From NCBI RefSeq assembly GCF_000316625.1, contig NC_019676.1:5722501-5786500 (forward strand): DNA of 64,000 nt. The letters are read 5' to 3'. The notes below the pieces were generated by a model. The model did not search any database and had not been told where the DNA came from. It saw nothing but the letters and a program-made list of their open reading frames with translations. Below are positions 1 through 64,000 of this stretch, one piece after another; position 1 is the first letter of the stretch; every line of letters begins with the position of its first letter. Source of the stretch: Nostoc sp. PCC 7107 (GTDB lineage Bacteria; Cyanobacteriota; Cyanobacteriia; Cyanobacteriales; Nostocaceae). A program made the translations under genes and the position numbers.

Positions 1-582
1 TTCAAGGACTACTGGATAAGTTAGTACTTTAGCACCGGAAAGTTGCAGCGATCGCACTATGACTGGTTGCACTTGATAAGTTACACTCAACCCTGTAGCG
101 GTGGTACGGCTATTGACATTGGCCGTGGTAAATAAACCAGTTTCTAAAATTGCGGCGACATCTTGTTGTAATTGGTTTTGGCTGGTGTCTCCCCCAGACT
201 GGGTTTTGATAACTCGGCGGACAATTTCTTGTAATTCGGGAGTTGCGCCTACTATTTGTACATCTGTCGCTGTGACGACTAAGTTATTGTCTGTTGGTAA
301 AGATGGCGTAAGTTTCACGGTAGTATTACTCTGATTAACTGGAGTTAGTACTACTGGCGAATTTTTGTTAATACCTTTGGTATTTGAGGAAAACTGTGGC
401 ACTATGACAGTCTCCGGTAATGAAATTGCTTCTACTCTTGTGGGGGTTTCTTCAATTACCGGAACCACTACATCTTTTTTAGTTTCGTTGGCTGAGGTAG
501 TTGGTGCAGCTAGGGCTTGTTGTGTCACATTACTAGCCGCTAAAGTAGCTAAAGTTAAAATTGCTGTTTTAGAAATTTGCAT
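1..582 (-). CDS. Omp85/BamA-family outer-membrane assembly protein, N-terminal part
   Basis: The reading frame runs from an ATG at 582 off the left edge, so only 194 N-terminal codons are visible. The first about 26 residues form a Sec signal peptide ending near QALAA. A low-complexity linker rich in Pro, Thr and Val follows, then from about residue 105 a sequence of POTRA type (VTATDVQIVGATPELQ, then a segment with LETGLFTTANVNSR). This arrangement is that of cyanobacterial Omp85 proteins, which insert beta-barrel proteins into the outer membrane; the barrel itself would lie outside the window. It is divergent from the lipid-A-disaccharide-synthase-like gene at 778, so both neighbours concern the outer membrane. 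The family call is good; which paralogue it is cannot be told. Confidence 0.8.
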   Translation of the reverse strand, partial: MQISKTAILTLATLAASNVTQQALAAPTTSANETKKDVVVPVIEETPTRVEAISLPETVIVPQFSSNTKGINKNSPVVLTPVNQSNTTVKLTPSLPTDNNLVVTATDVQIVGATPELQEIVRRVIKTQSGGDTSQNQLQQDVAAILETGLFTTANVNSRTTATGLSVTYQVQPVIVRSLQLSGAKVLTYPVVLE

Positions 583-777
583 AACAAATAATTACTAATT
601 CGTAATTCGTAATTAAAGGATGTAGGCTTACGCCACTGGCTGAGTAAAAATAGCCGTGGTTCCCTCAATTTATTGACGGAAGTAATAAGCTTTAAGCCCT
701 TAGCTAACTTCTATGGGTTAATTACGAATTATCAATTACAAATTATCTTGACAGTTAATCTTGATGTTTTGTTTCTT

Positions 778-2130
778 ATGAGTCAGTCATCATCTACAAG
801 TTCTCGGTTACGCTTACTGGTTTTAAGCAACGGTCATGGCGAAGATATAATTGCAGTGCGAATTTTGCAAGCATTTCAGGAACAATCAAACCCACCAGAA
901 ATTTTTGCTTTACCGTTGGTGGGAGAAGGACACGCTTATCAAAATTTGGGTATTCCTTTGATTGGTTCAGTGCGGACGATGCCTTCTGGTGGTTTTATAT
1001 ATATGGATAACCGTCAACTGATGCGAGATGTGCGCGGTGGTTTAGTACAGTTGACTCTCAGCCAAATTCAAGCAATGCGGCGATGGGTGAGTTCTCAAAA
1101 AAAATCAGGTAAGCCAGTGGGGGTTTTAGCGGTAGGTGATATTGTCCCGCTTTTGTTTGCCTATTTTAGTGGCGCGAATTATGCTTTTGTCGGCACGGCG
1201 AAATCTGAGTATTATGTGCAAGATGAAACAGGATTGTTACCACGTAAATCAAAATCTGCGCGTTGGGAAAATTTTTCTGGTTCAATTTACCATCCTTGGG
1301 AACGTTGGTTGATGAGTCGTCGCCTTTGTCGGGCGGTGTTTCCCAGAGATGCTTTGACTACGGAGATATTAAAACAATGGCCGATTCCCGCGGTTGATGT
1401 GGGGAACCCAATGATGGATGGTTTAGTGCCAAGCTTTGGGATGCAACGATTTTATACTGCGGATACCCAACAAAAAGAACTTGCACGACCACTAGTTGTT
1501 ACCCTACTTCCTGGTTCTCGCCCGCCAGAAGCTTATCACAATTGGCAAGTAATTCTAGAAGCTGTATCTGCAATGCTGGCGAGTCTTCAAGAGCGTGATG
1601 CAGTCGGGCATAGTTCTGGTAATGTGGTGTTTTTAGCAGCGATCGCACCCAGTCTCGATACCAGTCAATTAACTTCTAGCTTACAGGTTCAAGGTTGGCA
1701 ACCCCACACGGAATCCCCAATTTCTCTACCTGATGTCAATACTTTAATCTTTAAGCAACGCAATGCCTATTTACTCATTTCTCAACAAGCTTATAACGAT
1801 TGTTTGCATTTGGGAGATGTGGCGATCGCAATGGCGGGGACAGCTACTGAACAATTTGTTGGTTTAGGCAAGCCAGCGATCGCTATTCCCGGTCAGGGGC
1901 CACAATATAATTATGCTTTTGCTGAAGCCCAAAGCCGTCTTTTAGGAGATTCTTTAATTTTAATTGAAAAGCCAGTCCAAGCAGCGAAGGTGATGCGATC
2001 GCTGCTCCAAAATCCTGACAGATTACAAATCATCGCTGAGAATGGCTTGCGGCGCATGGGTCAACCAGGGGCTGCACGACGAATTGCTGATTGTTTAGCC
2101 GAAAGATTAGTTTTAAAAAGCAAAAAGTAA
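778..2130 (+). CDS. Lipid-A-disaccharide synthase-related glycosyltransferase-like protein
   Basis: This 450-aa protein starts best at the ATG at 778; the frame is open upstream to a TTG at 673, but that stretch looks like intergenic repeat sequence. The N-terminus (LRLLVLSNGHGEDIIA) and the C-terminal segment with AMAGTATEQFVGLGKPAIAI match the lipid-A-disaccharide-synthase-related family (LpxB-like, GT-B fold) that cyanobacteria carry in addition to, or instead of, canonical LpxB. Canonical LpxB joins UDP-diacylglucosamine and lipid X in lipid A synthesis; the exact substrate of this branch is not established. The divergent Omp85 gene at its left also belongs to envelope biogenesis. No terminator hairpin is obvious, only short complementary A/T-rich words at 2120-2145 and 2275-2300. 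Confidence 0.75.
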   Translation: MSQSSSTSSRLRLLVLSNGHGEDIIAVRILQAFQEQSNPPEIFALPLVGEGHAYQNLGIPLIGSVRTMPSGGFIYMDNRQLMRDVRGGLVQLTLSQIQAMRRWVSSQKKSGKPVGVLAVGDIVPLLFAYFSGANYAFVGTAKSEYYVQDETGLLPRKSKSARWENFSGSIYHPWERWLMSRRLCRAVFPRDALTTEILKQWPIPAVDVGNPMMDGLVPSFGMQRFYTADTQQKELARPLVVTLLPGSRPPEAYHNWQVILEAVSAMLASLQERDAVGHSSGNVVFLAAIAPSLDTSQLTSSLQVQGWQPHTESPISLPDVNTLIFKQRNAYLLISQQAYNDCLHLGDVAIAMAGTATEQFVGLGKPAIAIPGQGPQYNYAFAEAQSRLLGDSLILIEKPVQAAKVMRSLLQNPDRLQIIAENGLRRMGQPGAARRIADCLAERLVLKSKK

Positions 2131-2303
2131 AAAGGTAAAAGATTCTCTGGTTTAAGAGTAAAGTGCTGATTTTTAAGCATAAACCCAGCAACTACCCGAC
2201 TGGAAGCCGCGTTACGTCTACAAGGCTCAAATCAATCAACCCTGTTCTACCTATGTAACTACAGCTATAACCTTTGCCTTTTGCTTTTTAACTTTTAACT
2301 TCT

Positions 2304-3026
2304 CTATGCAACTAACCCAGAACGTAAAGCACGCACGGCGGCTTGGGTACGGTCATCAGCGCAGAGTTTATTTAAGATATTGCGGACGTGGGTTTTCACT
2401 GTCCCAACGGTGATATATAGTTTCTCGGCGATTTGACCATTGCTGCATCCAGCAACGATTAATTCTAAAATTTCTAATTCTCGTTGGGTGAGAGGATAGG
2501 TTTCTAGAACTTGCTCGTATTCTGTGGCTAATGCTTCAATTTTCACTGTCTTGGGCTGATCACCTTTTTGGTTTTCCCCTGGTATACCTTGACGCATTTT
2601 GCGTAATACCACATTGGCGATCGCCGGATCAATCCAAGAGTTACCACCGTGAGTTGCTTGGATGGCCTCTGTTAACTTACTAATGCTGGTTTCTTTCATG
2701 TAATAAGAGTCTGCACCCGCCGCAAACGCCGCCAATACTGCATCCTCTGTATGATCCATTGTCAATATCAGGATTTTGGTGGCTGTTTGTCCTGTCTCAG
2801 CTTGATAACGTCTATATTTACGGGTGAGTTCAATCCCATCCATGTCAGGTAAGCCAATGTCTACCACTGCTACATCTGGCTTGGCTGTTTCTAATAGTTT
2901 CATTCCTTGGGTGGCATTTGCTGCTTCCCCAATTACTTTTAATCCGCTGTGAGACTGCAATGCAGCCTTCAGACCCATTCTGGTTAGATCGTGATCCTCA
3001 ATTAAAATAATGCTGATTTCATTCAT
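2304..3026 (-). CDS. NarL/FixJ-type response regulator
   Basis: A 240-aa protein with an N-terminal receiver (acidic pair E10-D11, phospho-acceptor D56 in VVDIGLPDMDG, conserved Thr in ILTMD and Lys in YYMKE) and a C-terminal LuxR-type helix-turn-helix at about residues 174-235 (LTQRELEILELIVAG, then GTVKTHVRNILNKL). Phosphorylation by a sensor kinase is expected to control DNA binding and transcription. A linker of about 45 residues separates the two domains. It is transcribed away from the PAS/ATPase gene at 3334 and converges with the LpxB-like gene. No partner kinase can be assigned by position alone, though several kinases follow on the other strand. Confidence 0.9.
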   Translation of the reverse strand: MNEISIILIEDHDLTRMGLKAALQSHSGLKVIGEAANATQGMKLLETAKPDVAVVDIGLPDMDGIELTRKYRRYQAETGQTATKILILTMDHTEDAVLAAFAAGADSYYMKETSISKLTEAIQATHGGNSWIDPAIANVVLRKMRQGIPGENQKGDQPKTVKIEALATEYEQVLETYPLTQRELEILELIVAGCSNGQIAEKLYITVGTVKTHVRNILNKLCADDRTQAAVRALRSGLVA

Positions 3027-3333
3027 TGCTCAACTCACTCTTCATTGATTGCGTCTTCTCAAGCACCGCTTTTGTAAGCCACTTTATCTATGTTTTCCCA
3101 AACCAAAGATAGATGATCTTGCAAAGGGCTTGCATCCACCGATAGAAGTAGGATTCTTCAATTTTTTCAAATAGATAGATTTAAATATCTAGCCAGAGAT
3201 ATATAGATATTGTACGACCAAATATGGAATATTTGTGGCAATTTATCGCTTTTACCAACTTTTAGTGATGATTGGCAAAATAGTAAATCTTGCCAATATT
3301 CAATCATAATTGATAGCTCAAAAACTGAACAAA

Positions 3334-4062
3334 ATGGATAAATTAGAAAAACTTGAAATTGCCTTAGCCAAAAATCAACACTTGCAATTTCTCAAAAATA
3401 TCTTGCCTGAGACTATCAAATTCATCGGATTAATGCAACAGGAGGGCAATCTCCTAGGAATTAATCAGTCAGCGTTAAATTTTTGTGGATTGACTAGCAG
3501 CGATGTACTGGGTAAACCTTTATGGGAAGCTTGCTGGTGGCATAACTCTCAGGCAGCCCAAGAAGCCATAAAAATAGCCGTTGCTTGTGCTGCCGCAGGT
3601 GAATCTGTACATTACGAAGTTGAAATATTAGGGGCAGGCGATCGCTTATTAACCTTTAATTTTTTCATTAAGCCGATCACTAATCAACAAGGACAAATTA
3701 TTTTTTTAATTTTGCCAGGCCAAAATCTGCCTGACTCGCAAACTGGTTATGATCAATCTGCTGCTTCATTACCGCATCACTCGCGCCTTGATGGTCAAGT
3801 AAAGATTTGTCCAACAGACCAAGGTAGCCACTACAAATTTACTGTTGACGATGATGAACCTGGTATTGCCCCAGAATATCAGCAGAAAGTGTTTAGCATC
3901 TTCCAAACTTTAACAGCCCGCGATCGCCAGGAAAACACAGGCATTGGATTGGCGATCGGGAAAAAAATTGTGGAAACAGAAGGCGGTACGATCAGTTTAG
4001 ATTCAAACTCTGCTATCGGCAGTAGTTTTCACTTCATTTGGAAGAAGCAATCAGAAAAGTAA
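3334..4062 (+). CDS. PAS protein with residual histidine-kinase ATPase domain, internally deleted
   Basis: The ATG at 3334 gives 242 aa; an in-frame TTG lies at 3310. Residues about 20-130 look like a PAS domain (LLGINQSALNFCGLTSSDVLGKPLWEA). The last about 75 residues match only the end of a HATPase_c domain, with a G1-like box (DDDEPGIAPEYQ) and a G2 box (NTGIGLAIGKKIVE). The dimerisation helix with the phospho-accepting His and the N box are absent, and the protein jumps from PAS linker to G1 box. The usual DNGPGI is altered to DDDEPGI. It therefore looks like a sensor kinase that suffered an internal deletion while keeping its frame. It may be a decaying gene or a sensor-only protein; autophosphorylation is not expected. 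Confidence 0.7.
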   Translation: MDKLEKLEIALAKNQHLQFLKNILPETIKFIGLMQQEGNLLGINQSALNFCGLTSSDVLGKPLWEACWWHNSQAAQEAIKIAVACAAAGESVHYEVEILGAGDRLLTFNFFIKPITNQQGQIIFLILPGQNLPDSQTGYDQSAASLPHHSRLDGQVKICPTDQGSHYKFTVDDDEPGIAPEYQQKVFSIFQTLTARDRQENTGIGLAIGKKIVETEGGTISLDSNSAIGSSFHFIWKKQSEK

Positions 4063-4644
4063 AACTGCTTAAGCTGAGGGGGCAGAATATTTGTTTACAA
4101 ATCTCACTAATGGCTGAGGACAGGCATTAACATGCTCATTTACAATAATAGTTAGCTTAATCAGGCTTTTTTTGTTGATGATTATACAGTTATTAATTAC
4201 TAATTTTGAAAATATCATAAGTAATTAAATGCTAATAATCAGATTTATTTTAATTAGTGATTTATTTGCCAAAAACAAAGTTTCCATTCATTTCATAAAA
4301 ACATGTTAGTAAGAGTCATTAATATATTATTTAGTGGAGGACGATGAAGTTGATATGGAAAGTGTGTGAACCACCTTAATTCACTAAAAATTGATAGGAG
4401 ATATGTACAACAGAGGAGGTAATAAATATAAAGCCAGCTAAAATAATTGAAGATTGAGAACCTTCTGCAAGATAATTCCCAAATCGGGATATTATTAATG
4501 AATAGACAAATGTCCCTAAGATATAATATTTTGTTAAATTTCTATATCCAAACATTTAACTCAACTCTCAAACTTTTTATTTGGATAGCTTGAAAATAAA
4601 AATGATATACATCAAATCGCATTGGACAGCGAAAATAAAAGCAA
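4063..4644. other. Intergenic region, AT-rich
   Basis: About 580 nt without a convincing reading frame on either strand and without a clear hairpin terminator. It presumably holds the promoter of the receiver-histidine kinase gene at 4645, but I see no confident -35/-10 pair. Confidence 0.5.
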
Positions 4645-5979
4645 ATGGAAGAAACGCTGAGAATTTTGGTTGTAGACGATGATGAAGTAGACCGGATGGC
4701 AGTACGCCGCGCCTTGATACAAGCAGGTGTCAAAATGGAACTGTCGGAGGCTGGTAATGGCCATGAAGCACTACTCGCTTTGACAACTACCACATTTAAC
4801 TGTGTTTTCCTCGATTATCGCCTACCTGATCAAGATGGCTTAACACTGATTCACAGGGTACACGCATCGGAAATCAAAGTTCCTTTAGTTGTTTTGACAG
4901 CACAAGGAGATGAACAAATTGCTGTAGAATTGATGAAAGCTGGTGCTACAGACTATCTTTCTAAATCACGCGTATCTTCAGAAACATTGGCACAAGTTTT
5001 ACGCAATGCTATGCGAGTATATAGTGCCGAAATGCAAGCAAATTTAGCACTCCAACAGTTAAAAGAAAGTCACGAGCAACTCATCCGCAAAAATCACGAA
5101 CTCGAAAGACAACGGCAACAAATTCAACTGCAAAACTTCAAGTTAATCGAAGCATCAAGACTAAAAACGCAATTTTTAGCTACGATGTCTCATGAATTGC
5201 GAACACCAATGAATGCGATTATTGGATTTTCGCAAATATTATTGCGGCCAAAATTTGGTCAACTAACACCTCAACAAACCGATATGGTTGAGAGAATTTT
5301 GAATAACGGCAAGCATTTATTGATGTTATTAAATGAAGTGCTTGACTTTTCTAAATTGGAGGCCGGAAGATTAGAATTAAAGTCCGAATTATTTGATTTA
5401 ACGAAAATAGTCAATGCAACTGTTACCGAGATGCAATCTCTAGCGGAAGCTAAAAAATTAGCTTTGCAAATAGAGATAAATTTAGAAAATCCTTGGGTAT
5501 TTAACGATTCAATACGTGTACGCCAAATATTAGTCAATTTGCTATCAAATGCGATTAAGTTTACCGAAACAGGTTCTATTGCGGTAGAAATCAAAGAACT
5601 TCCTGATAGTCGGATAGAGATCGCAGTTCGTGATACAGGTATTGGGATAGCACCTAAAGACTTTCAACACATTTTTGAAGCCTTTCGCCAAGTCGATCAA
5701 AGCCTGACGCGGAAATATCCGGGTACAGGATTGGGTTTAGCCATTGTCGATTCCTTAGTCAGGATGATGCGTGGCACAATCTTTATCGAGAGCGAATTAG
5801 GAGTTGGTTCGATGTTTAAAGTTGAACTACCACGACAAATATTATCCCAAGATGCAGCCGGAAACATCCCGGCTTTAAATGTTGATGGTGAAAATATTTT
5901 TTTCTCGGCTCATAACCCCCATCAATCTTCTCCTCAATCCCGTCGCTCATCGATGAGGTATCCTCACCTAAAACTATAA
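4645..5979 (+). CDS. Receiver-histidine kinase (hybrid, N-terminal receiver)
   Basis: 444 aa. Residues 1-125 are a receiver (D11-D12-D13 acidic pocket, D57 in VFLDYRLPDQDG, Lys in YLSKSRV). A coiled coil rich in Gln and Glu (about 130-175) leads to a HisKA domain with H183 in the H box (MSHELRTPMNA) and a HATPase_c domain with N box (LSNAIKFT), G1 (DTGIGIA) and G2 (GTGLGLAI). The receiver-first order, without membrane segments or sensor domain, is typical of cytosolic phosphorelay intermediates in cyanobacteria. The gene after it starts 26 nt downstream and encodes a protein of the same architecture, so the two probably form an operon. The C-terminal about 45 residues are Ser/Pro-rich and not part of any domain I recognise. 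Confidence 0.9.
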   Translation: MEETLRILVVDDDEVDRMAVRRALIQAGVKMELSEAGNGHEALLALTTTTFNCVFLDYRLPDQDGLTLIHRVHASEIKVPLVVLTAQGDEQIAVELMKAGATDYLSKSRVSSETLAQVLRNAMRVYSAEMQANLALQQLKESHEQLIRKNHELERQRQQIQLQNFKLIEASRLKTQFLATMSHELRTPMNAIIGFSQILLRPKFGQLTPQQTDMVERILNNGKHLLMLLNEVLDFSKLEAGRLELKSELFDLTKIVNATVTEMQSLAEAKKLALQIEINLENPWVFNDSIRVRQILVNLLSNAIKFTETGSIAVEIKELPDSRIEIAVRDTGIGIAPKDFQHIFEAFRQVDQSLTRKYPGTGLGLAIVDSLVRMMRGTIFIESELGVGSMFKVELPRQILSQDAAGNIPALNVDGENIFFSAHNPHQSSPQSRRSSMRYPHLKL

Positions 5980-6005
5980 ATCCCTAGCACAAAAGTAGAT
6001 TAATC

Positions 6006-7148
6006 ATGTCTGTAGTGGAAAAGCCTAAAATTGATCGGATTCTTGCTGTTGATGACACTAAAGATAACCTGATTTTAGTTCAAACGATTTTAGAAAGTGA
6101 AGGTTATCAAATTGATTTAGTTTCCGACGGTAAATCAGCTTTAAAATATGTTGAACAATCTCCGCCTGATTTAATTCTGCTTGATGTGATGATGCCAGGG
6201 ATGGACGGTTATGAAGTTACCCGTCGCATTCGTCAGAACCCAGAAATTAAAAGTTATATTCCCATTCTGCTAATCACCGCCTTTCATGAATCGAGTGTTG
6301 TGGAAGGCCTTGACAATGGTGCTGATGATTTTATTCGCAAACCTTTTGATACAGATGAACTCTTAGCGAGAGTGCGATCGCTTTTGCGACTCAAGCACAG
6401 TTTAGACGAACAGCAAAAAATGGCTCGCCAACGAGAAGACTTTGTATCTCGTCTCACCCATGATTTACGTACCCCCTTAGTAGCGGCTGATCGAATGCTG
6501 GGTTTGTTTCAAGACGAAACATTCTGCAAAATTTCGCCAGAAATGAAACAAGCGATTTCTGTCATGATTCGCAGCAACCAAAACTTAATGCAAATGGTCA
6601 ATACCTTGCTAGAAGTTTATCGTTTAGAAGCCGGGAAAAAAACCTTTAACGATGAAGTTTGCAACTTACCAGAAATAGTTCAAGAAGTAGTCAGCGAATT
6701 ATCACCCCTAACTAGTGAGAAAAATTTATATGTAGAAGTAGACACCAGTGCTTTAGCGTTAAATCCCACAGATCCTGGTATTATCATGGGTGATGCTTTA
6801 GAACTACGTCGGGTGTTCAATAACCTCCTTGGTAACGCCATCAAATTTACCGATACAGGCGGGATAACAATTCGCTTCTCAGAAGAAACAAACAACCTTC
6901 AAGGTAAAACTTGGGTCATCATTGCAATTGAAGATACAGGTTATGGTATCGCCCCAGAAGACCAAGTGAGCATATTTGAGCGATTTCGTCAAGGCAGAAA
7001 TAAGCGATCTGGTAGTGGTTTAGGGCTGCATCTCTCCTACAGAATTGCCGAAGCACACGGTGGTAATATTACAGTTACCTCTGAACTAGGTAAAGGCAGT
7101 GTGTTTACAGTACGACTACCAAAAAGTCTTGAAGAAATTAGAGAGTAA
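6006..7148 (+). CDS. Receiver-histidine kinase
   Basis: 380 aa with a receiver at residues 10-128 (D16-D17, phospho-acceptor D60 in LLDVMMPGMDG, Lys in IRKPFD), then HisKA with H152 (RLTHDLRTPL) and HATPase_c with N box (LLGNAIKFT), G1 (EDTGYGIAPED) and G2 (GSGLGLHLSY). No transmembrane segment or PAS/GAF sensor is present, so input probably arrives through phosphorylation of its receiver or protein contacts. It is 26 nt downstream of the related kinase at 4645 and converges, with only 9 nt between stop codons, on a single-domain receiver gene. These features suggest a local phosphorelay, but the partners are inferred from position only. Confidence 0.9.
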   Translation: MSVVEKPKIDRILAVDDTKDNLILVQTILESEGYQIDLVSDGKSALKYVEQSPPDLILLDVMMPGMDGYEVTRRIRQNPEIKSYIPILLITAFHESSVVEGLDNGADDFIRKPFDTDELLARVRSLLRLKHSLDEQQKMARQREDFVSRLTHDLRTPLVAADRMLGLFQDETFCKISPEMKQAISVMIRSNQNLMQMVNTLLEVYRLEAGKKTFNDEVCNLPEIVQEVVSELSPLTSEKNLYVEVDTSALALNPTDPGIIMGDALELRRVFNNLLGNAIKFTDTGGITIRFSEETNNLQGKTWVIIAIEDTGYGIAPEDQVSIFERFRQGRNKRSGSGLGLHLSYRIAEAHGGNITVTSELGKGSVFTVRLPKSLEEIRE

Positions 7149-7157
7149 TGAATTGCC

Positions 7158-7673
7158 TTAATCCTGACACAGTTTATAACTAGAATGCGGCTCTAGTTTT
7201 CCCCTTAGCAGACGGCGCACAACCGTTTCTAAATCCTCAATTAAGAATGGTTTGCTGATATAGTCATCAAATCCAGCCTGAAGAATGCGTTCTCGATCTT
7301 CTCTGGTGGCTAAAGCTGTAACCGCAAGTACGGGAATTTTGTAAGTTAGTGAATCGTTCTTAAGATAACGGACAACTTCAATCCCGCTGAGACTAGGTAA
7401 CAAAATATCTAGCATGATCAAGTCTGGCTGATACTCTTTAGCTACCAAAAACGTTGAGGAACTGTCTGATTGACAGATGAATTGACAGCCTAGCGACTCA
7501 AGAGCATAACTAATTAGCAGGAGATTATCATCATTATCTTCCACTGCCAAAATTAAAGGCTTCTGAGAGTTCTGCTGCTTGCCATCACTGATGAATGAAT
7601 GTGCTAAGTACATCTTTTCTCCAGAAAAATCAATGGGGATTTCTCGTCGTTTTTGATATGGCAGACGAACCAT
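7158..7673 (-). CDS. Single-domain response regulator (CheY-like)
   Basis: 171 aa. A 35-residue N-terminal extension of no clear type precedes one receiver domain: acidic residues in AVEDNDD, phospho-acceptor D89 in LIMLDILLPSLSG, Thr in AVTAL and Lys in YISKPF. No output domain follows; the last about 15 residues are a short tail. Such proteins usually act by protein-protein contact or as phosphate shuttles. Its 3' end nearly touches that of the kinase at 6006, on the opposite strand. An internal ATG 20 codons in (MYLAHSF) is a possible alternative start. Confidence 0.85.
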   Translation of the reverse strand: MVRLPYQKRREIPIDFSGEKMYLAHSFISDGKQQNSQKPLILAVEDNDDNLLLISYALESLGCQFICQSDSSSTFLVAKEYQPDLIMLDILLPSLSGIEVVRYLKNDSLTYKIPVLAVTALATREDRERILQAGFDDYISKPFLIEDLETVVRRLLRGKLEPHSSYKLCQD

Positions 7674-8132
7674 CCCACAAGGGATAGGATGGAGTGGATT
7701 GAGAATTAGTTTTTATTTTAATTTATGACAGTTTAGTGTAAACAGAAAAAATTTAATGCTGATAGTTTGAGCAGACACTTTTTGATTATACGCAAAATTA
7801 CATAATTTTTCGGCTAAAATTTATCATAATTTGATATAAAAAAATCTAATTTAGACTGTGGTCTATGTTGGAGCGATCGCCAATATAGTTAAAGATACGA
7901 ACTTATATGTATAGTTGCTGGGTAAGCTTATCTGCGATCGCTATTCATCCGCTACAAAACATTAACTGTTTTATTGAGTCTTTCTGCATCAGGTTGAGAA
8001 TATTTAGTACATTTTCTACTTAACTTTCTTCAATATTATTTCTCAGTTATTTACAGTATAAAAACTCAGAATAGGGATTTGCTCTTTGACGAAATCGCTT
8101 TCATATCCGAGCCTCATAATCTAATTTTATTT
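7674..8132. other. Intergenic region upstream of the CheY-like gene
   Basis: About 460 nt, AT-rich, with two HIP1 octamers (near 7874 and 7935). I see no gene. It should contain the promoter of the minus-strand receiver gene. Confidence 0.4.
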
Positions 8133-8315
8133 ATGGAACTAAAATTTAACCAATCACGCACAATCAGTCAAAGAAACCAGGAATATCAAACAATTTACGA
8201 GATTGAGAACTTGCTCACAAGATTCAATGAATGTAATTTAGCTCATTCTGAATCGAATCATTCAGCACACTTAACAGTTACAATATGCTATCTAACTCAG
8301 TGTGAAGAAGACTAG
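8133..8315 (+). CDS. Possible small hypothetical protein (60 aa)
   Basis: An ATG at 8133 opens a 60-codon frame (MELKFNQSRTISQRN...). It is hydrophilic with no signal peptide, membrane helix or motif I recognise. No strong ribosome-binding site precedes it. It could equally be a chance frame in an otherwise gene-poor stretch. Confidence 0.25.
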   Translation: MELKFNQSRTISQRNQEYQTIYEIENLLTRFNECNLAHSESNHSAHLTVTICYLTQCEED

Positions 8316-8477
8316 CACTAAATTTGCTTAGTCAAGGTATTCAGTACCACAACGCAACTATGAATATCCAGACTACACCGAGCAGTGATCATCATGAAAT
8401 GCTGACACCCAACTTACCATCAGTCGTGACTCAGAACTTTCTCTACCCTAGGATAGTTGTATCGCTAATCCACACTC

Positions 8478-8506
8478 AAAAGCCCAGCCATAATGGCCGG
8501 GCTTTT
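8478..8506. terminator. Bidirectional hairpin terminator
   Basis: AAAAGCCC(A)GCCA and TGGC(C)GGGCTTTT pair over 13 positions with a single A-C mismatch and a 3-nt TAA loop. The arms end in A and T runs, so it could work as a rho-independent terminator in both directions. Confidence 0.75.
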
Positions 8507-8718
8507 AAGAAAGGCAGTGGGGCTATATTCCCCAAATTTAAATATAGAGTTTCTGTATAAATCGCTGTACTGATAGGTAATACCACTGCGCCGAGACTAA
8601 TTCCGGAAAGCGAGAAAAATTTTTGGGAAATTTATCTGACTATGTTTGGACAACATCCATGAATCAGTGGCAACGCCAGCCTTTAGGATTTTAAAGGAGA
8701 GTATGGTTGTAATTACGG

Positions 8719-8820
8719 ATGAATAATACATTTGACTGGCAAGAATGGGTAACTGTATTGGGTTATGTGGGATTTACGGTGTTTATCATTGGTTGTGTGT
8801 TTACCGCACAGAGAAAATAA
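8719..8820 (+). CDS. 33-aa single-pass membrane miniprotein
   Basis: ATG at 8719 to TAA at 8818-8820 encodes 33 aa. A polar N-terminus (MNNTFDWQEW) is followed by one hydrophobic helix (VTVLGYVGFTVFIIGCVF) and a short basic tail (TAQRK). This is the build of small photosynthetic, NDH or oxidase subunits, but I do not recognise it as a named one. An AAAGGAG-like purine stretch (8693-8699) lies about 20 nt upstream. It is far too short for normal gene callers. Confidence rests only on the clean membrane-protein composition. Confidence 0.4.
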   Translation: MNNTFDWQEWVTVLGYVGFTVFIIGCVFTAQRK

Positions 8821-8871
8821 ATACCCTAGGAGTCACATTTAATTTGCATATTTTAACTAAGGAGACAAGCG

Positions 8872-9165
8872 TCAGGGTTTTTTGAAAAAGCTACAGATGA
8901 ACTGGCCAGGGTCTTGATTTTCAAAGGGTATAACAGTCCCATCTAACTGAATTCTCACCTTTTGACGACAGTTGTATAGCTCAAGGGGTCTTTTTTCCCC
9001 ATCCACACTCACAATAGCCCGATATTCCCAAAAATTTTTGGCGCTGCGATTAATACTGAGAATGCAAATCTGACGACCGTCGTAATTACGGCATACAGAA
9101 GCATACGCTGGGAATATGTAGAAACTGGAGAGTATGAGGAGTAATATCAGGGCAAGATATTTCAT
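8872..9165 (-). CDS. Small secreted hypothetical protein
   Basis: The start at 9165 (MKYLALILLLILSSF) gives 97 aa with a textbook signal peptide cleaved after FPAYA; an upstream in-frame ATG at 9189 would add eight residues. The mature part has four Cys (VCRN, QICIL, LYNCRQK, QFICSF), suggesting one or two disulfides in the periplasm. The middle segment (YRAIVSVDGEKRPLELYNC) has beta-strand character. I recognise no family. It stands alone between gene-poor regions. Confidence 0.65.
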   Translation of the reverse strand: MKYLALILLLILSSFYIFPAYASVCRNYDGRQICILSINRSAKNFWEYRAIVSVDGEKRPLELYNCRQKVRIQLDGTVIPFENQDPGQFICSFFKKP

Positions 9166-9189
9166 TCGGCTCAATTTCAGAAAAATCAA

Positions 9190-9707
9190 CTACACCGATT
9201 AGAGATACTGCGATGTTATGTTTCTAACGGGCGTTTATATTACAACTGTTAGTAGGCATTTTAGCGGCGATCGCACCTCAATTACCACAAAATCATGAGT
9301 TCATACGCCATTAGCTAGGGTAATTGCCATAATTTGAGTTATGAAATGAACTTAAGCATCTGGGAAACAAGCGTGGATCACGTGCTATTCTTAATTTGTT
9401 TTGTTTCAAATCTATGCGGAGGGTTAATTCCCAAGAGTTCAGAAATCAGACGCAGTAGCCTCACAGCGCTATATAGTTAACGCTGTAAGAGAGTTAATAT
9501 TTTTTCTGACCAAAAAATTAACAAATTATTATACTTTTGTTTATGTTAATAAATAAAGTAAATAATAATCAGCTTTTGTTAAAATAAAAATGAATTAAAT
9601 GAAAGTTTATTATAAATAGTAAATCTAGGAAAATATGGAGTGTTTGAGAGTGAAAGTTTATACTTTCAAGCGTTAAATTAGTATCAAATAAAAACAAGGA
9701 CTAGGAC
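9190..9707. other. Intergenic region upstream of the amidase gene
   Basis: About 520 nt without a supported gene. The stretch near 9245-9300 reads, on the plus strand, like a short piece of a hydrophobic protein (LLVGILAAIAPQLPQ) but has no start or length. From 9490 on it is strongly AT-rich and probably holds the amidase promoter. Confidence 0.4.
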
Positions 9708-10652
9708 ATGAAATTTGGGATTGATATCGGACATAATTCTCCTCCAGACACTGGGGCTAGAGGGATAAAATTTGAAGATAATCTAACACTAGAAGTCGGC
9801 AACAAAGTTATAGAAAAATTGAAGGCTCTGGGGCATGAAGTCATTTCATGTAGACCAAACGGCCCTAGCTCTTCGGTGAAAGATTCACTTTCACAAAGAG
9901 TAAATAAAGCCAATGCTAATCGAGTGGAAATATTTGTATCCATACATTTTAATGCCTTTAATGGACAAGCTAATGGCACAGAGGTGTTTGCAGGTAGTGA
10001 GACAAGTAGAAAAATAGCGAAACCCGTATTAGATGAAATTATCAAATTAGGCTTTTTTAATCGCGGCGTTAAAAGTGGTTCCCACCTATTTGTAATCCGC
10101 AATACTAATATGCCGGCGGTTTTGGTTGAATGTTGCTTTATCGATTCTCAAAAAGATGTGAATCTTTTTAACTCAGAAGCAATGGCTAACGCTATTGTCA
10201 AAGGCTTAACGGGTAAAGTACCTACCACTCCTGTTCCCCCTGTCCCAGATGAAGAACAGAATGTTGATACCACAACTCTCCGATTACAAAAAGCTTTAAA
10301 TCGCTTAAAAATTACCGATAAAAATGGTAAGCCCTTAGTAGAAGATAATGTCTTGGGTGCAATCACTAGTTCGGCTGTAGAAAACTTCCAAAAAATTGTG
10401 GGAATAGCTACATCAGGAGTTGCTAATACATCTACATGGAATGCGATAAATTTGATTTTGGCTAAACGCATTATCCGCCCAAATCATGCTGGGGGAACAG
10501 TGGTGAGATATTTACAATACCGCGTGGGTGTAGAAACTGATGGTGTTTACGGGCCGCAAACAGAAGCAGCCATCAAGAAATACCAACAGCAAAACGGTTT
10601 AACTGCTGATGGAATTGTTGGGCCAAATTCTTGGCAAAAACTAATTGGCTAA
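9708..10652 (+). CDS. N-acetylmuramoyl-L-alanine amidase with peptidoglycan-binding domains
   Basis: 314 aa. Residues 1-170 are an Amidase_3 domain, a zinc amidase that cuts the bond between MurNAc and the peptide stem. Likely zinc ligands are H9 (DIGHN), E23 and H80 (SIHFNAF), with catalytic E141 (VLVECCFID). A Pro-rich linker (TTPVPPVPDEE) is followed by PG_binding_1-type repeats, one degenerate (about 190-245) and one clear at the C-terminus (GVYGPQTEAAIKKYQQQNG). No signal peptide is visible: the protein starts directly with the catalytic fold, unlike AmiC-type enzymes. It may leave the cell by a holin-like or non-classical route, or act on lysis. A strong hairpin terminator follows at 10669. 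Confidence 0.88.
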   Translation: MKFGIDIGHNSPPDTGARGIKFEDNLTLEVGNKVIEKLKALGHEVISCRPNGPSSSVKDSLSQRVNKANANRVEIFVSIHFNAFNGQANGTEVFAGSETSRKIAKPVLDEIIKLGFFNRGVKSGSHLFVIRNTNMPAVLVECCFIDSQKDVNLFNSEAMANAIVKGLTGKVPTTPVPPVPDEEQNVDTTTLRLQKALNRLKITDKNGKPLVEDNVLGAITSSAVENFQKIVGIATSGVANTSTWNAINLILAKRIIRPNHAGGTVVRYLQYRVGVETDGVYGPQTEAAIKKYQQQNGLTADGIVGPNSWQKLIG

Positions 10653-10668
10653 TTATTGATGATACAGT

Positions 10669-10705
10669 CAGGCAAAATAAAATCAATGTAATTTTATTTT
10701 GCCTG
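10669..10705. terminator. Bidirectional hairpin terminator between convergent genes
   Basis: CAGGCAAAATAAAAT (10669-10683) and its exact reverse complement (10691-10705) form a 15-bp perfect stem with a 7-nt loop. It sits between the stop codons of the amidase gene and the minus-strand LURP-like gene. Confidence 0.85.
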
Positions 10706-10710
10706 TTGAC

Positions 10711-11295
10711 TTAGCCACGATTTTTTTCTAGTAGCAGCATCATAATTAAACTTAACAAAATCTGCTGCTCTTCGCGATCGCTCATTTGATCAACAGCTTT
10801 GATGGTAAATTTCCGTGACAAGAAAGTCGGAATTTTCTCCAAACGCATTACCACGGTACCATCTGCCCGACTCACCAAATAGACAGGGTTGAATACATAA
10901 CCAGTAAACATCCCCAAAATAGGGATTTCGGCAAATAAAGCGTCTGCAACTTTCACCCAAGGATTTTTCTCTTGGATAGTTAAATAAGTGCTGTCGCCAT
11001 CAAAGATGTCATAACGCGCACGCCAAAGAGATTTTAACCCGCGACGTTTGACAGCACCGATATATGTTCCGTTAGTGTCGGCAAATTCATAACGAGCCGA
11101 GAAGTCAATAATGCGATCAGCTTTAATATAGTAGATGGGGTTAGTTTGTTCAGCATTAGCAAAAATTGTAATTGCTTCTTTGAGCTTAAAAAGCTTCTGT
11201 TTAACGTAAAAAACTAAATTACCCTCAGCATTCACAATAGAGATTTGCGGTGCTAATGCCCAAAACTTGAAGGTAAGTTCCAAAGGATACTGCAT
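10711..11295 (-). CDS. LURP-one-related/tubby-C-like protein
   Basis: 194 aa, no signal peptide. The pattern of short beta-strands beginning with PLELTFKFWALAPQISIVNAEGN, followed by VFYVKQKLFKLKEAITIFAN and later YDIFDGDSTYLTIQEKNPWVKVADALF, is that of the LURP-one-related family, which adopts the tubby C-terminal (phospholipid-scramblase-like) beta-barrel around a central helix. The helix would be the hydrophobic C-terminal segment (ILLSLIMMLLL). Function in bacteria is not established; lipid or membrane association is plausible. The family call is from overall pattern, not from a catalytic motif. Confidence 0.6.
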   Translation of the reverse strand: MQYPLELTFKFWALAPQISIVNAEGNLVFYVKQKLFKLKEAITIFANAEQTNPIYYIKADRIIDFSARYEFADTNGTYIGAVKRRGLKSLWRARYDIFDGDSTYLTIQEKNPWVKVADALFAEIPILGMFTGYVFNPVYLVSRADGTVVMRLEKIPTFLSRKFTIKAVDQMSDREEQQILLSLIMMLLLEKNRG

Positions 11296-11589
11296 AATTC
11301 CGTATAAGCAACAAGGTTGGTTGCTTTATTAATCCCAAAAGCAGTAAATTACCTATAATTTTGTAAAAAATGTATACATATTGATATATTACTTTATCGA
11401 AAATAGATGATGAAAAGTGCGATCGCCTATTTCTCAGATCATTCCTGTGATGAAAGTTGCTCATAACGACATCAAAGAATTTTTTCACAAATCTGCCAAG
11501 GGGCTGCATAAAAAAATCAAGGTCAACCTATTGAGTGAGTGTAGGGGTTAAACCCAAGCGAAAAACACTTAAATTTTAGGAGACCGACC

Positions 11590-12243
11590 ATGAAATTCTT
11601 TCATATCACCAGTTCTTTGTTGACTGCTACTGCACTTTTGACCAGCACATTTCCCGCGTTTGCAGGCCCTTTTGATGTTAGACCTTCTGGAATATTCAGA
11701 CCGGCTGATGCGATTCCTGGGGCTGTTGGTAATGTAAAAGTGAATAATGCTACACCCAGCAGCAACCCAGTAGGTAATAGTGAAATTCAAGGTTTAGGCG
11801 ACCATCAATCTTGGGTTGACCCCAAAACTCTCGCCAACGATCCCCGCGCCCTGTGTAGCGATGTTGGTTTAGGTAACAACACTCGCAATAGTTCCAGCAA
11901 AATTGCTTTAGCAACCTCTACCAGCACTCGTTCTAGTGCTTCTCGCAGCCACAATGATGGCGGTGGCGGTGGTGGTGGTGTCAGCATTTTTGGTATTGGT
12001 GTTAGCGGTAGTGGTGCTAGTCAAGGTAGCCAAAATAATAGCGAATCTCGTGATAACAACAATAACCGCACAGAAGAAAATAGCAACAGTTCTGCAACCG
12101 TTGTTCAAGGGAGAAATTGTGATGCTTTTGTTAACTCTGCTGCGGCTAGAGACATGAACTACCAAGACAACCTGACTCGCCGTTATGAAATTAAAACTGG
12201 TCGTCGCGGACAACAAGTTAATCAACTACTTGAAGATAAATAA
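11590..12243 (+). CDS. Secreted low-complexity Gly/Ser/Asn-rich protein
   Basis: 217 aa with a signal peptide (MKFFHITSSLLTATALL..., cleavage after FPAFA). The mature protein has an ordered-looking N-terminal part (VDPKTLANDPRALCSDVGL), a Ser/Thr stretch, a run of eight consecutive glycines (after SHND) and a long Asn/Ser/Gln region, ending with a charged segment (TRRYEIKTGRRGQQVNQLL). Two Cys (in ALCSD and GRNCDAF) could pair. An AGGAG stands 5-9 nt before the ATG. I recognise no domain; surface or outer-membrane association is a guess from composition. A terminator follows at 12283. Confidence 0.7.
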   Translation: MKFFHITSSLLTATALLTSTFPAFAGPFDVRPSGIFRPADAIPGAVGNVKVNNATPSSNPVGNSEIQGLGDHQSWVDPKTLANDPRALCSDVGLGNNTRNSSSKIALATSTSTRSSASRSHNDGGGGGGGVSIFGIGVSGSGASQGSQNNSESRDNNNNRTEENSNSSATVVQGRNCDAFVNSAAARDMNYQDNLTRRYEIKTGRRGQQVNQLLEDK

Positions 12244-12282
12244 TTAGCCTCCCAGAAATACAAAAATAATTAACGTTAAAAC

Positions 12283-12309
12283 GCCAGGGTTAGCGCCCTG
12301 GCAATTTTT
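12283..12309 (+). terminator. Rho-independent terminator
   Basis: GCCAGGG (12283-12289) pairs with CCCTGGC (12296-12302) around a 6-nt loop and is followed by AATTTTTA. It ends the transcript of the secreted protein gene at 11590 and lies just upstream of the next gene's start. Confidence 0.8.
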
Positions 12310-12326
12310 AGCTTTTGGAAAAAGTT

Positions 12327-12731
12327 ATGAACAAAATAATCTTTACTAGTGCAATTATGCTGCTGTTAGTGCCAGCTTTAGCGAATGCCGAAATTCCCAA
12401 ACATACTCTGCAAAATTACCAATTTTTACCATATTTATTAGATAGTTCTGATCAAAATTCAACGGTGCGGGTGCGTTGTCTTTCTCGCCCAAAACAAGCA
12501 GCCATCAGAGAATATCTTTTACAGCCCTATGAGAGTAATTCCACTACCGACACTGTTACTATTGAAATTACAGGCAGTTGTCGTCATCTCAAAATTCGCG
12601 TCGAAGATGAGGCACGCTTTGATGATTATCCAGCCTACAACCCTTATTTAGACGAGCATCATACTAATTTTGATGATTCCTGGCTAACTCGTAAAGGTTC
12701 AGGATGGCATTGGTTGTTACGTCATAGATGA
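12327..12731 (+). CDS. Secreted hypothetical protein
   Basis: The ATG at 12327 gives 134 aa starting with a signal peptide (MNKIIFTSAIMLLLVPALANA). The mature part contains two Cys (VRCLS and GSCRHLKI) about 37 residues apart, which may form a disulfide, and an acidic, Tyr-rich C-terminal half (FDDYPAYNPYLDEHH) ending with GSGWHWLLRHR. I know no family for it. It follows the secreted low-complexity protein gene but is separated from it by a terminator. Confidence 0.6.
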   Translation: MNKIIFTSAIMLLLVPALANAEIPKHTLQNYQFLPYLLDSSDQNSTVRVRCLSRPKQAAIREYLLQPYESNSTTDTVTIEITGSCRHLKIRVEDEARFDDYPAYNPYLDEHHTNFDDSWLTRKGSGWHWLLRHR

Positions 12732-12783
12732 GTTTTGTTTATGTTGACTTTGAGAGCTTTTGTGAGTCGTGGTAATTTATTGA

Positions 12784-12966
12784 CTAGCTCTGTTTGAGGT
12801 TAGTGAATGTCGCCACGCACCTATTATTGATCCAGCGGATAATGACTGGGTAACTGAGGAAGACTCAGGAGAAACTAGAGAAGCAACACCAGAGGAAATT
12901 GACGAAACCATTCAGCAGTGCGAACAGCACGAACAAGATGGTAATGAAGCAAGCAAGCAAGAATGA
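12784..12966 (+). pseudogene. Possible gene remnant, acidic C-terminal fragment
   Basis: An open frame of 61 codons with protein-like composition (EVSECRHAPIIDPADNDW, then an acidic stretch and QQCEQHEQDGNE) runs to a TGA at 12964-12966 but has no usable start; an upstream ATG frame (MLTLRAFVSRGN) ends one frame away at about 12797. This fits a gene disabled by a frameshift or 5' loss. It overlaps the start of the small gene at 12938 in another frame. Confidence 0.3.
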
Positions 12967-13162
12967 TTTAACTAGCGGAAAGCAAATCTACTTTCGTGGT
13001 TACATTTACAATGTTCTGTGGGTATCAGAAAGTAGAGTCAAAATTGTCTTGCCAGGACATCATCCTAACTCCTGGGTGTCACCTTATCCGGCTGGAACTT
13101 ACACTATCCCCGCATCTTGGGAATTACCAATCACCCATCCTGAATTATATGTGATGAGCTAA
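12938..13162 (+). CDS. Small hypothetical protein
   Basis: Start ATG at 12938 (MVMKQASKNDLTSG) gives 74 aa; a TTG 13 codons upstream is less likely. The body (KQIYFRGYIYNVLWVSESRVKIVL, given here only in part: YFRGYIYNV, VKIVLPGHHPN) looks like a small beta-rich fold, with a Pro-rich end. There is no signal peptide or membrane helix. I recognise no family. It is 36 nt upstream of trmFO on the same strand and may be cotranscribed. Confidence 0.5.
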   Translation: MVMKQASKNDLTSGKQIYFRGYIYNVLWVSESRVKIVLPGHHPNSWVSPYPAGTYTIPASWELPITHPELYVMS

Positions 13163-13198
13163 TACATTACAGTGGTAATTAACCGCAGATAAACACAG

Positions 13199-14533
13199 AT
13201 GATTATGGAACAACAACCGATACAAGTAATTGGAGGTGGACTAGCTGGGACAGAAGCAGCATGGCAAATTGCCCAGGCGGGAGTACCTGTAATTTTTCAT
13301 GAAATGCGCCCCTTACGCTTTAGCCCTGCTCATCATACAGAACATTTGGCAGAGTTAGTTTGTAGTAATTCTTTTGGGGCAATGGCCAGCGATCGCGCTG
13401 CTGGATTACTGCACGAAGAACTGCGACAATTAGGTTCGGTAGTTATATCTAAAGCCGACGAACACGCTGTTCCGGCTGGCGGGGCGTTGGCGGTAGATAG
13501 AGGCCAATTTAGTCAAGATTTAACAGCAGCAGTATCAAACCATCCTTTAGTAGAATTTCGCCGTGGTGAAGTCAATGCTATTCCTGAAGGCATTGTGGTA
13601 TTAGCAACCGGGCCGTTGACTAGTCCCGACTTAGCCGCAGACTTGCACCGCTTCACCGGGATGGAGTACATGAGCTTTTTTGACGCGGCTAGTCCGATTA
13701 TTGTTGGTGAGTCAATTAATCGTGACATTGCCTTTATGGCATCCCGTTATGACAAAGGTGAAGCCGCCTATCTCAACTGTCCCATGAATAAAGAACAGTA
13801 TTTACAGTTTTGGCAAGCCCTGTGTCAAGCCGAACAAACAGAATTGAAAGATTTTGAACGGGAAACAGCGAAGTTTTTTGAAGCTTGTTTACCAATTGAA
13901 GAACTGGCACAACGGGGCGAAGATACGATGCGTTTTGGCCCTTTAAAACCAGTGGGCTTATCTGATAGCCGCACCGGGGAACGTCCCTACGCGGTGGTGC
14001 AGTTACGCCAAGAAGATAAAGCCGGTCAACTGTGGAATATGGTAGGCTTTCAAACTAATCTGCGTTGGGGTGAACAAAAACGCGTATTTCAACTGATCCC
14101 CGGTTTAGAAAATGCTGAGTTTGTGCGGTTGGGAGTTATGCACCGGAATACTTTTATCAATGCACCCCAATTAATGCAGCCGACATTACAATTTAAGCAG
14201 CGTCCCACCTTACTAGCGGCTGGACAGTTAATTGGGACGGAAGGTTACACCGCCGCAGCCGCTGGTGGTTGGTTAGCGGGAACCAATGCAGCGCGGCTGG
14301 CTTTGGGTAAAGAACCGTTAATTTTACCGCCTACAACCATGTTAGGGGCGCTATTAGAGTTTATTAGTTCGGCCTCTCCCAAACATTTTCAACCAATGCC
14401 CCCGAATTTCGGGATTTTGCCAGATTTAGGTGCAAAAATTAAAAGTAAACAAGAGCGTTATGGACGTTACCGCGATCGCTCTTTAGCCGACTTATCTAAC
14501 TGGAAATCCCAATTAGTATCAACTACGAACTAA
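13199..14533 (+). CDS. trmFO: Methylenetetrahydrofolate-tRNA-(uracil-5-)-methyltransferase TrmFO
   Basis: 444 aa, the normal length for TrmFO. The FAD-binding dinucleotide motif is at the N-terminus ([14 protein letters not shown]), followed by the family hallmarks [26 protein letters not shown] and the C-terminal [16 protein letters not shown]. The enzyme uses methylenetetrahydrofolate and FADH2 to methylate U54 of tRNA (ribothymidine in the T loop). Two ATGs (13199 and 13205) are possible starts; the difference is two residues. The reading frame is intact. It stands between a small hypothetical gene and a convergent GAF-protein gene. Confidence 0.95.
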
Positions 14534-14616
14534 CGACACAAATAATTGTCTGTCCCCAAGGCATTGTATTAGGTGCAAAACCTTTAGATGCAGCTAATGC
14601 TATGCCGTTTAATAAT

Positions 14617-15156
14617 TTAACTGCCTAAAATGTTGGAGTCTGTAGCTAGGGTTTGGGCTGCTGTTTGCATTAAATTGATCTCTGCTGACGACCAAATACG
14701 GGATGCTTGACATTGATGTGCCACTAGTAAACCCCACAATCCTTTGGGGACTAAAATAGGCACAACTAAGTTAGCACGCACCTGGATGCTTTGGAGAAAT
14801 TCTCGGTGACAGGTTTCTAATGATTCTTGATCAACATCAGCGATCGCTCTAATTCTGCCAGCTAAATACAAAGCTGCATATTTATCAGTAAAACAATTAT
14901 CTTGCCCTGTGGAACCTAAAATTGAATATTTATCTGAACTTAAGGATTCAAAAGTGACCTGTCCCTGCCACTGCCAATAAAAGTAATATAAAACCACGCG
15001 ATCGGCCTGAAGCGATTCTCTCAATTGATTAGTCGTTTGTCTAATCAAGGCATCACGCTGCATTGTGCTAACCAAGCGATCTAACACTCTTCGTAACCCC
15101 TGTTCAACAGGTTTGTTTGAGCTAGGGTCGAATTCTTGGTGAAAATTAATTTGCAC
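14617..15156 (-). CDS. Stand-alone GAF protein, candidate DXCF-type cyanobacteriochrome
   Basis: 179 aa, nearly all one GAF domain (about residues 30-170). It carries ADRVVLYYF near the start and QVRANLVVPIL...LWGLLVAHQC near the end, as in phytochrome-related GAF domains. The Cys-His pair that anchors the bilin in phytochromes and cyanobacteriochromes is present (C116-H117), and a DXCF motif (D86-N87-C88-F89) lies exactly 28 residues before C116, the spacing I recall for the DXCF group, which uses a second thioether bond to sense blue/violet or green light. There is no output domain, so signalling would need a partner protein. Bilin binding is inferred, not shown. Confidence 0.75.
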   Translation of the reverse strand: MQINFHQEFDPSSNKPVEQGLRRVLDRLVSTMQRDALIRQTTNQLRESLQADRVVLYYFYWQWQGQVTFESLSSDKYSILGSTGQDNCFTDKYAALYLAGRIRAIADVDQESLETCHREFLQSIQVRANLVVPILVPKGLWGLLVAHQCQASRIWSSAEINLMQTAAQTLATDSNILGS

Positions 15157-15485
15157 AGTTACACTAATTATGAGTTAGGGCAAGTTGAGAGAATTTCTTT
15201 AGTAATTTATCAAAAATCTACTTAAAAAACATCAGCTTCAAGAATAATTCAACAATCATAATCAACTAGTAGCGAATTAAATCTCCCTAATGTTTAAGAT
15301 TGGCGGAGGTTTTAAACCCATTTAATAAATGTGATTGAATTCAATAATTATCAAATTAGATTCCCAGATATTATTGTTAATAATTTCAGAATACAAAATT
15401 TTGCATTATTAGCTGTATTCTTTTAGCAAATTTCTCAGATAAATCGCAAAAATTAAGATCGATTTAAACTTCGTGATTTTCATTC
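15157..15485. other. Intergenic region between two minus-strand genes
   Basis: About 330 nt, strongly AT-rich, without a supported gene or hairpin terminator. It should hold the promoter of the GAF-protein gene at 15156. Confidence 0.4.
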
Positions 15486-16166
15486 TCAAAGATTTTGTTT
15501 AATTTCATCATACTTAGCGCGGACTGTTTGGATATCTTGCCACATTAACCATTTCGGGCTGCCTTTTTCCTTAGATGGGTTACGTAATAAGTAGGAGGGA
15601 TGAAAAATTGGCATACATAAACGGCCTTGCCACTCTATCCACTGACCACGAATTTTGGTGATTCCCTGTTTTTCGCCAGTTAATCCTTTAACTGCCGTTG
15701 CACCTGTTAACAAAATAATTTTCGGATCAACTAAGCGAATTTGTTCTAATAAATATGGTATGCAAGCAGCCATTTCTTGAGGAGTCGGAACCCGATTATT
15801 AGGTGGTCTGCATTTATTGATATTACCGATGTATACATCATGCTCAGTAGTTAAGTTCACAGATTCCAATATCTTCTCTAGCAACTGCCCAGATCTACCA
15901 ACAAATGGTAAGCCTGTTTCATCTTCGCTTTGCCCTGGTGCTTCTCCCACAATCATGATTGGGGCTTTGAGATGACCGCGCCCTACCACCGCATGAGTGC
16001 GAGTTTGTCCTAATTCACAACGCTGGCACTGATTGCAGTGTTGTGCCAACTCGGTCATATTATTATAGGTTCCCGTCAGAATGGGAATTTTGGCATCTGT
16101 AGGAATCAGTTCTTTTTGATCGAAGTTAGATTCACCAAAGAGACTGAGTTGAATATCGCTGCTCAT
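15486..16166 (-). CDS. Uracil-DNA glycosylase, family 4 (Fe-S type)
   Basis: 226 aa. Motifs of the thermostable, iron-sulphur family-4 uracil-DNA glycosylases are all present: motif A GEAPGQSEDETGLPFVG (from residue 74), the segment NINKCRPPNNR and the C-terminal FHPSYLLRNP. Four cysteines fit the [4Fe-4S] ligands: C47, C50, C119 (NKCR) and C135 (AACIPYL). The enzyme removes uracil arising from cytosine deamination in the first step of base-excision repair. An N-terminal extension of about 35 residues containing LSLFGE resembles a clamp-binding peptide, but this is only a suggestion. It is divergent from the phosphoribosyltransferase gene at 16255. Confidence 0.92.
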   Translation of the reverse strand: MSSDIQLSLFGESNFDQKELIPTDAKIPILTGTYNNMTELAQHCNQCQRCELGQTRTHAVVGRGHLKAPIMIVGEAPGQSEDETGLPFVGRSGQLLEKILESVNLTTEHDVYIGNINKCRPPNNRVPTPQEMAACIPYLLEQIRLVDPKIILLTGATAVKGLTGEKQGITKIRGQWIEWQGRLCMPIFHPSYLLRNPSKEKGSPKWLMWQDIQTVRAKYDEIKQNL

Positions 16167-16254
16167 GAAACTACGCTTGTTGGGATCAGCACCTGATGTT
16201 TAATTTCAGTAAAATCTCGCTAGATTTATCTGTTGCTCAATACTGAAAATTGGC

Positions 16255-16989
16255 ATGAATCCTATTGTAGCAGCGAATTTAAGTCATGATAAAAACAATG
16301 CCCTCAAGAAAAGTATGTTACACACCCCTCTTTTTGAGAATCGTACCCAGGCGGGTGCAGAGTTAGCGCGAGTGATTCATAATATGCTTACTCAACAAAC
16401 GATTGACTCTGGTGTTAAGCCTGTACCCATTGTCTATGCTTTGCCAAGAGGGGGTATATCAGTAGCAGCACCAATTGCCCAACGTTTAGATTGCCCGTTG
16501 ACAATAGTTGTCGCTAAAAAAATTAGTCATCCAGATAACCCAGAGTTGGCAATTGGTGCGGTAACTGCGGCTGGTGATGTGTTGTGGAATCAGCCAAAGC
16601 TGTGCCGCTGGAAATATACCTCACGCTGGCAAGAAACTGCACTCAATCAAGTGATGAATCAAGCTCAAGCGTTAGAAACATATTTGAGTTCCGCTTGTCC
16701 ATCAGTGCATCCAGCAGGGGCGACGCTGATTTTAGTTGATGATGGGATTGCTACCGGGATGACTATGGCGGTAGCCGCAATTACCGTAAAAAAGCTGGCT
16801 CCGGCGGCAGTGTGGCTATGTGCGCCAGTTGCACCACCAGAGTTGCTACCTTGGTTACAGCAGTGGTGCGATCGCCTGATTGTTTTAGAAACACCAAATT
16901 TATTCCGTAGTGTCAGTAATTTTTATACAGAATTTCCTCAAGTAGAAACGGAGGAAGTTCTAGTTTATCTCCAAGCAGCAAATAAGTAA
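16255..16989 (+). CDS. Phosphoribosyltransferase-family protein
   Basis: 244 aa. The PRPP-binding loop is clear (ILVDDGIATGMTM, about residues 161-173), with the upstream flexible-loop region (PRGGISVAAPIAQRLDCPL, then VVAKKISHPDNPELAIGAV). This type of stand-alone PRTase, related to the predicted phosphoribosyltransferases found in many cyanobacteria, has no proven substrate. Whether it salvages a base or acts as a hydrolase or regulator is open. The start at 16255 gives a short polar N-terminus; the internal Met 21 (MLHTPLFENRTQAG) would begin exactly at the conserved part and is an alternative start. Confidence 0.8.
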   Translation: MNPIVAANLSHDKNNALKKSMLHTPLFENRTQAGAELARVIHNMLTQQTIDSGVKPVPIVYALPRGGISVAAPIAQRLDCPLTIVVAKKISHPDNPELAIGAVTAAGDVLWNQPKLCRWKYTSRWQETALNQVMNQAQALETYLSSACPSVHPAGATLILVDDGIATGMTMAVAAITVKKLAPAAVWLCAPVAPPELLPWLQQWCDRLIVLETPNLFRSVSNFYTEFPQVETEEVLVYLQAANK

Positions 16990-17036
16990 GGGAGAAAGGG
17001 GTATAGAACAACTAATGACCATCGACCATCGTGTGA

Positions 17037-18113
17037 CTATTCCTGATATTGCATAGCCTTAGCGTAATCACCCAAAGCATAGCAAGCAACTTTTAAACTA
17101 GCGAGAGCTTGTTCTTCAATGCGACGGTCTTTAATACTTCTAGCTAAGAGTAAGCGTTGTTCATAATATTTGATTGCTTGGCTGTAATCTCCCAGAGCTT
17201 CACAGGTAACGCCTAAACTCCCAAGAGATTGTTCTTCACTACGCTTGTCTTTTAATTCTCTGGCTAATTGCAAACGTTCTTCATAATAAGTCATGGCTTT
17301 GCCATAATCATTGGTAGCATAACAAGCATTACCTAAATTCTTGAGTACCTGAATAGCACTCCGCGGGTTGTTGAGAATGCGTGCTACTTTGACACACTGT
17401 TCATAGTGGGCGATCGCTTTGGGATAATTGTCTAAAGCATACCAAGCATTACCCAAATTTTTTAGTACCTGTTCTATACCCCAGTTATCTTGGAGTTCTT
17501 GCACGAGTTTGAGGCTTTGCTCTTGATACTCAATTGCTCGTGTTAAATTGCCTGCTGCTTTATAAACTAATCCTAGGTTATTTAATGCTGCAACTTGACT
17601 GCGTTTGTCTTGTAAGTTGCGAGTAATTTTTAAACACTCTTCTAAATATTTAATCGCTTTGTCATGGTCATTTAAGTGTCTGTAAGCATTACCTAAATGC
17701 GAAAACGCCTGCATCTGTATAGATGGATCAGGTGTCTCTTTTTTCAAGCTTAGACACTGTTGGGCATAAGAAATAGTACTTTTATAATCTCCAGAAGCGT
17801 AGGTGACTACTGCTAAAAAAGATAGTGCCTGCTCTTGTTGTGGTATATCTCCAATTACCTCAAACAACTCTAGAGATTTTTGCAACGACTTCAACGCCGC
17901 AATCATTTCTCCAGCTTGTTGTTGTTGCATTCCTTGGCGCAATAGTTCAGATGCTTCCCATAAATGAGTGTCACTGTCTTCAGCAAACATTGCGTCAGCC
18001 GCAGTTGGATCAAATTCATGTGTAATGGTATTACGCTTGATTGGCGTAAGGCGGGTTGTAGGCACTGACTTAGGAGAGGTATTTTTGTGATTTTTCCATT
18101 CACCGTCTGACAT
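17037..18113 (-). CDS. Tetratricopeptide-repeat protein
   Basis: 358 aa. After a basic, Thr-rich N-terminus of about 45 residues, the rest consists of about eight TPR units spaced by 40 residues (for example LNNLGLVYKAAGNLTRAIEY, KNLGNAWYALDNYPKAIAHY, GSLGVTCEALGDYSQAIKYY). The pattern and the conserved repeat register resemble Rapsyn/LGN-type TPR arrays common in filamentous cyanobacteria. Such arrays serve as scaffolds for protein contacts. No enzymatic domain is attached. The last unit stops directly after AMQYQE, which suggests either a short final repeat or a trimmed C-terminus. Confidence 0.88.
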   Translation of the reverse strand: MSDGEWKNHKNTSPKSVPTTRLTPIKRNTITHEFDPTAADAMFAEDSDTHLWEASELLRQGMQQQQAGEMIAALKSLQKSLELFEVIGDIPQQEQALSFLAVVTYASGDYKSTISYAQQCLSLKKETPDPSIQMQAFSHLGNAYRHLNDHDKAIKYLEECLKITRNLQDKRSQVAALNNLGLVYKAAGNLTRAIEYQEQSLKLVQELQDNWGIEQVLKNLGNAWYALDNYPKAIAHYEQCVKVARILNNPRSAIQVLKNLGNACYATNDYGKAMTYYEERLQLARELKDKRSEEQSLGSLGVTCEALGDYSQAIKYYEQRLLLARSIKDRRIEEQALASLKVACYALGDYAKAMQYQE

Positions 18114-18221
18114 TGACCAATTACCATTAAACTAAGCTGGTAAATCAAGTGTTCCCAAAATCAATGTTTATCTTTCATCCAGAAAGATTACTTTAGTAGT
18201 ATTGATTTCACGCCAGGATTG

Positions 18222-18893
18222 ATGATGGAAAGAGTGTTGGAACCAGAAGTAATGGATACGTGGGAAGAAGCCATTGATTATGATGCAATGGATTTTACTG
18301 AGGTTAATACAGCTTTTGCCAAAGAAGCGGTCGCTCTTTGTTCTCAAGCACAATGTTTAGTGCTGGATGCGGGGACTGGTACTGGCCGCATTCCTGTTCT
18401 GATCGGTCAAATGCGTCCCCAATGGCAATTAATAGCGATTGATTTAGCTCAAAATATGCTAAAAATTGCCGCGCAACATATTCAGCAAGCTAGGTTGTAT
18501 GAGCAAATTAGTTTGGCATTAGTGGATGCCAAACAGTTACCCTACGCAGATGGAATGTTTGATTTGGTGATTTCCAATAGCTTGATTCACCACTTACCTG
18601 ATCCTTTGCCATTTTTTCAAGAAATTAAACGAGTCACCAAACCTAACGGCGGTTTGCTGATTCGGGATTTATTACGTCCAGCGGACGAAATGACCATGAA
18701 TGCTTTAGTGGACACCATTGGCTATGAATATGCTCCCCGTCAGCAAAAATTGTTTCGTGATTCTCTCCATGCTGCACTCACACTAGATGAAGTGAATAAG
18801 TTGGTTACTAGTGTGGGTTGGTTTGGAGTGAGAGTTTATCAATCAAGCGATCGCCATTGGACTATGGAAAGAAGTTGTAATGTGTCTATTTAA
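18222..18893 (+). CDS. Class I SAM-dependent methyltransferase
   Basis: The ATG at 18222 gives 223 aa (a TTG precedes it directly). Motif I for S-adenosylmethionine binding is DAGTGTGRIPVLIG (about residue 49), motif II lies at LIAIDLAQNML, and DLVISNSLIHHLPDPL with KRVTKPNGGLLIRDL are the post-I segments of the Methyltransf_11/25 type. The substrate cannot be told from the sequence; the fold is used for small molecules, quinones and lipids. No operon partner: the neighbours are a divergent TPR gene and a convergent small gene. Confidence 0.85.
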   Translation: MMERVLEPEVMDTWEEAIDYDAMDFTEVNTAFAKEAVALCSQAQCLVLDAGTGTGRIPVLIGQMRPQWQLIAIDLAQNMLKIAAQHIQQARLYEQISLALVDAKQLPYADGMFDLVISNSLIHHLPDPLPFFQEIKRVTKPNGGLLIRDLLRPADEMTMNALVDTIGYEYAPRQQKLFRDSLHAALTLDEVNKLVTSVGWFGVRVYQSSDRHWTMERSCNVSI

Positions 18894-18921
18894 TCAAATC
18901 AGCAACATTTAGTCTCTACTA

Positions 18922-18950
18922 CCCCAATTTATCGATTTATGGGGATTTTT
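18922..18950. terminator. Hairpin terminator
   Basis: CCCCA (18922-18926) pairs with TGGGG (18940-18944), the enclosed A/T-rich segment has partial self-complementarity, and ATTTTTG follows. It serves the methyltransferase gene and overlaps the 3' end of the convergent gene at 18929. Confidence 0.6.
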
Positions 18951-19234
18951 GTATTCCATACTTGTTCAAATTCTGATTCATTAATCTCAAATTCTTGAAT
19001 ATCCTCTTCCTGAATTGGTTTATCACATAACATACCGTAATTGTCTGCACAGTGGCTACTGTCATAAAATAACACGTTGCCATTTTCGTAAACTTCTATT
19101 TGTCTTATGGGATATCGATTATTACCAATTTCAAGAAAGTAAGTACTCGTACCCCAAGCATCATACTCACCTCCCAAGCTTTCGTCCCAGAACCATTTAC
19201 AATATTGCTTGAATTTAGTTTTTGATAAGAGCAT
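18929..19234 (-). CDS. Small hypothetical protein
   Basis: The start ATG at 19234 (MLLSKTKFKQYCKWFW) is chosen because a GGAGGC ribosome-binding site lies about 8 nt before it; an upstream ATG in frame (at 19264) would add ten residues of Gly/Asn sequence that is really the leader with its GGAGG motifs. The 101-aa product is acidic, rich in aromatic residues (WGTSTYFLEIG, YENGNVLFYDS) and has no signal or membrane segment. The pattern of strand-like segments suggests a small immunity- or WYL-like beta fold, but I cannot name a family. Confidence 0.6.
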   Translation of the reverse strand: MLLSKTKFKQYCKWFWDESLGGEYDAWGTSTYFLEIGNNRYPIRQIEVYENGNVLFYDSSHCADNYGMLCDKPIQEEDIQEFEINESEFEQVWNTKIPINR

Positions 19235-19274
19235 ATTTTTGCCTCCGTTGTTTCCTCCTCGCAAATTCTGTTAA

Positions 19275-19424
19275 AGGATGTCTGAAAACTTTTTGGTGTT
19301 TTATTTAAGACCTGTAGATCCCTCTAAATACCCCTTATCAAGGGTGACTTTGACTTAATTTACCACCCTTTGAAGGGGGAATAGGGGGGTTCAAGAGAAA
19401 TATTTAATACTTCTCAGACATCCT
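19275..19424. mobile_element. MITE-like element, 150 bp
   Basis: AGGATGTCTGA at 19275-19285 recurs as its exact reverse complement at 19414-19424, and the similarity continues imperfectly inward (AAAACT against GAAGT). A TTA directly outside both ends (allowing one more arm base on each side) may be a short target duplication. The interior has complementary C/G runs (CCCCTT...AAGGGGG). It has no coding capacity. Confidence 0.55.
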
Positions 19425-19592
19425 CTTAGGCTTTACTTAAATTTACAAAAAAGCTAATCTTTGTAAATTTAAGTAAACATTCATTAATGAATTTACTTGA
19501 TGAATATTTTTCGTAATAATTGCTGGTCAACCTATCTCCTTTGATTGCTGAACTTGCAATATCTGCAAGGGCTAACATTCACAGCAATTAGT

Positions 19593-20063
19593 TTATTTTA
19601 CCGTAAAACTTCCTAGTTTTGTGCCATCCTTTGAGCGTAGGATATCGCGCACTTCCATTAAAATTATCCCTAACATATTTTTACCGCTACCATCGGCTCC
19701 ACATCCCCAATAATAATCAATGGGAGAATTTTCGACAATTTCGGTATTACCTGTGTTTAGTAATATTTCTTGAATATCTGTATGAGTCTCAAACTTACAT
19801 AACACGGCTTTCTTCATGATATCGTCTTTAACTTGCTCCCAATCTTGGCGCAAAGGACGACTTCTTTCTCTGCCCATTTTTGCTGCTTCTTTGGGAGTTT
19901 TTACCAAACGAATTTGTTCTAAATGAAATGTCCCAACAAACTTTTGAGCTTGAAAATAATGTTCACTAGTATACCAGTACAACTCATCCAAAACAAAGCC
20001 GTGGTCTGAAAAGTTAGAAAAGCAGCCATATTGTTCACGGGTGCTATAAAAATAGATAGTCAT
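19593..20063 (-). CDS. NADAR-family protein (YbiA-like N-glycosidase)
   Basis: 156 aa, the usual length for a single NADAR domain. Family hallmarks are the N-terminal FYSTREQYGCFSNFSDHGF, the segment WYTSEHYFQAQKF and the C-terminal DYYWGCGADGSGKNMLG. NADAR proteins cleave N-glycosidic bonds of ADP-ribose-like or riboflavin-pathway intermediates; some have been shown to remove ADP-ribose from guanine in DNA as antitoxins of DarT toxins. No DarT-like gene is next to it here, so a metabolite clean-up role in riboflavin synthesis, as for YbiA, is the simpler reading. Start and frame are unambiguous. Confidence 0.88.
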   Translation of the reverse strand: MTIYFYSTREQYGCFSNFSDHGFVLDELYWYTSEHYFQAQKFVGTFHLEQIRLVKTPKEAAKMGRERSRPLRQDWEQVKDDIMKKAVLCKFETHTDIQEILLNTGNTEIVENSPIDYYWGCGADGSGKNMLGIILMEVRDILRSKDGTKLGSFTVK

Positions 20064-20184
20064 CGAATTAGTTCTAACAATGAAGTATTAGCAATTATTC
20101 ATAGCATTTCCTGGAAAAGTTGCCAAAAATATCTAGAAGATAGCCTAAAGATTAGATTGAAGTAATTAATAGGAAATTTTGGAA

Positions 20185-22041
20185 TTAATGAGTTTTTTTG
20201 ATTGGCAAGGTGATCGCAAACTCTGTACCTTTATCTATTTCGGAAATCACTTCTATTTTACCTTGATGTTTCTCGACTATTTGATAACAAATACTCAAAC
20301 CTAAGCCAGTACCTTTTCCTACTGGTTTAGTTGTGAAAAATGGGTCAAACAGTTTATGTTGAATATCTAAAGGAATTCCATAAGCATTATCTTTAATACT
20401 AATTTTGATGTAATTACCATCTAACTTTAGGGTATCTATGATAATTTGTTTATCTGGATTATTTGTTTGTTCTATTAAAGCATCTATAGCATTACTAATA
20501 ATATTCATAAATACTTGATTGATTTGTGCTGGATAGCAATCAAATAAAGGCAGTGTATGATAATTTTTAATTACGGTTATTTCAGAAGTAATTTTGTGGT
20601 TTAAAATTAATAATGTATTATCAATTCCTTCATGAATATCTACCTCTTTCATATCAGCTTCATCTAAACGAGAGAAGTTGCGTAAAGATAAGACAATTTC
20701 TCGAATGCGTTGAGCGCCCATTTTCATAGATGAAAGTAAGCTAGATAAATCTTTGCTAATAAAAGTTAAATCAATATCTTCAATTTTCTCGGCGATAGCA
20801 TAGCTTGGTTCTGGATACTGTTGCTGGTATAAATCTATTAATTCTAACAAGTATTCAACATATTCATTAGCGTGTTGAATATTGCCATAAATAAAACTAA
20901 CAGGATTATTAATCTCATGAGCTATACCTGCTACCATCTGTCCTAAAGAAGACATTTTTTCTGTTTGAATTAATTGGCTTTGAGTTTCTTTTAAAGATTG
21001 TAGTGTTTTTTGTAGTTTTTGAGTACGCTCTTCTACACGATGTTCTAAGGTTTGGCGAGCTAATTCTAATTCTTGGGTGCGTTCTTCTACTCTTTGCTCT
21101 AAAGTTTGGCGGGCTAATTCTAATTCTTGAGTATAGTCTCCTACCCACTCTACCAATTGGTTTAAAGAACTAGCTAATGTCCCTACTTCATCTTTACTGC
21201 TGACATTAGCCTTGAGTTGAAAGTTGGATTCTTGGGTAATCTTCCTGGCAACATTAGTAACTACTTTTAAAGGATGGGCAATTAAATTACTCGTATATAA
21301 CGCTAGTATTGCAGCGATTACAACTGATACTAGTACACTTCCGAGAATAACTTTTACTTGTAATTTCTGAGCATTATTAAAGCTAGTACTTGCGTGCTGT
21401 TTTTGCAGTTCAGCATGTCCTATTAACCGCGTTAATTCGTCTGATAGCTGCTCAAATTCCACAGGAATATTGCTTTTTTTCTCTTGATTAAGAAAATTTA
21501 ATATCTGCTGCTGATAATTTTCATTATTTTTTGATAAGGAGTTTTTTTCTTCAATTTCCTTCCAAAAATCTTTTACAAGCTGATTATATATATCTGTAGT
21601 TTTTTCATAATCACTTAATAAGTTGTGTAAATCCTGAGAATTTATTAATAAATTATTTTGATAAATAATTGCAAATTTATCTAATTCAGATAATCTTTGC
21701 TGAACTTGCGAAATACCATCCAGAAATCGATTTTTTTCAAATTCTAGCCAAATAGAGTTATCTAATACAGTAACTAATCTTTGGGGATGCAGCCTAACTC
21801 TAGTTACCGCATTTTCTAAATCTTTTAATAAAGCTTGCTGCTGATAAGCAAGGAGTAGCTGCTTATGGGCATAAGTTTCGTAGTTATATGCTAAAAGTAA
21901 CCCACTTGTTGTGCCTATACAAGTAATACCAACAGTGACAATATAACCATAGGTTATCTTTTGAGCGATACTCCAGTTATTACTTAATTTTACTAGCCAG
22001 ATTAAAACTTTTCTAACCCCATTTTTTTTTGCATGACTCAT
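20185..22041 (-). CDS. Membrane sensor histidine kinase (HAMP, coiled coil)
   Basis: 618 aa. A first membrane helix at about 29-50 and a second at about 228-250 enclose a periplasmic helical region of about 180 residues. A HAMP domain (LIAHPLKVVTNVARKITQ) follows, then a long coiled coil containing an 18-residue unit present twice in tandem (TQELELARQTLE, then QRVEER or HRVEER). The kinase core has H375 in GIAHEINNP, N box (ISNAIDAL), G1 (DNAYGIPLD) and G2 (GTGLGLSI). The gene lies 23 nt downstream of a PhnD-like binding-protein gene on the same strand, so the lipoprotein probably delivers the ligand signal to this kinase. No cognate regulator is adjacent. Confidence 0.92.
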   Translation of the reverse strand: MSHAKKNGVRKVLIWLVKLSNNWSIAQKITYGYIVTVGITCIGTTSGLLLAYNYETYAHKQLLLAYQQQALLKDLENAVTRVRLHPQRLVTVLDNSIWLEFEKNRFLDGISQVQQRLSELDKFAIIYQNNLLINSQDLHNLLSDYEKTTDIYNQLVKDFWKEIEEKNSLSKNNENYQQQILNFLNQEKKSNIPVEFEQLSDELTRLIGHAELQKQHASTSFNNAQKLQVKVILGSVLVSVVIAAILALYTSNLIAHPLKVVTNVARKITQESNFQLKANVSSKDEVGTLASSLNQLVEWVGDYTQELELARQTLEQRVEERTQELELARQTLEHRVEERTQKLQKTLQSLKETQSQLIQTEKMSSLGQMVAGIAHEINNPVSFIYGNIQHANEYVEYLLELIDLYQQQYPEPSYAIAEKIEDIDLTFISKDLSSLLSSMKMGAQRIREIVLSLRNFSRLDEADMKEVDIHEGIDNTLLILNHKITSEITVIKNYHTLPLFDCYPAQINQVFMNIISNAIDALIEQTNNPDKQIIIDTLKLDGNYIKISIKDNAYGIPLDIQHKLFDPFFTTKPVGKGTGLGLSICYQIVEKHQGKIEVISEIDKGTEFAITLPIKKTH

Positions 22042-22064
22042 TTATTTAGCAGCGTGGATACTAT

Positions 22065-22946
22065 TTATAGAAAACTTCCTTCTCCCATTTTTTGATACAC
22101 CTCACGAATCATGTTGTAGTCAGAATCATTTGCTGCTACCAAGCTTGCACCTTGAAATTTTTTGTCAGCCAGTACGATACTTTGAAGTATTTTATCCTGA
22201 TTTGCCAGTATCCGCGTTTTCATATCGGTTACAAAGTCAGAGGCTAATTGGTTACTACTAACAAACACATCATTGGGTAGTAGTGAACTTTTAGCTATTA
22301 TAGAAAAATCTTTCTCTGATAATTTTTCCTTTGACAATTCATTTTTATATGTATCAGATGCAGTCGCCCATGCTTCTACTTCTCCTTTGTTTAGGGCTTG
22401 TAATCCTTTATTACCCAACATGGCAATTTTGACATCATTTTTGGGATCTAACCCACCATCTATAAGTAATTTTGTTGGGCCAATATGACCGGAAGTTGAG
22501 CCAATTTTTCGCATGGCAATTGTTTTGCCTTTTAATTGAGTTAATAATTTTACTTTGCTATCTGCACGAACAACAATAATTGAATGGTAGTTAGGACGCT
22601 TAACACCAATGATAGGAATAGTTTTAGCTCTTGCATTTAAAATTAAGTATTCTGAAGGGCCTGCGAAAGCAATATCTAATTTACCTGATACCAATGCTGA
22701 TGCTGCTGCTGTCCGATTTTCAACTGGAAAAAATTCAATTTTAACGTCTAGTATTTCCTCTAATTTATTGCGTAGTTCTTCATAATTTTCCTCCAATTCT
22801 TTGAGATTGTTTACATCTGTAACTGTAAATTTAATAGTTTTTTGAGCAGTCGTTGATATTTCTGTAATTTGTTTATTGGAATTACATGCTGTCATAAAAC
22901 TGGCAAAATACAGGAGTGAATAACTAAGCAATTTGCGTCGTTTCAT
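22065..22946 (-). CDS. PhnD-like periplasmic substrate-binding lipoprotein
   Basis: 293 aa. The N-terminus is a lipoprotein signal with lipobox FMTAC (C21 would be lipidated). The mature protein matches the PhnD family (phosphate/phosphonate-type ABC binding proteins): SALVSGKLDIAFAGPSEYLI, RPNYHSIIVVRADS, LKGKTIAMRKIGSTSGH and a C-terminal VREVYQKM-like end. No permease or ATPase genes are nearby. Instead a sensor histidine kinase gene follows at 23 nt, which indicates that the protein senses a small anion or related ligand for signalling rather than transport. The ligand cannot be inferred; phosphonate, phosphite or phosphate are candidates by family only. Confidence 0.88.
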   Translation of the reverse strand: MKRRKLLSYSLLYFASFMTACNSNKQITEISTTAQKTIKFTVTDVNNLKELEENYEELRNKLEEILDVKIEFFPVENRTAAASALVSGKLDIAFAGPSEYLILNARAKTIPIIGVKRPNYHSIIVVRADSKVKLLTQLKGKTIAMRKIGSTSGHIGPTKLLIDGGLDPKNDVKIAMLGNKGLQALNKGEVEAWATASDTYKNELSKEKLSEKDFSIIAKSSLLPNDVFVSSNQLASDFVTDMKTRILANQDKILQSIVLADKKFQGASLVAANDSDYNMIREVYQKMGEGSFL

Positions 22947-23508
22947 AATTATTAATCGTGGTAATTTTATTTAATTTACAAACGTAAACAATTAATCATC
23001 TAGACAAGACAAAAAAGTTGTAGATGGCTTAAAATTAGCAATAATGAAGATGATTTCTGACAATTATCAATAGTCCAATCTTGAAAATTTGCTTTTACTA
23101 AGTATCAAGAGTAATACAACTACTTATAATATTTAGAAAATATATTAATAACTTCTGTAAGATTACTGAAATTTTTTATATAAAAAATTTCAATATTTTG
23201 TTTGATGACTTTAAGATTAACATTTGGTTATTAATTAATTAAAATTAAACATATACTTGACTGCATATAAAAACCAGAAAATCAAAATTTGATATTCAAT
23301 CAATTTACATTGGACAAATTACTACAATTAGGTACGACTTTAGTCAACTTATAAAAATCATTTATTTTCTTTTTTTGATTATTTTTGCTCTGATAAGCTT
23401 TTCCAGATTTAACCTGCATAATTTGGATTGGCAAAATGCCCACCCCACAAGATTTATAGATATTTTAGATATGCAATCTATATGTGGTTTAGCTCGGTTT
23501 GATTTTAA
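22947..23508. other. Intergenic region, very AT-rich
   Basis: About 560 nt with no supported gene. It should contain the promoter of the PhnD-kinase operon near 22950-23050. Confidence 0.4.
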
Positions 23509-23590
23509 CTACTGATTTGTATTTGTTAACTGGCGAATCGGTAATTCAACTACAAATTCTGAGCCTTGTCCGAGTTCAGAGTTTATTTCG
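23509..23590 (-). pseudogene. C-terminal fragment of a histidine kinase gene
   Basis: On the minus strand the frame ending in TAG at 23509-23511 reads EINSELGQGSEFVVELPIRQ, the typical last beta-strands of a HATPase_c domain. Upstream of it (above 23590) the sequence becomes a non-coding G/C-rich repeat-like segment (GCGTTCCGCCTTAGCGG), so the rest of the kinase is lost. The remnant resembles the end of the giant kinases nearby. Confidence 0.6.
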
Positions 23591-23812
23591 CTCACCGCTA
23601 AGGCGGAACGCGCAAAGTAGATGCAAAGGCCTTAAGAATCGATCTTTATATTTTAGTTAAACATCTGAATTCATCCCGTATGGATGCAACGCTAGTTAGT
23701 AAAGTGCCTATGCCTCTGTCTATATATTGTTAGACAGTATATCGTTAATGGGAATACTAACGGAGTGTAGACACATTCTGCACTACTTTTTGATTACATG
23801 AGGTATGTATAG

Positions 23813-26800
23813 ATGGAGACAGTTAAAGCCCCCATCATTCCCGGATATGAAATAAGCTTGCAACTGTACGCAGGCTCAAGAACCCAAGTATATAGGGCTA
23901 TCCGCGAATCAGATCAACTCCCAGTTGTCATCAAACTACTGACCTCAGAATATCCCAGTTTTAGCGAACTACTGCAACTCCGCAATCAATACACCATTAG
24001 CAAAAATCTCCACATTACAGGAATTATTCAGCCATTATCATTAGAAACATATAACAATGGTTATATATTAGTCATGGCAGATACAGGAGGAATATCATTA
24101 CGGGAATATATTCAAAGCAATACCCTCACCCTCGCAGAATTTCTCACAATCGCTATCGAGTTAACCACCAGTCTCCATGAATTACATCAAAATCGGGTAA
24201 TTCATAAAGATATCAAACCCGCAAATATCTTAATTCATCCCCAAACAAAACAAGTTCAACTGATAGACTTTAGTATCGCTTCATTACTACCCAAAGAAAC
24301 CCAAGAAATCAAAAGTCCAAATGTTTTGGAAGGAACTTTAGCTTATATCTCCCCAGAACAAACTGGCAGAATGAACCGCGCCATTGACTATCGTAGTGAT
24401 TATTATTCTTTGGGTGTAACATTCTATGAATTATTAACCGGAGAATTACCATTTGATAGTAACGACCCGATGGAATTAGTGCATTGTCATCTAGCAAAAA
24501 TTCCTCATGAAGTCAAAAGTGCAGAAATTCCGCAAGTGCTTTCAGATATTGTGCTGAAATTAATGGCAAAAAATGCCGAGGATAGATATCAAAGTGCTTT
24601 GGGACTGAAATATGATTTAGAAATTTGTTTAACGCAACTCCAAGATACAGGAGAAATTACAGATTTTAACATCTGTGAACGGGATGTGTGCGATCGCTTT
24701 CTCATCCCCGAAAAATTATATGGTAGAGAAGCCGAAGTTAATCGCTTATTACAAGCCTTTGAGCGTGTCGCCAATGGCACATCAGAAATGATGCTGGTGG
24801 CGGGTTTTTCAGGGATTGGGAAAACTGCTGTAGTTAACGAAGTTCACAAGCCAATTACCCGTCAGCAGGGGTATTTTATCAAAGGTAAGTTTGACCAATT
24901 TAATCGGAATATTCCCTTCAGTGCTTTTGTCCAGGCTTTACGCGATTTGATGGGTCAATTGTTATCAGAATCGGATGCCAAGTTGGCACAGTGGCGCAGT
25001 CAAATTTTAGCAGTGCTGGGGGAGAATGGGCAAGTTTTAATTGAGGTCATTCCCGAACTAGAACGATTGATTGGTAAACAAAACCCAGCACCAGAACTAT
25101 CTGGAACTGCGGCACAAAATCGGTTTAATTTGCTGTTTCAAAAGTTTATTGCTGTCTTCACTACATTAGAGCATCCTTTGGTGCTATTTTTGGATGATTT
25201 ACAATGGGCAGATTTAGCTTCTTTTCAGTTAATTAAACTCTTGATGGAGGATAAAAACTATCTGCTGTTGTTGGGTGCTTATCGAGACAATGAAGTGTCA
25301 TCTGCACACCCGTTAATGTTGACGCTGGAGGAGATGAAGAAGGCTGGTAGGACGTTTAATACTATTACTCTGGCACCTCTGGTTGAGCAGGATACAAATC
25401 AGTTGGTAGCTGATACTTTACGTTGTCCTACAGAGCTAACCCATCCTTTGACAAAATTAATTGAGCGCAAAACTCAAGGTAATCCGTTTTTTATTACCCA
25501 GTTTCTCAAGGTGTTATATGAAGATGGGGAAATTACATTTAATTATCAGCAAGGTTATTGGGAATGTGATATTACTCAAATTCTGTCCCTATCTCTGACT
25601 GATGATGTGGTGGAGTTTGTCGCCCAACAGTTGCAGAAATTACCCCAGGAAACTCAAGATGTTTTGAAGTTGGCTGCTTGTATTGGTAATTCTTTTGATT
25701 TAACTACTTTGGCGATTGTTTTTCAGCAGTCTCTGACTGATACTGCCACAGTATTATGGAAGGCTTTACAAGAGGGTTTGATTTTACCCCAAAGTGAACT
25801 ATATAAATTTTATTTGAGCCAGACGCAAGCAAACGGCAATAATGACCATATCAAAAATGTCACCTATCGATTTCTGCACGATCGCATTCAACAAGCTGCT
25901 TACTGTTTAATTCCAAAAGACCAAAAAGCAGCTACTCATTATCAAATTGGACAACTGCTACTCCAGCATACTGACAAAGCAGAACTTGAAGAAAAAATCT
26001 TTGATTTGGTCAATCAATTCAAACTCGGAATCGATTTAGTTACCAGTCCTCAAGAGCAGAAATATCTAGCTGAATTGAATTTAATTGCCGGACGCAGAGC
26101 TAAGATGGCCACAGCTTACCCTGCATCTGTCCAATATTATGCAGCAGCCAGGAAATTGTTAGCCGAGGATCATTGGCAAGAATCATATAATTTCATGCTG
26201 GCAATCTACACAGAAGCGACAGAAGTTGCTTATCTGAATACTGATTTTGAGCAGATGGAACAGCTATCAAAAATAGTCCTAAATCAGGTAAAAAACATTT
26301 GGGATAGCGTACCTATTTATGAAATTAAAATTCAAGCTTGTATTGCCCAAAATCAACTGCGGTTAGGGCTAGATACATCTGTGGCGATTTTGCATAAGTT
26401 GGGTATAGATTTACCAAACCAACCTACCTACCAAGATATTCATCAAGCATTAGAGAAAACTCACTTAGTATTGGTGGGAAAAACCACCGCAGAATTAATC
26501 GATTTGTCTTTAATGACAGATACTCGCGCCCACGCTGCAATGCGGATTTTGTCGAGTACGTTTGGGGCTGCTTATAATGGCTGTCCAGAAATGTTACCCT
26601 TAATTATTTGTGAGCAAGTTAATTTATCTATTCAACAGGGTAATACAGCTTTATCTGCTTTTGCCTATGCAAGTTATGGTTTAATTCTTTGTGCTTTTAC
26701 TGGTGTAGTGGAAACAAGTTATGAATTTGGGCAATTAGCTTTAAATTTAATGGAAAAGTTATGCACCCAACAACTGCGTGCCAAGATAGAAGCAGTATTT

Positions 26801-29323
26801 AATAATTGCATTAGACATTGGCAAGATCCTCTCACATCTACATTGACACCTTTATTACAAGGCTACCAAAGTGGATTGGAAACAGGGGATTTAGAATGGG
26901 CTGTGTGGTGCATATTTGGTTATAGTTTCCATTCTTATTGTGCTGGCAAAGAACTAACGGGATTAGAACAAGAGTTAGCGACATATAGTAAGGCGATCGC
27001 CCAACTCAAGCAAACCACAGCACTTAATTATCAGAAAACCTATCACCAAGCGACTTTAAACTTACTAGGTTGTAGTGAAACTCCTTTTAAGTTAATAGGC
27101 GATGTTTACAACGAAGACTTAATGTTACCCCAACATCAGGAAGTTAATGATCGTCCGGCTGTGTATCACGCCAAGATTAACAAACTGATTCTCTGCTACT
27201 TATTTGGTGAGTATGAGCAGGCTCAAGCTGAGGCTGCTATGGCTGCACAATATTTAGATGGCGTTCCGGGGTTATTTGTCAGTGTTTTGCTGCCTTTTTA
27301 CGATGCTTTAGCTCAGTTAGCCATGTTGCACCAAGTATCTGAAGGTGAAGCATCAGCTAGTTTAGAGCGCGTTCAACTTCATCAAGCAAAACTTCAGCAA
27401 TGGGCAAATCTCGTTCCTGACAATCATTTGCACAAATTTAACTTAGTAGAAGCCGAACGCTGCCGTGTTTTGGGCAAACCTTACGTTGCAATGGAATTAT
27501 ATGATCAGGCGATCGCCGGAGCTAAAAAAAATAATTACATCCAAGAAGAAGCATTAGCAAACGAACTCGCCGCCAAATTTTACCTCAATTGGCACAAAGA
27601 GAAAGTCGCCGCAGGTTATATGCAGGAAGCTTACTACTGCTATGCTCATTGGGGTGCAAAAGCCAAAACTGATGATTTAGAAAAACGCTACCCTCATTTA
27701 TTGCGTCCAATTCTGCAAAAAAACACACAGAACTGGAACCCATTGGACACACTAGCGAGTCTGTCTACCGCCAATGTTGTAATTCATTCTTCCTTGACAA
27801 CCTCCCTCTCTTCTAGTTCGTCGATTAATGCAACGCTAGATTTTGCCGCCATTCTCAAAGCCTCTCAAACTATCTCTAGTCAGATTCAACTTAATGAACT
27901 ACTGCACCAACTAACTCAGATAATTTTGCAAAATTCTGGTGGCGATCGCTGTGCCTTAATTCTGCTGAATAATCAAGGAGAATGGCTTTTGAGAGCCATT
28001 GCGACACCGGAGAACACAGAACTTTTTGCCGAACCTTTAGAAGGTCATCCTAATTTACCTGTCAAGTTAATCCAATATGTGAAAAACACCCAAGAAATTG
28101 TGGTGATTGATGAACTCAAAACTAATTTACCTGTAATTGATGAATATTTATGGCAACAACAACCAAAAAGTTTGTTGTGCTTGCCCATTATCAATCAAGG
28201 ACATTTAATAGGAATTTTATATTTAAAAAATCACTACACTAGTGGTGTATTTACCTGCGATCGCATCCTGATTCTTAACTTCCTTTGTATTCAAGCTGCT
28301 ATTTCTTTAGAAAATGCTCGCTTGTACCAAAAAATCGAAAATTATTCTTGTATTTTAGAAACAGAGGTAGAGCAAAAAACCCAAGCTCTGAACCAAAAAG
28401 CCCAAAATTTAGAGCAAACTTTAAGTAAATTACAACAAACTCAAGCCCAATTAATTCATGCAGAAAAAATGTCATCTCTTGGGCAATTAGTAGCAGGAAT
28501 CGCTCACGAAATCAATAATCCAGTTAGTTTTATTAAAGGAAATATAACCTATACAAAAGGTTATTTCCAAGACATGATGAGTTTGCTGAAACTTTATCAG
28601 CAAGAATATCCAGAACCTAGTCCAGCTATTAAAACTAAAAGTCAAGCAATTGACATTGATTTTCTATTTCGGGATGTAAATAAGATTCTCGAATCAATGG
28701 ATGTAGGGAGCGATCGCATCAGCCAGATTGTCTTAAGTTTACGGAATTTTTCGCGGGTGGATGAAGCGGGAATTAAAGCTGTAGATTTACACAGTGGGAT
28801 TGAAAGCACACTGTTAATTTTGCAACATCGCTTGCAAGGTTCAGAAAATCAGCCCGAAATCCAGGTAATCAAGGAGTATGGTAACTTACCTCTGGCGAAT
28901 TGCTATCCTAGCCACTTAAATCAAGTTTTCCTGAATATTATCAACAATTCCATTGATGCTATGCGAGATAATCCCCAATGCGGGGAAAAACCACAAATTC
29001 GGATTCGTACTGAAGTGATAGACAATCAACGCTTACGCATTGCGATCGCCAATACAGATAGTACAATTCCCCTAGATATTCAAAATCGCATCTTTGAACC
29101 GTTCTTTACAACAAAACCTGTTGGTCGTGGTACAGGTTTGGGTTTATTTGTCAGCTATTCAATTATCCAACAACATCACGGCATTTTAACTGTGCGATCG
29201 CAGCCAACCGAGGAAACAGAATTTGAGATTATTCTTCCTTTAATTTTATTGGCTGAAAAAAGCATAGCTGAAGATGAAAATATCTGTCATTTACGTTCAA
29301 ATAATCCAATTAAAGAATTTTGA
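23813..29323 (+). CDS. Giant Ser/Thr kinase - STAND ATPase - GAF - histidine kinase
   Basis: 1836 aa. A Ser/Thr kinase domain occupies residues 11-270 (K41; catalytic loop H131-K132-D133-I-K-P-A-N; DFS at 152-154 in place of DFG). It is followed by a STAND/AAA ATPase with Walker A GFSGIGKT (about 331-338) and Walker B LVLFLDDLQWAD, a long TPR-like helical region (about 700-1310), a GAF domain (about 1345-1510), a coiled coil and a histidine kinase with H1565 (GIAHEINNP) and N box (IINNSIDAM). The G1 box is altered: NTDSTIP where DNGPGIP is expected, so ATP binding of the histidine kinase may be impaired. The layout is that of HstK-type dual kinases of filamentous cyanobacteria. The last 37 nt overlap the convergent hydrolase gene. 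Confidence 0.92.
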   Translation: METVKAPIIPGYEISLQLYAGSRTQVYRAIRESDQLPVVIKLLTSEYPSFSELLQLRNQYTISKNLHITGIIQPLSLETYNNGYILVMADTGGISLREYIQSNTLTLAEFLTIAIELTTSLHELHQNRVIHKDIKPANILIHPQTKQVQLIDFSIASLLPKETQEIKSPNVLEGTLAYISPEQTGRMNRAIDYRSDYYSLGVTFYELLTGELPFDSNDPMELVHCHLAKIPHEVKSAEIPQVLSDIVLKLMAKNAEDRYQSALGLKYDLEICLTQLQDTGEITDFNICERDVCDRFLIPEKLYGREAEVNRLLQAFERVANGTSEMMLVAGFSGIGKTAVVNEVHKPITRQQGYFIKGKFDQFNRNIPFSAFVQALRDLMGQLLSESDAKLAQWRSQILAVLGENGQVLIEVIPELERLIGKQNPAPELSGTAAQNRFNLLFQKFIAVFTTLEHPLVLFLDDLQWADLASFQLIKLLMEDKNYLLLLGAYRDNEVSSAHPLMLTLEEMKKAGRTFNTITLAPLVEQDTNQLVADTLRCPTELTHPLTKLIERKTQGNPFFITQFLKVLYEDGEITFNYQQGYWECDITQILSLSLTDDVVEFVAQQLQKLPQETQDVLKLAACIGNSFDLTTLAIVFQQSLTDTATVLWKALQEGLILPQSELYKFYLSQTQANGNNDHIKNVTYRFLHDRIQQAAYCLIPKDQKAATHYQIGQLLLQHTDKAELEEKIFDLVNQFKLGIDLVTSPQEQKYLAELNLIAGRRAKMATAYPASVQYYAAARKLLAEDHWQESYNFMLAIYTEATEVAYLNTDFEQMEQLSKIVLNQVKNIWDSVPIYEIKIQACIAQNQLRLGLDTSVAILHKLGIDLPNQPTYQDIHQALEKTHLVLVGKTTAELIDLSLMTDTRAHAAMRILSSTFGAAYNGCPEMLPLIICEQVNLSIQQGNTALSAFAYASYGLILCAFTGVVETSYEFGQLALNLMEKLCTQQLRAKIEAVFNNCIRHWQDPLTSTLTPLLQGYQSGLETGDLEWAVWCIFGYSFHSYCAGKELTGLEQELATYSKAIAQLKQTTALNYQKTYHQATLNLLGCSETPFKLIGDVYNEDLMLPQHQEVNDRPAVYHAKINKLILCYLFGEYEQAQAEAAMAAQYLDGVPGLFVSVLLPFYDALAQLAMLHQVSEGEASASLERVQLHQAKLQQWANLVPDNHLHKFNLVEAERCRVLGKPYVAMELYDQAIAGAKKNNYIQEEALANELAAKFYLNWHKEKVAAGYMQEAYYCYAHWGAKAKTDDLEKRYPHLLRPILQKNTQNWNPLDTLASLSTANVVIHSSLTTSLSSSSSINATLDFAAILKASQTISSQIQLNELLHQLTQIILQNSGGDRCALILLNNQGEWLLRAIATPENTELFAEPLEGHPNLPVKLIQYVKNTQEIVVIDELKTNLPVIDEYLWQQQPKSLLCLPIINQGHLIGILYLKNHYTSGVFTCDRILILNFLCIQAAISLENARLYQKIENYSCILETEVEQKTQALNQKAQNLEQTLSKLQQTQAQLIHAEKMSSLGQLVAGIAHEINNPVSFIKGNITYTKGYFQDMMSLLKLYQQEYPEPSPAIKTKSQAIDIDFLFRDVNKILESMDVGSDRISQIVLSLRNFSRVDEAGIKAVDLHSGIESTLLILQHRLQGSENQPEIQVIKEYGNLPLANCYPSHLNQVFLNIINNSIDAMRDNPQCGEKPQIRIRTEVIDNQRLRIAIANTDSTIPLDIQNRIFEPFFTTKPVGRGTGLGLFVSYSIIQQHHGILTVRSQPTEETEFEIILPLILLAEKSIAEDENICHLRSNNPIKEF

Positions 29324-30270
29324 GATACTAACATTTGATTGAGAGCTTCGAGGGCGGTTGTTTGGTAACGAACGTGAGCATCAATGAATAAACCAATCAT
29401 TTCGGCGATTAAATTTCGGAGTTGTTCTTCTGGCTGTGTCGCTGGAAAATCTAGAAATGGTCTACCAGTCGTAGAATCAAATGGATCGGTAATAGAAAAA
29501 TGGTTGGCTCCTTCTAGAAGAAGTAAATAACTATCATCTCTACCACCTGCGATCGCTTCTTGGAAAGTCCGCATAATCGGAGTTGTCGGTTGTTCCCAAG
29601 TCACTCCATAGCTATGACTACTCTTTGCAATCACTCCATCACAGGTTCCGCCAATTATTAGTAAAGGTAAGGAGTCCGGTAAAGGTAAGATTGTGCCGGC
29701 TTCATATCCTAGGTGTACATTTGCTGCTGTATGTGCGCCATAAGCAAAGGCGGCTACTACTTGTGAGCAAAATCTGGGATCTGCACTTTCAATCGCCACT
29801 CTACCACCAGCAGAATGTCCGCCTAGAACTATCTTGTCTAAGTCAAGTAAGCCAGCCAAAATCCCTTCCCGTTGTAAACTATCTAACATCCTCAACAGTG
29901 TTGGTAAAGCGGAAGCTGTCGGGCCTTTGCCATACATACTAGGAGGTAACATTTTCAAATCAACACCTGGCGTAAGAGCCACCACCCCAGGCAAATTTTC
30001 GGCAATCCAAGAAAATGTAACAACAACAAACCCACGTTGTGATAATTTAATCGCCAACCATTGATAAATTTCCGGGCTACAGTTAATTCCATTGAAAAGA
30101 ATCACAACTGGAAACTTAGATTCTTGAGAATTAACAGGAACAAAACCCAAATTCCCTTCTTGTTCAGTACCTGAAATTTGGGCTGGGTAGAAAACCTTTA
30201 AGTGAATGCTGTTATAGGGTGAAGGACTATCTTCAACTGTCGCAGCTTGGAAAAATGCTCGAACATTCAT
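29287..30270 (-). CDS. Alpha/beta-hydrolase (chlorophyllase/dienelactone-hydrolase-like)
   Basis: 327 aa, no signal peptide. The nucleophile elbow is GHSAGG (about residue 149), the oxyanion region VVILFNGINCSPEIYQW lies upstream, and GANHFSITDPFD supplies the catalytic His; an Asp in IIGGTCDGV may complete the triad. The overall pattern resembles chlorophyllase/PET-hydrolase-like alpha/beta-hydrolases that act on esters. The substrate is unknown. The gene lies 119 nt downstream of the 1984-aa kinase gene on the same strand and overlaps the 3' end of the 1836-aa kinase gene by 37 nt on the opposite strand, so it may be transcribed with the 1984-aa kinase. Confidence 0.75.
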   Translation of the reverse strand: MNVRAFFQAATVEDSPSPYNSIHLKVFYPAQISGTEQEGNLGFVPVNSQESKFPVVILFNGINCSPEIYQWLAIKLSQRGFVVVTFSWIAENLPGVVALTPGVDLKMLPPSMYGKGPTASALPTLLRMLDSLQREGILAGLLDLDKIVLGGHSAGGRVAIESADPRFCSQVVAAFAYGAHTAANVHLGYEAGTILPLPDSLPLLIIGGTCDGVIAKSSHSYGVTWEQPTTPIMRTFQEAIAGGRDDSYLLLLEGANHFSITDPFDSTTGRPFLDFPATQPEEQLRNLIAEMIGLFIDAHVRYQTTALEALNQMLVSQNSLIGLFERK

Positions 30271-30389
30271 GAAATACCAATTTCAGCTACTTAAGTTCAA
30301 TATAATATTACCGATTTTTGAGTAGAGACGTTGTATACAAAATCTGCATCTTCATCGAGAAACGGTATGAGCCTTCAGATCATTGATGG

Positions 30390-33300
30390 TTACAGAGGAA
30401 GTTGCAGGACAAATTCTGTACCCTCGCCGAGAACAGAGTTACAAGTTAATTTGCCACTGTGGGTTTCTTCCACAATTTGACGCGCGATCGCTAATCCTAA
30501 TCCTGTACCTTTTCCTACTCCTTTGGTTGTAAATAAATGGTCAAATATTTTCTGTTTGACTGCTTCACTCATCCCCTTAGCATTGTCAGCAATAGAGATG
30601 ATCACTTGCTGATCTGCCACTGAAGTTGTAATTTTAATTTGATTAGTATTTGCCTGAATTTCTGCAAATTTGCGCCCAATATTTGATTCATCTAAGGCAT
30701 CAATAGCATTAGCCAGAATATTCATAAATACTTGATTTAATTGTCCAGGAAAGCACTCTAGTTTTGGTAAATCACCGTAATTAGTAATTACTAAAATAGC
30801 TGGACGTTGATTGTTAGCTTTGAGGCGATGTTTGAGAATTAAAATTGTACTATCGATACCTTCATGAATATTGAACAGCACTTTGTAGTCTTGATCAGCA
30901 CGAGAGAAAGTCCGTAAACTGATGCTGATATTTTTTAAGCGATCGCAAGCCAAAATCATAGAAGTCAGCATCTGTGGCATATCGGCTAAACTGAAATCTA
31001 AGTCTATTTCTTTAGCGTGTTTGAGGATATTGGGATTAGGCGTAACTGAACTTTCTTGATATAAATGTAAATGTTGAATAATATCTGCCAACATCGGTTT
31101 AGCTTGTTCCAGACTAGCAGAAATAAAACCAAGGGGATTATTCATTTCGTGCGCCACACCAGCAACCAAATTACCCAATGCAGACATCTTTTCATTTTGG
31201 ATTAATTGCAGTTGAGTTTGTTGGAGGTGTTGCAGTGTTTGTTCGAGTTGGGTGGCTTGTTTTTGAGTTTCGATTAATAAATCTGTTTGTTGAAGTGCAA
31301 CTCCCATTTGTGCGCCAACTTGTTGAGCAAATTTAATCTCAAACTGTTCCCAATGACGGGGGCGATCGCATTGATGAATGCAGAGTAAACCCCAAAGTTC
31401 GTCATCTTGCATAATTGGCACTACTAACGATGCTCTCACTTGGAATTGCGCTAAAATTTCCCGATGACAATCGATGACTGCATCTGTGTTGATATCATCA
31501 ATGGCGCAACAGCGTCCTTGTTTATATAAGATGGCGAAATTTTCACCAAAGCAATGATCTTGAACTTTCACCGCTAAAGCAGAAGTAAACTGCGGTAAAA
31601 CATCCTCAGCAATAAATTCGCCATATTCATAATCCACATTGAGATGAAATTGATAAATTCCTACCCGATCAGCATTCAGAATTTGCCGAATATTTTGGGT
31701 AACTGCGTCAAAAATCGCATCTAAGTTTAAAGATTCTCGAATCTGCTTCACAACTTGAAATAAGGTTTGTTGCTGTTGCAGAGATTGTTGTAGCTGCTGG
31801 GCTTTTAGTTGTGATTCTCGATACAGGCGGGCATTTTCTAAAGAAATAGCCGCTTGGGCTGATAATATTTGGATAACTTCCAGGCGATCGCTATTAAATA
31901 CCCCACGTGTGAGCTTATTTTCTAAGTAGAGAATACCGACTAAATGCCTTTGTTGAATAATTGGTATACATAATACACTTTTAGGTTGATGCTTCAGCAT
32001 ATATTCCCCAATTATGCCAGAAATATTTGTTTTGCAATTATCGATGATAATTGTTTGTTGAGTATGTTTGACATAATTGATAATTCTTTTGGGGATATCT
32101 AGGCAAGTCTCCATAGGTTGTGAGTTAATTATAGATTCGATTTCACCTTGAGAGTTTGCTTGATGATTTATCCAAGTAATTGCCTTGACTTGCCAATTAC
32201 CATGTTCTTCAGGGAGAATCAAAGCTGCTTTTTTCGCACCAGAGTTTTCTAAAATAATTTGAGTTAAGCTACCAAGAAGTTCTTCTAATTCAATTGTGCC
32301 GGATATAGTTTGAGCAGCTTTGAGGACGGAGGAAAAATTTATGGCATCAGTAATACTAGTGCTATTAGTTGTGGATGTTTGAGCAATTGTCGCAATCGTT
32401 TCTAATGGGTTAAAGTTAAATCGTTGCTGTTGTTGGATGGATTTGAGTAGTTGCGGGTAGCGTTTTTCTAAGTCATCGGTTTTAGCCTTTGTTCCCCATC
32501 TGGCATAGCAATAGTATGCTTCCTGCATGTATCCTTGAGCCGCTTTTTCTTTATTCAACTTCAGATAAAATTTAGCCAAAAGTTCATTCGCAAGTGCTTC
32601 TTCGCGCACATAGCCATTTTTTCTAGCTCCCACAATAGCACGATCATAACTTTCAATTGCTTCCCATTGATTGCCACCTAACTGATGACATTCGGCTGCG
32701 ACTAGTTCAAATTTATGCAGATAATTTATAGGAGCTTTATCTGCCCAATTTTTCATCTTCTGCTGATTTTCAGCTATTTTTTGTAGTAACTTATCCAGTT
32801 CGATCTGTGGGTTTTCTTTGTACGCAGCTATGCGTGACAGAGAATCATAAAAATAGAAGATAGGAATATACGGAAAACCAACAGCCCCATCTAAATATTG
32901 TTCTGTTAACCCAGCATCAATAACTGCTTGTTGATAATCTTCAAATAGATAATTTAAGTATAATTTATGAAAATTTAGGTAAAATATGCCCAGGCGATCG
33001 TTCGATTCTATGTACTTGGGCAACATAGCTTGTTCATTGAAAAAATTTCCTTGCAGGTACTGAGATGAACTTCTCCCTAATTGACAATCTTGTATTGCCT
33101 GTTGCAACATTTGAAAATAATAAACTGCGGTAGTTTGCTTGATTTGATGAATAGAATCATGAAAAGCTAATACTTCCTGTTCAAGCTCTGATAATTCCTT
33201 TTCTATGCCAGCAAAGTAGGTAAATGCACAGTACATCACTGCTGCATATCCTGCAAATTGCAAATCACCAGTTTCTAACCCAACCGTATAAGCATCACGC

Positions 33301-36300
33301 AGAGGTATTAAAGTTGTGCTAACAGCATCTCGCCAATGTTTAATAAACCCATAAACTAAAGAATTCACTTTACATTGCAGTTCTTGAGAATTCAGCTTAT
33401 TTAATAAATCTAAGGCGAGTTGCCCAAATTTATAACCATTTTCAATATCTCCCATTCCTCCACAAAGAATCGCAGCATAACAGGCATAACTATGGCTAGA
33501 AATAGAATGATTGCCATATTCTACTGATATTTTTACCTCTTTAAATGTGAGTAATATATAGAGGATAGGAGATGAAAGAAAAGCGGCTGGTAAAATACTG
33601 GATATTAAGCGCATAATTGCCAATTGTATCGGGTCAGTCATCAATTGTAAGTTGATTAACTCTCCTATTTCTTGACATTGATAAGCTAATTGTGTTTCTT
33701 GTAATGCTAATCCAATATCATTGGGAGTCGGGTTTTCAGGAAATTCTACACCAAATAATTTCAAAAGTTGGAGTACTGTATTTAGAGCTACCAATGGTTG
33801 ATTTTGGGCAATTAAAGCCTGACTTTTAACTTCATAAACTTTGATAGTATCAAGGATTGTTTTGGCTTGTTGCAGTAAAATTTTGGCTAATCTTTCCATT
33901 TCTGCAAAATCGCCACTGAGATAGGCTATTTCTATGGCTGTTTCATATATTTTTAAAGTAAAGTCATATTGAGATTGCCAGCTATTTTCAGGTAAAAGTT
34001 TTAGGCTAACTGTGCAGTATTCCCAAGCAGCGCTATATGCTGTTGATGCTTTAGCTTTTTCTGCTGCATTGAGATTTAACTGTGCTAACTCATCTCGCTG
34101 TTCGACTGTCGTGAGTAATTTTATGCCCCAATTAAGTTGATTAACAATGGCAAATATTTTTTCTTGTTTTTGATATTTAGGAGTATTGATTAGCAATAAT
34201 TGACCGATATTTAAATGAGTCAATTGTTTATGTTCTGCGGGAATCAAAGAATAGGCTGCTTGTTGAATGCGATCGTGCAGGAATTTATAGGGAATAATTT
34301 CCAAATTTTCTTGATTAACAGTTGGATTTTCTGCACCCATAAAAAATTTATAAACATCACTTTGAGGTAGAATCAAACCTTCTTTTAAGGCTCCCCATAA
34401 ACATATTGCTGTTTCTGTTTTTGATTTTTGAGAAATAATAGCTAATGTTTCTAAGTCAAATTGATTGCCGATACATGCTGCTAGTTTTAAAACATCTTGC
34501 GTTGATTCTGGCAATTTTTGTAATTGTAATGCCATAAATTCAACGACATCATTTGTGAGCGATCGCTGATTTATTTGTGCTATGTCACATTGCCAATATC
34601 CTTGTGCGTAATTAAAAGAAATCAGCCCATCCTTGTGTAAGGCTTTGATAAACTGGGTCGCAAAAAATGGATTCCCTTGAGTTTTTTGATAAATTAATTG
34701 TGATAGTGGCGAAGCTAAATTTTCTCTGCAAATTAAGGTGTCAGCCACCAACTGATTTAATTTAATTTCACTTAGTGTTTTTAAAGTTATTGTATTTACT
34801 TTTATACCCTGGTTAGAAATTTCATCTAATGCTAATATTAAATGATGTGCCGCAGAAACTTCATTATCTCGATAAGCACCAATAAGTAGGAAATGGTCAG
34901 CATTGGCTTCACCAATTAACGATTGAACAAGTTTTAATGAGGCAGAATCAATCCACTGTAAATCATCTAGAAATATCACTAATGGATGTTCTTGAGAGCT
35001 AAATAGTTTAATAAATTTTTGTAAGAGTAAATTAAATCTATTTTGTGCTGTACTACCAGATAGTTCTGGCGCAGGTGAGTGTTTACCAATAATTAGTTCT
35101 AATTCGGGAATGACTTCAATAATTACCTGAGCATGTTCGCCTAATGCTTCCTTAATTTTATCTTGCCATTGCTGAATTTGTTGATCGCTTTCGGTGAGTA
35201 ATTGTCCCATTAAATCGCGGAAAGCTTGCACAAATGCACTAAAGGGAATATTACGATTGAATTGGTCAAATTTACCTTGAATAAAATAACCACGTTGTTT
35301 CATAATCGGTTTATGAACTTCATTCACAACCGCTGTTTTTCCAATCCCAGAAAAACCTGCCACCAGCATGATTTCTGTCGCACCATTAGCAACCCGTTTA
35401 AATGCTTCTAGGAGAGTTGCAACTTCTTGTTCACGACCATAGAGTTTTTCGGGAATGATAAAGCGATCGCACAGATCCCGTAACGCAATTGGGAAACTTT
35501 GAATTACTCCAGTTTCTAGGAGTTGAGTTAAACAATTTTCCAAATCATACTTTAGTCCCAAAGTGCTTTGATAGCGGTCTTCAGCATTTTTTTCCATTAG
35601 TTTCATGACAATATCTGAAAGTACCTGAGGAATTTCTCCATTTGTAATTTCTTGAGGTTTTTTAGCAATATGACAATGCAGCAATTCCATTGCATCGTGT
35701 GATTGAAAGGGTAATTCTCCCGTCAGTAACTCATAGAAAGTGACACCCAAAGAATAAAAATCAGTCCGGTAATCAATTAAGCGATTCATTCTTCCAGTTT
35801 GTTCTGGAGAAATATAAGCCAGTGTACCTTCTAAAACATTGGGATTAATTAGGGTTTGAGTTTCTCTGGGCAATAAAGATGCAATACTAAAGTCAATTAA
35901 CTTGACTTGTTTAGTTGTGGGATTAATTAAAATATTGCTTGGTTTAATATCTTTATGAATGATGCCATCACGATACAGTTTATCTAATATATTGCAGAGG
36001 GCGATCGCTATTTCTAAAAACTCTGGCAACAACTCATTAGACTTTGGTTTTTTTAAACTAAAATAATCTTTGAGAGAAATTCCCCCAAAATCTTCCATGA
36101 CTATTACATAGCCGTTTTGGTAAGCTTCCAGGCTATAAGTTTCAATAATTCCTGGTGTATGCAGATTTTTAGCAATGGTGTACTGATTGCGAAACTGCAC
36201 CAGTTCGCTGAAATTCGGATAAGGGTTTTTTAGCAGTTTAATTACTACAGGTTTGTTGTCAGCTTCTCGATATCCGCGATAAACCAGTGTTCTTAAACCG

Positions 36301-36344
36301 TTGTAGAGTTCTTCGCTCAATTGATATCCAGGGATTGTCAACAT
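30390..36344 (-). CDS. Giant Ser/Thr kinase - STAND ATPase - GAF - DXCF GAF - histidine kinase
   Basis: 1984 aa. Ser/Thr kinase at 6-270 (K36; H130-K131-D132-I-K-P-S-N; DFS at 151-153), STAND ATPase with Walker A GFSGIGKT and Walker B LVIFLDDLQWID, a TPR-like region, a first GAF domain (about 1350-1510), a second GAF domain (about 1530-1690) and a histidine kinase with H1732 (GVAHEMNNP), N box (LANAIDAL), G1 (DNAKGM) and G2 (GTGLGLAI). The second GAF domain has a Cys-His pair (C1626-H1627) and a DXCF motif (DHCF, C1598) 28 residues before it, as in DXCF cyanobacteriochromes. It may thus be a light-responsive dual kinase; bilin attachment is inferred. It shares high similarity along its length with the 1836-aa kinase, indicating duplication. 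Confidence 0.93.
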   Translation of the reverse strand: MLTIPGYQLSEELYNGLRTLVYRGYREADNKPVVIKLLKNPYPNFSELVQFRNQYTIAKNLHTPGIIETYSLEAYQNGYVIVMEDFGGISLKDYFSLKKPKSNELLPEFLEIAIALCNILDKLYRDGIIHKDIKPSNILINPTTKQVKLIDFSIASLLPRETQTLINPNVLEGTLAYISPEQTGRMNRLIDYRTDFYSLGVTFYELLTGELPFQSHDAMELLHCHIAKKPQEITNGEIPQVLSDIVMKLMEKNAEDRYQSTLGLKYDLENCLTQLLETGVIQSFPIALRDLCDRFIIPEKLYGREQEVATLLEAFKRVANGATEIMLVAGFSGIGKTAVVNEVHKPIMKQRGYFIQGKFDQFNRNIPFSAFVQAFRDLMGQLLTESDQQIQQWQDKIKEALGEHAQVIIEVIPELELIIGKHSPAPELSGSTAQNRFNLLLQKFIKLFSSQEHPLVIFLDDLQWIDSASLKLVQSLIGEANADHFLLIGAYRDNEVSAAHHLILALDEISNQGIKVNTITLKTLSEIKLNQLVADTLICRENLASPLSQLIYQKTQGNPFFATQFIKALHKDGLISFNYAQGYWQCDIAQINQRSLTNDVVEFMALQLQKLPESTQDVLKLAACIGNQFDLETLAIISQKSKTETAICLWGALKEGLILPQSDVYKFFMGAENPTVNQENLEIIPYKFLHDRIQQAAYSLIPAEHKQLTHLNIGQLLLINTPKYQKQEKIFAIVNQLNWGIKLLTTVEQRDELAQLNLNAAEKAKASTAYSAAWEYCTVSLKLLPENSWQSQYDFTLKIYETAIEIAYLSGDFAEMERLAKILLQQAKTILDTIKVYEVKSQALIAQNQPLVALNTVLQLLKLFGVEFPENPTPNDIGLALQETQLAYQCQEIGELINLQLMTDPIQLAIMRLISSILPAAFLSSPILYILLTFKEVKISVEYGNHSISSHSYACYAAILCGGMGDIENGYKFGQLALDLLNKLNSQELQCKVNSLVYGFIKHWRDAVSTTLIPLRDAYTVGLETGDLQFAGYAAVMYCAFTYFAGIEKELSELEQEVLAFHDSIHQIKQTTAVYYFQMLQQAIQDCQLGRSSSQYLQGNFFNEQAMLPKYIESNDRLGIFYLNFHKLYLNYLFEDYQQAVIDAGLTEQYLDGAVGFPYIPIFYFYDSLSRIAAYKENPQIELDKLLQKIAENQQKMKNWADKAPINYLHKFELVAAECHQLGGNQWEAIESYDRAIVGARKNGYVREEALANELLAKFYLKLNKEKAAQGYMQEAYYCYARWGTKAKTDDLEKRYPQLLKSIQQQQRFNFNPLETIATIAQTSTTNSTSITDAINFSSVLKAAQTISGTIELEELLGSLTQIILENSGAKKAALILPEEHGNWQVKAITWINHQANSQGEIESIINSQPMETCLDIPKRIINYVKHTQQTIIIDNCKTNISGIIGEYMLKHQPKSVLCIPIIQQRHLVGILYLENKLTRGVFNSDRLEVIQILSAQAAISLENARLYRESQLKAQQLQQSLQQQQTLFQVVKQIRESLNLDAIFDAVTQNIRQILNADRVGIYQFHLNVDYEYGEFIAEDVLPQFTSALAVKVQDHCFGENFAILYKQGRCCAIDDINTDAVIDCHREILAQFQVRASLVVPIMQDDELWGLLCIHQCDRPRHWEQFEIKFAQQVGAQMGVALQQTDLLIETQKQATQLEQTLQHLQQTQLQLIQNEKMSALGNLVAGVAHEMNNPLGFISASLEQAKPMLADIIQHLHLYQESSVTPNPNILKHAKEIDLDFSLADMPQMLTSMILACDRLKNISISLRTFSRADQDYKVLFNIHEGIDSTILILKHRLKANNQRPAILVITNYGDLPKLECFPGQLNQVFMNILANAIDALDESNIGRKFAEIQANTNQIKITTSVADQQVIISIADNAKGMSEAVKQKIFDHLFTTKGVGKGTGLGLAIARQIVEETHSGKLTCNSVLGEGTEFVLQLPL

Positions 36345-36660
36345 ACCACTAAATCCTTCAGACTGTCACATATTAGTGTTCCCAAATATGGCAATCTTGA
36401 AACAAGAATATCTCTGATGTGTCGCGCCTACAAGCAGATTCAGTTTTTATTGATGAATCTCCTACTCATCTAATACTTGTTTAAAAGTACACACTCAACC
36501 ACAGTGTTTACTAACTGCGATCGCCAAATCAAAATCTTGCTATTTATAAGTATGTCTATGACACAACCCAGTAATTTTAAAAACAAATGCGCGAAAATTC
36601 TGATGCTTAAACCTAAAAAAATTTCGCATGGTGGATTGAGTTGGTGATGCAACTTAATCT
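36345..36660. other. Divergent intergenic region
   Basis: About 315 nt between the giant kinase start (36344) and the small gene at 36661. It contains one HIP1-like site and no supported gene; both promoters should be here. Confidence 0.4.
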
Positions 36661-37014
36661 ATGGACGTTCTAGCACAACTGCTTTATCTCTTACGTTTAG
36701 TAATCCATCTGATTTACCAAATCAGCTATTTATGGGAATTGCTCAAACATCTCTTCCAACCAAGAGTACCATTTAGATATCCAACGTCAAAGACTCAACG
36801 CCAGCCGCGGCGCAACCAGAAGTATTCCCGTTCATACATAACCGACCCAAAAAACAGGGAATTACAACACAAGTTGCTAGAAATGCTTCGTGGCGACAGT
36901 GCAACAGCCAAACGATTGCTGAAGCATCAAAGGCAGCTACATAAAGGTAAGTCTGATAACTGGTATCTTGAAAAAGTAATTTACGATTTGGAACGCGATC
37001 GCCGTTGTCTCTAA
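36661..37014 (+). CDS. Small hypothetical protein with N-terminal hydrophobic helix
   Basis: 117 aa. The N-terminus (LAQLLYLLRLVIHLIYQ) is an amphipathic or membrane-associated helix; the rest is strongly basic (TQRQPRRNQKYSRS) and ends with a helical segment (ELQHKLLEMLRGDSATAKRL). This could be a membrane-tethered nucleic-acid- or protein-binding factor, but I recognise no family. It reads towards the tRNA-Lys gene on the opposite strand. Confidence 0.6.
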   Translation: MDVLAQLLYLLRLVIHLIYQISYLWELLKHLFQPRVPFRYPTSKTQRQPRRNQKYSRSYITDPKNRELQHKLLEMLRGDSATAKRLLKHQRQLHKGKSDNWYLEKVIYDLERDRRCL

Positions 37015-37027
37015 ATTACTGAAAGCA

Positions 37028-37100
<73 letters not shown>

Positions 37101-37236
37101 GCACAGACGAAGATTATAGCAGATTTTTTCTGGTTTTGCCAACGTAAAGTTAATCAGGCAGCGGATTACAGTGTAGTTGTTCAAAAAGAATTCAGAAGTC
37201 AGTCGTCACGATTTATGCTGACTTCTGAATTTTGCT

Positions 37237-39486
37237 TTATCTGGGAAATTTGATCATGAAAGTAGTTTGACTATTGACACTCTCTACATTGATTGAGCCA
37301 CCTAAATGCTTCACCATTTTCTGTACTAAAGCCATTTCTAATCCTGTACCACTATATGTCCAAGGATCATTTTTCATCAGGCGATGGAATGGTTCAAAAA
37401 TTCGCGGCATTTCACTGGCGGGAATGTCTAAGCCGGAGTTGCTAATCTTCAGTTGTACTGCATCGACTGTGAAATCAGCTGATACGCTAATTGCTTCGCC
37501 TGATGGGGTATATTTGCACGCATAGCTTAAAAGTTCGGTAATAATCCGTTCTAAATCGGTGATGTCTGTTTCTAAAGGTGGGAGTTGCTGATTAATATTG
37601 AGGTACAATTTTTGTCTTTGGCAATGGGAAAGGTCTCGAAAAGATTCCACAATGGGAGGTAGCCATGTTTGTAAATCAATGGTGATGAATGTGGGAATCT
37701 GCGGTTCGGCTTCGAGATATGAGAGTTGCATTAAATCACTGATTAACTTGCTTTCTCGCCCACACTCGTTCTGCAAAATCTGCAATAGTTGGGGGACGAT
37801 TTCGATATCTAAGATGCCTCCAGGGGTAAGCACACTTTCGAGGGTTTGGGCAGCGAGGCTAATGCTGGTTATGGGTGTGCGTAGTTCGTGGGAAAGAGTT
37901 CTTAAAAATTCGTTTTGCAGGCGTTCTTGCTGTGCTAATACTTGCCTCTGTACCTGATTAGCAGAGTCATTTTTGGCTTGGCGGAGGGCGATCGCACATT
38001 CGTTGGCTACTTGCTGCACTAAACTAATTTCCCTTTCATCAAACATATCTTGGGTAGCTCGATTTAGCCACAAGTTACCCAAAATGCCTTGGTCATCAAA
38101 AATTGGACAAGCTAACCGGGTGAGAACTTGTAATTGTGGGTGCCATCCGGGAACTATTTCTAAAGATTGCCAATGTTGTTTTGCTAACAATGGTTGATAA
38201 ACTGCGGGCAAGTCTGCAACATTTCTGGTCAGTTTTTGATGTTCTGGTGCGGTAGTTGTGTATTCGTAAGTAACGGTTGTTTGCGTTCCACAAGCACTGT
38301 AAATCTCAATGTAACAAGACTGGAGTTGCAATAACTGAGTTAGTTCTTGAGTGACTGTCTGCATTACCAGAGTTGCTGGTTGATGATCGCGGATTTGTTC
38401 GGTAATGCGGCGCACTAGTAGTTGAAAGTTCTGGGCTTGCTGTATTTGGACTTGATATTGCTGTTTTTGTAATTTTAGCTGGGTTTGCAGATGTTGTACT
38501 TGCTCATGCAGTTTGGCTTGGTGGACTGCGATCCCAATTTGGGTTGCGAGTTGTTTGAGTAAGTCAATTTCGATTTCTTGCCATTGATGGGGCTGATGGC
38601 AATGCTGGGCAGTTATCAGTCCCCACAACTGCTGCTGTGACCAAATTGGTACAACTAAATTAGCCCTGACTGGCCAAGATTCTAGCAAATTGACTTGGCT
38701 AGGATGTAAGCCGGCTGTATAAATGTCTTCGATAATTTGAATACAACCACGTCCACGACGTTCTTGATATTTGCCAATTAGGCTAGGTTCGGGGAATTTC
38801 TGCCCCATACATGAATTAGCTGTGACTGTCGATTCGGCAATCACTACACCAGTTTCATCTGCTTGAATAGAGTAAACCAAAATGCGATCGCAACCCAAAC
38901 AATGCCGCACTTCTTTCACAAGTTGATGCAGCAGTGTATCTAAGTCTAGCGATTCTCGAATCCATTGGGCGATCGCTTCTAAAAGTTGCTCTTGGGCTGT
39001 CTGTATTTCTTTCGCTTGGGCTACTTGCTTCACGGGAGTAATATTACTACTTGTGCCAATCAGTCGGTAAATTCTAGAGTTCGCATCCCGCAATGGTGTA
39101 AGTGTGGTACTCCACCAAGTCGCCACTCCCTGAAATTGCAAGCATTGTTCGTAGGAAATGGTTTTACCAAAACGCACACAGTCAGCATAATGCTGACGCA
39201 CTTTTGCCGCATCAACTGGTGAGAGAATATCTTCGGGTTGTTTCCCCTTCAGATTTTCGGAACTAATTCCTAGCCATCGCTCATGGGTAGGATTTAAGGC
39301 TACGTAGCAAAAATCTCCATCTTTCAGAACATCCACAATAAATATAGATGTCTGCACAGAATTATAGATGCTCAGTAAAAACTGTTCACTACTGCTACTG
39401 TGTTTGTCTAATTCTGGATCAAATAGAATCTGAGAATGCAATTGTTGTTTCAACCCAATGGTTGATTCACCCGGATTTATATTCAT
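37237..39486 (-). CDS. Cytosolic PAS-GAF-GAF sensor histidine kinase
   Basis: 749 aa without membrane segments. A PAS domain (about 37-155), a phytochrome-like GAF domain (about 165-330, ending with PVRANLVVPIW...LWGLITAQHC), a coiled coil, a second GAF domain (about 365-505) and HisKA with H533 (LSHELRTPITS) plus HATPase_c (G2: GTGLEMALVQK) follow in order. In the first GAF domain the bilin-binding Cys-His pair is replaced by Ser-Gln (LHPSQVNLLESW), so it should not carry a covalent bilin, in contrast to the related domains at 14617 and in the 1984-aa kinase. The G2 box has Glu in place of the last Gly of GLG (GTGLEM), a departure that might lower activity. Confidence 0.9.
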   Translation of the reverse strand: MNINPGESTIGLKQQLHSQILFDPELDKHSSSSEQFLLSIYNSVQTSIFIVDVLKDGDFCYVALNPTHERWLGISSENLKGKQPEDILSPVDAAKVRQHYADCVRFGKTISYEQCLQFQGVATWWSTTLTPLRDANSRIYRLIGTSSNITPVKQVAQAKEIQTAQEQLLEAIAQWIRESLDLDTLLHQLVKEVRHCLGCDRILVYSIQADETGVVIAESTVTANSCMGQKFPEPSLIGKYQERRGRGCIQIIEDIYTAGLHPSQVNLLESWPVRANLVVPIWSQQQLWGLITAQHCHQPHQWQEIEIDLLKQLATQIGIAVHQAKLHEQVQHLQTQLKLQKQQYQVQIQQAQNFQLLVRRITEQIRDHQPATLVMQTVTQELTQLLQLQSCYIEIYSACGTQTTVTYEYTTTAPEHQKLTRNVADLPAVYQPLLAKQHWQSLEIVPGWHPQLQVLTRLACPIFDDQGILGNLWLNRATQDMFDEREISLVQQVANECAIALRQAKNDSANQVQRQVLAQQERLQNEFLRTLSHELRTPITSISLAAQTLESVLTPGGILDIEIVPQLLQILQNECGRESKLISDLMQLSYLEAEPQIPTFITIDLQTWLPPIVESFRDLSHCQRQKLYLNINQQLPPLETDITDLERIITELLSYACKYTPSGEAISVSADFTVDAVQLKISNSGLDIPASEMPRIFEPFHRLMKNDPWTYSGTGLEMALVQKMVKHLGGSINVESVNSQTTFMIKFPR

Positions 39487-39886
39487 CGGAGCGTCCCTGT
39501 CTGCTATTAATGACTCCTCTAAGCGCTACCCCTGATGATACTAAGTCATGAAAAATGCTTTTTAGCGCTACAGCAAAGCATTGTCAGTCTTTGCTTGACT
39601 GATATTTGGATCTTCTTTTATTTCTTATCAGAAATAGCAGAAATTTAATAGCAGTAAACTCAACAAATATAGCTCCTTGAAGTTAAGAGTACATTTGCAA
39701 TTTGATGCAAACTTATTGAACATTGCTTATGAAGAATGATTTAAGATTGTTGCATATATCTCAGTACACTCAAAAGCAATATTTGCCAAAAATTACATTT
39801 CTTAATATTATTTTAATACATAAAGCAATTAACATGATAATAACAAAATATTGCAGAATTATTTTAACTTCATGAGTGATCAGAAA
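39487..39886. other. Intergenic region
   Basis: About 400 nt, AT-rich, with no supported gene and no clear terminator. It presumably holds the promoter of the kinase gene at 39486. Confidence 0.4.
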
Positions 39887-40456
39887 CTATCGCAATAGTC
39901 TGTAAGCATTGATCCCTGTTAAGATTGCCACCACAATCCACGTAATCGCTAAACCTACGACTTCACCTAAAAATAACCGTGAGAAGCGTAATAAAACTAT
40001 TCCCATAATTGAACCGATAGGTACAGCGATCGCCCAACTAATCGCACTGATAAATATCCAGCGCCATGACAAAGCCACAGACTTGCGGATGGCTGTCCAT
40101 TGCGCCAAGCCAATCATAAAGCCGCTAACTGCACCTAAAGTTGTTCCCCAAAGTAATCTGAGGGTAAAAATTTGCGTACTGGGGATAATCCAACCCACAG
40201 CACCCACACCAATAGCGGTGATTGTCGCCCAAGCCAACAAAGTAACTAACACCCAGCGCCCAGACAAAATATGATCGCGAATGATCAAACTTTGGGGAAA
40301 TGCGATCGCCAAACCGCCCAAAGAAGCTTGCGCCACTCCTACATCTGGCTTTTCTCCAACTTCAATCCAGCACAAACTCACCAAAAAACCACCCACAGTA
40401 GCGATCGCCCATTGTAATGTGAAACTAAATTGAGTTTTAGTAGATGTGAAGAACAT
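39887..40456 (-). CDS. Multi-pass membrane protein of unknown function
   Basis: 189 aa with about five hydrophobic segments (WAIATVGGFLVSLCWI, WVLVTLLAWATITAIGVGAV, LLWGTTLGAVSGFMIGLAQW, WIFISAISWAIAVPIGSIM, VVGLAITWIVVAILTGI). The motif GLAQWTAIRKSV followed by WRWIFISA, and the Trp-rich helix starts, are seen in a group of small cyanobacterial membrane proteins of unknown role. The second and fourth helices are similar in layout (RWVLVTLLAWA against RWIFISAISWA), suggesting an internal duplication. No transport or enzyme motif is visible. Confidence 0.75.
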   Translation of the reverse strand: MFFTSTKTQFSFTLQWAIATVGGFLVSLCWIEVGEKPDVGVAQASLGGLAIAFPQSLIIRDHILSGRWVLVTLLAWATITAIGVGAVGWIIPSTQIFTLRLLWGTTLGAVSGFMIGLAQWTAIRKSVALSWRWIFISAISWAIAVPIGSIMGIVLLRFSRLFLGEVVGLAITWIVVAILTGINAYRLLR

Positions 40457-40576
40457 GAAATTCTTGCCAGTAAAGCACGGTAGAGATTACTATACAGCGC
40501 GAGAAAAATCAAAAAAGTTCAAATGTGGTTAAGAGTCAATGGTCGTTAGTTCTTTAGCTTTTTCGCCTTTATAGCC

Positions 40577-40787
40577 CAATACGGTTCAGTTAAGGTGATG
40601 AGAGATGATTTCTCAATTTCTGCTTACCTATCAGACAATGAGCAAGATTTGGGGGAGAATCCCCCAAACCCCCAATCGGGGGACGCAACCGTCCCCCAAA
40701 CCCCCTCCAAAATAATTCTTTCGTTTTTTGTTGAATAATTATTTGTTGGTTTTGTTGTGATTTAGTTTTCTGATCTGAACCGTATTG
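40577..40787. mobile_element. MITE-like element, 211 bp, with target duplication
   Basis: The ends are a perfect 13-bp inverted repeat (CAATACGGTTCAG at 40577-40589 and CTGAACCGTATTG at 40775-40787). The same 10 bp, CTTTATAGCC, stand directly outside both ends (40567-40576 and 40788-40797), as expected for a target duplication. The interior has no gene and holds G/C-rich hairpins (GGGGGAGAATCCCCC and similar). The stop codon of the minus-strand gene at 40790 lies within the right copy of the duplication. Confidence 0.85.
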
Positions 40788-40789
40788 CT

Positions 40790-42049
40790 TTATAGCCTGA
40801 GTTTGCTACCTGTTTCGTCAACTGGTAAAGGTCTAATCGCCTTGGTGTTAAACAGTTCTTGGAAAACTTTACGCCGTTTGTGGGGTGTTTCGGGTGCGAT
40901 GTAGCCCCATAAACTTTCCCAATAAAAAAAAGAGATACCAGAAAAAGAGCGATCGCGCACCATATCAATTTGTTCTTTAATTTGAGAAATTCTCACCGGA
41001 TTTCGCAACGTTCCCGTAGAGATACCAATCACTACCGGAATTTTAGTTTGGGCTAATTTCACTGCTGATTGTTGCAGTTCTGTCCTAAAATTATTATTGT
41101 TATGGCGGTATACTTGCAACACCAACTCATCCACCCAGCCATTTTTTACCCAAGTTTCCCAGTCTTGCAGATAATATTTATAAGCAAAAGCTTGTGCATT
41201 AGGAGACAGAGATAACTTTGCATTCGGTTCAATTTCTTTGATGCTGCGATAGATTCTACCCATAAAAGCGGTAATTTTGTCAGCCCGCCAACGCATCCAT
41301 TCTTGGTCAAAAGGGTTACTGGGCGGACTTTTACCTTGATGTTCTTGCTTGTAGAGTTCAACGGTGAAGCGATCGTAACCAAACTGTACAGGCATCCCAA
41401 AATGGTCATCAAGTTGGATACCATCTATATTGTAATTACTCACAACTTCCAGAATTAACCCTAAAATAAACTCTTGAACTTCTGGATGTAAAGGATTTAA
41501 CCAAGCCTGCTTACTTACAGCCCCATTGTTAACATCTTCCGGCAAAACTTCTTTCACAGACTTTACACCTTCTCGCCCAATAGTCAACCAATTAGGATAA
41601 AGTTTGGCTAACTGAGAACTTGGCGGTGTCATAAAACCATATTCAAACCACGGAATAACAGTTATACCTTTTGGTTTAGCAAGTTTAATTATCTTCGTTA
41701 AAACATCCTGTCCACCGTGCATAAAATTCAGAACAGGTTCAGCTTCTTCACCAATAATATTTTTGGCAATGTTACTTTTATAAAAAGTATTGCCTCGGTT
41801 CCAAACTACAGGATAAATCGTATTAAAATGCAGTGCTGATAGTTGATTAATAGCGCGGTCAATTCCCCAAGGCACAAATAAAACACCACTAGCGACATTA
41901 GTTAACCAAACCCCACGAATTTCTGTAACGATTTGCTGGTTCTTGGGTTGAGAATAAAATGAAAAAGAAGGGAGCGAAAATACGGTAATACAAAGTATAA
42001 ATTCTAAAGCTATTAAGTAAATAATCCAATGTTTAGTCAACCGATTCAT
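40790..42049 (-). CDS. GHL10-type glycoside-hydrolase-like protein
   Basis: The start at 42049 (MNRLTKHWIIYLIALEF) is preferred over an upstream ATG at 42187 because it begins with a membrane anchor or signal helix; it gives 419 aa. The body follows the GHL10 (former DUF187) pattern: EIRGVWLTNVASGVLF, NQLSALHFNTIYPVVWNRG, KPKGITVIPWFEYG, YNIDGIQLDDHFGMP and DELVLQVYRHN. This is a TIM-barrel fold with acidic residues (DDHF) in the likely active site; some members act on exopolysaccharide. It probably works outside the cytoplasmic membrane. A MITE-like element is inserted at its 3' end without altering the protein. Confidence 0.85.
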   Translation of the reverse strand: MNRLTKHWIIYLIALEFILCITVFSLPSFSFYSQPKNQQIVTEIRGVWLTNVASGVLFVPWGIDRAINQLSALHFNTIYPVVWNRGNTFYKSNIAKNIIGEEAEPVLNFMHGGQDVLTKIIKLAKPKGITVIPWFEYGFMTPPSSQLAKLYPNWLTIGREGVKSVKEVLPEDVNNGAVSKQAWLNPLHPEVQEFILGLILEVVSNYNIDGIQLDDHFGMPVQFGYDRFTVELYKQEHQGKSPPSNPFDQEWMRWRADKITAFMGRIYRSIKEIEPNAKLSLSPNAQAFAYKYYLQDWETWVKNGWVDELVLQVYRHNNNNFRTELQQSAVKLAQTKIPVVIGISTGTLRNPVRISQIKEQIDMVRDRSFSGISFFYWESLWGYIAPETPHKRRKVFQELFNTKAIRPLPVDETGSKLRL

Positions 42050-42300
42050 TAGTGGGTTTGACTGCGTTTTAAAAGAACATTTATAACTACACAATAAATT
42101 CTCATATTCCGGATGATAGTACTTCGGTTTAACAAGTGAGAAGTCGAAAAGTATAGCAATAACCCCTCTCCAAATCTCTCCTCGCAACGGTGAGAGGCTT
42201 TAAAATACTCATTCTTTTGTAGGTAAGGGGGCTGGGAGGTTAGGTTTTTGATTAATGAATCGATGCTCTACTTCAGGAATAAGCTTTGATTGGCAGTATG
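42050..42300. other. Intergenic region with a dispersed C/T-rich repeat
   Basis: The stretch 42162-42202 (ACCCCTCTCCAAATCTCTCC, then a GAGAGG counterpart) is of the kind found many times between genes in filamentous cyanobacteria. No gene is seen. It separates the GHL10 gene from the leader-distal end of the CRISPR array. Confidence 0.4.
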
Positions 42301-42516
42301 TTTTAAATCCCTAATAGGGATTATTTGAAATTGCAATCTCCCTTTTTTAATAGGAGAAGTAAATTCATAATGTTTCAATCCCTAATAGGGATTATTTGAA
42401 ATTGCAATGTCACGGGCTGAAGGGGTGACAAAGCGGCTGAAGCCAAGAAAATAGAGGAGCGTGACCGTTTTGGGGTAAAAAAAGATAGGTCAGGTATTCT
42501 CAACAAGACCTATCAA

Positions 42517-43668
42517 ATGATAATGTTACCTAAATTCTACCAAAACTGCTTTCAAAATGTACTGACACCCGCACAGTACAAGATGCTAGAAATCTTACTA
42601 ATGCTATTGCAATTTCATAAAACTGTGACAATTGAGAAACTAGCAACAGTATTTCCACAACCGATAAAATTTGAAAGTCGGAGGCGGAGTATACAAAGAT
42701 TTTTACTACTACCTCAGTTGTCGATTCCATATCTGTGGTTTCCCCTGCTCAAACGATGGGTGAAAAATAGTCTGAAAAGAGGAGAGAAACGGCTAATATT
42801 TGCGATTGATAGAACACAATGGCGTTCACAAAATGTATTTGTAATTAGTTTAATAGAACAAAAAAGAGCAATACCTGTGTACTGGCTATTGTTACCTAAA
42901 AAAGGATGTAGCAATTTGGGAGAGCAGAAAAAATTAATTCGTCCACTATTGCAGTTATTTAAGGGATATCAAATGCTGGTACTGGGAGATAGAGAATTCC
43001 ACAGTATAAAACTAGCAAATTGGTTACATAGCAAGGGCATTGACTTTGTATTGCGTCAGAAACAAGGTACTTATATTCGGCAAGAAAACCAATCACACCA
43101 ACGCTTACAATCTTTGGGATTAACTCCTGGCATCTCGTTTTTTTTGACAGGGATTCAAGCAACTAAACAGAAAGGGTTTGCCAATTTTAATCTCGCCGGA
43201 TATTACAAGCGCAAATATCGTGGAGTTGTTGAGCCTGCTGGCTGGTTTTTATTAACTAACCTTGATAGTCTCAAAGATGCCATTAAAGCATTTAAGTTGC
43301 GGAGTGGTATCGAAGCCATGTTTAAAGATTGTAAAACTGGAGGGTATAATCTCGAATCTACTTATGCTGATGGTCAACGTTTGATAGCACTGATTTTATT
43401 AATTGCTATTGCCTATACTTGTGCTATTTTAGTTGGTCGTAATTCTCGCTCCTCTGGACTACAAAAATATGTTGGTCGTCTGAAGGAGTTACAACGATTG
43501 CACCGCCGACATAGTGCTTTTTGGATTGGTTTGTATGGTCAGTTATGGGTAGGGGCAATGGAATTTTGGGCTGATTTAGCTCATGAATTGATGCGCCTCA
43601 AGCCCAGTAAACTGCCATATTTTCAACAAGGTCTACGGGCTATGACTCTTATCCAGTCTGCTTTATAA
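42517..43668 (+). CDS. DDE transposase, IS4 family
   Basis: 383 aa, intact frame; ATG at 42517 or 42523. Candidate catalytic residues are the Asp in IFAIDRTQW, the Asp in LVLGDREFHS and the Glu in RSGIEAMFKDCKTGGYNLE, which matches the Y/R-(2)-R-(3)-E-(6)-K signature of IS4 transposases. An N-terminal helical region (LTPAQYKMLEILLMLLQ, then RRRSIQRFLLLPQL) is probably for end binding. The 8-bp target duplication and the length fit subgroups of IS4 found in cyanobacteria (IS4Sa-like); the subgroup is inferred. The uninterrupted frame suggests that the copy could be active. Confidence 0.9.
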   Translation: MIMLPKFYQNCFQNVLTPAQYKMLEILLMLLQFHKTVTIEKLATVFPQPIKFESRRRSIQRFLLLPQLSIPYLWFPLLKRWVKNSLKRGEKRLIFAIDRTQWRSQNVFVISLIEQKRAIPVYWLLLPKKGCSNLGEQKKLIRPLLQLFKGYQMLVLGDREFHSIKLANWLHSKGIDFVLRQKQGTYIRQENQSHQRLQSLGLTPGISFFLTGIQATKQKGFANFNLAGYYKRKYRGVVEPAGWFLLTNLDSLKDAIKAFKLRSGIEAMFKDCKTGGYNLESTYADGQRLIALILLIAIAYTCAILVGRNSRSSGLQKYVGRLKELQRLHRRHSAFWIGLYGQLWVGAMEFWADLAHELMRLKPSKLPYFQQGLRAMTLIQSAL

Positions 43669-43765
43669 CTTTTTTGTCACCCCTTCAGCTGCCATATTTT
43701 CAACAAGGTCTACGGGCTATGACTCTTATCCAGTCTGCTTTATAACTTTTTTGTCACCCCTTCAG
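43612..43765. repeat. 77-bp tandem duplication at the IS right end
   Basis: 43612-43688 and 43689-43765 are the same 77 bp, beginning CTGCCATATTTTCAACAAGG and ending CACCCCTTCAG. Each copy contains the last transposase codons and the complete right inverted repeat, so the IS has two potential right ends. Confidence 0.93.
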
Positions 43766-45606
43766 GTCACGGGTGATTGGTAGATATGCACCATCGATGA
43801 GTTTCAATCCCTAATAGGGATTATTTGAAATTGCAATTTTCAATATCAACTCGACGTATTCAAGATGTGAAGCATTGGTTTCAATCCCTAATAGGGATTA
43901 TTTGAAATTGCAATAGCCTTTAGATGCAAACTTAGCTAGAGAAATTAAGAGTTTCAATCCCTAATAGGGATTATTTGAAATTGCAATTAGGGAAAGAGTT
44001 TCCAGTTCCACAGCACTTACTCGTTTCAATCCCTAATAGGGATTATTTGAAATTGCAATTTTTAAAAATTTAGCCAATGAATCAAAAGGTGAAACTATGT
44101 TTCAATCCCTAATAGGGATTATTTGAAATTGCAATTGTTTTTGAGTTTATTTGGTTGAATCTTCCTGAAAAGTTTCAATCCCTAATAGGGATTATTTGAA
44201 ATTGCAATTACTTGCTAACTGCTGCGCTTCATCTAAGCTGATTTGTTTCAATCCCTAATAGGGATTATTTGAAATTGCAATTTACAGCAGAAATCAAAGA
44301 GTGTGTTTTTTGGGATCAAGGTTTCAATCCCTAATAGGGATTATTTGAAATTGCAATTAGGCGATCGCTTCTAGTTCATGCGTCTCTTTGAGTTTTGTTT
44401 CAATCCCTAATAGGGATTATTTGAAATTGCAATTCGCTCGGATTTAGCGGTTTCTTGTAATATCTGAGTTTCAATCCCTAATAGGGATTATTTGAAATTG
44501 CAATTATTTTTGGATGCAATGCAATGATGTTTGCTTTTCGTTTCAATCCCTAATAGGGATTATTTGAAATTGCAATTTATCTCCGGTTGACTGCGCTTGG
44601 AGGGTACGATGTTTCAATCCCTAATAGGGATTATTTGAAATTGCAATTTTGGCAACCCCTTGCCGCTATTTGCTCTCACCGAGTTTCAATCCCTAATAGG
44701 GATTATTTGAAATTGCAATTTACCTCATATTCACCAAAATCAAATTCACTAGCACCAAAGTTTCAATCCCTAATAGGGATTATTTGAAATTGCAATTTTG
44801 AGCGATAGCAACAAAGCGATCGTTAATACTTTTGTTTCAATCCCTAATAGGGATTATTTGAAATTGCAATTCTTTGGTATTCCGGCTACCGCTCTCATTT
44901 TCAAAATTCGTTTCAATCCCTAATAGGGATTATTTGAAATTGCAATTCCGTCTGTAGCGGTGCTGCCAATGTTGCTCCAGAAGTTTCAATCCCTAATAGG
45001 GATTATTTGAAATTGCAATTCTTATTGCAAAGAAGTTGATGCCGTCCCTTCTGGGTTTCAATCCCTAATAGGGATTATTTGAAATTGCAATTATTGATTC
45101 TCTTTGTGTCCGCAAAGGAATTACAGCAGTTTCAATCCCTAATAGGGATTATTTGAAATTGCAATTCACATCAGATATTGATTTCGCCAATTTGTGATTA
45201 CGGTTTCAATCCCTAATAGGGATTATTTGAAATTGCAATTTCCCACCAAATTATCTCCACCCGGCGTTGCAAAACGTTTCAATCCCTAATAGGGATTATT
45301 TGAAATTGCAATTTGATTTGTGAAGCGGCAGAAAAAATGATGCGAGAAGTTTCAATCCCTAATAGGGATTATTTGAAATTGCAATTTTTAATGTTATCAA
45401 TTCGAGCAGAGTATACAGCAGTTTCAATCCCTAATAGGGATTATTTGAAATTGCAATTCATTTCAGTTGCTGTTAGAGCCAACGTGAAATTTTGGTTTCA
45501 ATCCCTAATAGGGATTATTTGAAATTGCAATTGCACAAATTTTTGAAGCTTTGGAAAGTGCTGGTCTAGGTTTCAATCCCTAATAGGGATTATTTGAAAT
45601 TGCAAT

Positions 45607-45845
45607 TCGCGGGAGCCGGAAAGCTAATCTGTATTTGGTTTTCGAGGTTCAGTTTCGCGGATGGGTTAATTATAACACTTGAAAATGTCAGTTGATTTAA
45701 GACTAATAGCTGGAAGATATACTGTATAAGGTGCGCGGGTGATTTTAATTTATTTTTTCTGCAAAAGCAGACACCACAAGGAATACAGCGATTTTTCCTC
45801 AAGCCTGAATTTCTACACCTACCCATCCGCGAATTTCTAGGGTGT
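45607..45845 (-). promoter_or_regulatory. Probable CRISPR leader
   Basis: The 239 nt between the last repeat and the glcD stop codon are the only non-coding sequence at the leader-proximal side. On the minus strand a TATAAT box lies at 45669-45674, about 62 nt before the first repeat; no good -35 hexamer is visible at the right distance. The call rests on array polarity (degenerate repeat at the opposite end, ATTGAAAC handle). Confidence 0.6.
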
Positions 45846-47318
45846 TTAATATCTTTCCACACCTTCAAACTGCTTGTGATTCATCGCATTTGCAGCTTCG
45901 CCACAGGTGCGGGGTGTGGGGAATATTTTCTCAGGGTTGGCTAAACCTTGGGGATTAAATACTTGTCGTACCCATTGCATTGATTCTAAATCGACGCTGT
46001 TAAACATTTCTGGCATATAGCATTTTTTATCTGAGCCAATACCATGTTCACCCGAAAGACTTCCACCCACTTTTACACAGAGTTTGAGAATTTCTCCGCC
46101 TAATTCTTCAACTTTTTCTAATGCACCAGGCACAGAATTATCATAAAGAACTAGAGGGTGAAGATTGCCATCGCCAGCGTGAAAGACGTTAGCGATTTTA
46201 TAACCATACTGTTGGCTTAAGTTTTCAATTTCTTGCAAAACATAAGGCAATTGAGTACGGGGAATTACGCCATCTTGAACATAATAATCTGGGCTTAAAT
46301 GTCCAGCCGCAGCAAAAGCAGCTTTACGTCCTTTCCATAATTTTAAACGGGTTTCTGGGTCACTTGCCGCAGTTACATTCCGCGCCCCATTTTGTTGACA
46401 AATTTCTGTAATTCTTTGTTTTAAAACTGCCACTTCTACTTCCAAACCATCAATTTCAACTAACAAAATGGCGGTAGCATCTCGCGGATAACAATTAGTT
46501 GCCACAACATCTTCTACTGCATTGATGCTAATGTTATCCATCATTTCCATACCACCAGGAATTATCCCGGCACTGATGATATCAGAAACACTAGCTCCCG
46601 CAGCTTCTACACTTGTAAAGTCGGCTAATAATACACAAATAGATTCGGCAGTTTTGAGAATTCTGAGAGTAATTTCTGTGGCGATTCCTAAAGTCCCTTC
46701 CGAACCGACAAATATACCTGTTAAATCATATCCTGGTGTTTCTGGGATTTGTCCGCCTAAATCGACAATTTCGCCTTCTGGCGTGACGATTTTTAACCCA
46801 AAAACGTGATTGGTTGTGACACCATATTTTAAACAATGCACTCCACCAGAGTTCTCGGCAACGTTGCCCCCAATTGAGCAGATAATTTGACTGGAAGGAT
46901 CTGGTGCATAGTAAAAGCCTGCGCCGCTAACAGTTTGCGTTACCCAACTATTAATTACACCTGGTTGTACAACAATGCGCTGGTTGTCTAGATCAACGTT
47001 GAGGATTTGTCGCATTAATGAGGTGACAATTAATACAGAGTCTTCTAATGGTAAAGCACCTCCAGATAATCCTGTACCGGAACCGCGGGCAATGAAGGGG
47101 ACAGAATACTGATTACATATTTTTACCACTGCGGCGACTTGTTCTGTGGTTTTTGGTAACACAACCACCGCCGGACGTTGACGATAGCTAGTCAAACCAT
47201 CGCACTCATAGGTAATCAATTCTTCTCGGCGTTTAATTACTCCATTTTTACCAAGGACAGCCTCAAATGCTTTGATAATAGGTTGCCAATTGCGTTGTTG
47301 TTTATCTTGGGTAAGCAT
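45846..47318 (-). CDS. glcD: Glycolate dehydrogenase FAD-binding subunit (GlcD)
   Basis: 490 aa, full length. The FAD-binding type-4 (PCMH) domain is marked by VPFIARGSGTGLSGGALP, PDPSSQIICSIGGNVAENSGG and GSEGTLGIATEITLR. The C-terminal FAD-linked oxidase domain carries IANVFHAGDGNLHPL and GGSLSGEHGIGSDKK. In cyanobacteria GlcD oxidises glycolate to glyoxylate during photorespiration, passing electrons to the quinone pool; some homologues act on D-lactate. GlcE and GlcF genes are not adjacent. It ends just left of the CRISPR leader region, so read-through transcription from glcD could enter the array. Confidence 0.9.
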   Translation of the reverse strand: MLTQDKQQRNWQPIIKAFEAVLGKNGVIKRREELITYECDGLTSYRQRPAVVVLPKTTEQVAAVVKICNQYSVPFIARGSGTGLSGGALPLEDSVLIVTSLMRQILNVDLDNQRIVVQPGVINSWVTQTVSGAGFYYAPDPSSQIICSIGGNVAENSGGVHCLKYGVTTNHVFGLKIVTPEGEIVDLGGQIPETPGYDLTGIFVGSEGTLGIATEITLRILKTAESICVLLADFTSVEAAGASVSDIISAGIIPGGMEMMDNISINAVEDVVATNCYPRDATAILLVEIDGLEVEVAVLKQRITEICQQNGARNVTAASDPETRLKLWKGRKAAFAAAGHLSPDYYVQDGVIPRTQLPYVLQEIENLSQQYGYKIANVFHAGDGNLHPLVLYDNSVPGALEKVEELGGEILKLCVKVGGSLSGEHGIGSDKKCYMPEMFNSVDLESMQWVRQVFNPQGLANPEKIFPTPRTCGEAANAMNHKQFEGVERY

Positions 47319-47376
47319 AAGGTTTCGGGTAGATGACTCTGTAGGAGGCAGAAGGCAGGAGTAAATTTATATAACT

Positions 47377-47463
47377 GACTTACGCACAAGTTACGGAATA
47401 ACGAACCACAGAGACGCAGAGGACACAGAGGAATGAGAGTTTGAGAGGTTTTTTGCGTAAGTC
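47377..47463. mobile_element. MITE-like element, 87 bp
   Basis: GACTTACGCA (47377-47386) and TGCGTAAGTC (47454-47463) are a perfect 10-bp inverted repeat. TATAACT occurs on both outer sides (47370-47376 and 47465-47471), consistent with a target duplication of 6-7 bp. The interior has repeated CAGAG words and no gene. Confidence 0.65.
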
Positions 47464-47554
47464 CTATAACTATTATTATTGTTGCAAAGATAGCAGTTTA
47501 GATAGAAAAATTGCGATCGCTCTGCCAAATTGCACCTCTATCACCTTTTCCCTA

Positions 47555-48619
47555 TCACTGATTTTTCGGCTTGCGTAATGTTTGCGAACCAATGGGAACG
47601 AGAACTTGATTCAAACTCCGTAACTGTTCGGCTGTCCCCATACAAATCAGGGTATCTCCTGACATTAATATTGTGTCACCAGTGGGGCCGCCGATGAGAT
47701 TACCATCAGCACGGCGAATTGCCAGGACTAATGCACCAGTTTGCGATCGCAGTTTGGCTTTTTGTAATGTTTGTCCTACGAAGGGAGAAAAGGCGGGATC
47801 AAGTAAAAATTCTTCCATATACAACTGACGGTCTGCACCGGATAGAATCCCATCGACGAAATCTAATACTTGAGGTCTGAGGGCGGCTGCGGCCATCCGC
47901 TTGCCTCCGGTTATATATGGTGATATTACGGCATCCGCACCACCACGCTGTAATTTTTGTAATGCTTCTTCTGTACTAGCGCGAGCGATCGCCCGAATTT
48001 CAGGATTTAATGTTTTGGCTGATAATACGGTGTATAAATTTTCCGCATCTGAAGGTAGTGCCGCAACTATACAAATGGCTCTTTCAATCCCTACATGGAG
48101 CAATGTATCATCTAGGGTGGCATCACCCTGGTATACTACATAACCTTCCATTTGCGCCTTTTGTACAGACTCAATCTCCGAATCTATAACTACAAAAGGT
48201 ACAGCTTCCGCCCGAAATTCCCTGGCAATTTGCCGACCAGTGCGACTAAATCCACAAATAATATAATGTCCTGTCAAGGATTCCATTAAGCGCCTCTGTT
48301 GTCGTAGCCGAATTCCTTCTTGAAAGTAGCCTTCAATGATTGCTTCTGTAAATCGATTGACAATGTAACCAATATTGACCACGCCCAATAAAATCAAAGC
48401 AATGGTAAACAAGCGCCCTCGGCTACCAAGTGGGTGTGTTTCTCCATATCCCACAGTCGCCAAGGTAATTACTGTCATGTAAGCTGCATCTTCCCATGCC
48501 CATCCCTCAACTAATCTGTACCATAAAGTGCCAATCAGGAACACACCCCCAAGGGCGATCGCACCTGCCATTAGCTCTTTTTGAATACGTTGATATTTTC
48601 TCTCAAGAGTGGAATACAT
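47555..48619 (-). CDS. Potassium channel with RCK (TrkA-N/TrkA-C) domains
   Basis: 354 aa. Two membrane helices (about 17-35 and 69-92) flank a pore loop with the K+ selectivity filter TVGYGE (55-60). The cytosolic part begins with a TrkA-N domain (YIICGFSRTGRQIAREF, an altered GxGxxG with Ser for the second Gly; VVIDSE; GDATLDDTL) and ends with a TrkA-C domain (LVLAIRRADGN, LMSGDTLICMG). The build is that of MthK-type ligand-gated K+ channels that form tetramers in the plasma membrane. Gating ligand (nucleotide, Ca2+ or other) is not determined by the sequence. Confidence 0.9.
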   Translation of the reverse strand: MYSTLERKYQRIQKELMAGAIALGGVFLIGTLWYRLVEGWAWEDAAYMTVITLATVGYGETHPLGSRGRLFTIALILLGVVNIGYIVNRFTEAIIEGYFQEGIRLRQQRRLMESLTGHYIICGFSRTGRQIAREFRAEAVPFVVIDSEIESVQKAQMEGYVVYQGDATLDDTLLHVGIERAICIVAALPSDAENLYTVLSAKTLNPEIRAIARASTEEALQKLQRGGADAVISPYITGGKRMAAAALRPQVLDFVDGILSGADRQLYMEEFLLDPAFSPFVGQTLQKAKLRSQTGALVLAIRRADGNLIGGPTGDTILMSGDTLICMGTAEQLRSLNQVLVPIGSQTLRKPKNQ

Positions 48620-48622
48620 TGT

Positions 48623-48660
48623 TTAACAGTTAACAGTAAACAGTTACCAGTTAACAGTAA
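48623..48660. repeat. Short tandem-like repeat AACAGTTAACAGT
   Basis: Heptamer-like units (TTAACAG, TAAACAG, TTACCAG, TTAACAG) follow one another upstream of the channel gene. Such short tandemly repeated heptamers are common between genes of heterocystous cyanobacteria. Confidence 0.6.
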
Positions 48661-48864
48661 AATCCCTGGGCAAAACACCACACCAATTGCTGGAAAGCTT
48701 TGGTGGCGGTTCTAAATCCCCCTCCATACGCTTGATAACTGATAACTGATTTCAGCGTTAGCCTAAAAGAAATGATGATTTACGATCAATCTCAGGAAAT
48801 TTTTAACAATTTCGAGGAAACTAGTAAGTAAGTCTAAGATGAAATATTTTCAGGAGGAGCGGTA

Positions 48865-50148
48865 GTGAGCTTTCAAACTCTAGTTGAAGAAGCCAGCATC
48901 CCCCCAGCATCAGGTTCAGTGTCATCTATTCCTTTTGATACGGATGGCTTTAACGAAGCCGTGATGTCAACATACAGTCGGTTTCCTTTAGCCCTGGATA
49001 AGGGTGCAGGATGCCGGGTTTGGGATACACAGGGGCGGGAATATCTAGATTTTGTGGCAGGAATTGCCACTTGCACACTAGGACACGCCCACCCAGCAAT
49101 GGTTGAAGCTGTAACACGCCAAATTCAAAAGCTGCATCATGTTTCTAATTTGTACTACATTCCCGAACAAGGGGAATTAGCCAAATGGATTATCCAACAT
49201 TCTTGTGCCGATCGCGTATTTTTCTGCAACTCTGGTGCAGAGGCGAATGAAGCGGCGATTAAATTAGCACGTAAATATGCCCATACAGTTCTAGAAATAG
49301 ATAAGCCAATTATTTTAACGGCTAACGCCAGCTTCCACGGGCGGACTTTGGCAACGATTACCGCTACTGGACAACCCAAGTATCAAAAATATTTTGATCC
49401 CTTGGTTCCTGGGTTCCATTATGTACCTTACAACGATATTACTGCTGTGGAAACAGCCATTAGTGAGTTAGATGAAGGTGATTATCAGGTTGCGGCAATT
49501 TTAATCGAACCACTGCAAGGCGAAGGTGGTGTTCGTCCTGGTGATGTGGCTTACTTCCAAAAACTGCGGCGGATTTGTGATGAAACCGGCATTTTGTTGA
49601 TTTTTGATGAAGTGCAAGTCGGGATGGGACGCAGTGGTCATTTATGGGGTTATGAACATCTCGGTGTTGAACCGGATATCTTCACCAGCGCCAAAGGTTT
49701 AGGCGGTGGAATTCCCATTGGCGCAATGATGAGTAAAAAATTCTGTGCTGTTTTTCAACCAGGAGAACACGCCAGCACTTTTGGAGGGAATCCCTTTGTT
49801 TGTGGTGTGGCGCTGAGTGTTTGCCAAACTTTGGAAAAAGAGAATATTTTGCAGAATGTCCAAGAGAGGGGAGAACAGCTACGTGCTGGATTAAGAGCGA
49901 TCGCCACCAAATATCCTCATTATATTTCTGAGGTGCGGGGTTGGGGCTTAATCAATGGGATGGAATTGACAGATGACATTGCGCTAACTGCTGGTGAAGT
50001 TGTCAACGCCGCCATTGCTGAAGGTTTATTACTTGTCCCCGCCGGGCCAAAAGTTGTGCGCTTTGTTCCACCGCTAATTGTGACTAATACTGAAATTGAC
50101 CAAGCTTTGCAAGCTTTGGACAAAGCACTGGCTAAAATCACAGGTTAA
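48865..50148 (+). CDS. argD: Acetylornithine aminotransferase
   Basis: 427 aa. The start is a GTG at 48865, supported by the strong ribosome-binding site AGGAGG 9-14 nt before it. Class-III PLP aminotransferase motifs are present: FVAGIATCTLGHAHP, FFCNSGAEANEAAIKLARK, FHGRTLATITATGQ, LIFDEVQVGMGRSG, the PLP-binding K277 in TSAKGLGGGIPIGA and GEHASTFGGNPF. The enzyme transfers the amino group of glutamate to N-acetylglutamate semialdehyde in arginine synthesis. The N-terminal about 25 residues before the conserved part are variable. It stands alone, converging with the GST gene; a strong hairpin terminator follows. Confidence 0.95.
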   Translation: MSFQTLVEEASIPPASGSVSSIPFDTDGFNEAVMSTYSRFPLALDKGAGCRVWDTQGREYLDFVAGIATCTLGHAHPAMVEAVTRQIQKLHHVSNLYYIPEQGELAKWIIQHSCADRVFFCNSGAEANEAAIKLARKYAHTVLEIDKPIILTANASFHGRTLATITATGQPKYQKYFDPLVPGFHYVPYNDITAVETAISELDEGDYQVAAILIEPLQGEGGVRPGDVAYFQKLRRICDETGILLIFDEVQVGMGRSGHLWGYEHLGVEPDIFTSAKGLGGGIPIGAMMSKKFCAVFQPGEHASTFGGNPFVCGVALSVCQTLEKENILQNVQERGEQLRAGLRAIATKYPHYISEVRGWGLINGMELTDDIALTAGEVVNAAIAEGLLLVPAGPKVVRFVPPLIVTNTEIDQALQALDKALAKITG

Positions 50149-50208
50149 TAAGGTAAAAGTAAAAAGTAAAAAGGCAAAAGTAAAAAGGCAAAAGTAAAGA
50201 AAATTGCC

Positions 50209-50237
50209 TTAGAGGATACTTTAAAAGTATCCTCTAA
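50209..50237. terminator. Perfect hairpin between convergent genes
   Basis: TTAGAGGATACTTT (50209-50222) and AAAGTATCCTCTAA (50224-50237) are exact reverse complements around one A. Flanking A-rich and T-rich words (AAAAGTAAAAAGG left of it, CTTTTTACTTTTTAC right) give a further, wider complementarity. Confidence 0.7.
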
Positions 50238-50296
50238 ATCCCCTAAATTTTAAATTTATTTATGGGGATTATCTTTTTACTTTTTACTTTTTACTT

Positions 50297-50854
50297 TTAA
50301 GGCTTTCCACCAATTCCTTTTTTAAACGCTGGGCGTTCAGATATGCGGTTGATATATTCTAGAACTGCTGGGTAGGCGCTGAGGTCTAGTTTTAGCATCA
50401 TGGGTATATAAGCAAGAACTGATCCCACAGCCACATCCGCAACACTAAATTCATCGCCCAATACGAAGTGTTGTTGTTGAAAAATCTCATTCAGCGGAGT
50501 TAACAATAGGGGTACTTCTCGCTCTCTGGTAGATTCTGTAAAAATGCCTGATGCGAGGGTAGAGTTAGCAAACAACACCCATTGATATATTTCTGCACGT
50601 TCCTCTAGAGAAGTTGGAGATTTGCCATACTTTTCATGTAAATACAGCAAAATTGCTCCCGATTCCCAAAGCTGAAAATCACCATCAACTATTGCCGGGA
50701 CTTTACCCATCGGGTTAATCTGCAAATATTCTGGCTGACGATGTGCGCCAGCCTGCATATCTAGTTGAACAAACTCATAGGGAACTTGTAATTCTTCTAG
50801 ATACCATTTGGCGATCGCCGCCCGGCTAAAAGCACCGCCGTAAAGTTTTAGCAT
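50297..50854 (-). CDS. Glutathione S-transferase family protein
   Basis: 185 aa. A thioredoxin-fold N-terminal domain (MLKLYGGAFSRAAIAKWYL, NPMGKVPAIVDGD with the cis-Pro, LWESGAILLYL with the Glu-Ser glutathione contact) is followed by the helical C-terminal domain with SVADVAVGSVLAY. The Ser in GGAFSRA takes the usual catalytic position of bacterial and theta-like enzymes. It probably conjugates or reduces electrophiles; the substrate is unknown. The start is 12 nt downstream of the stop of the 154-aa gene, indicating an operon. Confidence 0.9.
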   Translation of the reverse strand: MLKLYGGAFSRAAIAKWYLEELQVPYEFVQLDMQAGAHRQPEYLQINPMGKVPAIVDGDFQLWESGAILLYLHEKYGKSPTSLEERAEIYQWVLFANSTLASGIFTESTREREVPLLLTPLNEIFQQQHFVLGDEFSVADVAVGSVLAYIPMMLKLDLSAYPAVLEYINRISERPAFKKGIGGKP

Positions 50855-50866
50855 AATTCCTGATAT

Positions 50867-51331
50867 TTAAAGAACTTTATGTGTGTGTGAATGCTGTTTT
50901 ACATTGTCTTCTTTATTGACAACTCTGGCAGCATTTAACACGCGTTTGCGTTCAATGGAATACTTAAAATCAGAGTAAGTTGTCCCCAAGGGAATCAGAT
51001 TTTTGCTGTTTTCGCTGCGTTTATAAGTCCGCGCCGCTGCAAACACCCGTTGAGCAAATTCTTCCCCAAACTGTGCCGATGTGGGGAACCCTGCGGGTAA
51101 TAATGGTGTATCACCATCTAACACTGCCCCCAAGGTTGTAGCATAAGCCAGTTTGTAAGACGTGGGAATATCTTTCATTAATGCTTCTAAAGACGCAGAG
51201 GGAATTGGTTCAATTACTTCAACTTGATAAACTTCCCCATCTTCTTTAATAAAGCAGGTTGCCAAGCCAATAACGACATAATCATCAGCGGCTAAATCGG
51301 CAGTATTTTGATCAGAAATTGCTGTTGTCAT
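50867..51331 (-). CDS. Conserved-looking hypothetical protein
   Basis: 154 aa, cytosolic, acidic at the start and basic at the end. The segments YVVIGLATCFIKEDGEVYQ, PIPSASLEALMKDIPTSYK and AQRVFAAARTYKRSENSKN look like a structured domain; the last about 15 residues contain a His-rich HSHTHKV tail. I cannot name the family. It precedes the GST gene by 12 nt on the same strand and may share its transcript; the gap to the upstream LPS-export gene is larger (311 nt). Confidence 0.65.
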   Translation of the reverse strand: MTTAISDQNTADLAADDYVVIGLATCFIKEDGEVYQVEVIEPIPSASLEALMKDIPTSYKLAYATTLGAVLDGDTPLLPAGFPTSAQFGEEFAQRVFAAARTYKRSENSKNLIPLGTTYSDFKYSIERKRVLNAARVVNKEDNVKQHSHTHKVL

Positions 51332-51642
51332 CAGAAAAATTATCGCAAAACTTTAAAATTCAGAGCGTATAACTAGAAACTTACAAGTGCAAACTTTGGT
51401 GAAGGGAGAAACACCGCAGCAAAAAGAACAGCAAAAGCGTCTTTAAGTTGCAATGTTTCTTTACCCTTTTCTCTATCTCTTATGATCGGCTAGTAGGATT
51501 CTACCAAGTTGTCGCTCATTTTCCATTTTCCCCTCATTGTCTTTATTTTGGAGTAGTAAATCTTCAGTAGGGTATGTTACGCCTTTAGCCCAATGCACCG
51601 CCGGATAAAACGGGGTGTTAAGCGCTTTGATGAAATTCAAGG
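51332..51642. other. Intergenic region
   Basis: About 310 nt. A segment near 51570-51610 (TATGTTACGCCTTTAGCCC, then AATGCACCG) resembles the degenerate dispersed repeats often found between cyanobacterial genes. No gene or clear terminator is visible. Confidence 0.4.
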
Positions 51643-52824
51643 TTAACGCCTAGCTACTCGCATCAATAAAAATAAACCTATAACTAAGAAAATAAAATTA
51701 GGCAACCAAGCACCCAAAAAGGGAGAGATAATCCCTGCTTGTCCGATCGCCCCACTAATAAAAAACATTAAATAATAAGTAAAAATGACAATCACACACA
51801 CCCCAAAACTTGTACCTCTACCAGTACGTTGAGGTACGGTTCCCATTGCTGCGCCTACTAAGCCAAAAACTAAACAGACAAACGGTAAAGCAATTTTCTG
51901 TTGAATTCTCACTTGCAGCTTGCGGATTTTTTGGCGATCGCCTCCCAATTTTTCTACTGTTAACTGTTCTAATGATTCCGAAATATTCATCTCACCGTAG
52001 TCGCGGCTTTTTTCTACCAGACTCAGTGGTGTGCGGGGTAGTTTGAGTTGTTGCTGCTCAAATCTTAAAATATTGCGATAAGAACCATTGGGAGCAACTA
52101 AATAAATCGTTCCATTGTAAAAATCCCAGACACTTTGCGAACCATTCCATTGCGCCGATTCTGCCACAACAACCTGATTCAGCCCTTCTGTAGATCTATC
52201 AATAATTGTTAAACCTTTCATGCGTTTACCATCAAACTGGTCTGCATAAAATAAGCGTGCCAGTATCTTGCTTTTTGTGCCATCTTTCTCTTGGAAATCG
52301 CGGTATTCTGGATAAAAAATATTTTGCTGTTTTAAAATTGGTTTGTCTGATTTCAGGGCGCTGTCTAGAATTCGATTTGCTTGATAATTAGCAGTTGGTG
52401 TAACTTGTTCGTTAAAGACAAATGTCATACCGGTGACTACCAAACTTAACATCACAGCAGGTAGAACCATCCGATAGACACTCACCCCACAACCACGGAG
52501 GGCAATTAGTTCACTCTCGCTGGAAAGACGGCTGTAAGTCATCAAAGTGGCTAACAGCGTGGACATGGGAAAAGCTAACACAATAAAATATGGCATCTTT
52601 AACAAGAAAACTTGAATAGCGATGCCTACAGGTAGACCAGATTCAACAATTTTTCTGATGAGATCAAATACCGCATCAATTGTCACACCAATTGAAGAAA
52701 ATGCCCCAACCCCAAACAAAAATGGTGGGAGCAATTCACTGAGCAAATAACGATCCATAATCGTAAATGGCAGCAGTGAATTAATACTATAAAAAGACTT
52801 CTGATTTGTGGCAATCATAAGCAA
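51643..52824 (-). CDS. LptF/LptG-family permease of LPS export
   Basis: 393 aa. YjgP/YjgQ architecture: three N-terminal membrane helices (including LPPFLFGVGAFSSIGVTID and KMPYFIVLAFPMSTLLATLM), the conserved SRLSSESELIALRGCGVS segment, a periplasmic beta-jellyroll part (about 150-285) and three C-terminal helices (IALPFVCLVFGLVGAAMG onwards). It would form the membrane part of the LptB2FG ABC exporter that extracts LPS from the inner membrane. Cyanobacteria often have only one such gene, probably acting as homodimer. The internal Met 23 (MDRYLLSELLPP) is an alternative start. It lies 52 nt downstream of lptB. Confidence 0.88.
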   Translation of the reverse strand: MLMIATNQKSFYSINSLLPFTIMDRYLLSELLPPFLFGVGAFSSIGVTIDAVFDLIRKIVESGLPVGIAIQVFLLKMPYFIVLAFPMSTLLATLMTYSRLSSESELIALRGCGVSVYRMVLPAVMLSLVVTGMTFVFNEQVTPTANYQANRILDSALKSDKPILKQQNIFYPEYRDFQEKDGTKSKILARLFYADQFDGKRMKGLTIIDRSTEGLNQVVVAESAQWNGSQSVWDFYNGTIYLVAPNGSYRNILRFEQQQLKLPRTPLSLVEKSRDYGEMNISESLEQLTVEKLGGDRQKIRKLQVRIQQKIALPFVCLVFGLVGAAMGTVPQRTGRGTSFGVCVIVIFTYYLMFFISGAIGQAGIISPFLGAWLPNFIFLVIGLFLLMRVARR

Positions 52825-52876
52825 ACAAAATTTGATGGGTCAACCTGGTTAATTCGTAATTTATGAATTTAAATAT

Positions 52877-53605
52877 TTAAATGTGAAAATTATCCCCTAA
52901 ATAGTATTGCCTTACTAAAGGATTGCTGTAAAGTTCGTCTGATGTGCCAGCCGCGAGAATTTGTCCTTCACGCATAATATAGGCGCGGTCAGTAATGGCT
53001 AGAGTTTCACGCACATTATGATCTGTAATTAAGATTCCCATACCGCGATCGCGCAGTTTTGCTACAATTTCTTGAATTTCCGCCACTGCAATAGGATCAA
53101 CCCCGGCAAATGGTTCATCTAACAATAAGAATTTTGGCCCTTCTTGTCCAGCAGCTAAAGCCCTGGCTAATTCCGTCCGCCTTCGTTCACCACCAGAAAG
53201 TTGAATCCCTTTACTGTGAGCTACTTTTTCTAAACGAAATTCTCGTAGCAAAGTATGTAATCGCTTCGACCACTCCCGTTTGGGGACATTTGTTTGCTCT
53301 AAGACCAAAAGTATATTATCTTGCACACTTAGTTGGCGAAATATACTTGCTTCTTGGGCTAAATAGCCAATACCCAAACGCGCCCTTTTGTGCATTGCTA
53401 CACCAGTAATATCTTGAGTGTCTAACCAAACGCGCCCTTGATTTGGTCTTTCTAAACCTGTCGCAATGTAAAAGGTCGTGGTTTTACCAGCACCATTGGG
53501 GCCTAATAAACCAACGACCTCACCTTGAATAACGGAAAGATTGACGCGATTGACAATGGCTCGTTTGCCGTAAGATTTGTGAATATTCTCTAAAACAATT
53601 TTCAC
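52877..53605 (-). CDS. lptB: LPS export ABC transporter ATP-binding protein
   Basis: 242 aa. Walker A is GLLGPNGAGKTT (about residue 33), the Q loop follows at YLAQEASIF, the signature motif is LSGGERRRTELARAL and Walker B is FLLLDEPFAGVDPIA, with the switch His in LITDHNVRET. The sequence matches LptB, the ATPase that powers LPS extraction with LptF/LptG, over the whole length. Its place between lptA and the LptF/G-like gene confirms the call. Confidence 0.95.
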   Translation of the reverse strand: MKIVLENIHKSYGKRAIVNRVNLSVIQGEVVGLLGPNGAGKTTTFYIATGLERPNQGRVWLDTQDITGVAMHKRARLGIGYLAQEASIFRQLSVQDNILLVLEQTNVPKREWSKRLHTLLREFRLEKVAHSKGIQLSGGERRRTELARALAAGQEGPKFLLLDEPFAGVDPIAVAEIQEIVAKLRDRGMGILITDHNVRETLAITDRAYIMREGQILAAGTSDELYSNPLVRQYYLGDNFHI

Positions 53606-53698
53606 TATCTGCGTTTATTGATACTAAGTAAGTTGACCTGCATAATTATGATTGTGAGGATAAGCTAGAAGATTATTCTCAGCAGTTCTACTTAAATA

Positions 53699-54196
53699 TT
53701 AATTGGCAGGCTTAAAATTTGGTGTTTTGGGGGCTGGTGTAGTGTTTTGTCCACCTATTTCTGAGTCTTCCACCATATAAATCGACTCTACCTGACGATT
53801 GCCTTGGGGTAAAGCTACAAACCTTCCTTCATCAATTAAATACGTCACTTTCTCAGCGCGAATACTATTGCCGCCTTGTTGCAAAATATAGACATTGCCA
53901 CTGAAATCTATGCGACGTTCTTTGCTAAAATATTGAGCCTGAGCCGAAGTTGCTTGGATTTGCCGCGCTGGATATAACATTTGCACATTACCACGAGCAG
54001 TGATAATTTGACTTTTAGCGTCATATTCTTGGATATCAGAACGGATGGTTAAAGGGCGATTACCCGCAGCCGATTGCGCCGTTGCTGTTTGCGTTTGGCT
54101 AGGAAAGGTCAACGCGCCCAAGAGTGCGGTTGGTAGTACCAAGGCTAGACCAAAGCGTCGTATTTGTGATGTTAGCAGTTGATTGCAGGGCTTCAT
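53699..54196 (-). CDS. lptA: LptA/OstA-like periplasmic LPS transport protein
   Basis: 165 aa with a signal peptide (hydrophobic core FGLALVLPTALLGALTF, cleavage probably near TATAQS). The mature part has the OstA/LptA beta-strand pattern: PLTIRSDIQEYDAKSQIITARGN (in part), VQMLYPARQIQATSAQAQYF, RIDFSGNVYILQQGGNSIRA. LptA proteins form the periplasmic bridge that carries LPS to the outer membrane. The Pro-rich C-terminus (TPAPKTPNFKPAN) is disordered. It is the first gene of an lptA-lptB-lptF/G set on the minus strand, 93 nt upstream of lptB. Confidence 0.85.
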   Translation of the reverse strand: MKPCNQLLTSQIRRFGLALVLPTALLGALTFPSQTQTATAQSAAGNRPLTIRSDIQEYDAKSQIITARGNVQMLYPARQIQATSAQAQYFSKERRIDFSGNVYILQQGGNSIRAEKVTYLIDEGRFVALPQGNRQVESIYMVEDSEIGGQNTTPAPKTPNFKPAN

Positions 54197-54443
54197 AGAA
54201 ATTTGGGGTTCAGGATTTCCGATTGTATACTCATTATCTCAAGTACATTCTCCAGCGATAACCTCTACAATCTGGAATAGCTTGGGATAAGTGATGGCTG
54301 AAACACTGACGTTTTGCCTAACGCTGAAGTTTCACGTAAATTTTAAATCATCATCGTCTGATGCTGATTTTGGACACAAGCGATCGCTCTTTGTATCGGG
54401 ATGTTATCATGACTTAGGAACATATTCGCATTTCTCAATACCT

Positions 54444-54485
54444 GGAGAGGTGGCAGAGTGGTTGAATGCGGCGCACTCGAAATGC
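54444..54485 (+). pseudogene. tRNA-Ser(CGA) gene truncated by element integration
   Basis: GGAGAGGTGGCAGAGTGG and the following bases are the 5' half of a class-II serine tRNA: acceptor strand, D arm and anticodon loop CTCGAAA (anticodon CGA). After ATGC at 54482-54485 the tRNA sequence ends; no variable arm, T arm or 3' acceptor strand follows. The break falls in the 3' side of the anticodon stem, a known type of attachment site, and a tyrosine-recombinase gene starts 81 nt on. Confidence 0.85.
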
Positions 54486-54566
54486 TAATTTTGATACATT
54501 CTAACATTTCAGTATAAGACTTCTAGCCAGTTAAATAAAGGGCATCACCTTAGATTAGACGTTTTG

Positions 54567-55769
54567 ATGTCTGAGGTGAAAACCGTAATGTTACTTAGGG
54601 CCAAAAAGGGTAGTGTAACTATAAATGCTAAATCCGGTAAGCTTCGTATTGTCTTACCACGTAACATTGGCGACGGGAAACAGCATTACATTTACACAGG
54701 TTTTGACGACACAGTTAAGAACCGTAAAAAGGTTCAAATGGTTGCATTGCAGATTGAGACAGACATCGAAGATAACTGTCTTGATTGCACTTTAGACAAA
54801 TATCGAACGATGCTGGGGGTTTTTAGAGGACAGCAACGACTACAAATTATTCCTAAAGCACCTAACCTAAAGCAGTTGTGGGCTAAATACTGCGAGTTTA
54901 AACAGCCTCAAGTCTCTGCATCAACCTTCAATCAGGATTTTTTGGGAAGTTACGCCAAAGCCATAAATAATTTACCTACCAATGAAATCAAGGATGCGAT
55001 CGCAATCAGAGATCATTTAATCCAAACTTACCCGCCATACACAGCGAAGCGATATCTTACTCAATTTAATGCTTGCTGTAAGTGGGCCGTTAAATCAAAA
55101 TTAACCGCCAGCAATCCATTTGATGGATTGACTGTTGACATCAAGGTTAAGCGTTGGGACACAAGCAAAATTGACCCCTTCACCCTGGCAGAGCGTGATG
55201 CTATCATTCAGGCTTTTGAACAACATCCTCTCTATATCGGCTATACCAATTTTGTCAGGTTTTTATTTTTTACTGGTTGCCGCATTGGGGAAGCGATCGC
55301 TTTGCAATGGAAACACATCAATATTGATTGCACAGAAATTTACTTTTGCGAGTCTTATAGTTTTCACGGGCGCAAGGAAACCAAGACGGGGGTAAATCGT
55401 AAGTTCCCTTGCAACGAACAATTACGGGCTTTTTTACTCTCTGCCAGGGAACATAGCCCTACCCCAGAGAAACTTGTATTCCCGGCTCTTGGTGGCGGAG
55501 AGATTAAGGCTAACAGTTTCACGGGCGTTGTTTGGCGCGGCGGAGTAAGTCACGGTGTGAAAACTCCGGGCATTGTCACCCAACTCGTTACAGAAGGTAA
55601 GGTTTCAAGATACCGCCCCGTCTATAACACTCGGCATACTTTTATCAGTTTATGTCTGGAGCGCGGCGTTAGTGTTCAGAGGATTGCTCGGTGGGTTGGT
55701 AACAGCCCAGAGGTTATTTACAAGCATTACGCCGGGGTTTTAGGGGATGCTACAGTTCCAGAACTTTAA
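54567..55769 (+). CDS. Tyrosine recombinase/integrase
   Basis: The ATG at 54567 gives 400 aa (a TTG precedes it directly). An N-terminal SAM-like core-binding domain (about 105-200: AKYCEFKQPQVSASTFNQDF, ERDHLIQTYPPYTAKRYL-like) leads to the catalytic domain: Arg I in TGCRIGEAIALQWKHI, a Lys in the beta-hairpin region (GRKETKTGVNRKFP), the box II segment YNTRHTFISL with Tyr in place of the usual first His, Trp in ARWVGNS and the nucleophile Tyr in YKHYAG near the C-terminus. It is the first gene of the element next to the truncated tRNA and should catalyse its integration. Excision partners are not visible. Confidence 0.92.
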   Translation: MSEVKTVMLLRAKKGSVTINAKSGKLRIVLPRNIGDGKQHYIYTGFDDTVKNRKKVQMVALQIETDIEDNCLDCTLDKYRTMLGVFRGQQRLQIIPKAPNLKQLWAKYCEFKQPQVSASTFNQDFLGSYAKAINNLPTNEIKDAIAIRDHLIQTYPPYTAKRYLTQFNACCKWAVKSKLTASNPFDGLTVDIKVKRWDTSKIDPFTLAERDAIIQAFEQHPLYIGYTNFVRFLFFTGCRIGEAIALQWKHINIDCTEIYFCESYSFHGRKETKTGVNRKFPCNEQLRAFLLSAREHSPTPEKLVFPALGGGEIKANSFTGVVWRGGVSHGVKTPGIVTQLVTEGKVSRYRPVYNTRHTFISLCLERGVSVQRIARWVGNSPEVIYKHYAGVLGDATVPEL

Positions 55770-55882
55770 TTTAAGGATTTAAGAGAAATATTTTACGCAC
55801 GTAAAAAAATAACCTTCCTTAATTTAAGGATTTAAGAGAAATATTTTACGTACGTAAAAAAATAATTTTCCTTAATTTAAAG
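55766..55882. repeat. Tandem 53-bp repeats (iteron-like)
   Basis: Two 53-bp units (55766-55818 and 55819-55871) differ at three positions, followed by an 11-nt start of a third. Each begins TTAATTTAAGGATTTAAGAG and contains a palindromic TTTTACGTACGTAAAA (one base altered in unit 1). The first unit overlaps the integrase stop codon. Confidence 0.9.
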
Positions 55883-56056
55883 TATAAAAATAAACTTATA
55901 TTTTAACTCTAAGGATTCTTTAGGCTATTTAAGTCTATTTTAGGCTAAAACTTAAAAATCAGTCATAGACCGCATTTGACGGCGTAATTACCACACACAA
56001 TCTAGTTTTTTTGTGCTATATTTTTAAGTAGCTACTGAGTTCTTGATATTACATCA

Positions 56057-56212
56057 ATGGATAACAAAAGAGACACTGTAATTAGATTGCGCGTTAATCC
56101 AAATGAACGCCAAATAGTTCAGCAAGCTGCCCAGGCTAAAGGAATAACAATTAGTGATTTAGTCCGGCAAAACGTTGGACTGCCAATGTTGGGAAAAATA
56201 AACGCTAGTTAG
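56057..56212 (+). CDS. Ribbon-helix-helix (CopG/MobC-like) small protein
   Basis: 51 aa from ATG 56057 to TAG 56210-56212. The sequence begins with a strand (TVIRLRVNPNE) followed by two helices (RQIVQQAAQAKGITISDLV), the exact build of ribbon-helix-helix DNA-binding proteins, and resembles the N-terminal part of plasmid MobC-type or antitoxin-like proteins (VRQNVGLP at the end). It probably binds DNA as a dimer and may autoregulate or control replication. A 13-bp direct repeat lies about 70 nt upstream of it and again just before the replication gene. A strong terminator follows at 56234. Confidence 0.75.
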   Translation: MDNKRDTVIRLRVNPNERQIVQQAAQAKGITISDLVRQNVGLPMLGKINAS

Positions 56213-56233
56213 GAATTTTTCGTAGAAACAAAA

Positions 56234-56267
56234 ATAAAGCTTTCTAGTACCACCTAGAAAGCTTTAT
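56234..56267 (+). terminator. Hairpin terminator after the RHH gene
   Basis: ATAAAGCTTTCTAG (56234-56247) pairs perfectly with CTAGAAAGCTTTAT (56254-56267) around a 6-nt loop; a T-rich run follows at 56275-56285. It separates the RHH transcript from the replication gene. Confidence 0.85.
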
Positions 56268-56373
56268 ATCAAGTTTCTTTTTTTTAAACTCACCTAATCA
56301 ACACTTGCTTTGGAGATGGCTTCTGTTGACGGAAAGTTCACTTATAACAACGCCATGACGGCGTAATTTATCT

Positions 56374-59300
56374 ATGAATTATCGTATCGAAAAAAATAAC
56401 GAACTGCAACCATCTTCTTACTTTAATTTTAACACAGTCTCAACGTTAGACAGTGTAAAGATTTCAGTTCATCCAACGATACAGCAATTATTTGCCCTTG
56501 GTTACGAAGTTGGCGATCGCGTAGTTGGAAGAAATCTGTGCGTCCACAAAGATAAGAGAAGAAATAAAGATTGGTCTGGGACGCTAACGAAAAATAATAT
56601 CGTTATTCAAGAATACGTTTGGAAGTTCCACAAGATAGTCTTAAACGACGAAATTCACGAAGATGGCTTGAGTTGGCTCGAAGAACAGAACCACGGTGAA
56701 AGACAAATCTACTTTAACGTTAACGGTGGACGAACAACAAACGAAGTAGGTGGATGGCGCTCCTTATTTTTTGAGGAAGATGACGGAACTTTTCAAGAAC
56801 AACAAGCCAAAATTGACGCTATTCCTATTCCTCCGTCGGTTCAAGTGCGTACTAGAAAATCAAAACATACTTACTTTAGCGTTTGGGCTGATGAGACAGA
56901 AAATATCGAGGATTGGTCAGCAAATCAGGAATTAATAGCTTATTACATGGGGTCTGATCCATCTTTGAAAGATGCCCCGCGTCCCATGCGTTTAGCTGGG
57001 TTTGATCACGTTAAAGTAGTCAATGGAGAGGTTGAGTATGTTCCTTGTGTCCTTGAAGTTTGCGCCCTTAATAGGTTTTACTCTGTTGCGGACGTTTTAG
57101 AGGCTTTTGAGTCCTACGCCAAAAATAACGGAATTAAGCCTTTTAGTAAAGAAAGATTTAAGGGCTACCAATACGTCAACAGTAAATTACGACAAAAAGA
57201 GACGGGGCATATTTATGACCATCCGTCATTTGATAAAGGCTTCTTTAGAATTTGTGAAGATTCGGAAGTTACTAATCATTTAGCTAGATGCAAACGTTGG
57301 GCCGGGCTTTGTGAGAAGCGTTATAAAGGTGAAGATTGCGCTGACCCTGAAACCGCCTGGACAGAAGAAGTTAATAGAGTCAAAGAAAAGGTTAAAGCTG
57401 AATACGGTGAAAAATTAATTCCAGCTAAGACAGATAACTGCACCCCAGTGTTATTATCCTTAGCCGGAAAATATCTTGAGGGCTTTAATTACAATGGACG
57501 CGCCGAGTATGCTACCGCTAAGTGTCCAGTTCATGGTGGAACTTCAATCGATAGTTTGCACATTCATAGAACAAGTGGGAATTTCGTTTGTCATAGTGGA
57601 TGCGATAAACACGAAATTGAAAAAAAAATAAGAGATTTAGCTAAGGATTCTGGTGATGAGCGGTGGAATTGGCAATTCTGGAACGGTCAAGAGTCTATCA
57701 TTAGTGAGCGAAATGACTTTGAACCAATAAACCTCAATAAATTAACAATCCGTCCGGGATGGCATCACATTACTGATTGTTCAATAAAAAAACCTTGGGG
57801 TTTGATTTACGATTCAAGGATTTTAGAAAAAATCCCCTCCGAAGCAATTCTTATTCTTAAAGCTCCGATGGGCGCGGGTAAAACAGAGCTTGTTAATGTT
57901 TTAATTAACGAAATATACCGCAATTCTAGAGTTGTTAGTATTACTCCCACAATCGCACTAAATGAAGTATTAGGAAATAGACTCAAAATCGAAACAAGAA
58001 ATGAGATGGAAAGTTTAGGAGTTAACCCTGCTTTTAGTTCTAGAATTGGCGTTGTATGTCCTTCTCTATATAAATTATTAGGACGTTCTTATAACGGGCA
58101 TAGCATTGCGTTGTTTGACGAAAATAGACAATCGTCACAGTTTCTATTTCAATCTAAAGAATGTGATACTAATTATTCACCGCGATCGCAAAGTATAAGG
58201 GCATTAAATGAAGTCTGCAAAAACTCAGATATTATCGTCGTTAGCGATGCTTATATCACTGATGTTGAGGTTGATTACGTTACTAATTTGCGCCCTGATT
58301 TACCAGTTTACGTCCTGGAAATTCCTACTTACGCACGGGAGAGAGAAATTTGGGAAATTACGGACGAAGCTAAAATTTATGAGTTAATTGACCAATTATT
58401 ATCTGAAGGGCAAAGTTTAATTATTCCGTGCGATTCTCAAAAAACTGGTGAGGCTCTCGATGAAGTTTATAACACTAAATCAATTGAGGAGCGATATCGA
58501 GAGAAAGGTTTTAAAGCTTTCCGTCTTGACTGCGAAACTAAGGAAGGAAGAGAGCAAAAGTTGTTTTTAAATAATCCAACCGAATACGTTAAGGCGCATC
58601 CAGAAATAAGGTTGTTTATCTACAGCCCTACGTTAGGGTCAGGAGCTTCTATCGAAGATGGACATTTTGATGCAATGGTAGCGATAAATACCCATCTACC
58701 ATCTACCGATTTTATGCAACAGACGGGGAGATATAGACCAGCTATTCCCCTTTACTATTGGGCTAGTGGCGACAAGCCGAATAAAAACAATTGGTCTAAA
58801 TCCTTCTATCCGTCAAGTCACAAAAAAGCTTTTTTTGATAGCGTTGACCGACTCAAGGAAATGTTGGCAAAGAAAATGTTGGAAATTGCATTAGCAGAAA
58901 CTCCTGGGAATGACTTAATTTCGGCAACCGATAAACTATCACAGATGGCGCGGGAAGGCATGGAAGGACAAAGCCCTGGATTAGATTTAATCTGTAATCA
59001 ACGCGCTAGACATAATTATCTAAGTTGCAAGCGCCGGGACAAATTAAGACAACAGTTCTTAAGCGATGGATTCTCTGTTAAATCTTTAGATGCGGAAGAC
59101 GAAATAATTGACGACACTCCGAAAGAATTAAATAAAAACGCTAAAGATTTAATCATGCAACGAAGGGCGGTTGCTGTAATCAAAGCCCCTTTAATTAGTG
59201 AAGCGGAAGGCAAAAAACTCTTAAATAAACGAGTTTTAAAACCAGAAGAACGTGCTAAGGCAGAGAAGTACAAGTTTAATAAAATGCTTCCCGGCTTTTT

Positions 59301-59952
59301 AGACTCCTTGACCGAAGGTGACGCGATCGAGTTTTACTACAAAAATCTAAAAGACCGGGGGCAGTGGGTAAGCTCTGTTTTTTCGCGGTGGCGCTGGGAG
59401 AATAAGGAACTGCTCAAAGCCAAGGATCTTAAAAACTTAGAATTTTTATTACAGTGCTTTAAGGATAGTGGGGTTGACAGCCCTGGCGACTTAGACAAAT
59501 TGCGATCGCCCTATTTCAAGTTCATTGAAGAAATTGGCTTTTTTAACGAGTTTGCGTTAGGTAGTCAGTTTACACTCGGAAAAGTTATTCAATGGGCTTT
59601 TAAGCTCAAATCCGAGGCGGATATAGAGGAATTACTGTCTTATAGCGGACTAAAAGATAAAGATGCGACTAAAGCTCAACGCGATGCGATCGCCAAGAAA
59701 TTTATTAAGCCCTTACCCGCCAGATATAGACGAGAACTAGAGAAATATTTAGGCATCATTCTCTCTAGCCACCCGAAGACTATTAAGTATCTTACTCGCA
59801 GTGTTGGTAATGTCTTGCGTCGGTTTGGGTTTGATTTGTCTCGTGGGGAACGAGCGGGGGGGAATGAACAATTACGAATTTACAAAGTAATGGAGCGGGA
59901 TAACGTACTACAAAAAAAACTACAGAACCCGCCTAGAAACCATCATTTTTGA
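56374..59952 (+). CDS. Replication protein: archaeo-eukaryotic primase fused to helicase (CyRepA-like)
   Basis: 1192 aa. Residues about 95-250 look like an archaeo-eukaryotic primase: acidic metal-binding E134-E135-D136-D137, K164-H165 in TRKSKHTYF and PRPMRLAGF. A zinc-binding motif follows (C384, H387, C406, C410). From about 490 a superfamily-2-type helicase starts: Walker A PMGAGKTE (K503), a Walker-B-like LFDENRQ, and motif VI-like segments (YSPTLGSGASIED, then FMQQTGRYRPA). The C-terminal about 350 residues are helical and unassigned. The whole resembles the large replication proteins of cyanobacterial plasmids (CyRepA1 type). In an integrated element this points to autonomous replication after excision. 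Two iteron-like repeat regions flank the gene block. Confidence 0.82.
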   Translation: MNYRIEKNNELQPSSYFNFNTVSTLDSVKISVHPTIQQLFALGYEVGDRVVGRNLCVHKDKRRNKDWSGTLTKNNIVIQEYVWKFHKIVLNDEIHEDGLSWLEEQNHGERQIYFNVNGGRTTNEVGGWRSLFFEEDDGTFQEQQAKIDAIPIPPSVQVRTRKSKHTYFSVWADETENIEDWSANQELIAYYMGSDPSLKDAPRPMRLAGFDHVKVVNGEVEYVPCVLEVCALNRFYSVADVLEAFESYAKNNGIKPFSKERFKGYQYVNSKLRQKETGHIYDHPSFDKGFFRICEDSEVTNHLARCKRWAGLCEKRYKGEDCADPETAWTEEVNRVKEKVKAEYGEKLIPAKTDNCTPVLLSLAGKYLEGFNYNGRAEYATAKCPVHGGTSIDSLHIHRTSGNFVCHSGCDKHEIEKKIRDLAKDSGDERWNWQFWNGQESIISERNDFEPINLNKLTIRPGWHHITDCSIKKPWGLIYDSRILEKIPSEAILILKAPMGAGKTELVNVLINEIYRNSRVVSITPTIALNEVLGNRLKIETRNEMESLGVNPAFSSRIGVVCPSLYKLLGRSYNGHSIALFDENRQSSQFLFQSKECDTNYSPRSQSIRALNEVCKNSDIIVVSDAYITDVEVDYVTNLRPDLPVYVLEIPTYAREREIWEITDEAKIYELIDQLLSEGQSLIIPCDSQKTGEALDEVYNTKSIEERYREKGFKAFRLDCETKEGREQKLFLNNPTEYVKAHPEIRLFIYSPTLGSGASIEDGHFDAMVAINTHLPSTDFMQQTGRYRPAIPLYYWASGDKPNKNNWSKSFYPSSHKKAFFDSVDRLKEMLAKKMLEIALAETPGNDLISATDKLSQMAREGMEGQSPGLDLICNQRARHNYLSCKRRDKLRQQFLSDGFSVKSLDAEDEIIDDTPKELNKNAKDLIMQRRAVAVIKAPLISEAEGKKLLNKRVLKPEERAKAEKYKFNKMLPGFLDSLTEGDAIEFYYKNLKDRGQWVSSVFSRWRWENKELLKAKDLKNLEFLLQCFKDSGVDSPGDLDKLRSPYFKFIEEIGFFNEFALGSQFTLGKVIQWAFKLKSEADIEELLSYSGLKDKDATKAQRDAIAKKFIKPLPARYRRELEKYLGIILSSHPKTIKYLTRSVGNVLRRFGFDLSRGERAGGNEQLRIYKVMERDNVLQKKLQNPPRNHHF

Positions 59953-59992
59953 CGATTTTACAAAAACGGGGGTTTCAAAGGCTGAAAACCTT

Positions 59993-60457
59993 ATGGTTGA
60001 GCCAAAAAACCCTGGGCAGATCAAAAACCCCCTGTCTATATACCCCACACATACCATCTACACAGACTTAACGCCTTACACAGAGCGGGTTTCACTCTCA
60101 AAAACACCCGATTTTGAACACCCCTTTGTCCCCGTACTACAAAACCCCACAAACCCCCCCTCAGACGCGGCTCTATATCAAGATTTAATGAAACGAGACT
60201 CGTTAAAGCGCATAGCGGAGGAATTAAATTTATGCACGTCTGTTTTTGATGTCAGTAAGTTATTTAGGCTGTTTAACAGCTATCCAGTGGATGTAATAAA
60301 AGAAGCTATCAACCATGCCCCACGCGAGTCCCAAGAGACAGCTAAGTATTGGGTATCTCGTATGGGGAGGTTTGGTCAATCTTGGCAAATTCTCCCCCCG
60401 ATCCCGCCAGTTAACTCCTGCCAAGCGGGGGCTGAAATAAACTCCTTATCTTGGTAA
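59993..60457 (+). CDS. Hypothetical protein downstream of rep
   Basis: 154 aa, ATG at 59993, 40 nt after the replication gene, so probably cotranscribed. The first about 60 residues are Pro/Thr-rich and probably disordered. The middle (YQDLMKRDSLKRIAEELNL, KLFRLFNSYPVDVIKEAIN, ETAKYWVSRMGRF) is helical and looks like a small DNA- or protein-binding domain. I recognise no family. The position right after rep suggests an accessory replication or partition role, but this is only context. Confidence 0.6.
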   Translation: MVEPKNPGQIKNPLSIYPTHTIYTDLTPYTERVSLSKTPDFEHPFVPVLQNPTNPPSDAALYQDLMKRDSLKRIAEELNLCTSVFDVSKLFRLFNSYPVDVIKEAINHAPRESQETAKYWVSRMGRFGQSWQILPPIPPVNSCQAGAEINSLSW

Positions 60458-60712
60458 AAATTAAAATAAATCCTTAAATCCTTAAATTAAGAATTAACTA
60501 ATTAAATTAAGGATTTAATTTTAATTAAACGCCCGGACTTAAATTATTTTTTTAATTTAAGTCCCTTAATTTTTAATTTAATTAATTTTTGCATCAATTT
60601 TTTTTGATGCGTAAGTAGTACATAAAAAGTTAAGTAGGTATTAAAGTTTGTTTATAATATAGATAGTTACCTTGATGGGACTTAATCAAATAACTAAAAT
60701 TAAATAAAAATT
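60458..60712. promoter_or_regulatory. AT-rich spacer with inverted iteron copy and promoter-like box
   Basis: This 255-nt stretch is almost pure A/T. At 60473-60491 it holds CTTAAATCCTTAAATTAAG, the exact reverse complement of the 19-nt core at 55818-55836 in the tandem repeats. A TATAAT box at 60653-60658, about 55 nt before the next gene, may be its promoter. Confidence 0.6.
60591..60610 (+). terminator. Small hairpin
   Basis: GCATCAA (60591-60597) pairs with TTGATGC (60604-60610) around TTTTTT. It may end the rep transcript, although the T run lies in the loop and not after the stem. Confidence 0.4.
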
Positions 60713-61276
60713 ATGACCGATTTAGTTTTAAATAATAGTATTCCTTGGGAATATCAAAAAGGTATTGACACACCGAAAAGTTGGGAGGCATTCTGTGTTT
60801 ACCGTGATATGGGTGTCAATCGAACCCTAATGGGGGTATCTAGGGTTCTAAAAAAGCGAATCGAACTTATTAGCCGCTGGAGTAAAAAGGGGAATTGGGG
60901 CGATCGCGTCCTTGGTTATGATTTAGAGAATGAAAAAATTAAGCGCGAGGTAAATGAGCGCGAACGCCTTGTGCAACATAGAAATAAAATTATTCAGTAC
61001 AGGGAAGCGATAGAAGATTTAGGATGGATACAGTTAGACGTTGCATCTAAATGTCTTGATATTTGCAATCGTGCTTTAAAAAAATATCAATCCGAAGATA
61101 AAGAATTGAAACCAATTGATGTAAAGGCTTTGTCTAGTGCGGGTGTTAGTGTGGCGGAAATCGGGAGTAGGCTGCTTGCTGAAAGTTTGGGTATTAACAA
61201 ACTTTTAGATAGCTTAGAGGTTTGGGACATTTCCGAAGATGAAGACGTTATTGATATTGGTGCAAAAACAGTATAA
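60713..61276 (+). CDS. Terminase-small-subunit-like DNA-binding protein
   Basis: 187 aa. The N-terminus resembles the small terminase subunits and related helix-turn-helix proteins of phages: PWEYQKGIDTPKSWEAFCVY, RDMGVNRTLMGVSRVLKK and LISRWSKKGNWGDRVLGYD follow the common 'PWE...AF..YRDMG..R....VA......W....W..R...YD' order. A long helix rich in Glu, Lys and Arg follows (EREVNERERLVQHRN-like), then an acidic C-terminus (SEDEDVIDIG). Small terminase subunits recognise the packaging site of phage DNA. No large terminase gene follows within the window, so packaging by a helper's terminase or a gene further right is possible. The call is by pattern only. Confidence 0.6.
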   Translation: MTDLVLNNSIPWEYQKGIDTPKSWEAFCVYRDMGVNRTLMGVSRVLKKRIELISRWSKKGNWGDRVLGYDLENEKIKREVNERERLVQHRNKIIQYREAIEDLGWIQLDVASKCLDICNRALKKYQSEDKELKPIDVKALSSAGVSVAEIGSRLLAESLGINKLLDSLEVWDISEDEDVIDIGAKTV

Positions 61277-61317
61277 AATATTACTTACATAGCCAACTTT
61301 CTTTAAAAAGTCTTTTT

Positions 61318-61367
61318 AACCCCGAACTCCTACCAACCCAGGCTAATTTACTATGCCGGGGTTTTTT
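61318..61367 (+). terminator. Rho-independent terminator
   Basis: AACCCCG (61318-61324) pairs with CGGGGTT (61357-61363) around a 32-nt loop, followed by a run of T. It ends the terminase-like gene's transcript before the tape-measure-like gene. Confidence 0.65.
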
Positions 61368-61418
61368 ATTTTTAGGCTTAAAATATAAAAAGGAGTTAAA
61401 TTTTATACTAAGTTTATT

Positions 61419-64000
61419 ATGGAATTACCAAAGTTAGTTGTAGAGTTAGTCGGCGACTACTCCCAACTCTTAGATGATATCAACGAAGCGCGAAAAGAAG
61501 CATTAAAGCAAGCCAAATTAATTGAAAGAGATTTTGTAATTCGCCCCAAATTAGCTTTTAACGCCGCAGAAATAAGAACAACGACTCAAGGTATTTCCCA
61601 AACATTTCAAGAATCTCTAAAGTCCCAGAAAATAGATATTACGCCAGCATTAACATTTAATCAAAATACTGTTCGTAACCTGGGACGACAAGTATCACAA
61701 GGTTTAGCACAGGGCATTAATTCAGAGGCGAGGGGAGTAAAAAAAGCGTCTAGTGATTTAGCAGGATTAACTATTGACGAAACTAAGCGGAAGTTAAAAA
61801 TTAAATCCCCTTCTCAAGAGTTTCGAGATATTGGTAAAAGTATTGTTGACGGACTGACGCAAGGGCTTGGTATCGGGGGAGCGTTAACCCTTACGGGGGC
61901 TATTTCTGGGTTAATTACTGGAATAATTAACGCCGCCCGTTCGACTGTCCAAACTGGACTTAATTTCACAGGCGACTCAATTAATAAATTTAGTGACTTA
62001 AGAGCTTTTGAAGCTCAATTAAAACTTATCGAAGGTTCCGAAAACTCCCTTAAATTTGTTAGGGGAGAAAGCGATCGCCTAAGCCTATCATTAACGAAAG
62101 CACGGCAAGGGTATGTAGGTTTAGCGGCCGCTGCTAGAGGCACTAAATTACAGGACGACGTTAAAGATATATTTTCGTCCTTATCTACTGCTACAAGAGT
62201 TTATAACCTCTCTAATGAACAATACCAAGGTGCATTATTAGCAAATCAGCAAATAATTAGTAAAAACAAAGTCAGTTCCGAAGAATTGGTTCAACAACTT
62301 GGCGAACGTTTACCGGGGGCTGTTCAAGTCGCTGCCAGGGCTTTAGGTATAACAACCGCCCAACTAGATAAAATCCTTAGTACGGGTCAGTTAACAGCTA
62401 ACGTATTTCTCCCCCGTTTCGCTGCCCAACTTAAAAAAGAATTGGGCGCGGGAGTTCAAGAAGCTTCTAATAACTCAACAGCATCATTAACGCGACTACA
62501 AAACCAAGTCATATCCTTGCAGGAATCACTGGGACAGTCAATTGAGCCTGGGGTAATTGCTGGACTTAATTTTATTCAGCAAGTTTTGACAGACTTAAAT
62601 CAAGCAGGTTTATTTAATGAATTAAATAAGGGAGCTTTAGATTTTAGCGAATATTTAAAACAAAATCCCCAAATAGCAAAAGAGACTGCTAAGGCGATCG
62701 CAGAATTAGCGAAGGATTCCATTAAACTAGCAGCGGAAGGGGCGAAATTTTTACTGGATTATTTAAAAGAAAATCCCGATATCATACGCAAGTCTGCGGA
62801 TGCGATGAGTAGTTTTACTAGTGGTATTAAAGGCGCAGTAATATCAGCTAAAGAATTAATTCAGCCACTAAAAGATGCTTTTGACTTCTTAGTTGGAGTA
62901 GAAAGTAAGCTGAAAAATTCTCTAAAGAGCGTAGCTCAAGATACTCAAAAAAATACCCCCACCGTAACTAACATTGACCAAGTATCACCAGTGTTACGCC
63001 CATTTGTAGGCATTTCTCAAGCACTAGGTTTAAATAAAGAAATTGCCCATAGCCCTATCAGGGGCGTTAACTTTGAACAACTTCTAAAGTATGTTCCTAC
63101 ACGGCAGCAAGGATTTTATGGAGTAAGAGACGGTGGCAGGAGGCAGCATTCAAAAGTTGATTTTGATTCTAGGGTAGGTGCTGGTGAAGGTGCGATCGCC
63201 CAAGCTATATATGGAGGTCAAGCAACCTATAGACCATTTACTAATACTAGTGCCGGGGTTTTTGTAAAAACTCTTGACCAACAAGGGCGGGAAATTGTTG
63301 TCGAGTACGGACATTTGAAACTTAACGATGTACGTCAACTCTTTGGTAACAGGAACCAAATAAAAATAAATCCAGGTCAAGCTTTAGGTCGAGTTACTAA
63401 AGATGCTCTTAGTTCTGGCCCACATTTAGACTTTGGAATTAGAGTTAACGGGCAATATGTTGACCCTCAAAAGTATTTGCGTGAACTTGTTAATGGAACT
63501 AGAAATTTACAAAAGTCTGCAATTGCACAAGCGCAAACTTACGGGCCGCCTTTGCCAACTTCTCAGCAATTAGCGCAAATAGCCCAATATAAAAAAGCGA
63601 TCGCTAGTTATTACGGGCGGTCAGATGGTTTTCACGGGAAGCCTACAGCCAGCGGCGCAATCTTTAATGCTGATGCTTTTACGGTCGCTCATAAAACCTT
63701 ACCCTTTGGCACTAAAGTAGAATTTCGCAATCCTCAAACTGGTGTAACTGCCATTGGTACTATTAACGACCGTGGCCCATTCATTAAAGGCAGAGAGTTT
63801 GATTTAAGCGAGGCGTTAGCCCGTAAGCTAGGAACGCTAAACTCAAACTTAACTAAGCCAAATGTTGAATACAGAATTATCACTTCATCGGTTTCCCAAA
63901 ATTTAACTAATTCGCCAAAATCCTCAGTTTCCCCACAACAGCAACCCCCAGAGATTAGAGCAATTTTACAGGGACAACAAGAACGCGATCGCGTTGCTAG
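61419..64000 (+). CDS. Tape-measure-like protein with M23 and RlpA-like domains, C-terminus beyond window
   Basis: From the ATG at 61419 the frame stays open to the window end (860 codons). Residues 1-130 are helical; a Gly-rich hydrophobic stretch (LGIGGALTLTGAISGLITG) lies near 148-166. Residues about 180-450 follow the N-terminal tape-measure pattern (LPGAVQVAARALGITTAQLD, then LDKILSTGQLTANVF, LQNQVISLQESLGQSIEPG). Residues about 560-690 match M23 peptidases: H577 and D581 (HSKVD), GHLKL with H632, and GPHLDF with H669, where Asp 671 replaces the second His of the HxH motif. Residues 728-810 match RlpA double-psi barrels (FHGKPTASG, AHKTLPFGTKVEF, NDRGPF with D784). The protein probably sets tail length and opens the cell wall during DNA entry. 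An AAGGAG lies about 24 nt before the ATG, rather far. Confidence 0.75.
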   Translation, partial: MELPKLVVELVGDYSQLLDDINEARKEALKQAKLIERDFVIRPKLAFNAAEIRTTTQGISQTFQESLKSQKIDITPALTFNQNTVRNLGRQVSQGLAQGINSEARGVKKASSDLAGLTIDETKRKLKIKSPSQEFRDIGKSIVDGLTQGLGIGGALTLTGAISGLITGIINAARSTVQTGLNFTGDSINKFSDLRAFEAQLKLIEGSENSLKFVRGESDRLSLSLTKARQGYVGLAAAARGTKLQDDVKDIFSSLSTATRVYNLSNEQYQGALLANQQIISKNKVSSEELVQQLGERLPGAVQVAARALGITTAQLDKILSTGQLTANVFLPRFAAQLKKELGAGVQEASNNSTASLTRLQNQVISLQESLGQSIEPGVIAGLNFIQQVLTDLNQAGLFNELNKGALDFSEYLKQNPQIAKETAKAIAELAKDSIKLAAEGAKFLLDYLKENPDIIRKSADAMSSFTSGIKGAVISAKELIQPLKDAFDFLVGVESKLKNSLKSVAQDTQKNTPTVTNIDQVSPVLRPFVGISQALGLNKEIAHSPIRGVNFEQLLKYVPTRQQGFYGVRDGGRRQHSKVDFDSRVGAGEGAIAQAIYGGQATYRPFTNTSAGVFVKTLDQQGREIVVEYGHLKLNDVRQLFGNRNQIKINPGQALGRVTKDALSSGPHLDFGIRVNGQYVDPQKYLRELVNGTRNLQKSAIAQAQTYGPPLPTSQQLAQIAQYKKAIASYYGRSDGFHGKPTASGAIFNADAFTVAHKTLPFGTKVEFRNPQTGVTAIGTINDRGPFIKGREFDLSEALARKLGTLNSNLTKPNVEYRIITSSVSQNLTNSPKSSVSPQQQPPEIRAILQGQQERDRVA

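Follow-up and report, generated by a model that had tools for sequence, protein, structure and literature searches.

What kind of element begins where a serine tRNA gene breaks off? In the window, by which we mean the whole 64-kb stretch of Nostoc sp. PCC 7107 DNA analysed here, tRNA-Ser(CGA) stops after 42 nt, in the 3′ strand of its anticodon stem (54444..54485, + strand), without a 3′ half at this left end. A sequence-only reading had taken the genes that follow for an integrative element combining plasmid-type replication with phage genes, and the repeats, empty site and gene matches described below agree with it.

Ends and target site

The displaced 5′ fragment is the last part of a 96-bp direct repeat (54390..54485, + strand) that consists of host upstream sequence and the first 42 nt of tRNA-Ser(CGA). 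When the sequence was extended rightward for the remainder of the gene, as the sequence-only reading had advised, the second copy of the repeat appeared 24,191 bp on (genome 5801081-5801176), which closes the element at 24.2 kb. The copies are 99% identical (E 8.5e-42), so that their pairing is no chance match. Further, the right copy continues into a complete tRNA-Ser(CGA) (genome 5801134-5801222, outside the window), which is thus rebuilt at the far end; in the 64-kb window ARAGORN called a tRNA-Lys alone. A search of relatives, likewise advised, found the empty site in five same-genus genomes and a related element at the site in a sixth. Against the empty site of G004, the joined flanks align gaplessly over 1038 bp at 96.9% identity. 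A broken tRNA or deletion breakpoint is excluded by the complete right-end tRNA, the empty sites and this junction match.

The locus holds all the features of a tRNA-integrated island with 5′ replacement, namely a 5′ fragment, an intact tRNA opposite, an integrase between them and an empty site. Judging from these sequence comparisons, the element is inserted in tRNA-Ser(CGA), and the sequence common to both ends stops at the anticodon stem-loop. The 5′ half and upstream region by which the tRNA is kept whole evidently come from the element's far end. Excision had been expected to restore a serine tRNA; because an intact tRNA-Ser(CGA) already stands at the right end, it would instead swap the 5′ half and its upstream sequence, and no missing tRNA would be restored.

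This is a minority layout that was already known: islands with a 5′ tRNA fragment make up 159 of the 3919 in Islander (PMC4383910). In those islands, as with archaeal pTN3-like integrases, the tRNA stays intact with its 5′ half and the region upstream supplied by the element, whereas relatives of one integrase group show both layouts here. That the 5′ layout arose only once was rejected, as a tree of 24 integrases asks for five changes, a figure inflated by the scoring of ten unresolved rows as 'not 5′'; the resolved 5′-layout rows alone fall into two parts of the tree, with 3′-layout rows inside or beside each. Expression of a tRNA from an element's own promoter is seldom found in bacteria (PMC8371274). 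Promoter scans of both element ends gave no match to the consensus; all nine rows of the upstream alignment retain the motif TATCAT at 33-37 nt before the tRNA.

Gene content and sister elements

The element genes in the window all lie on the + strand, and the series read there earlier (recombinase, RHH protein, primase-helicase, terminase small subunit, tape measure) is backed by Pfam and PHROG matches. First comes a tyrosine recombinase of 401 aa (54564..55769; Phage_integrase 6.4e-9, PHROG integrase 4e-42); in a sister element, G006, an 88% identical recombinase follows the same tRNA fragment. It is succeeded by a small NikA-like RHH protein of 51 aa (56057..56212; PF21983, 2.3e-8) and a primase-helicase-like replication protein of 1192 aa (56374..59952). 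The latter had been called a CyRepA-type replicase. Its kinship with the CyRepA1 model stands (8.5e-58), but at 196.7 bits it falls 3.3 short of the NCBIfam cut-off of 200, and we call it CyRepA1-related. It also matches a PHROG replication family (1.7e-23) and has relatives on plasmids, none of which aligns over 80% of its length.

Beyond a 154-aa protein (59993..60457), to which a protein of the G006 element is weakly related (28%), lie the terminase small subunit, TerS, of 187 aa (60713..61276; PHROG 6299, 5.1e-19), and the first part of the tape measure protein, TMP (61419..64000), which matches TMP_3 (2.3e-23) and carries M23 peptidase and RlpA/DPBB domains. The TMP gene extends past the window to genome position 5788487 and encodes 1522 aa in all. 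A 122-aa ORF after it was considered as a minor tail protein gene and rejected, since it matches no family and its model is poor (pLDDT 39). The right half of the element, outside the window, is mostly on the opposite strand and includes a plasmid-type P-loop ATPase gene and a ParM-like gene; in the cargo region, PADLOC gave no match worth naming.

Four such elements, spread over two tRNA genes, share an order of integrase, plasmid-like replication gene, TerS and TMP, followed by a P-loop ATPase on the opposite strand. In PHROGs scans, none of the four showed a capsid, portal or canonical large terminase, PHROGs and Pfam scans found no tail-assembly chaperone or hub, and their 25 ORFs of at least 250 aa encode integrase, replication, TMP, ATPase, ParM-like or cargo proteins. 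A full prophage or phage-plasmid was rejected on these grounds, and the complete virion gene set that a phage-plasmid would have beside its plasmid genes is missing. Of the two natures first suggested, a strict phage-plasmid thus falls away for want of capsid, portal and canonical large terminase, and a phage satellite is the best reading: the gene content generally expected of one is present, with an integrase, an own replication gene, a packaging gene and an incomplete virion set.

Prophages decaying after the loss of their head genes might also retain TerS and TMP as the sole virion genes recognised. We consider this highly improbable, as four elements at two tRNA genes have exactly this pair and lack the same genes, the TMPs are near or at synonymous saturation between elements, and the genes for replication and partition resemble those of plasmids.

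The presence of a ParM-like gene and an ATPase speaks for a plasmid life. The ATPase has relatives in 68 plasmid records, of which PLSDB classes 43 as mobilizable; that of one element (G217) scores above the Pfam threshold for HerA, and others give weak matches to coupling-protein models. Best PDB sequence matches of the ATPase are assorted P-loop proteins, and its structure model is mixed (mean pLDDT 54.9). Together with the CyRepA1-related replication gene, the NikA-like RHH protein and five related elements that have neither TerS nor TMP (G101, G014, G433, G063, G127), these genes would suit an integrative plasmid with acquired phage genes, moving by conjugative mobilisation or natural uptake, whose TerS and TMP are phage-plasmid remnants or serve another role. 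Such a plasmid is a rather unlikely explanation. The Pfam matches include no relaxase family, the mark of an ICE or IME; the TMP is open, near-constant in length and constrained in diverged elements; and TerS stands just before it in all four.

The TerS-TMP pair

TMP is open at full length in every one of the four elements (1516, 1522, 1535 and 1580 aa), with mutual identities of 38-62% and a conserved C-terminal end, and a profile of the four matches a PDB tape measure chain (8vjh_Q) at 2.2e-26. Only one of the six pairs has a measurable dS: between the window's element and that of G006, dN is 0.32 and dS about 2.5, with differences at 32, 22 and 54% of codon positions 1, 2 and 3. By these codon comparisons, the element TMP is under purifying selection in this pair. 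The nine other TMP genes in family genomes are all longer open frames (1685-3414 aa) that match over parts. Full-length copies are rare, with three others among 217 family genomes (two candidates per genome scored) and one locus in a named genome collection, that of Desmonostoc muscorum FACHB-395, the same as G217. The family was absent from viral contigs in pattern scans, and phages match the element TMP over parts only.

TerS belongs to PHROG 6299 in all four elements and lies immediately 5′ of TMP, with gaps of 2-142 bp. It is related to the TerS of Aphanizomenon phage CL131 (33.5% over 80%), and relatives in cultured cyanophages reach only 24-34% identity. Queried with the single protein, viral contigs gave no match; queried with the TerS alignment, they gave 19 distant loci. 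A TerS profile matched 3 of 388 genomes of the order: the window's own, G217 and G336, the last with three weak matches (5e-14 at best). The 388 were sampled from a larger group, and the TerS-bearing G006 and G205 were presumably not drawn. A helper residing as a prophage was rejected on this count of 3 in 388. CL131 was rejected as the named helper, being a distant TerS relative whose TMP does not match that of the elements at 1e-4. No helper phage could be named from the TerS and TMP comparisons with cyanophages, viral contigs and order genomes.

The pair might serve defence, as a decoy made during infection that poisons phage tail assembly and packaging while the element itself goes unpackaged. 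Anti-phage cargo does occur in sister elements: according to PADLOC, that of G205 holds a type III R-M system and a JukA-like protein, the second of which recurs in G217 at 85% identity. Blocking of tail assembly is, moreover, a known defence, as Rta acts on the TMP of ICP1 (PMC12987554). We nevertheless judge a decoy improbable. A poison would hardly need a TMP that is complete at 1.5 kaa, has wall-hydrolase domains and keeps its C-terminal end conserved, and an own TerS fits the redirection of packaging, as in SaPIs (PMC10690885). The G205 element also carries an anti-repressor.

A proposed satellite with a plasmid backbone

Just two clear phage assembly genes suggest an element that borrows the rest of the virus and swaps in parts of its own. 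On balance, and with confidence little above even, we favour a plasmid-backboned phage satellite whose TerS would redirect siphophage packaging and whose TMP would build chimeric tails. Upon infection by a siphophage, perhaps a virulent one distantly related to CL131 (judged from TerS only), the element would excise and replicate. Its TerS would direct the large terminase and heads of the phage to element DNA, and its TMP would replace that of the phage, giving chimeric tails whose length the element determines and which bear its own wall-entry enzymes. Between infections, it would be integrated or kept as a partitioned plasmid, and sister elements would offer anti-phage cargo.

The satellite reading draws on the element's ends and empty site, the order shared by four elements, the open and constrained TMP, the presence of TerS in all four, the lack of head genes in the scans and the cargo of sister elements, and is supported by PLE experiments that show satellite TMP in virions and a loss of transduction when tmp is removed. 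Against it stand the low identity of TerS to cyanophages (24-34%), the partial TMP matches, the chaperone and hub not found, the ParM-like gene and ATPase, and the rarity of the TMP family, as well as weak matches of two ATPases to PHROGs labelled large terminase (G217, 2.1e-6, P-loop region only; G014, 3.7e-4).

We speculate further, with doubt somewhat outweighing belief, that these elements form a satellite family with a plasmid backbone unlike that of PLE or PICI and an independently evolved tail piracy. With no more than TerS and TMP, they would take control of how a virulent siphophage packages DNA and how long its tails are, the two wall-hydrolase domains of TMP may choose entry into the next filament, and the TerS-TMP pair may be exchanged between backbones as helpers change. 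Such exchange is suggested by the dS between the window's element and its sister, about 2.5 for TMP, which is near synonymous saturation, versus 0.7 for the integrase and ParM-like genes, which are not.

Relation to known systems

Like PICIs and SaPIs, the element has an integrase, its own replication gene and a TerS without a canonical large terminase, the last with the caveat of the weak ATPase matches in G217 and G014; unlike them, it adds TMP and a ParM-like gene. No AlpA/Stl-type regulator, a PICI trait, was matched among the scanned proteins, which included few of the ORFs below 85 aa. Cyanobacterial CyRepA1 plasmids share the helicase part of the replication protein and the partition and ATPase genes, whereas the element is integrated, carries TerS and TMP, and is 3.3 bits under the CyRepA1 cut-off. 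The cf-PICIs bring their own head genes and both terminase subunits (PMC10690885), and no capsid, portal or terminase pair of this kind was found in the elements. The likeness lies in taking part of the particle from a helper, as proposed here, and putative tmp genes are shown in a sample of cf-PICIs (PMC12987554, Extended Data Fig. 10).

The closest comparison is with the PLEs of Vibrio cholerae, described by their authors as the first known case of a satellite TMP built into chimeric tails (Nature 2026, PMC12987554). Virions of PLE11 contain the satellite TMP in place of the phage's, and removal of tmp lowers transduction by about 99.9, 96 and 99% in PLE11, PLE1 and PLE4, respectively (PMC12987554). 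Compared by description, both have a TMP of their own, but chimeric tails have been seen for PLE and genes alone here. PLE11 brings a tail-assembly chaperone and baseplate hub alongside TMP (PMC12987554), neither of which was found here, whereas TerS, plasmid-type replication, a ParM-like gene and a cyanobacterial host set the present element apart. The sequence-only reading had proposed a type not yet described. As far as the literature was searched, this may hold for the cyanobacterial family, but 5′ tRNA fragments (PMC4383910) and satellite TMPs (PMC12987554) are both published.

If the satellite reading is true, tail piracy would have a second family, in cyanobacteria, and would be more general, with TerS and TMP as its minimal version. 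Among the papers found in a search for cyanobacteria with phage satellites, none deals, by title and abstract beginning, with a satellite of filamentous cyanobacteria, and tycheposons belong to marine picocyanobacteria, a different host group. The element may thus give filamentous cyanobacteria their first candidate satellite. It would also offer a test of why satellites want their own TMP, be it for length, escape from tail-targeting defence or host entry. As to length, the TMPs of PLE11 and ICP1 differ by 95 aa and the tails of PLE11 are about 10 nm shorter (PMC12987554); the TMP of the window's element, at 1522 aa, compares with one of 2131 aa in CL131, a phage related through TerS only.

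Boundaries of the element and its empty site

The integrated element at the right-hand end of the window is real, closed and well bounded. The truncation of tRNA-Ser(CGA) described in the sequence-only reading was borne out, as the gene begins at window 54444 and ends after 42 nt. The same reading noted that the 3′ half of the tRNA is not restored at this end. The tRNA is not lost, though: extending the sequence rightwards along the single 6.33 Mb contig reveals a second copy of a 96-bp repeat, leading into a complete tRNA-Ser(CGA). The two copies (window 54390-54485 and genome 5801081-5801176) are 99% identical and delimit 24,191 bp, repeat to repeat. Partial matches to the repeat occur at three further places (31-42 bp, 88-94%), and one additional match lies inside the integrase gene.

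The proposed search for an empty site covered ten other genomes of the genus and was successful. In five of these (G001, G004, G005, G008 and G009), the same left flank runs into a complete tRNA-Ser(CGA). The site is occupied by a related element in G006, while four genomes (G002, G003, G007 and G010) were uninformative, their left-flank match stopping short of the tRNA. When joined, the flanks of the element match G004 across the junction over 1038 bp, gap-free, at 96.9%.

Integration layout and host-matched ends

We examined 24 integrase loci (13 + 11, the window's included), of which 14 had both ends readable and ten were unresolved. Half of the readable loci carry a 5′ tRNA fragment at one end and the complete tRNA at the other (the 5′ layout), whether in tRNA-Ser (G000, the window's genome, with G006, G101 and G217), tRNA-Cys (G014, G205) or tRNA-Gly (G433). 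In another three (G063, G127, G344), it is the integrase end that bears the intact tRNA, and four involve a tRNA-Cys in the opposite orientation with its 3′ part repeated (G092, G200, G216, G270). Typically, attP and attB have the 3′ half in common (PMC10865867); the 5′ layout is already known, but is a minority form. Among the seven 5′-layout elements, the repeat takes in 69 nt of the tRNA in G101 but 38-46 nt in the other six, plus 1 to 138 bp of upstream sequence. Because the shortest shared stretches stop in or beside the anticodon loop, a crossover at that loop would fit these repeats.

Just inside their right ends (regions L008 and L070), the elements of G000 and G006 are similar in sequence. 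Near the tRNA, the sequence switches to each resident host's own upstream copy, unlike that of the sister element. The repeats (96 bp in G000, 129 bp in G006) are 99% and 100% identical within their genomes, yet visibly different between them. Repeats are also near-perfect in G217 (169/169 bp) and G205 (175/176). Simple integration alone does not produce such host-matched ends; they would be explained by recent within-species movement or by gene conversion acting on the repeat pair.

Gene content

The left half of the element encodes, on the forward strand, an integrase, an RHH protein, a replication protein, a 154-aa protein, a terminase small subunit (TerS) and a tape measure protein (TMP). 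Mostly on the reverse strand, the right half holds genes for a TPR protein and for small proteins. It also encodes a P-loop ATPase, which has two small neighbours, together with a 141-aa protein and a ParM-like protein. The last matches a PHROG partition protein (2.8e-24), and the 141-aa protein occupying the ParR position had no family match. Relatives of the ATPase occur in 110 of 217 family genomes and 68 plasmid records, and two plasmids examined in detail also carry partition genes. The ATPases of related elements share just 14-36% identity with it. Among plasmid relatives of the replication protein, the one with the greatest coverage (31% over 51%) is on Nostoc plasmid pNPM9 (L223), which is annotated with a protelomerase. 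A 375-aa cargo protein had no PADLOC match. The gene for a minor tail protein usually lies right after that for the TMP; here, this position holds a 122-aa ORF (L007:12830-13195, beyond the window) with no family match and a poor structure model.

Elsewhere, the G000 genome contains a further pair of integrase relatives (41% and 33%; C1:1824056-1825147 and 3557783-3558859) and a further pair of plasmid-type ATPase relatives (C1:3569436-3570263 and 6092557-6094068). With ~11 kb between them, one of these integrases and one of these ATPases may belong to another integrated plasmid-like element.

A family of elements with TerS and TMP

Searching 217 family genomes for the TMP (1e-30, two candidates scored per genome) yielded matches in 12. 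Besides the window's own, full-length matches were present in G006, G205 and G217, the last in two pieces. Clustering the gene content of nine elements placed both TerS and TMP in these same four, all of 5′ layout. Both genes were absent from the other five, namely G101, G014 and G433 (5′ layout), and G063 and G127 (other layouts). The four elements measure 24.2 (G000), 23.6 (G006), 31.0 (G205) and 23.5 kb (G217), and all have integrase, replication gene, TerS, TMP and ATPase in this order. We found no description of this small family in the literature searched on tape-measure satellites, cyanobacterial satellites and cyanobacterial tRNA islands.

BLAST detected a ParM-like gene in G000, G006 and G217. 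One of 44 scanned proteins matched ALP_N; we ascribe this match to G205 and read it as an actin-like protein at the ParM-like position. Cargo varies between the elements: G205 has both type III restriction-modification genes (methyltransferase and restriction enzyme), along with an anti-repressor and a JukA-like protein (L134:1895-2554; PADLOC 8.3e-14). The latter is 85% identical to its counterpart in G217 (L136:3580-4230), whereas the two TMPs are 53% identical. The replication gene of G006 (L069, about 3488-7633) is spread over several reading frames, unlike the intact TerS and TMP of that element.

All four TMPs (1516-1580 aa) have open frames and are co-linear; nine other TMP matches in the family sit in open frames of 1685-3414 aa. 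Synonymous divergence of the TMP was obtainable for one pair of six, G000/G006 (dN 0.318, dS 2.47; NG86). On these values the TMP looks constrained, with caution, as dS is near saturation. The TMP has also had a different history from the genes at both ends, judging by the integrase (dN 0.067, dS 0.71) and ParM-like gene (dN 0.058, dS 0.715) of the same pair (NG86). For TerS, three of six pairs gave dS of 1.7 to 3.8 and dN of 0.60 to 0.67.

Search for head genes

Scanning against PHROGs took in ten proteins from the window's element, sister TerS and other proteins, and 44 further ORFs of at least 85 aa. It detected no capsid, portal or protease, and no tail gene besides the TMP. The 44-ORF scan omitted 13 ORFs otherwise assigned (integrases, replication pieces, ParM-like, restriction-modification), and the scans together covered a minority of the ORFs below 85 aa. 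A putatively toxin-like 120-aa ORF of G006, so read from its own sequence, was scanned over its first 59 aa only. The 25 ORFs of at least 250 aa in the four elements comprise integrases, replication proteins or pieces, TMPs, ATPases, ParM-like proteins, the 375-aa TPR protein, the anti-repressor and two restriction-modification genes.

Counting against a headless element, a PHROG labelled large terminase matched the ATPases of G217 (2.1e-6, P-loop region only) and G014 (3.7e-4). It did not match those of G000, G205, G006 or G063, and the G217 ATPase exceeds the Pfam cut-off for HerA. We regard these hits as reflecting general ATPase similarity.

A possible chimeric-tail satellite

The interesting part of the element is its set of TerS and TMP, with heads not found. 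Some SaPIs are described as redirecting helper packaging via their own TerS, without a large terminase (PMC10690885); the window's element likewise has its own TerS, and no canonical large terminase was found. In the satellite PLE11, virions are reported to contain the PLE's TMP rather than that of ICP1, with tails shorter by about 10 nm; deletion of tmp lowered transduction by about 99.9% (PLE11), 96% (PLE1) and 99% (PLE4) (PMC12987554). Carrying its own TMP is how PLE builds chimeric tails, and the TMP of the window's element may act likewise. The element would thereby unite the SaPI and PLE strategies on a plasmid backbone. A chimeric-tail satellite is the likely reading, at slightly better than even odds, which were trimmed a little because the selection test had one measurable pair and small ORFs were not all scanned.

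Relatives of the TerS in the siphophages CL131 (an Aphanizomenon phage), PSS2 and S-CRES (24-34% over 79-91% of its length; a sixth record, 47.5% over 32%) point to candidate helper kin. The CL131 tail is given as 361 nm (PMC6293099) and its TMP has 2131 aa; at this ratio, the window's 1522-aa TMP would specify a tail of roughly 260 nm, which is a guess only.
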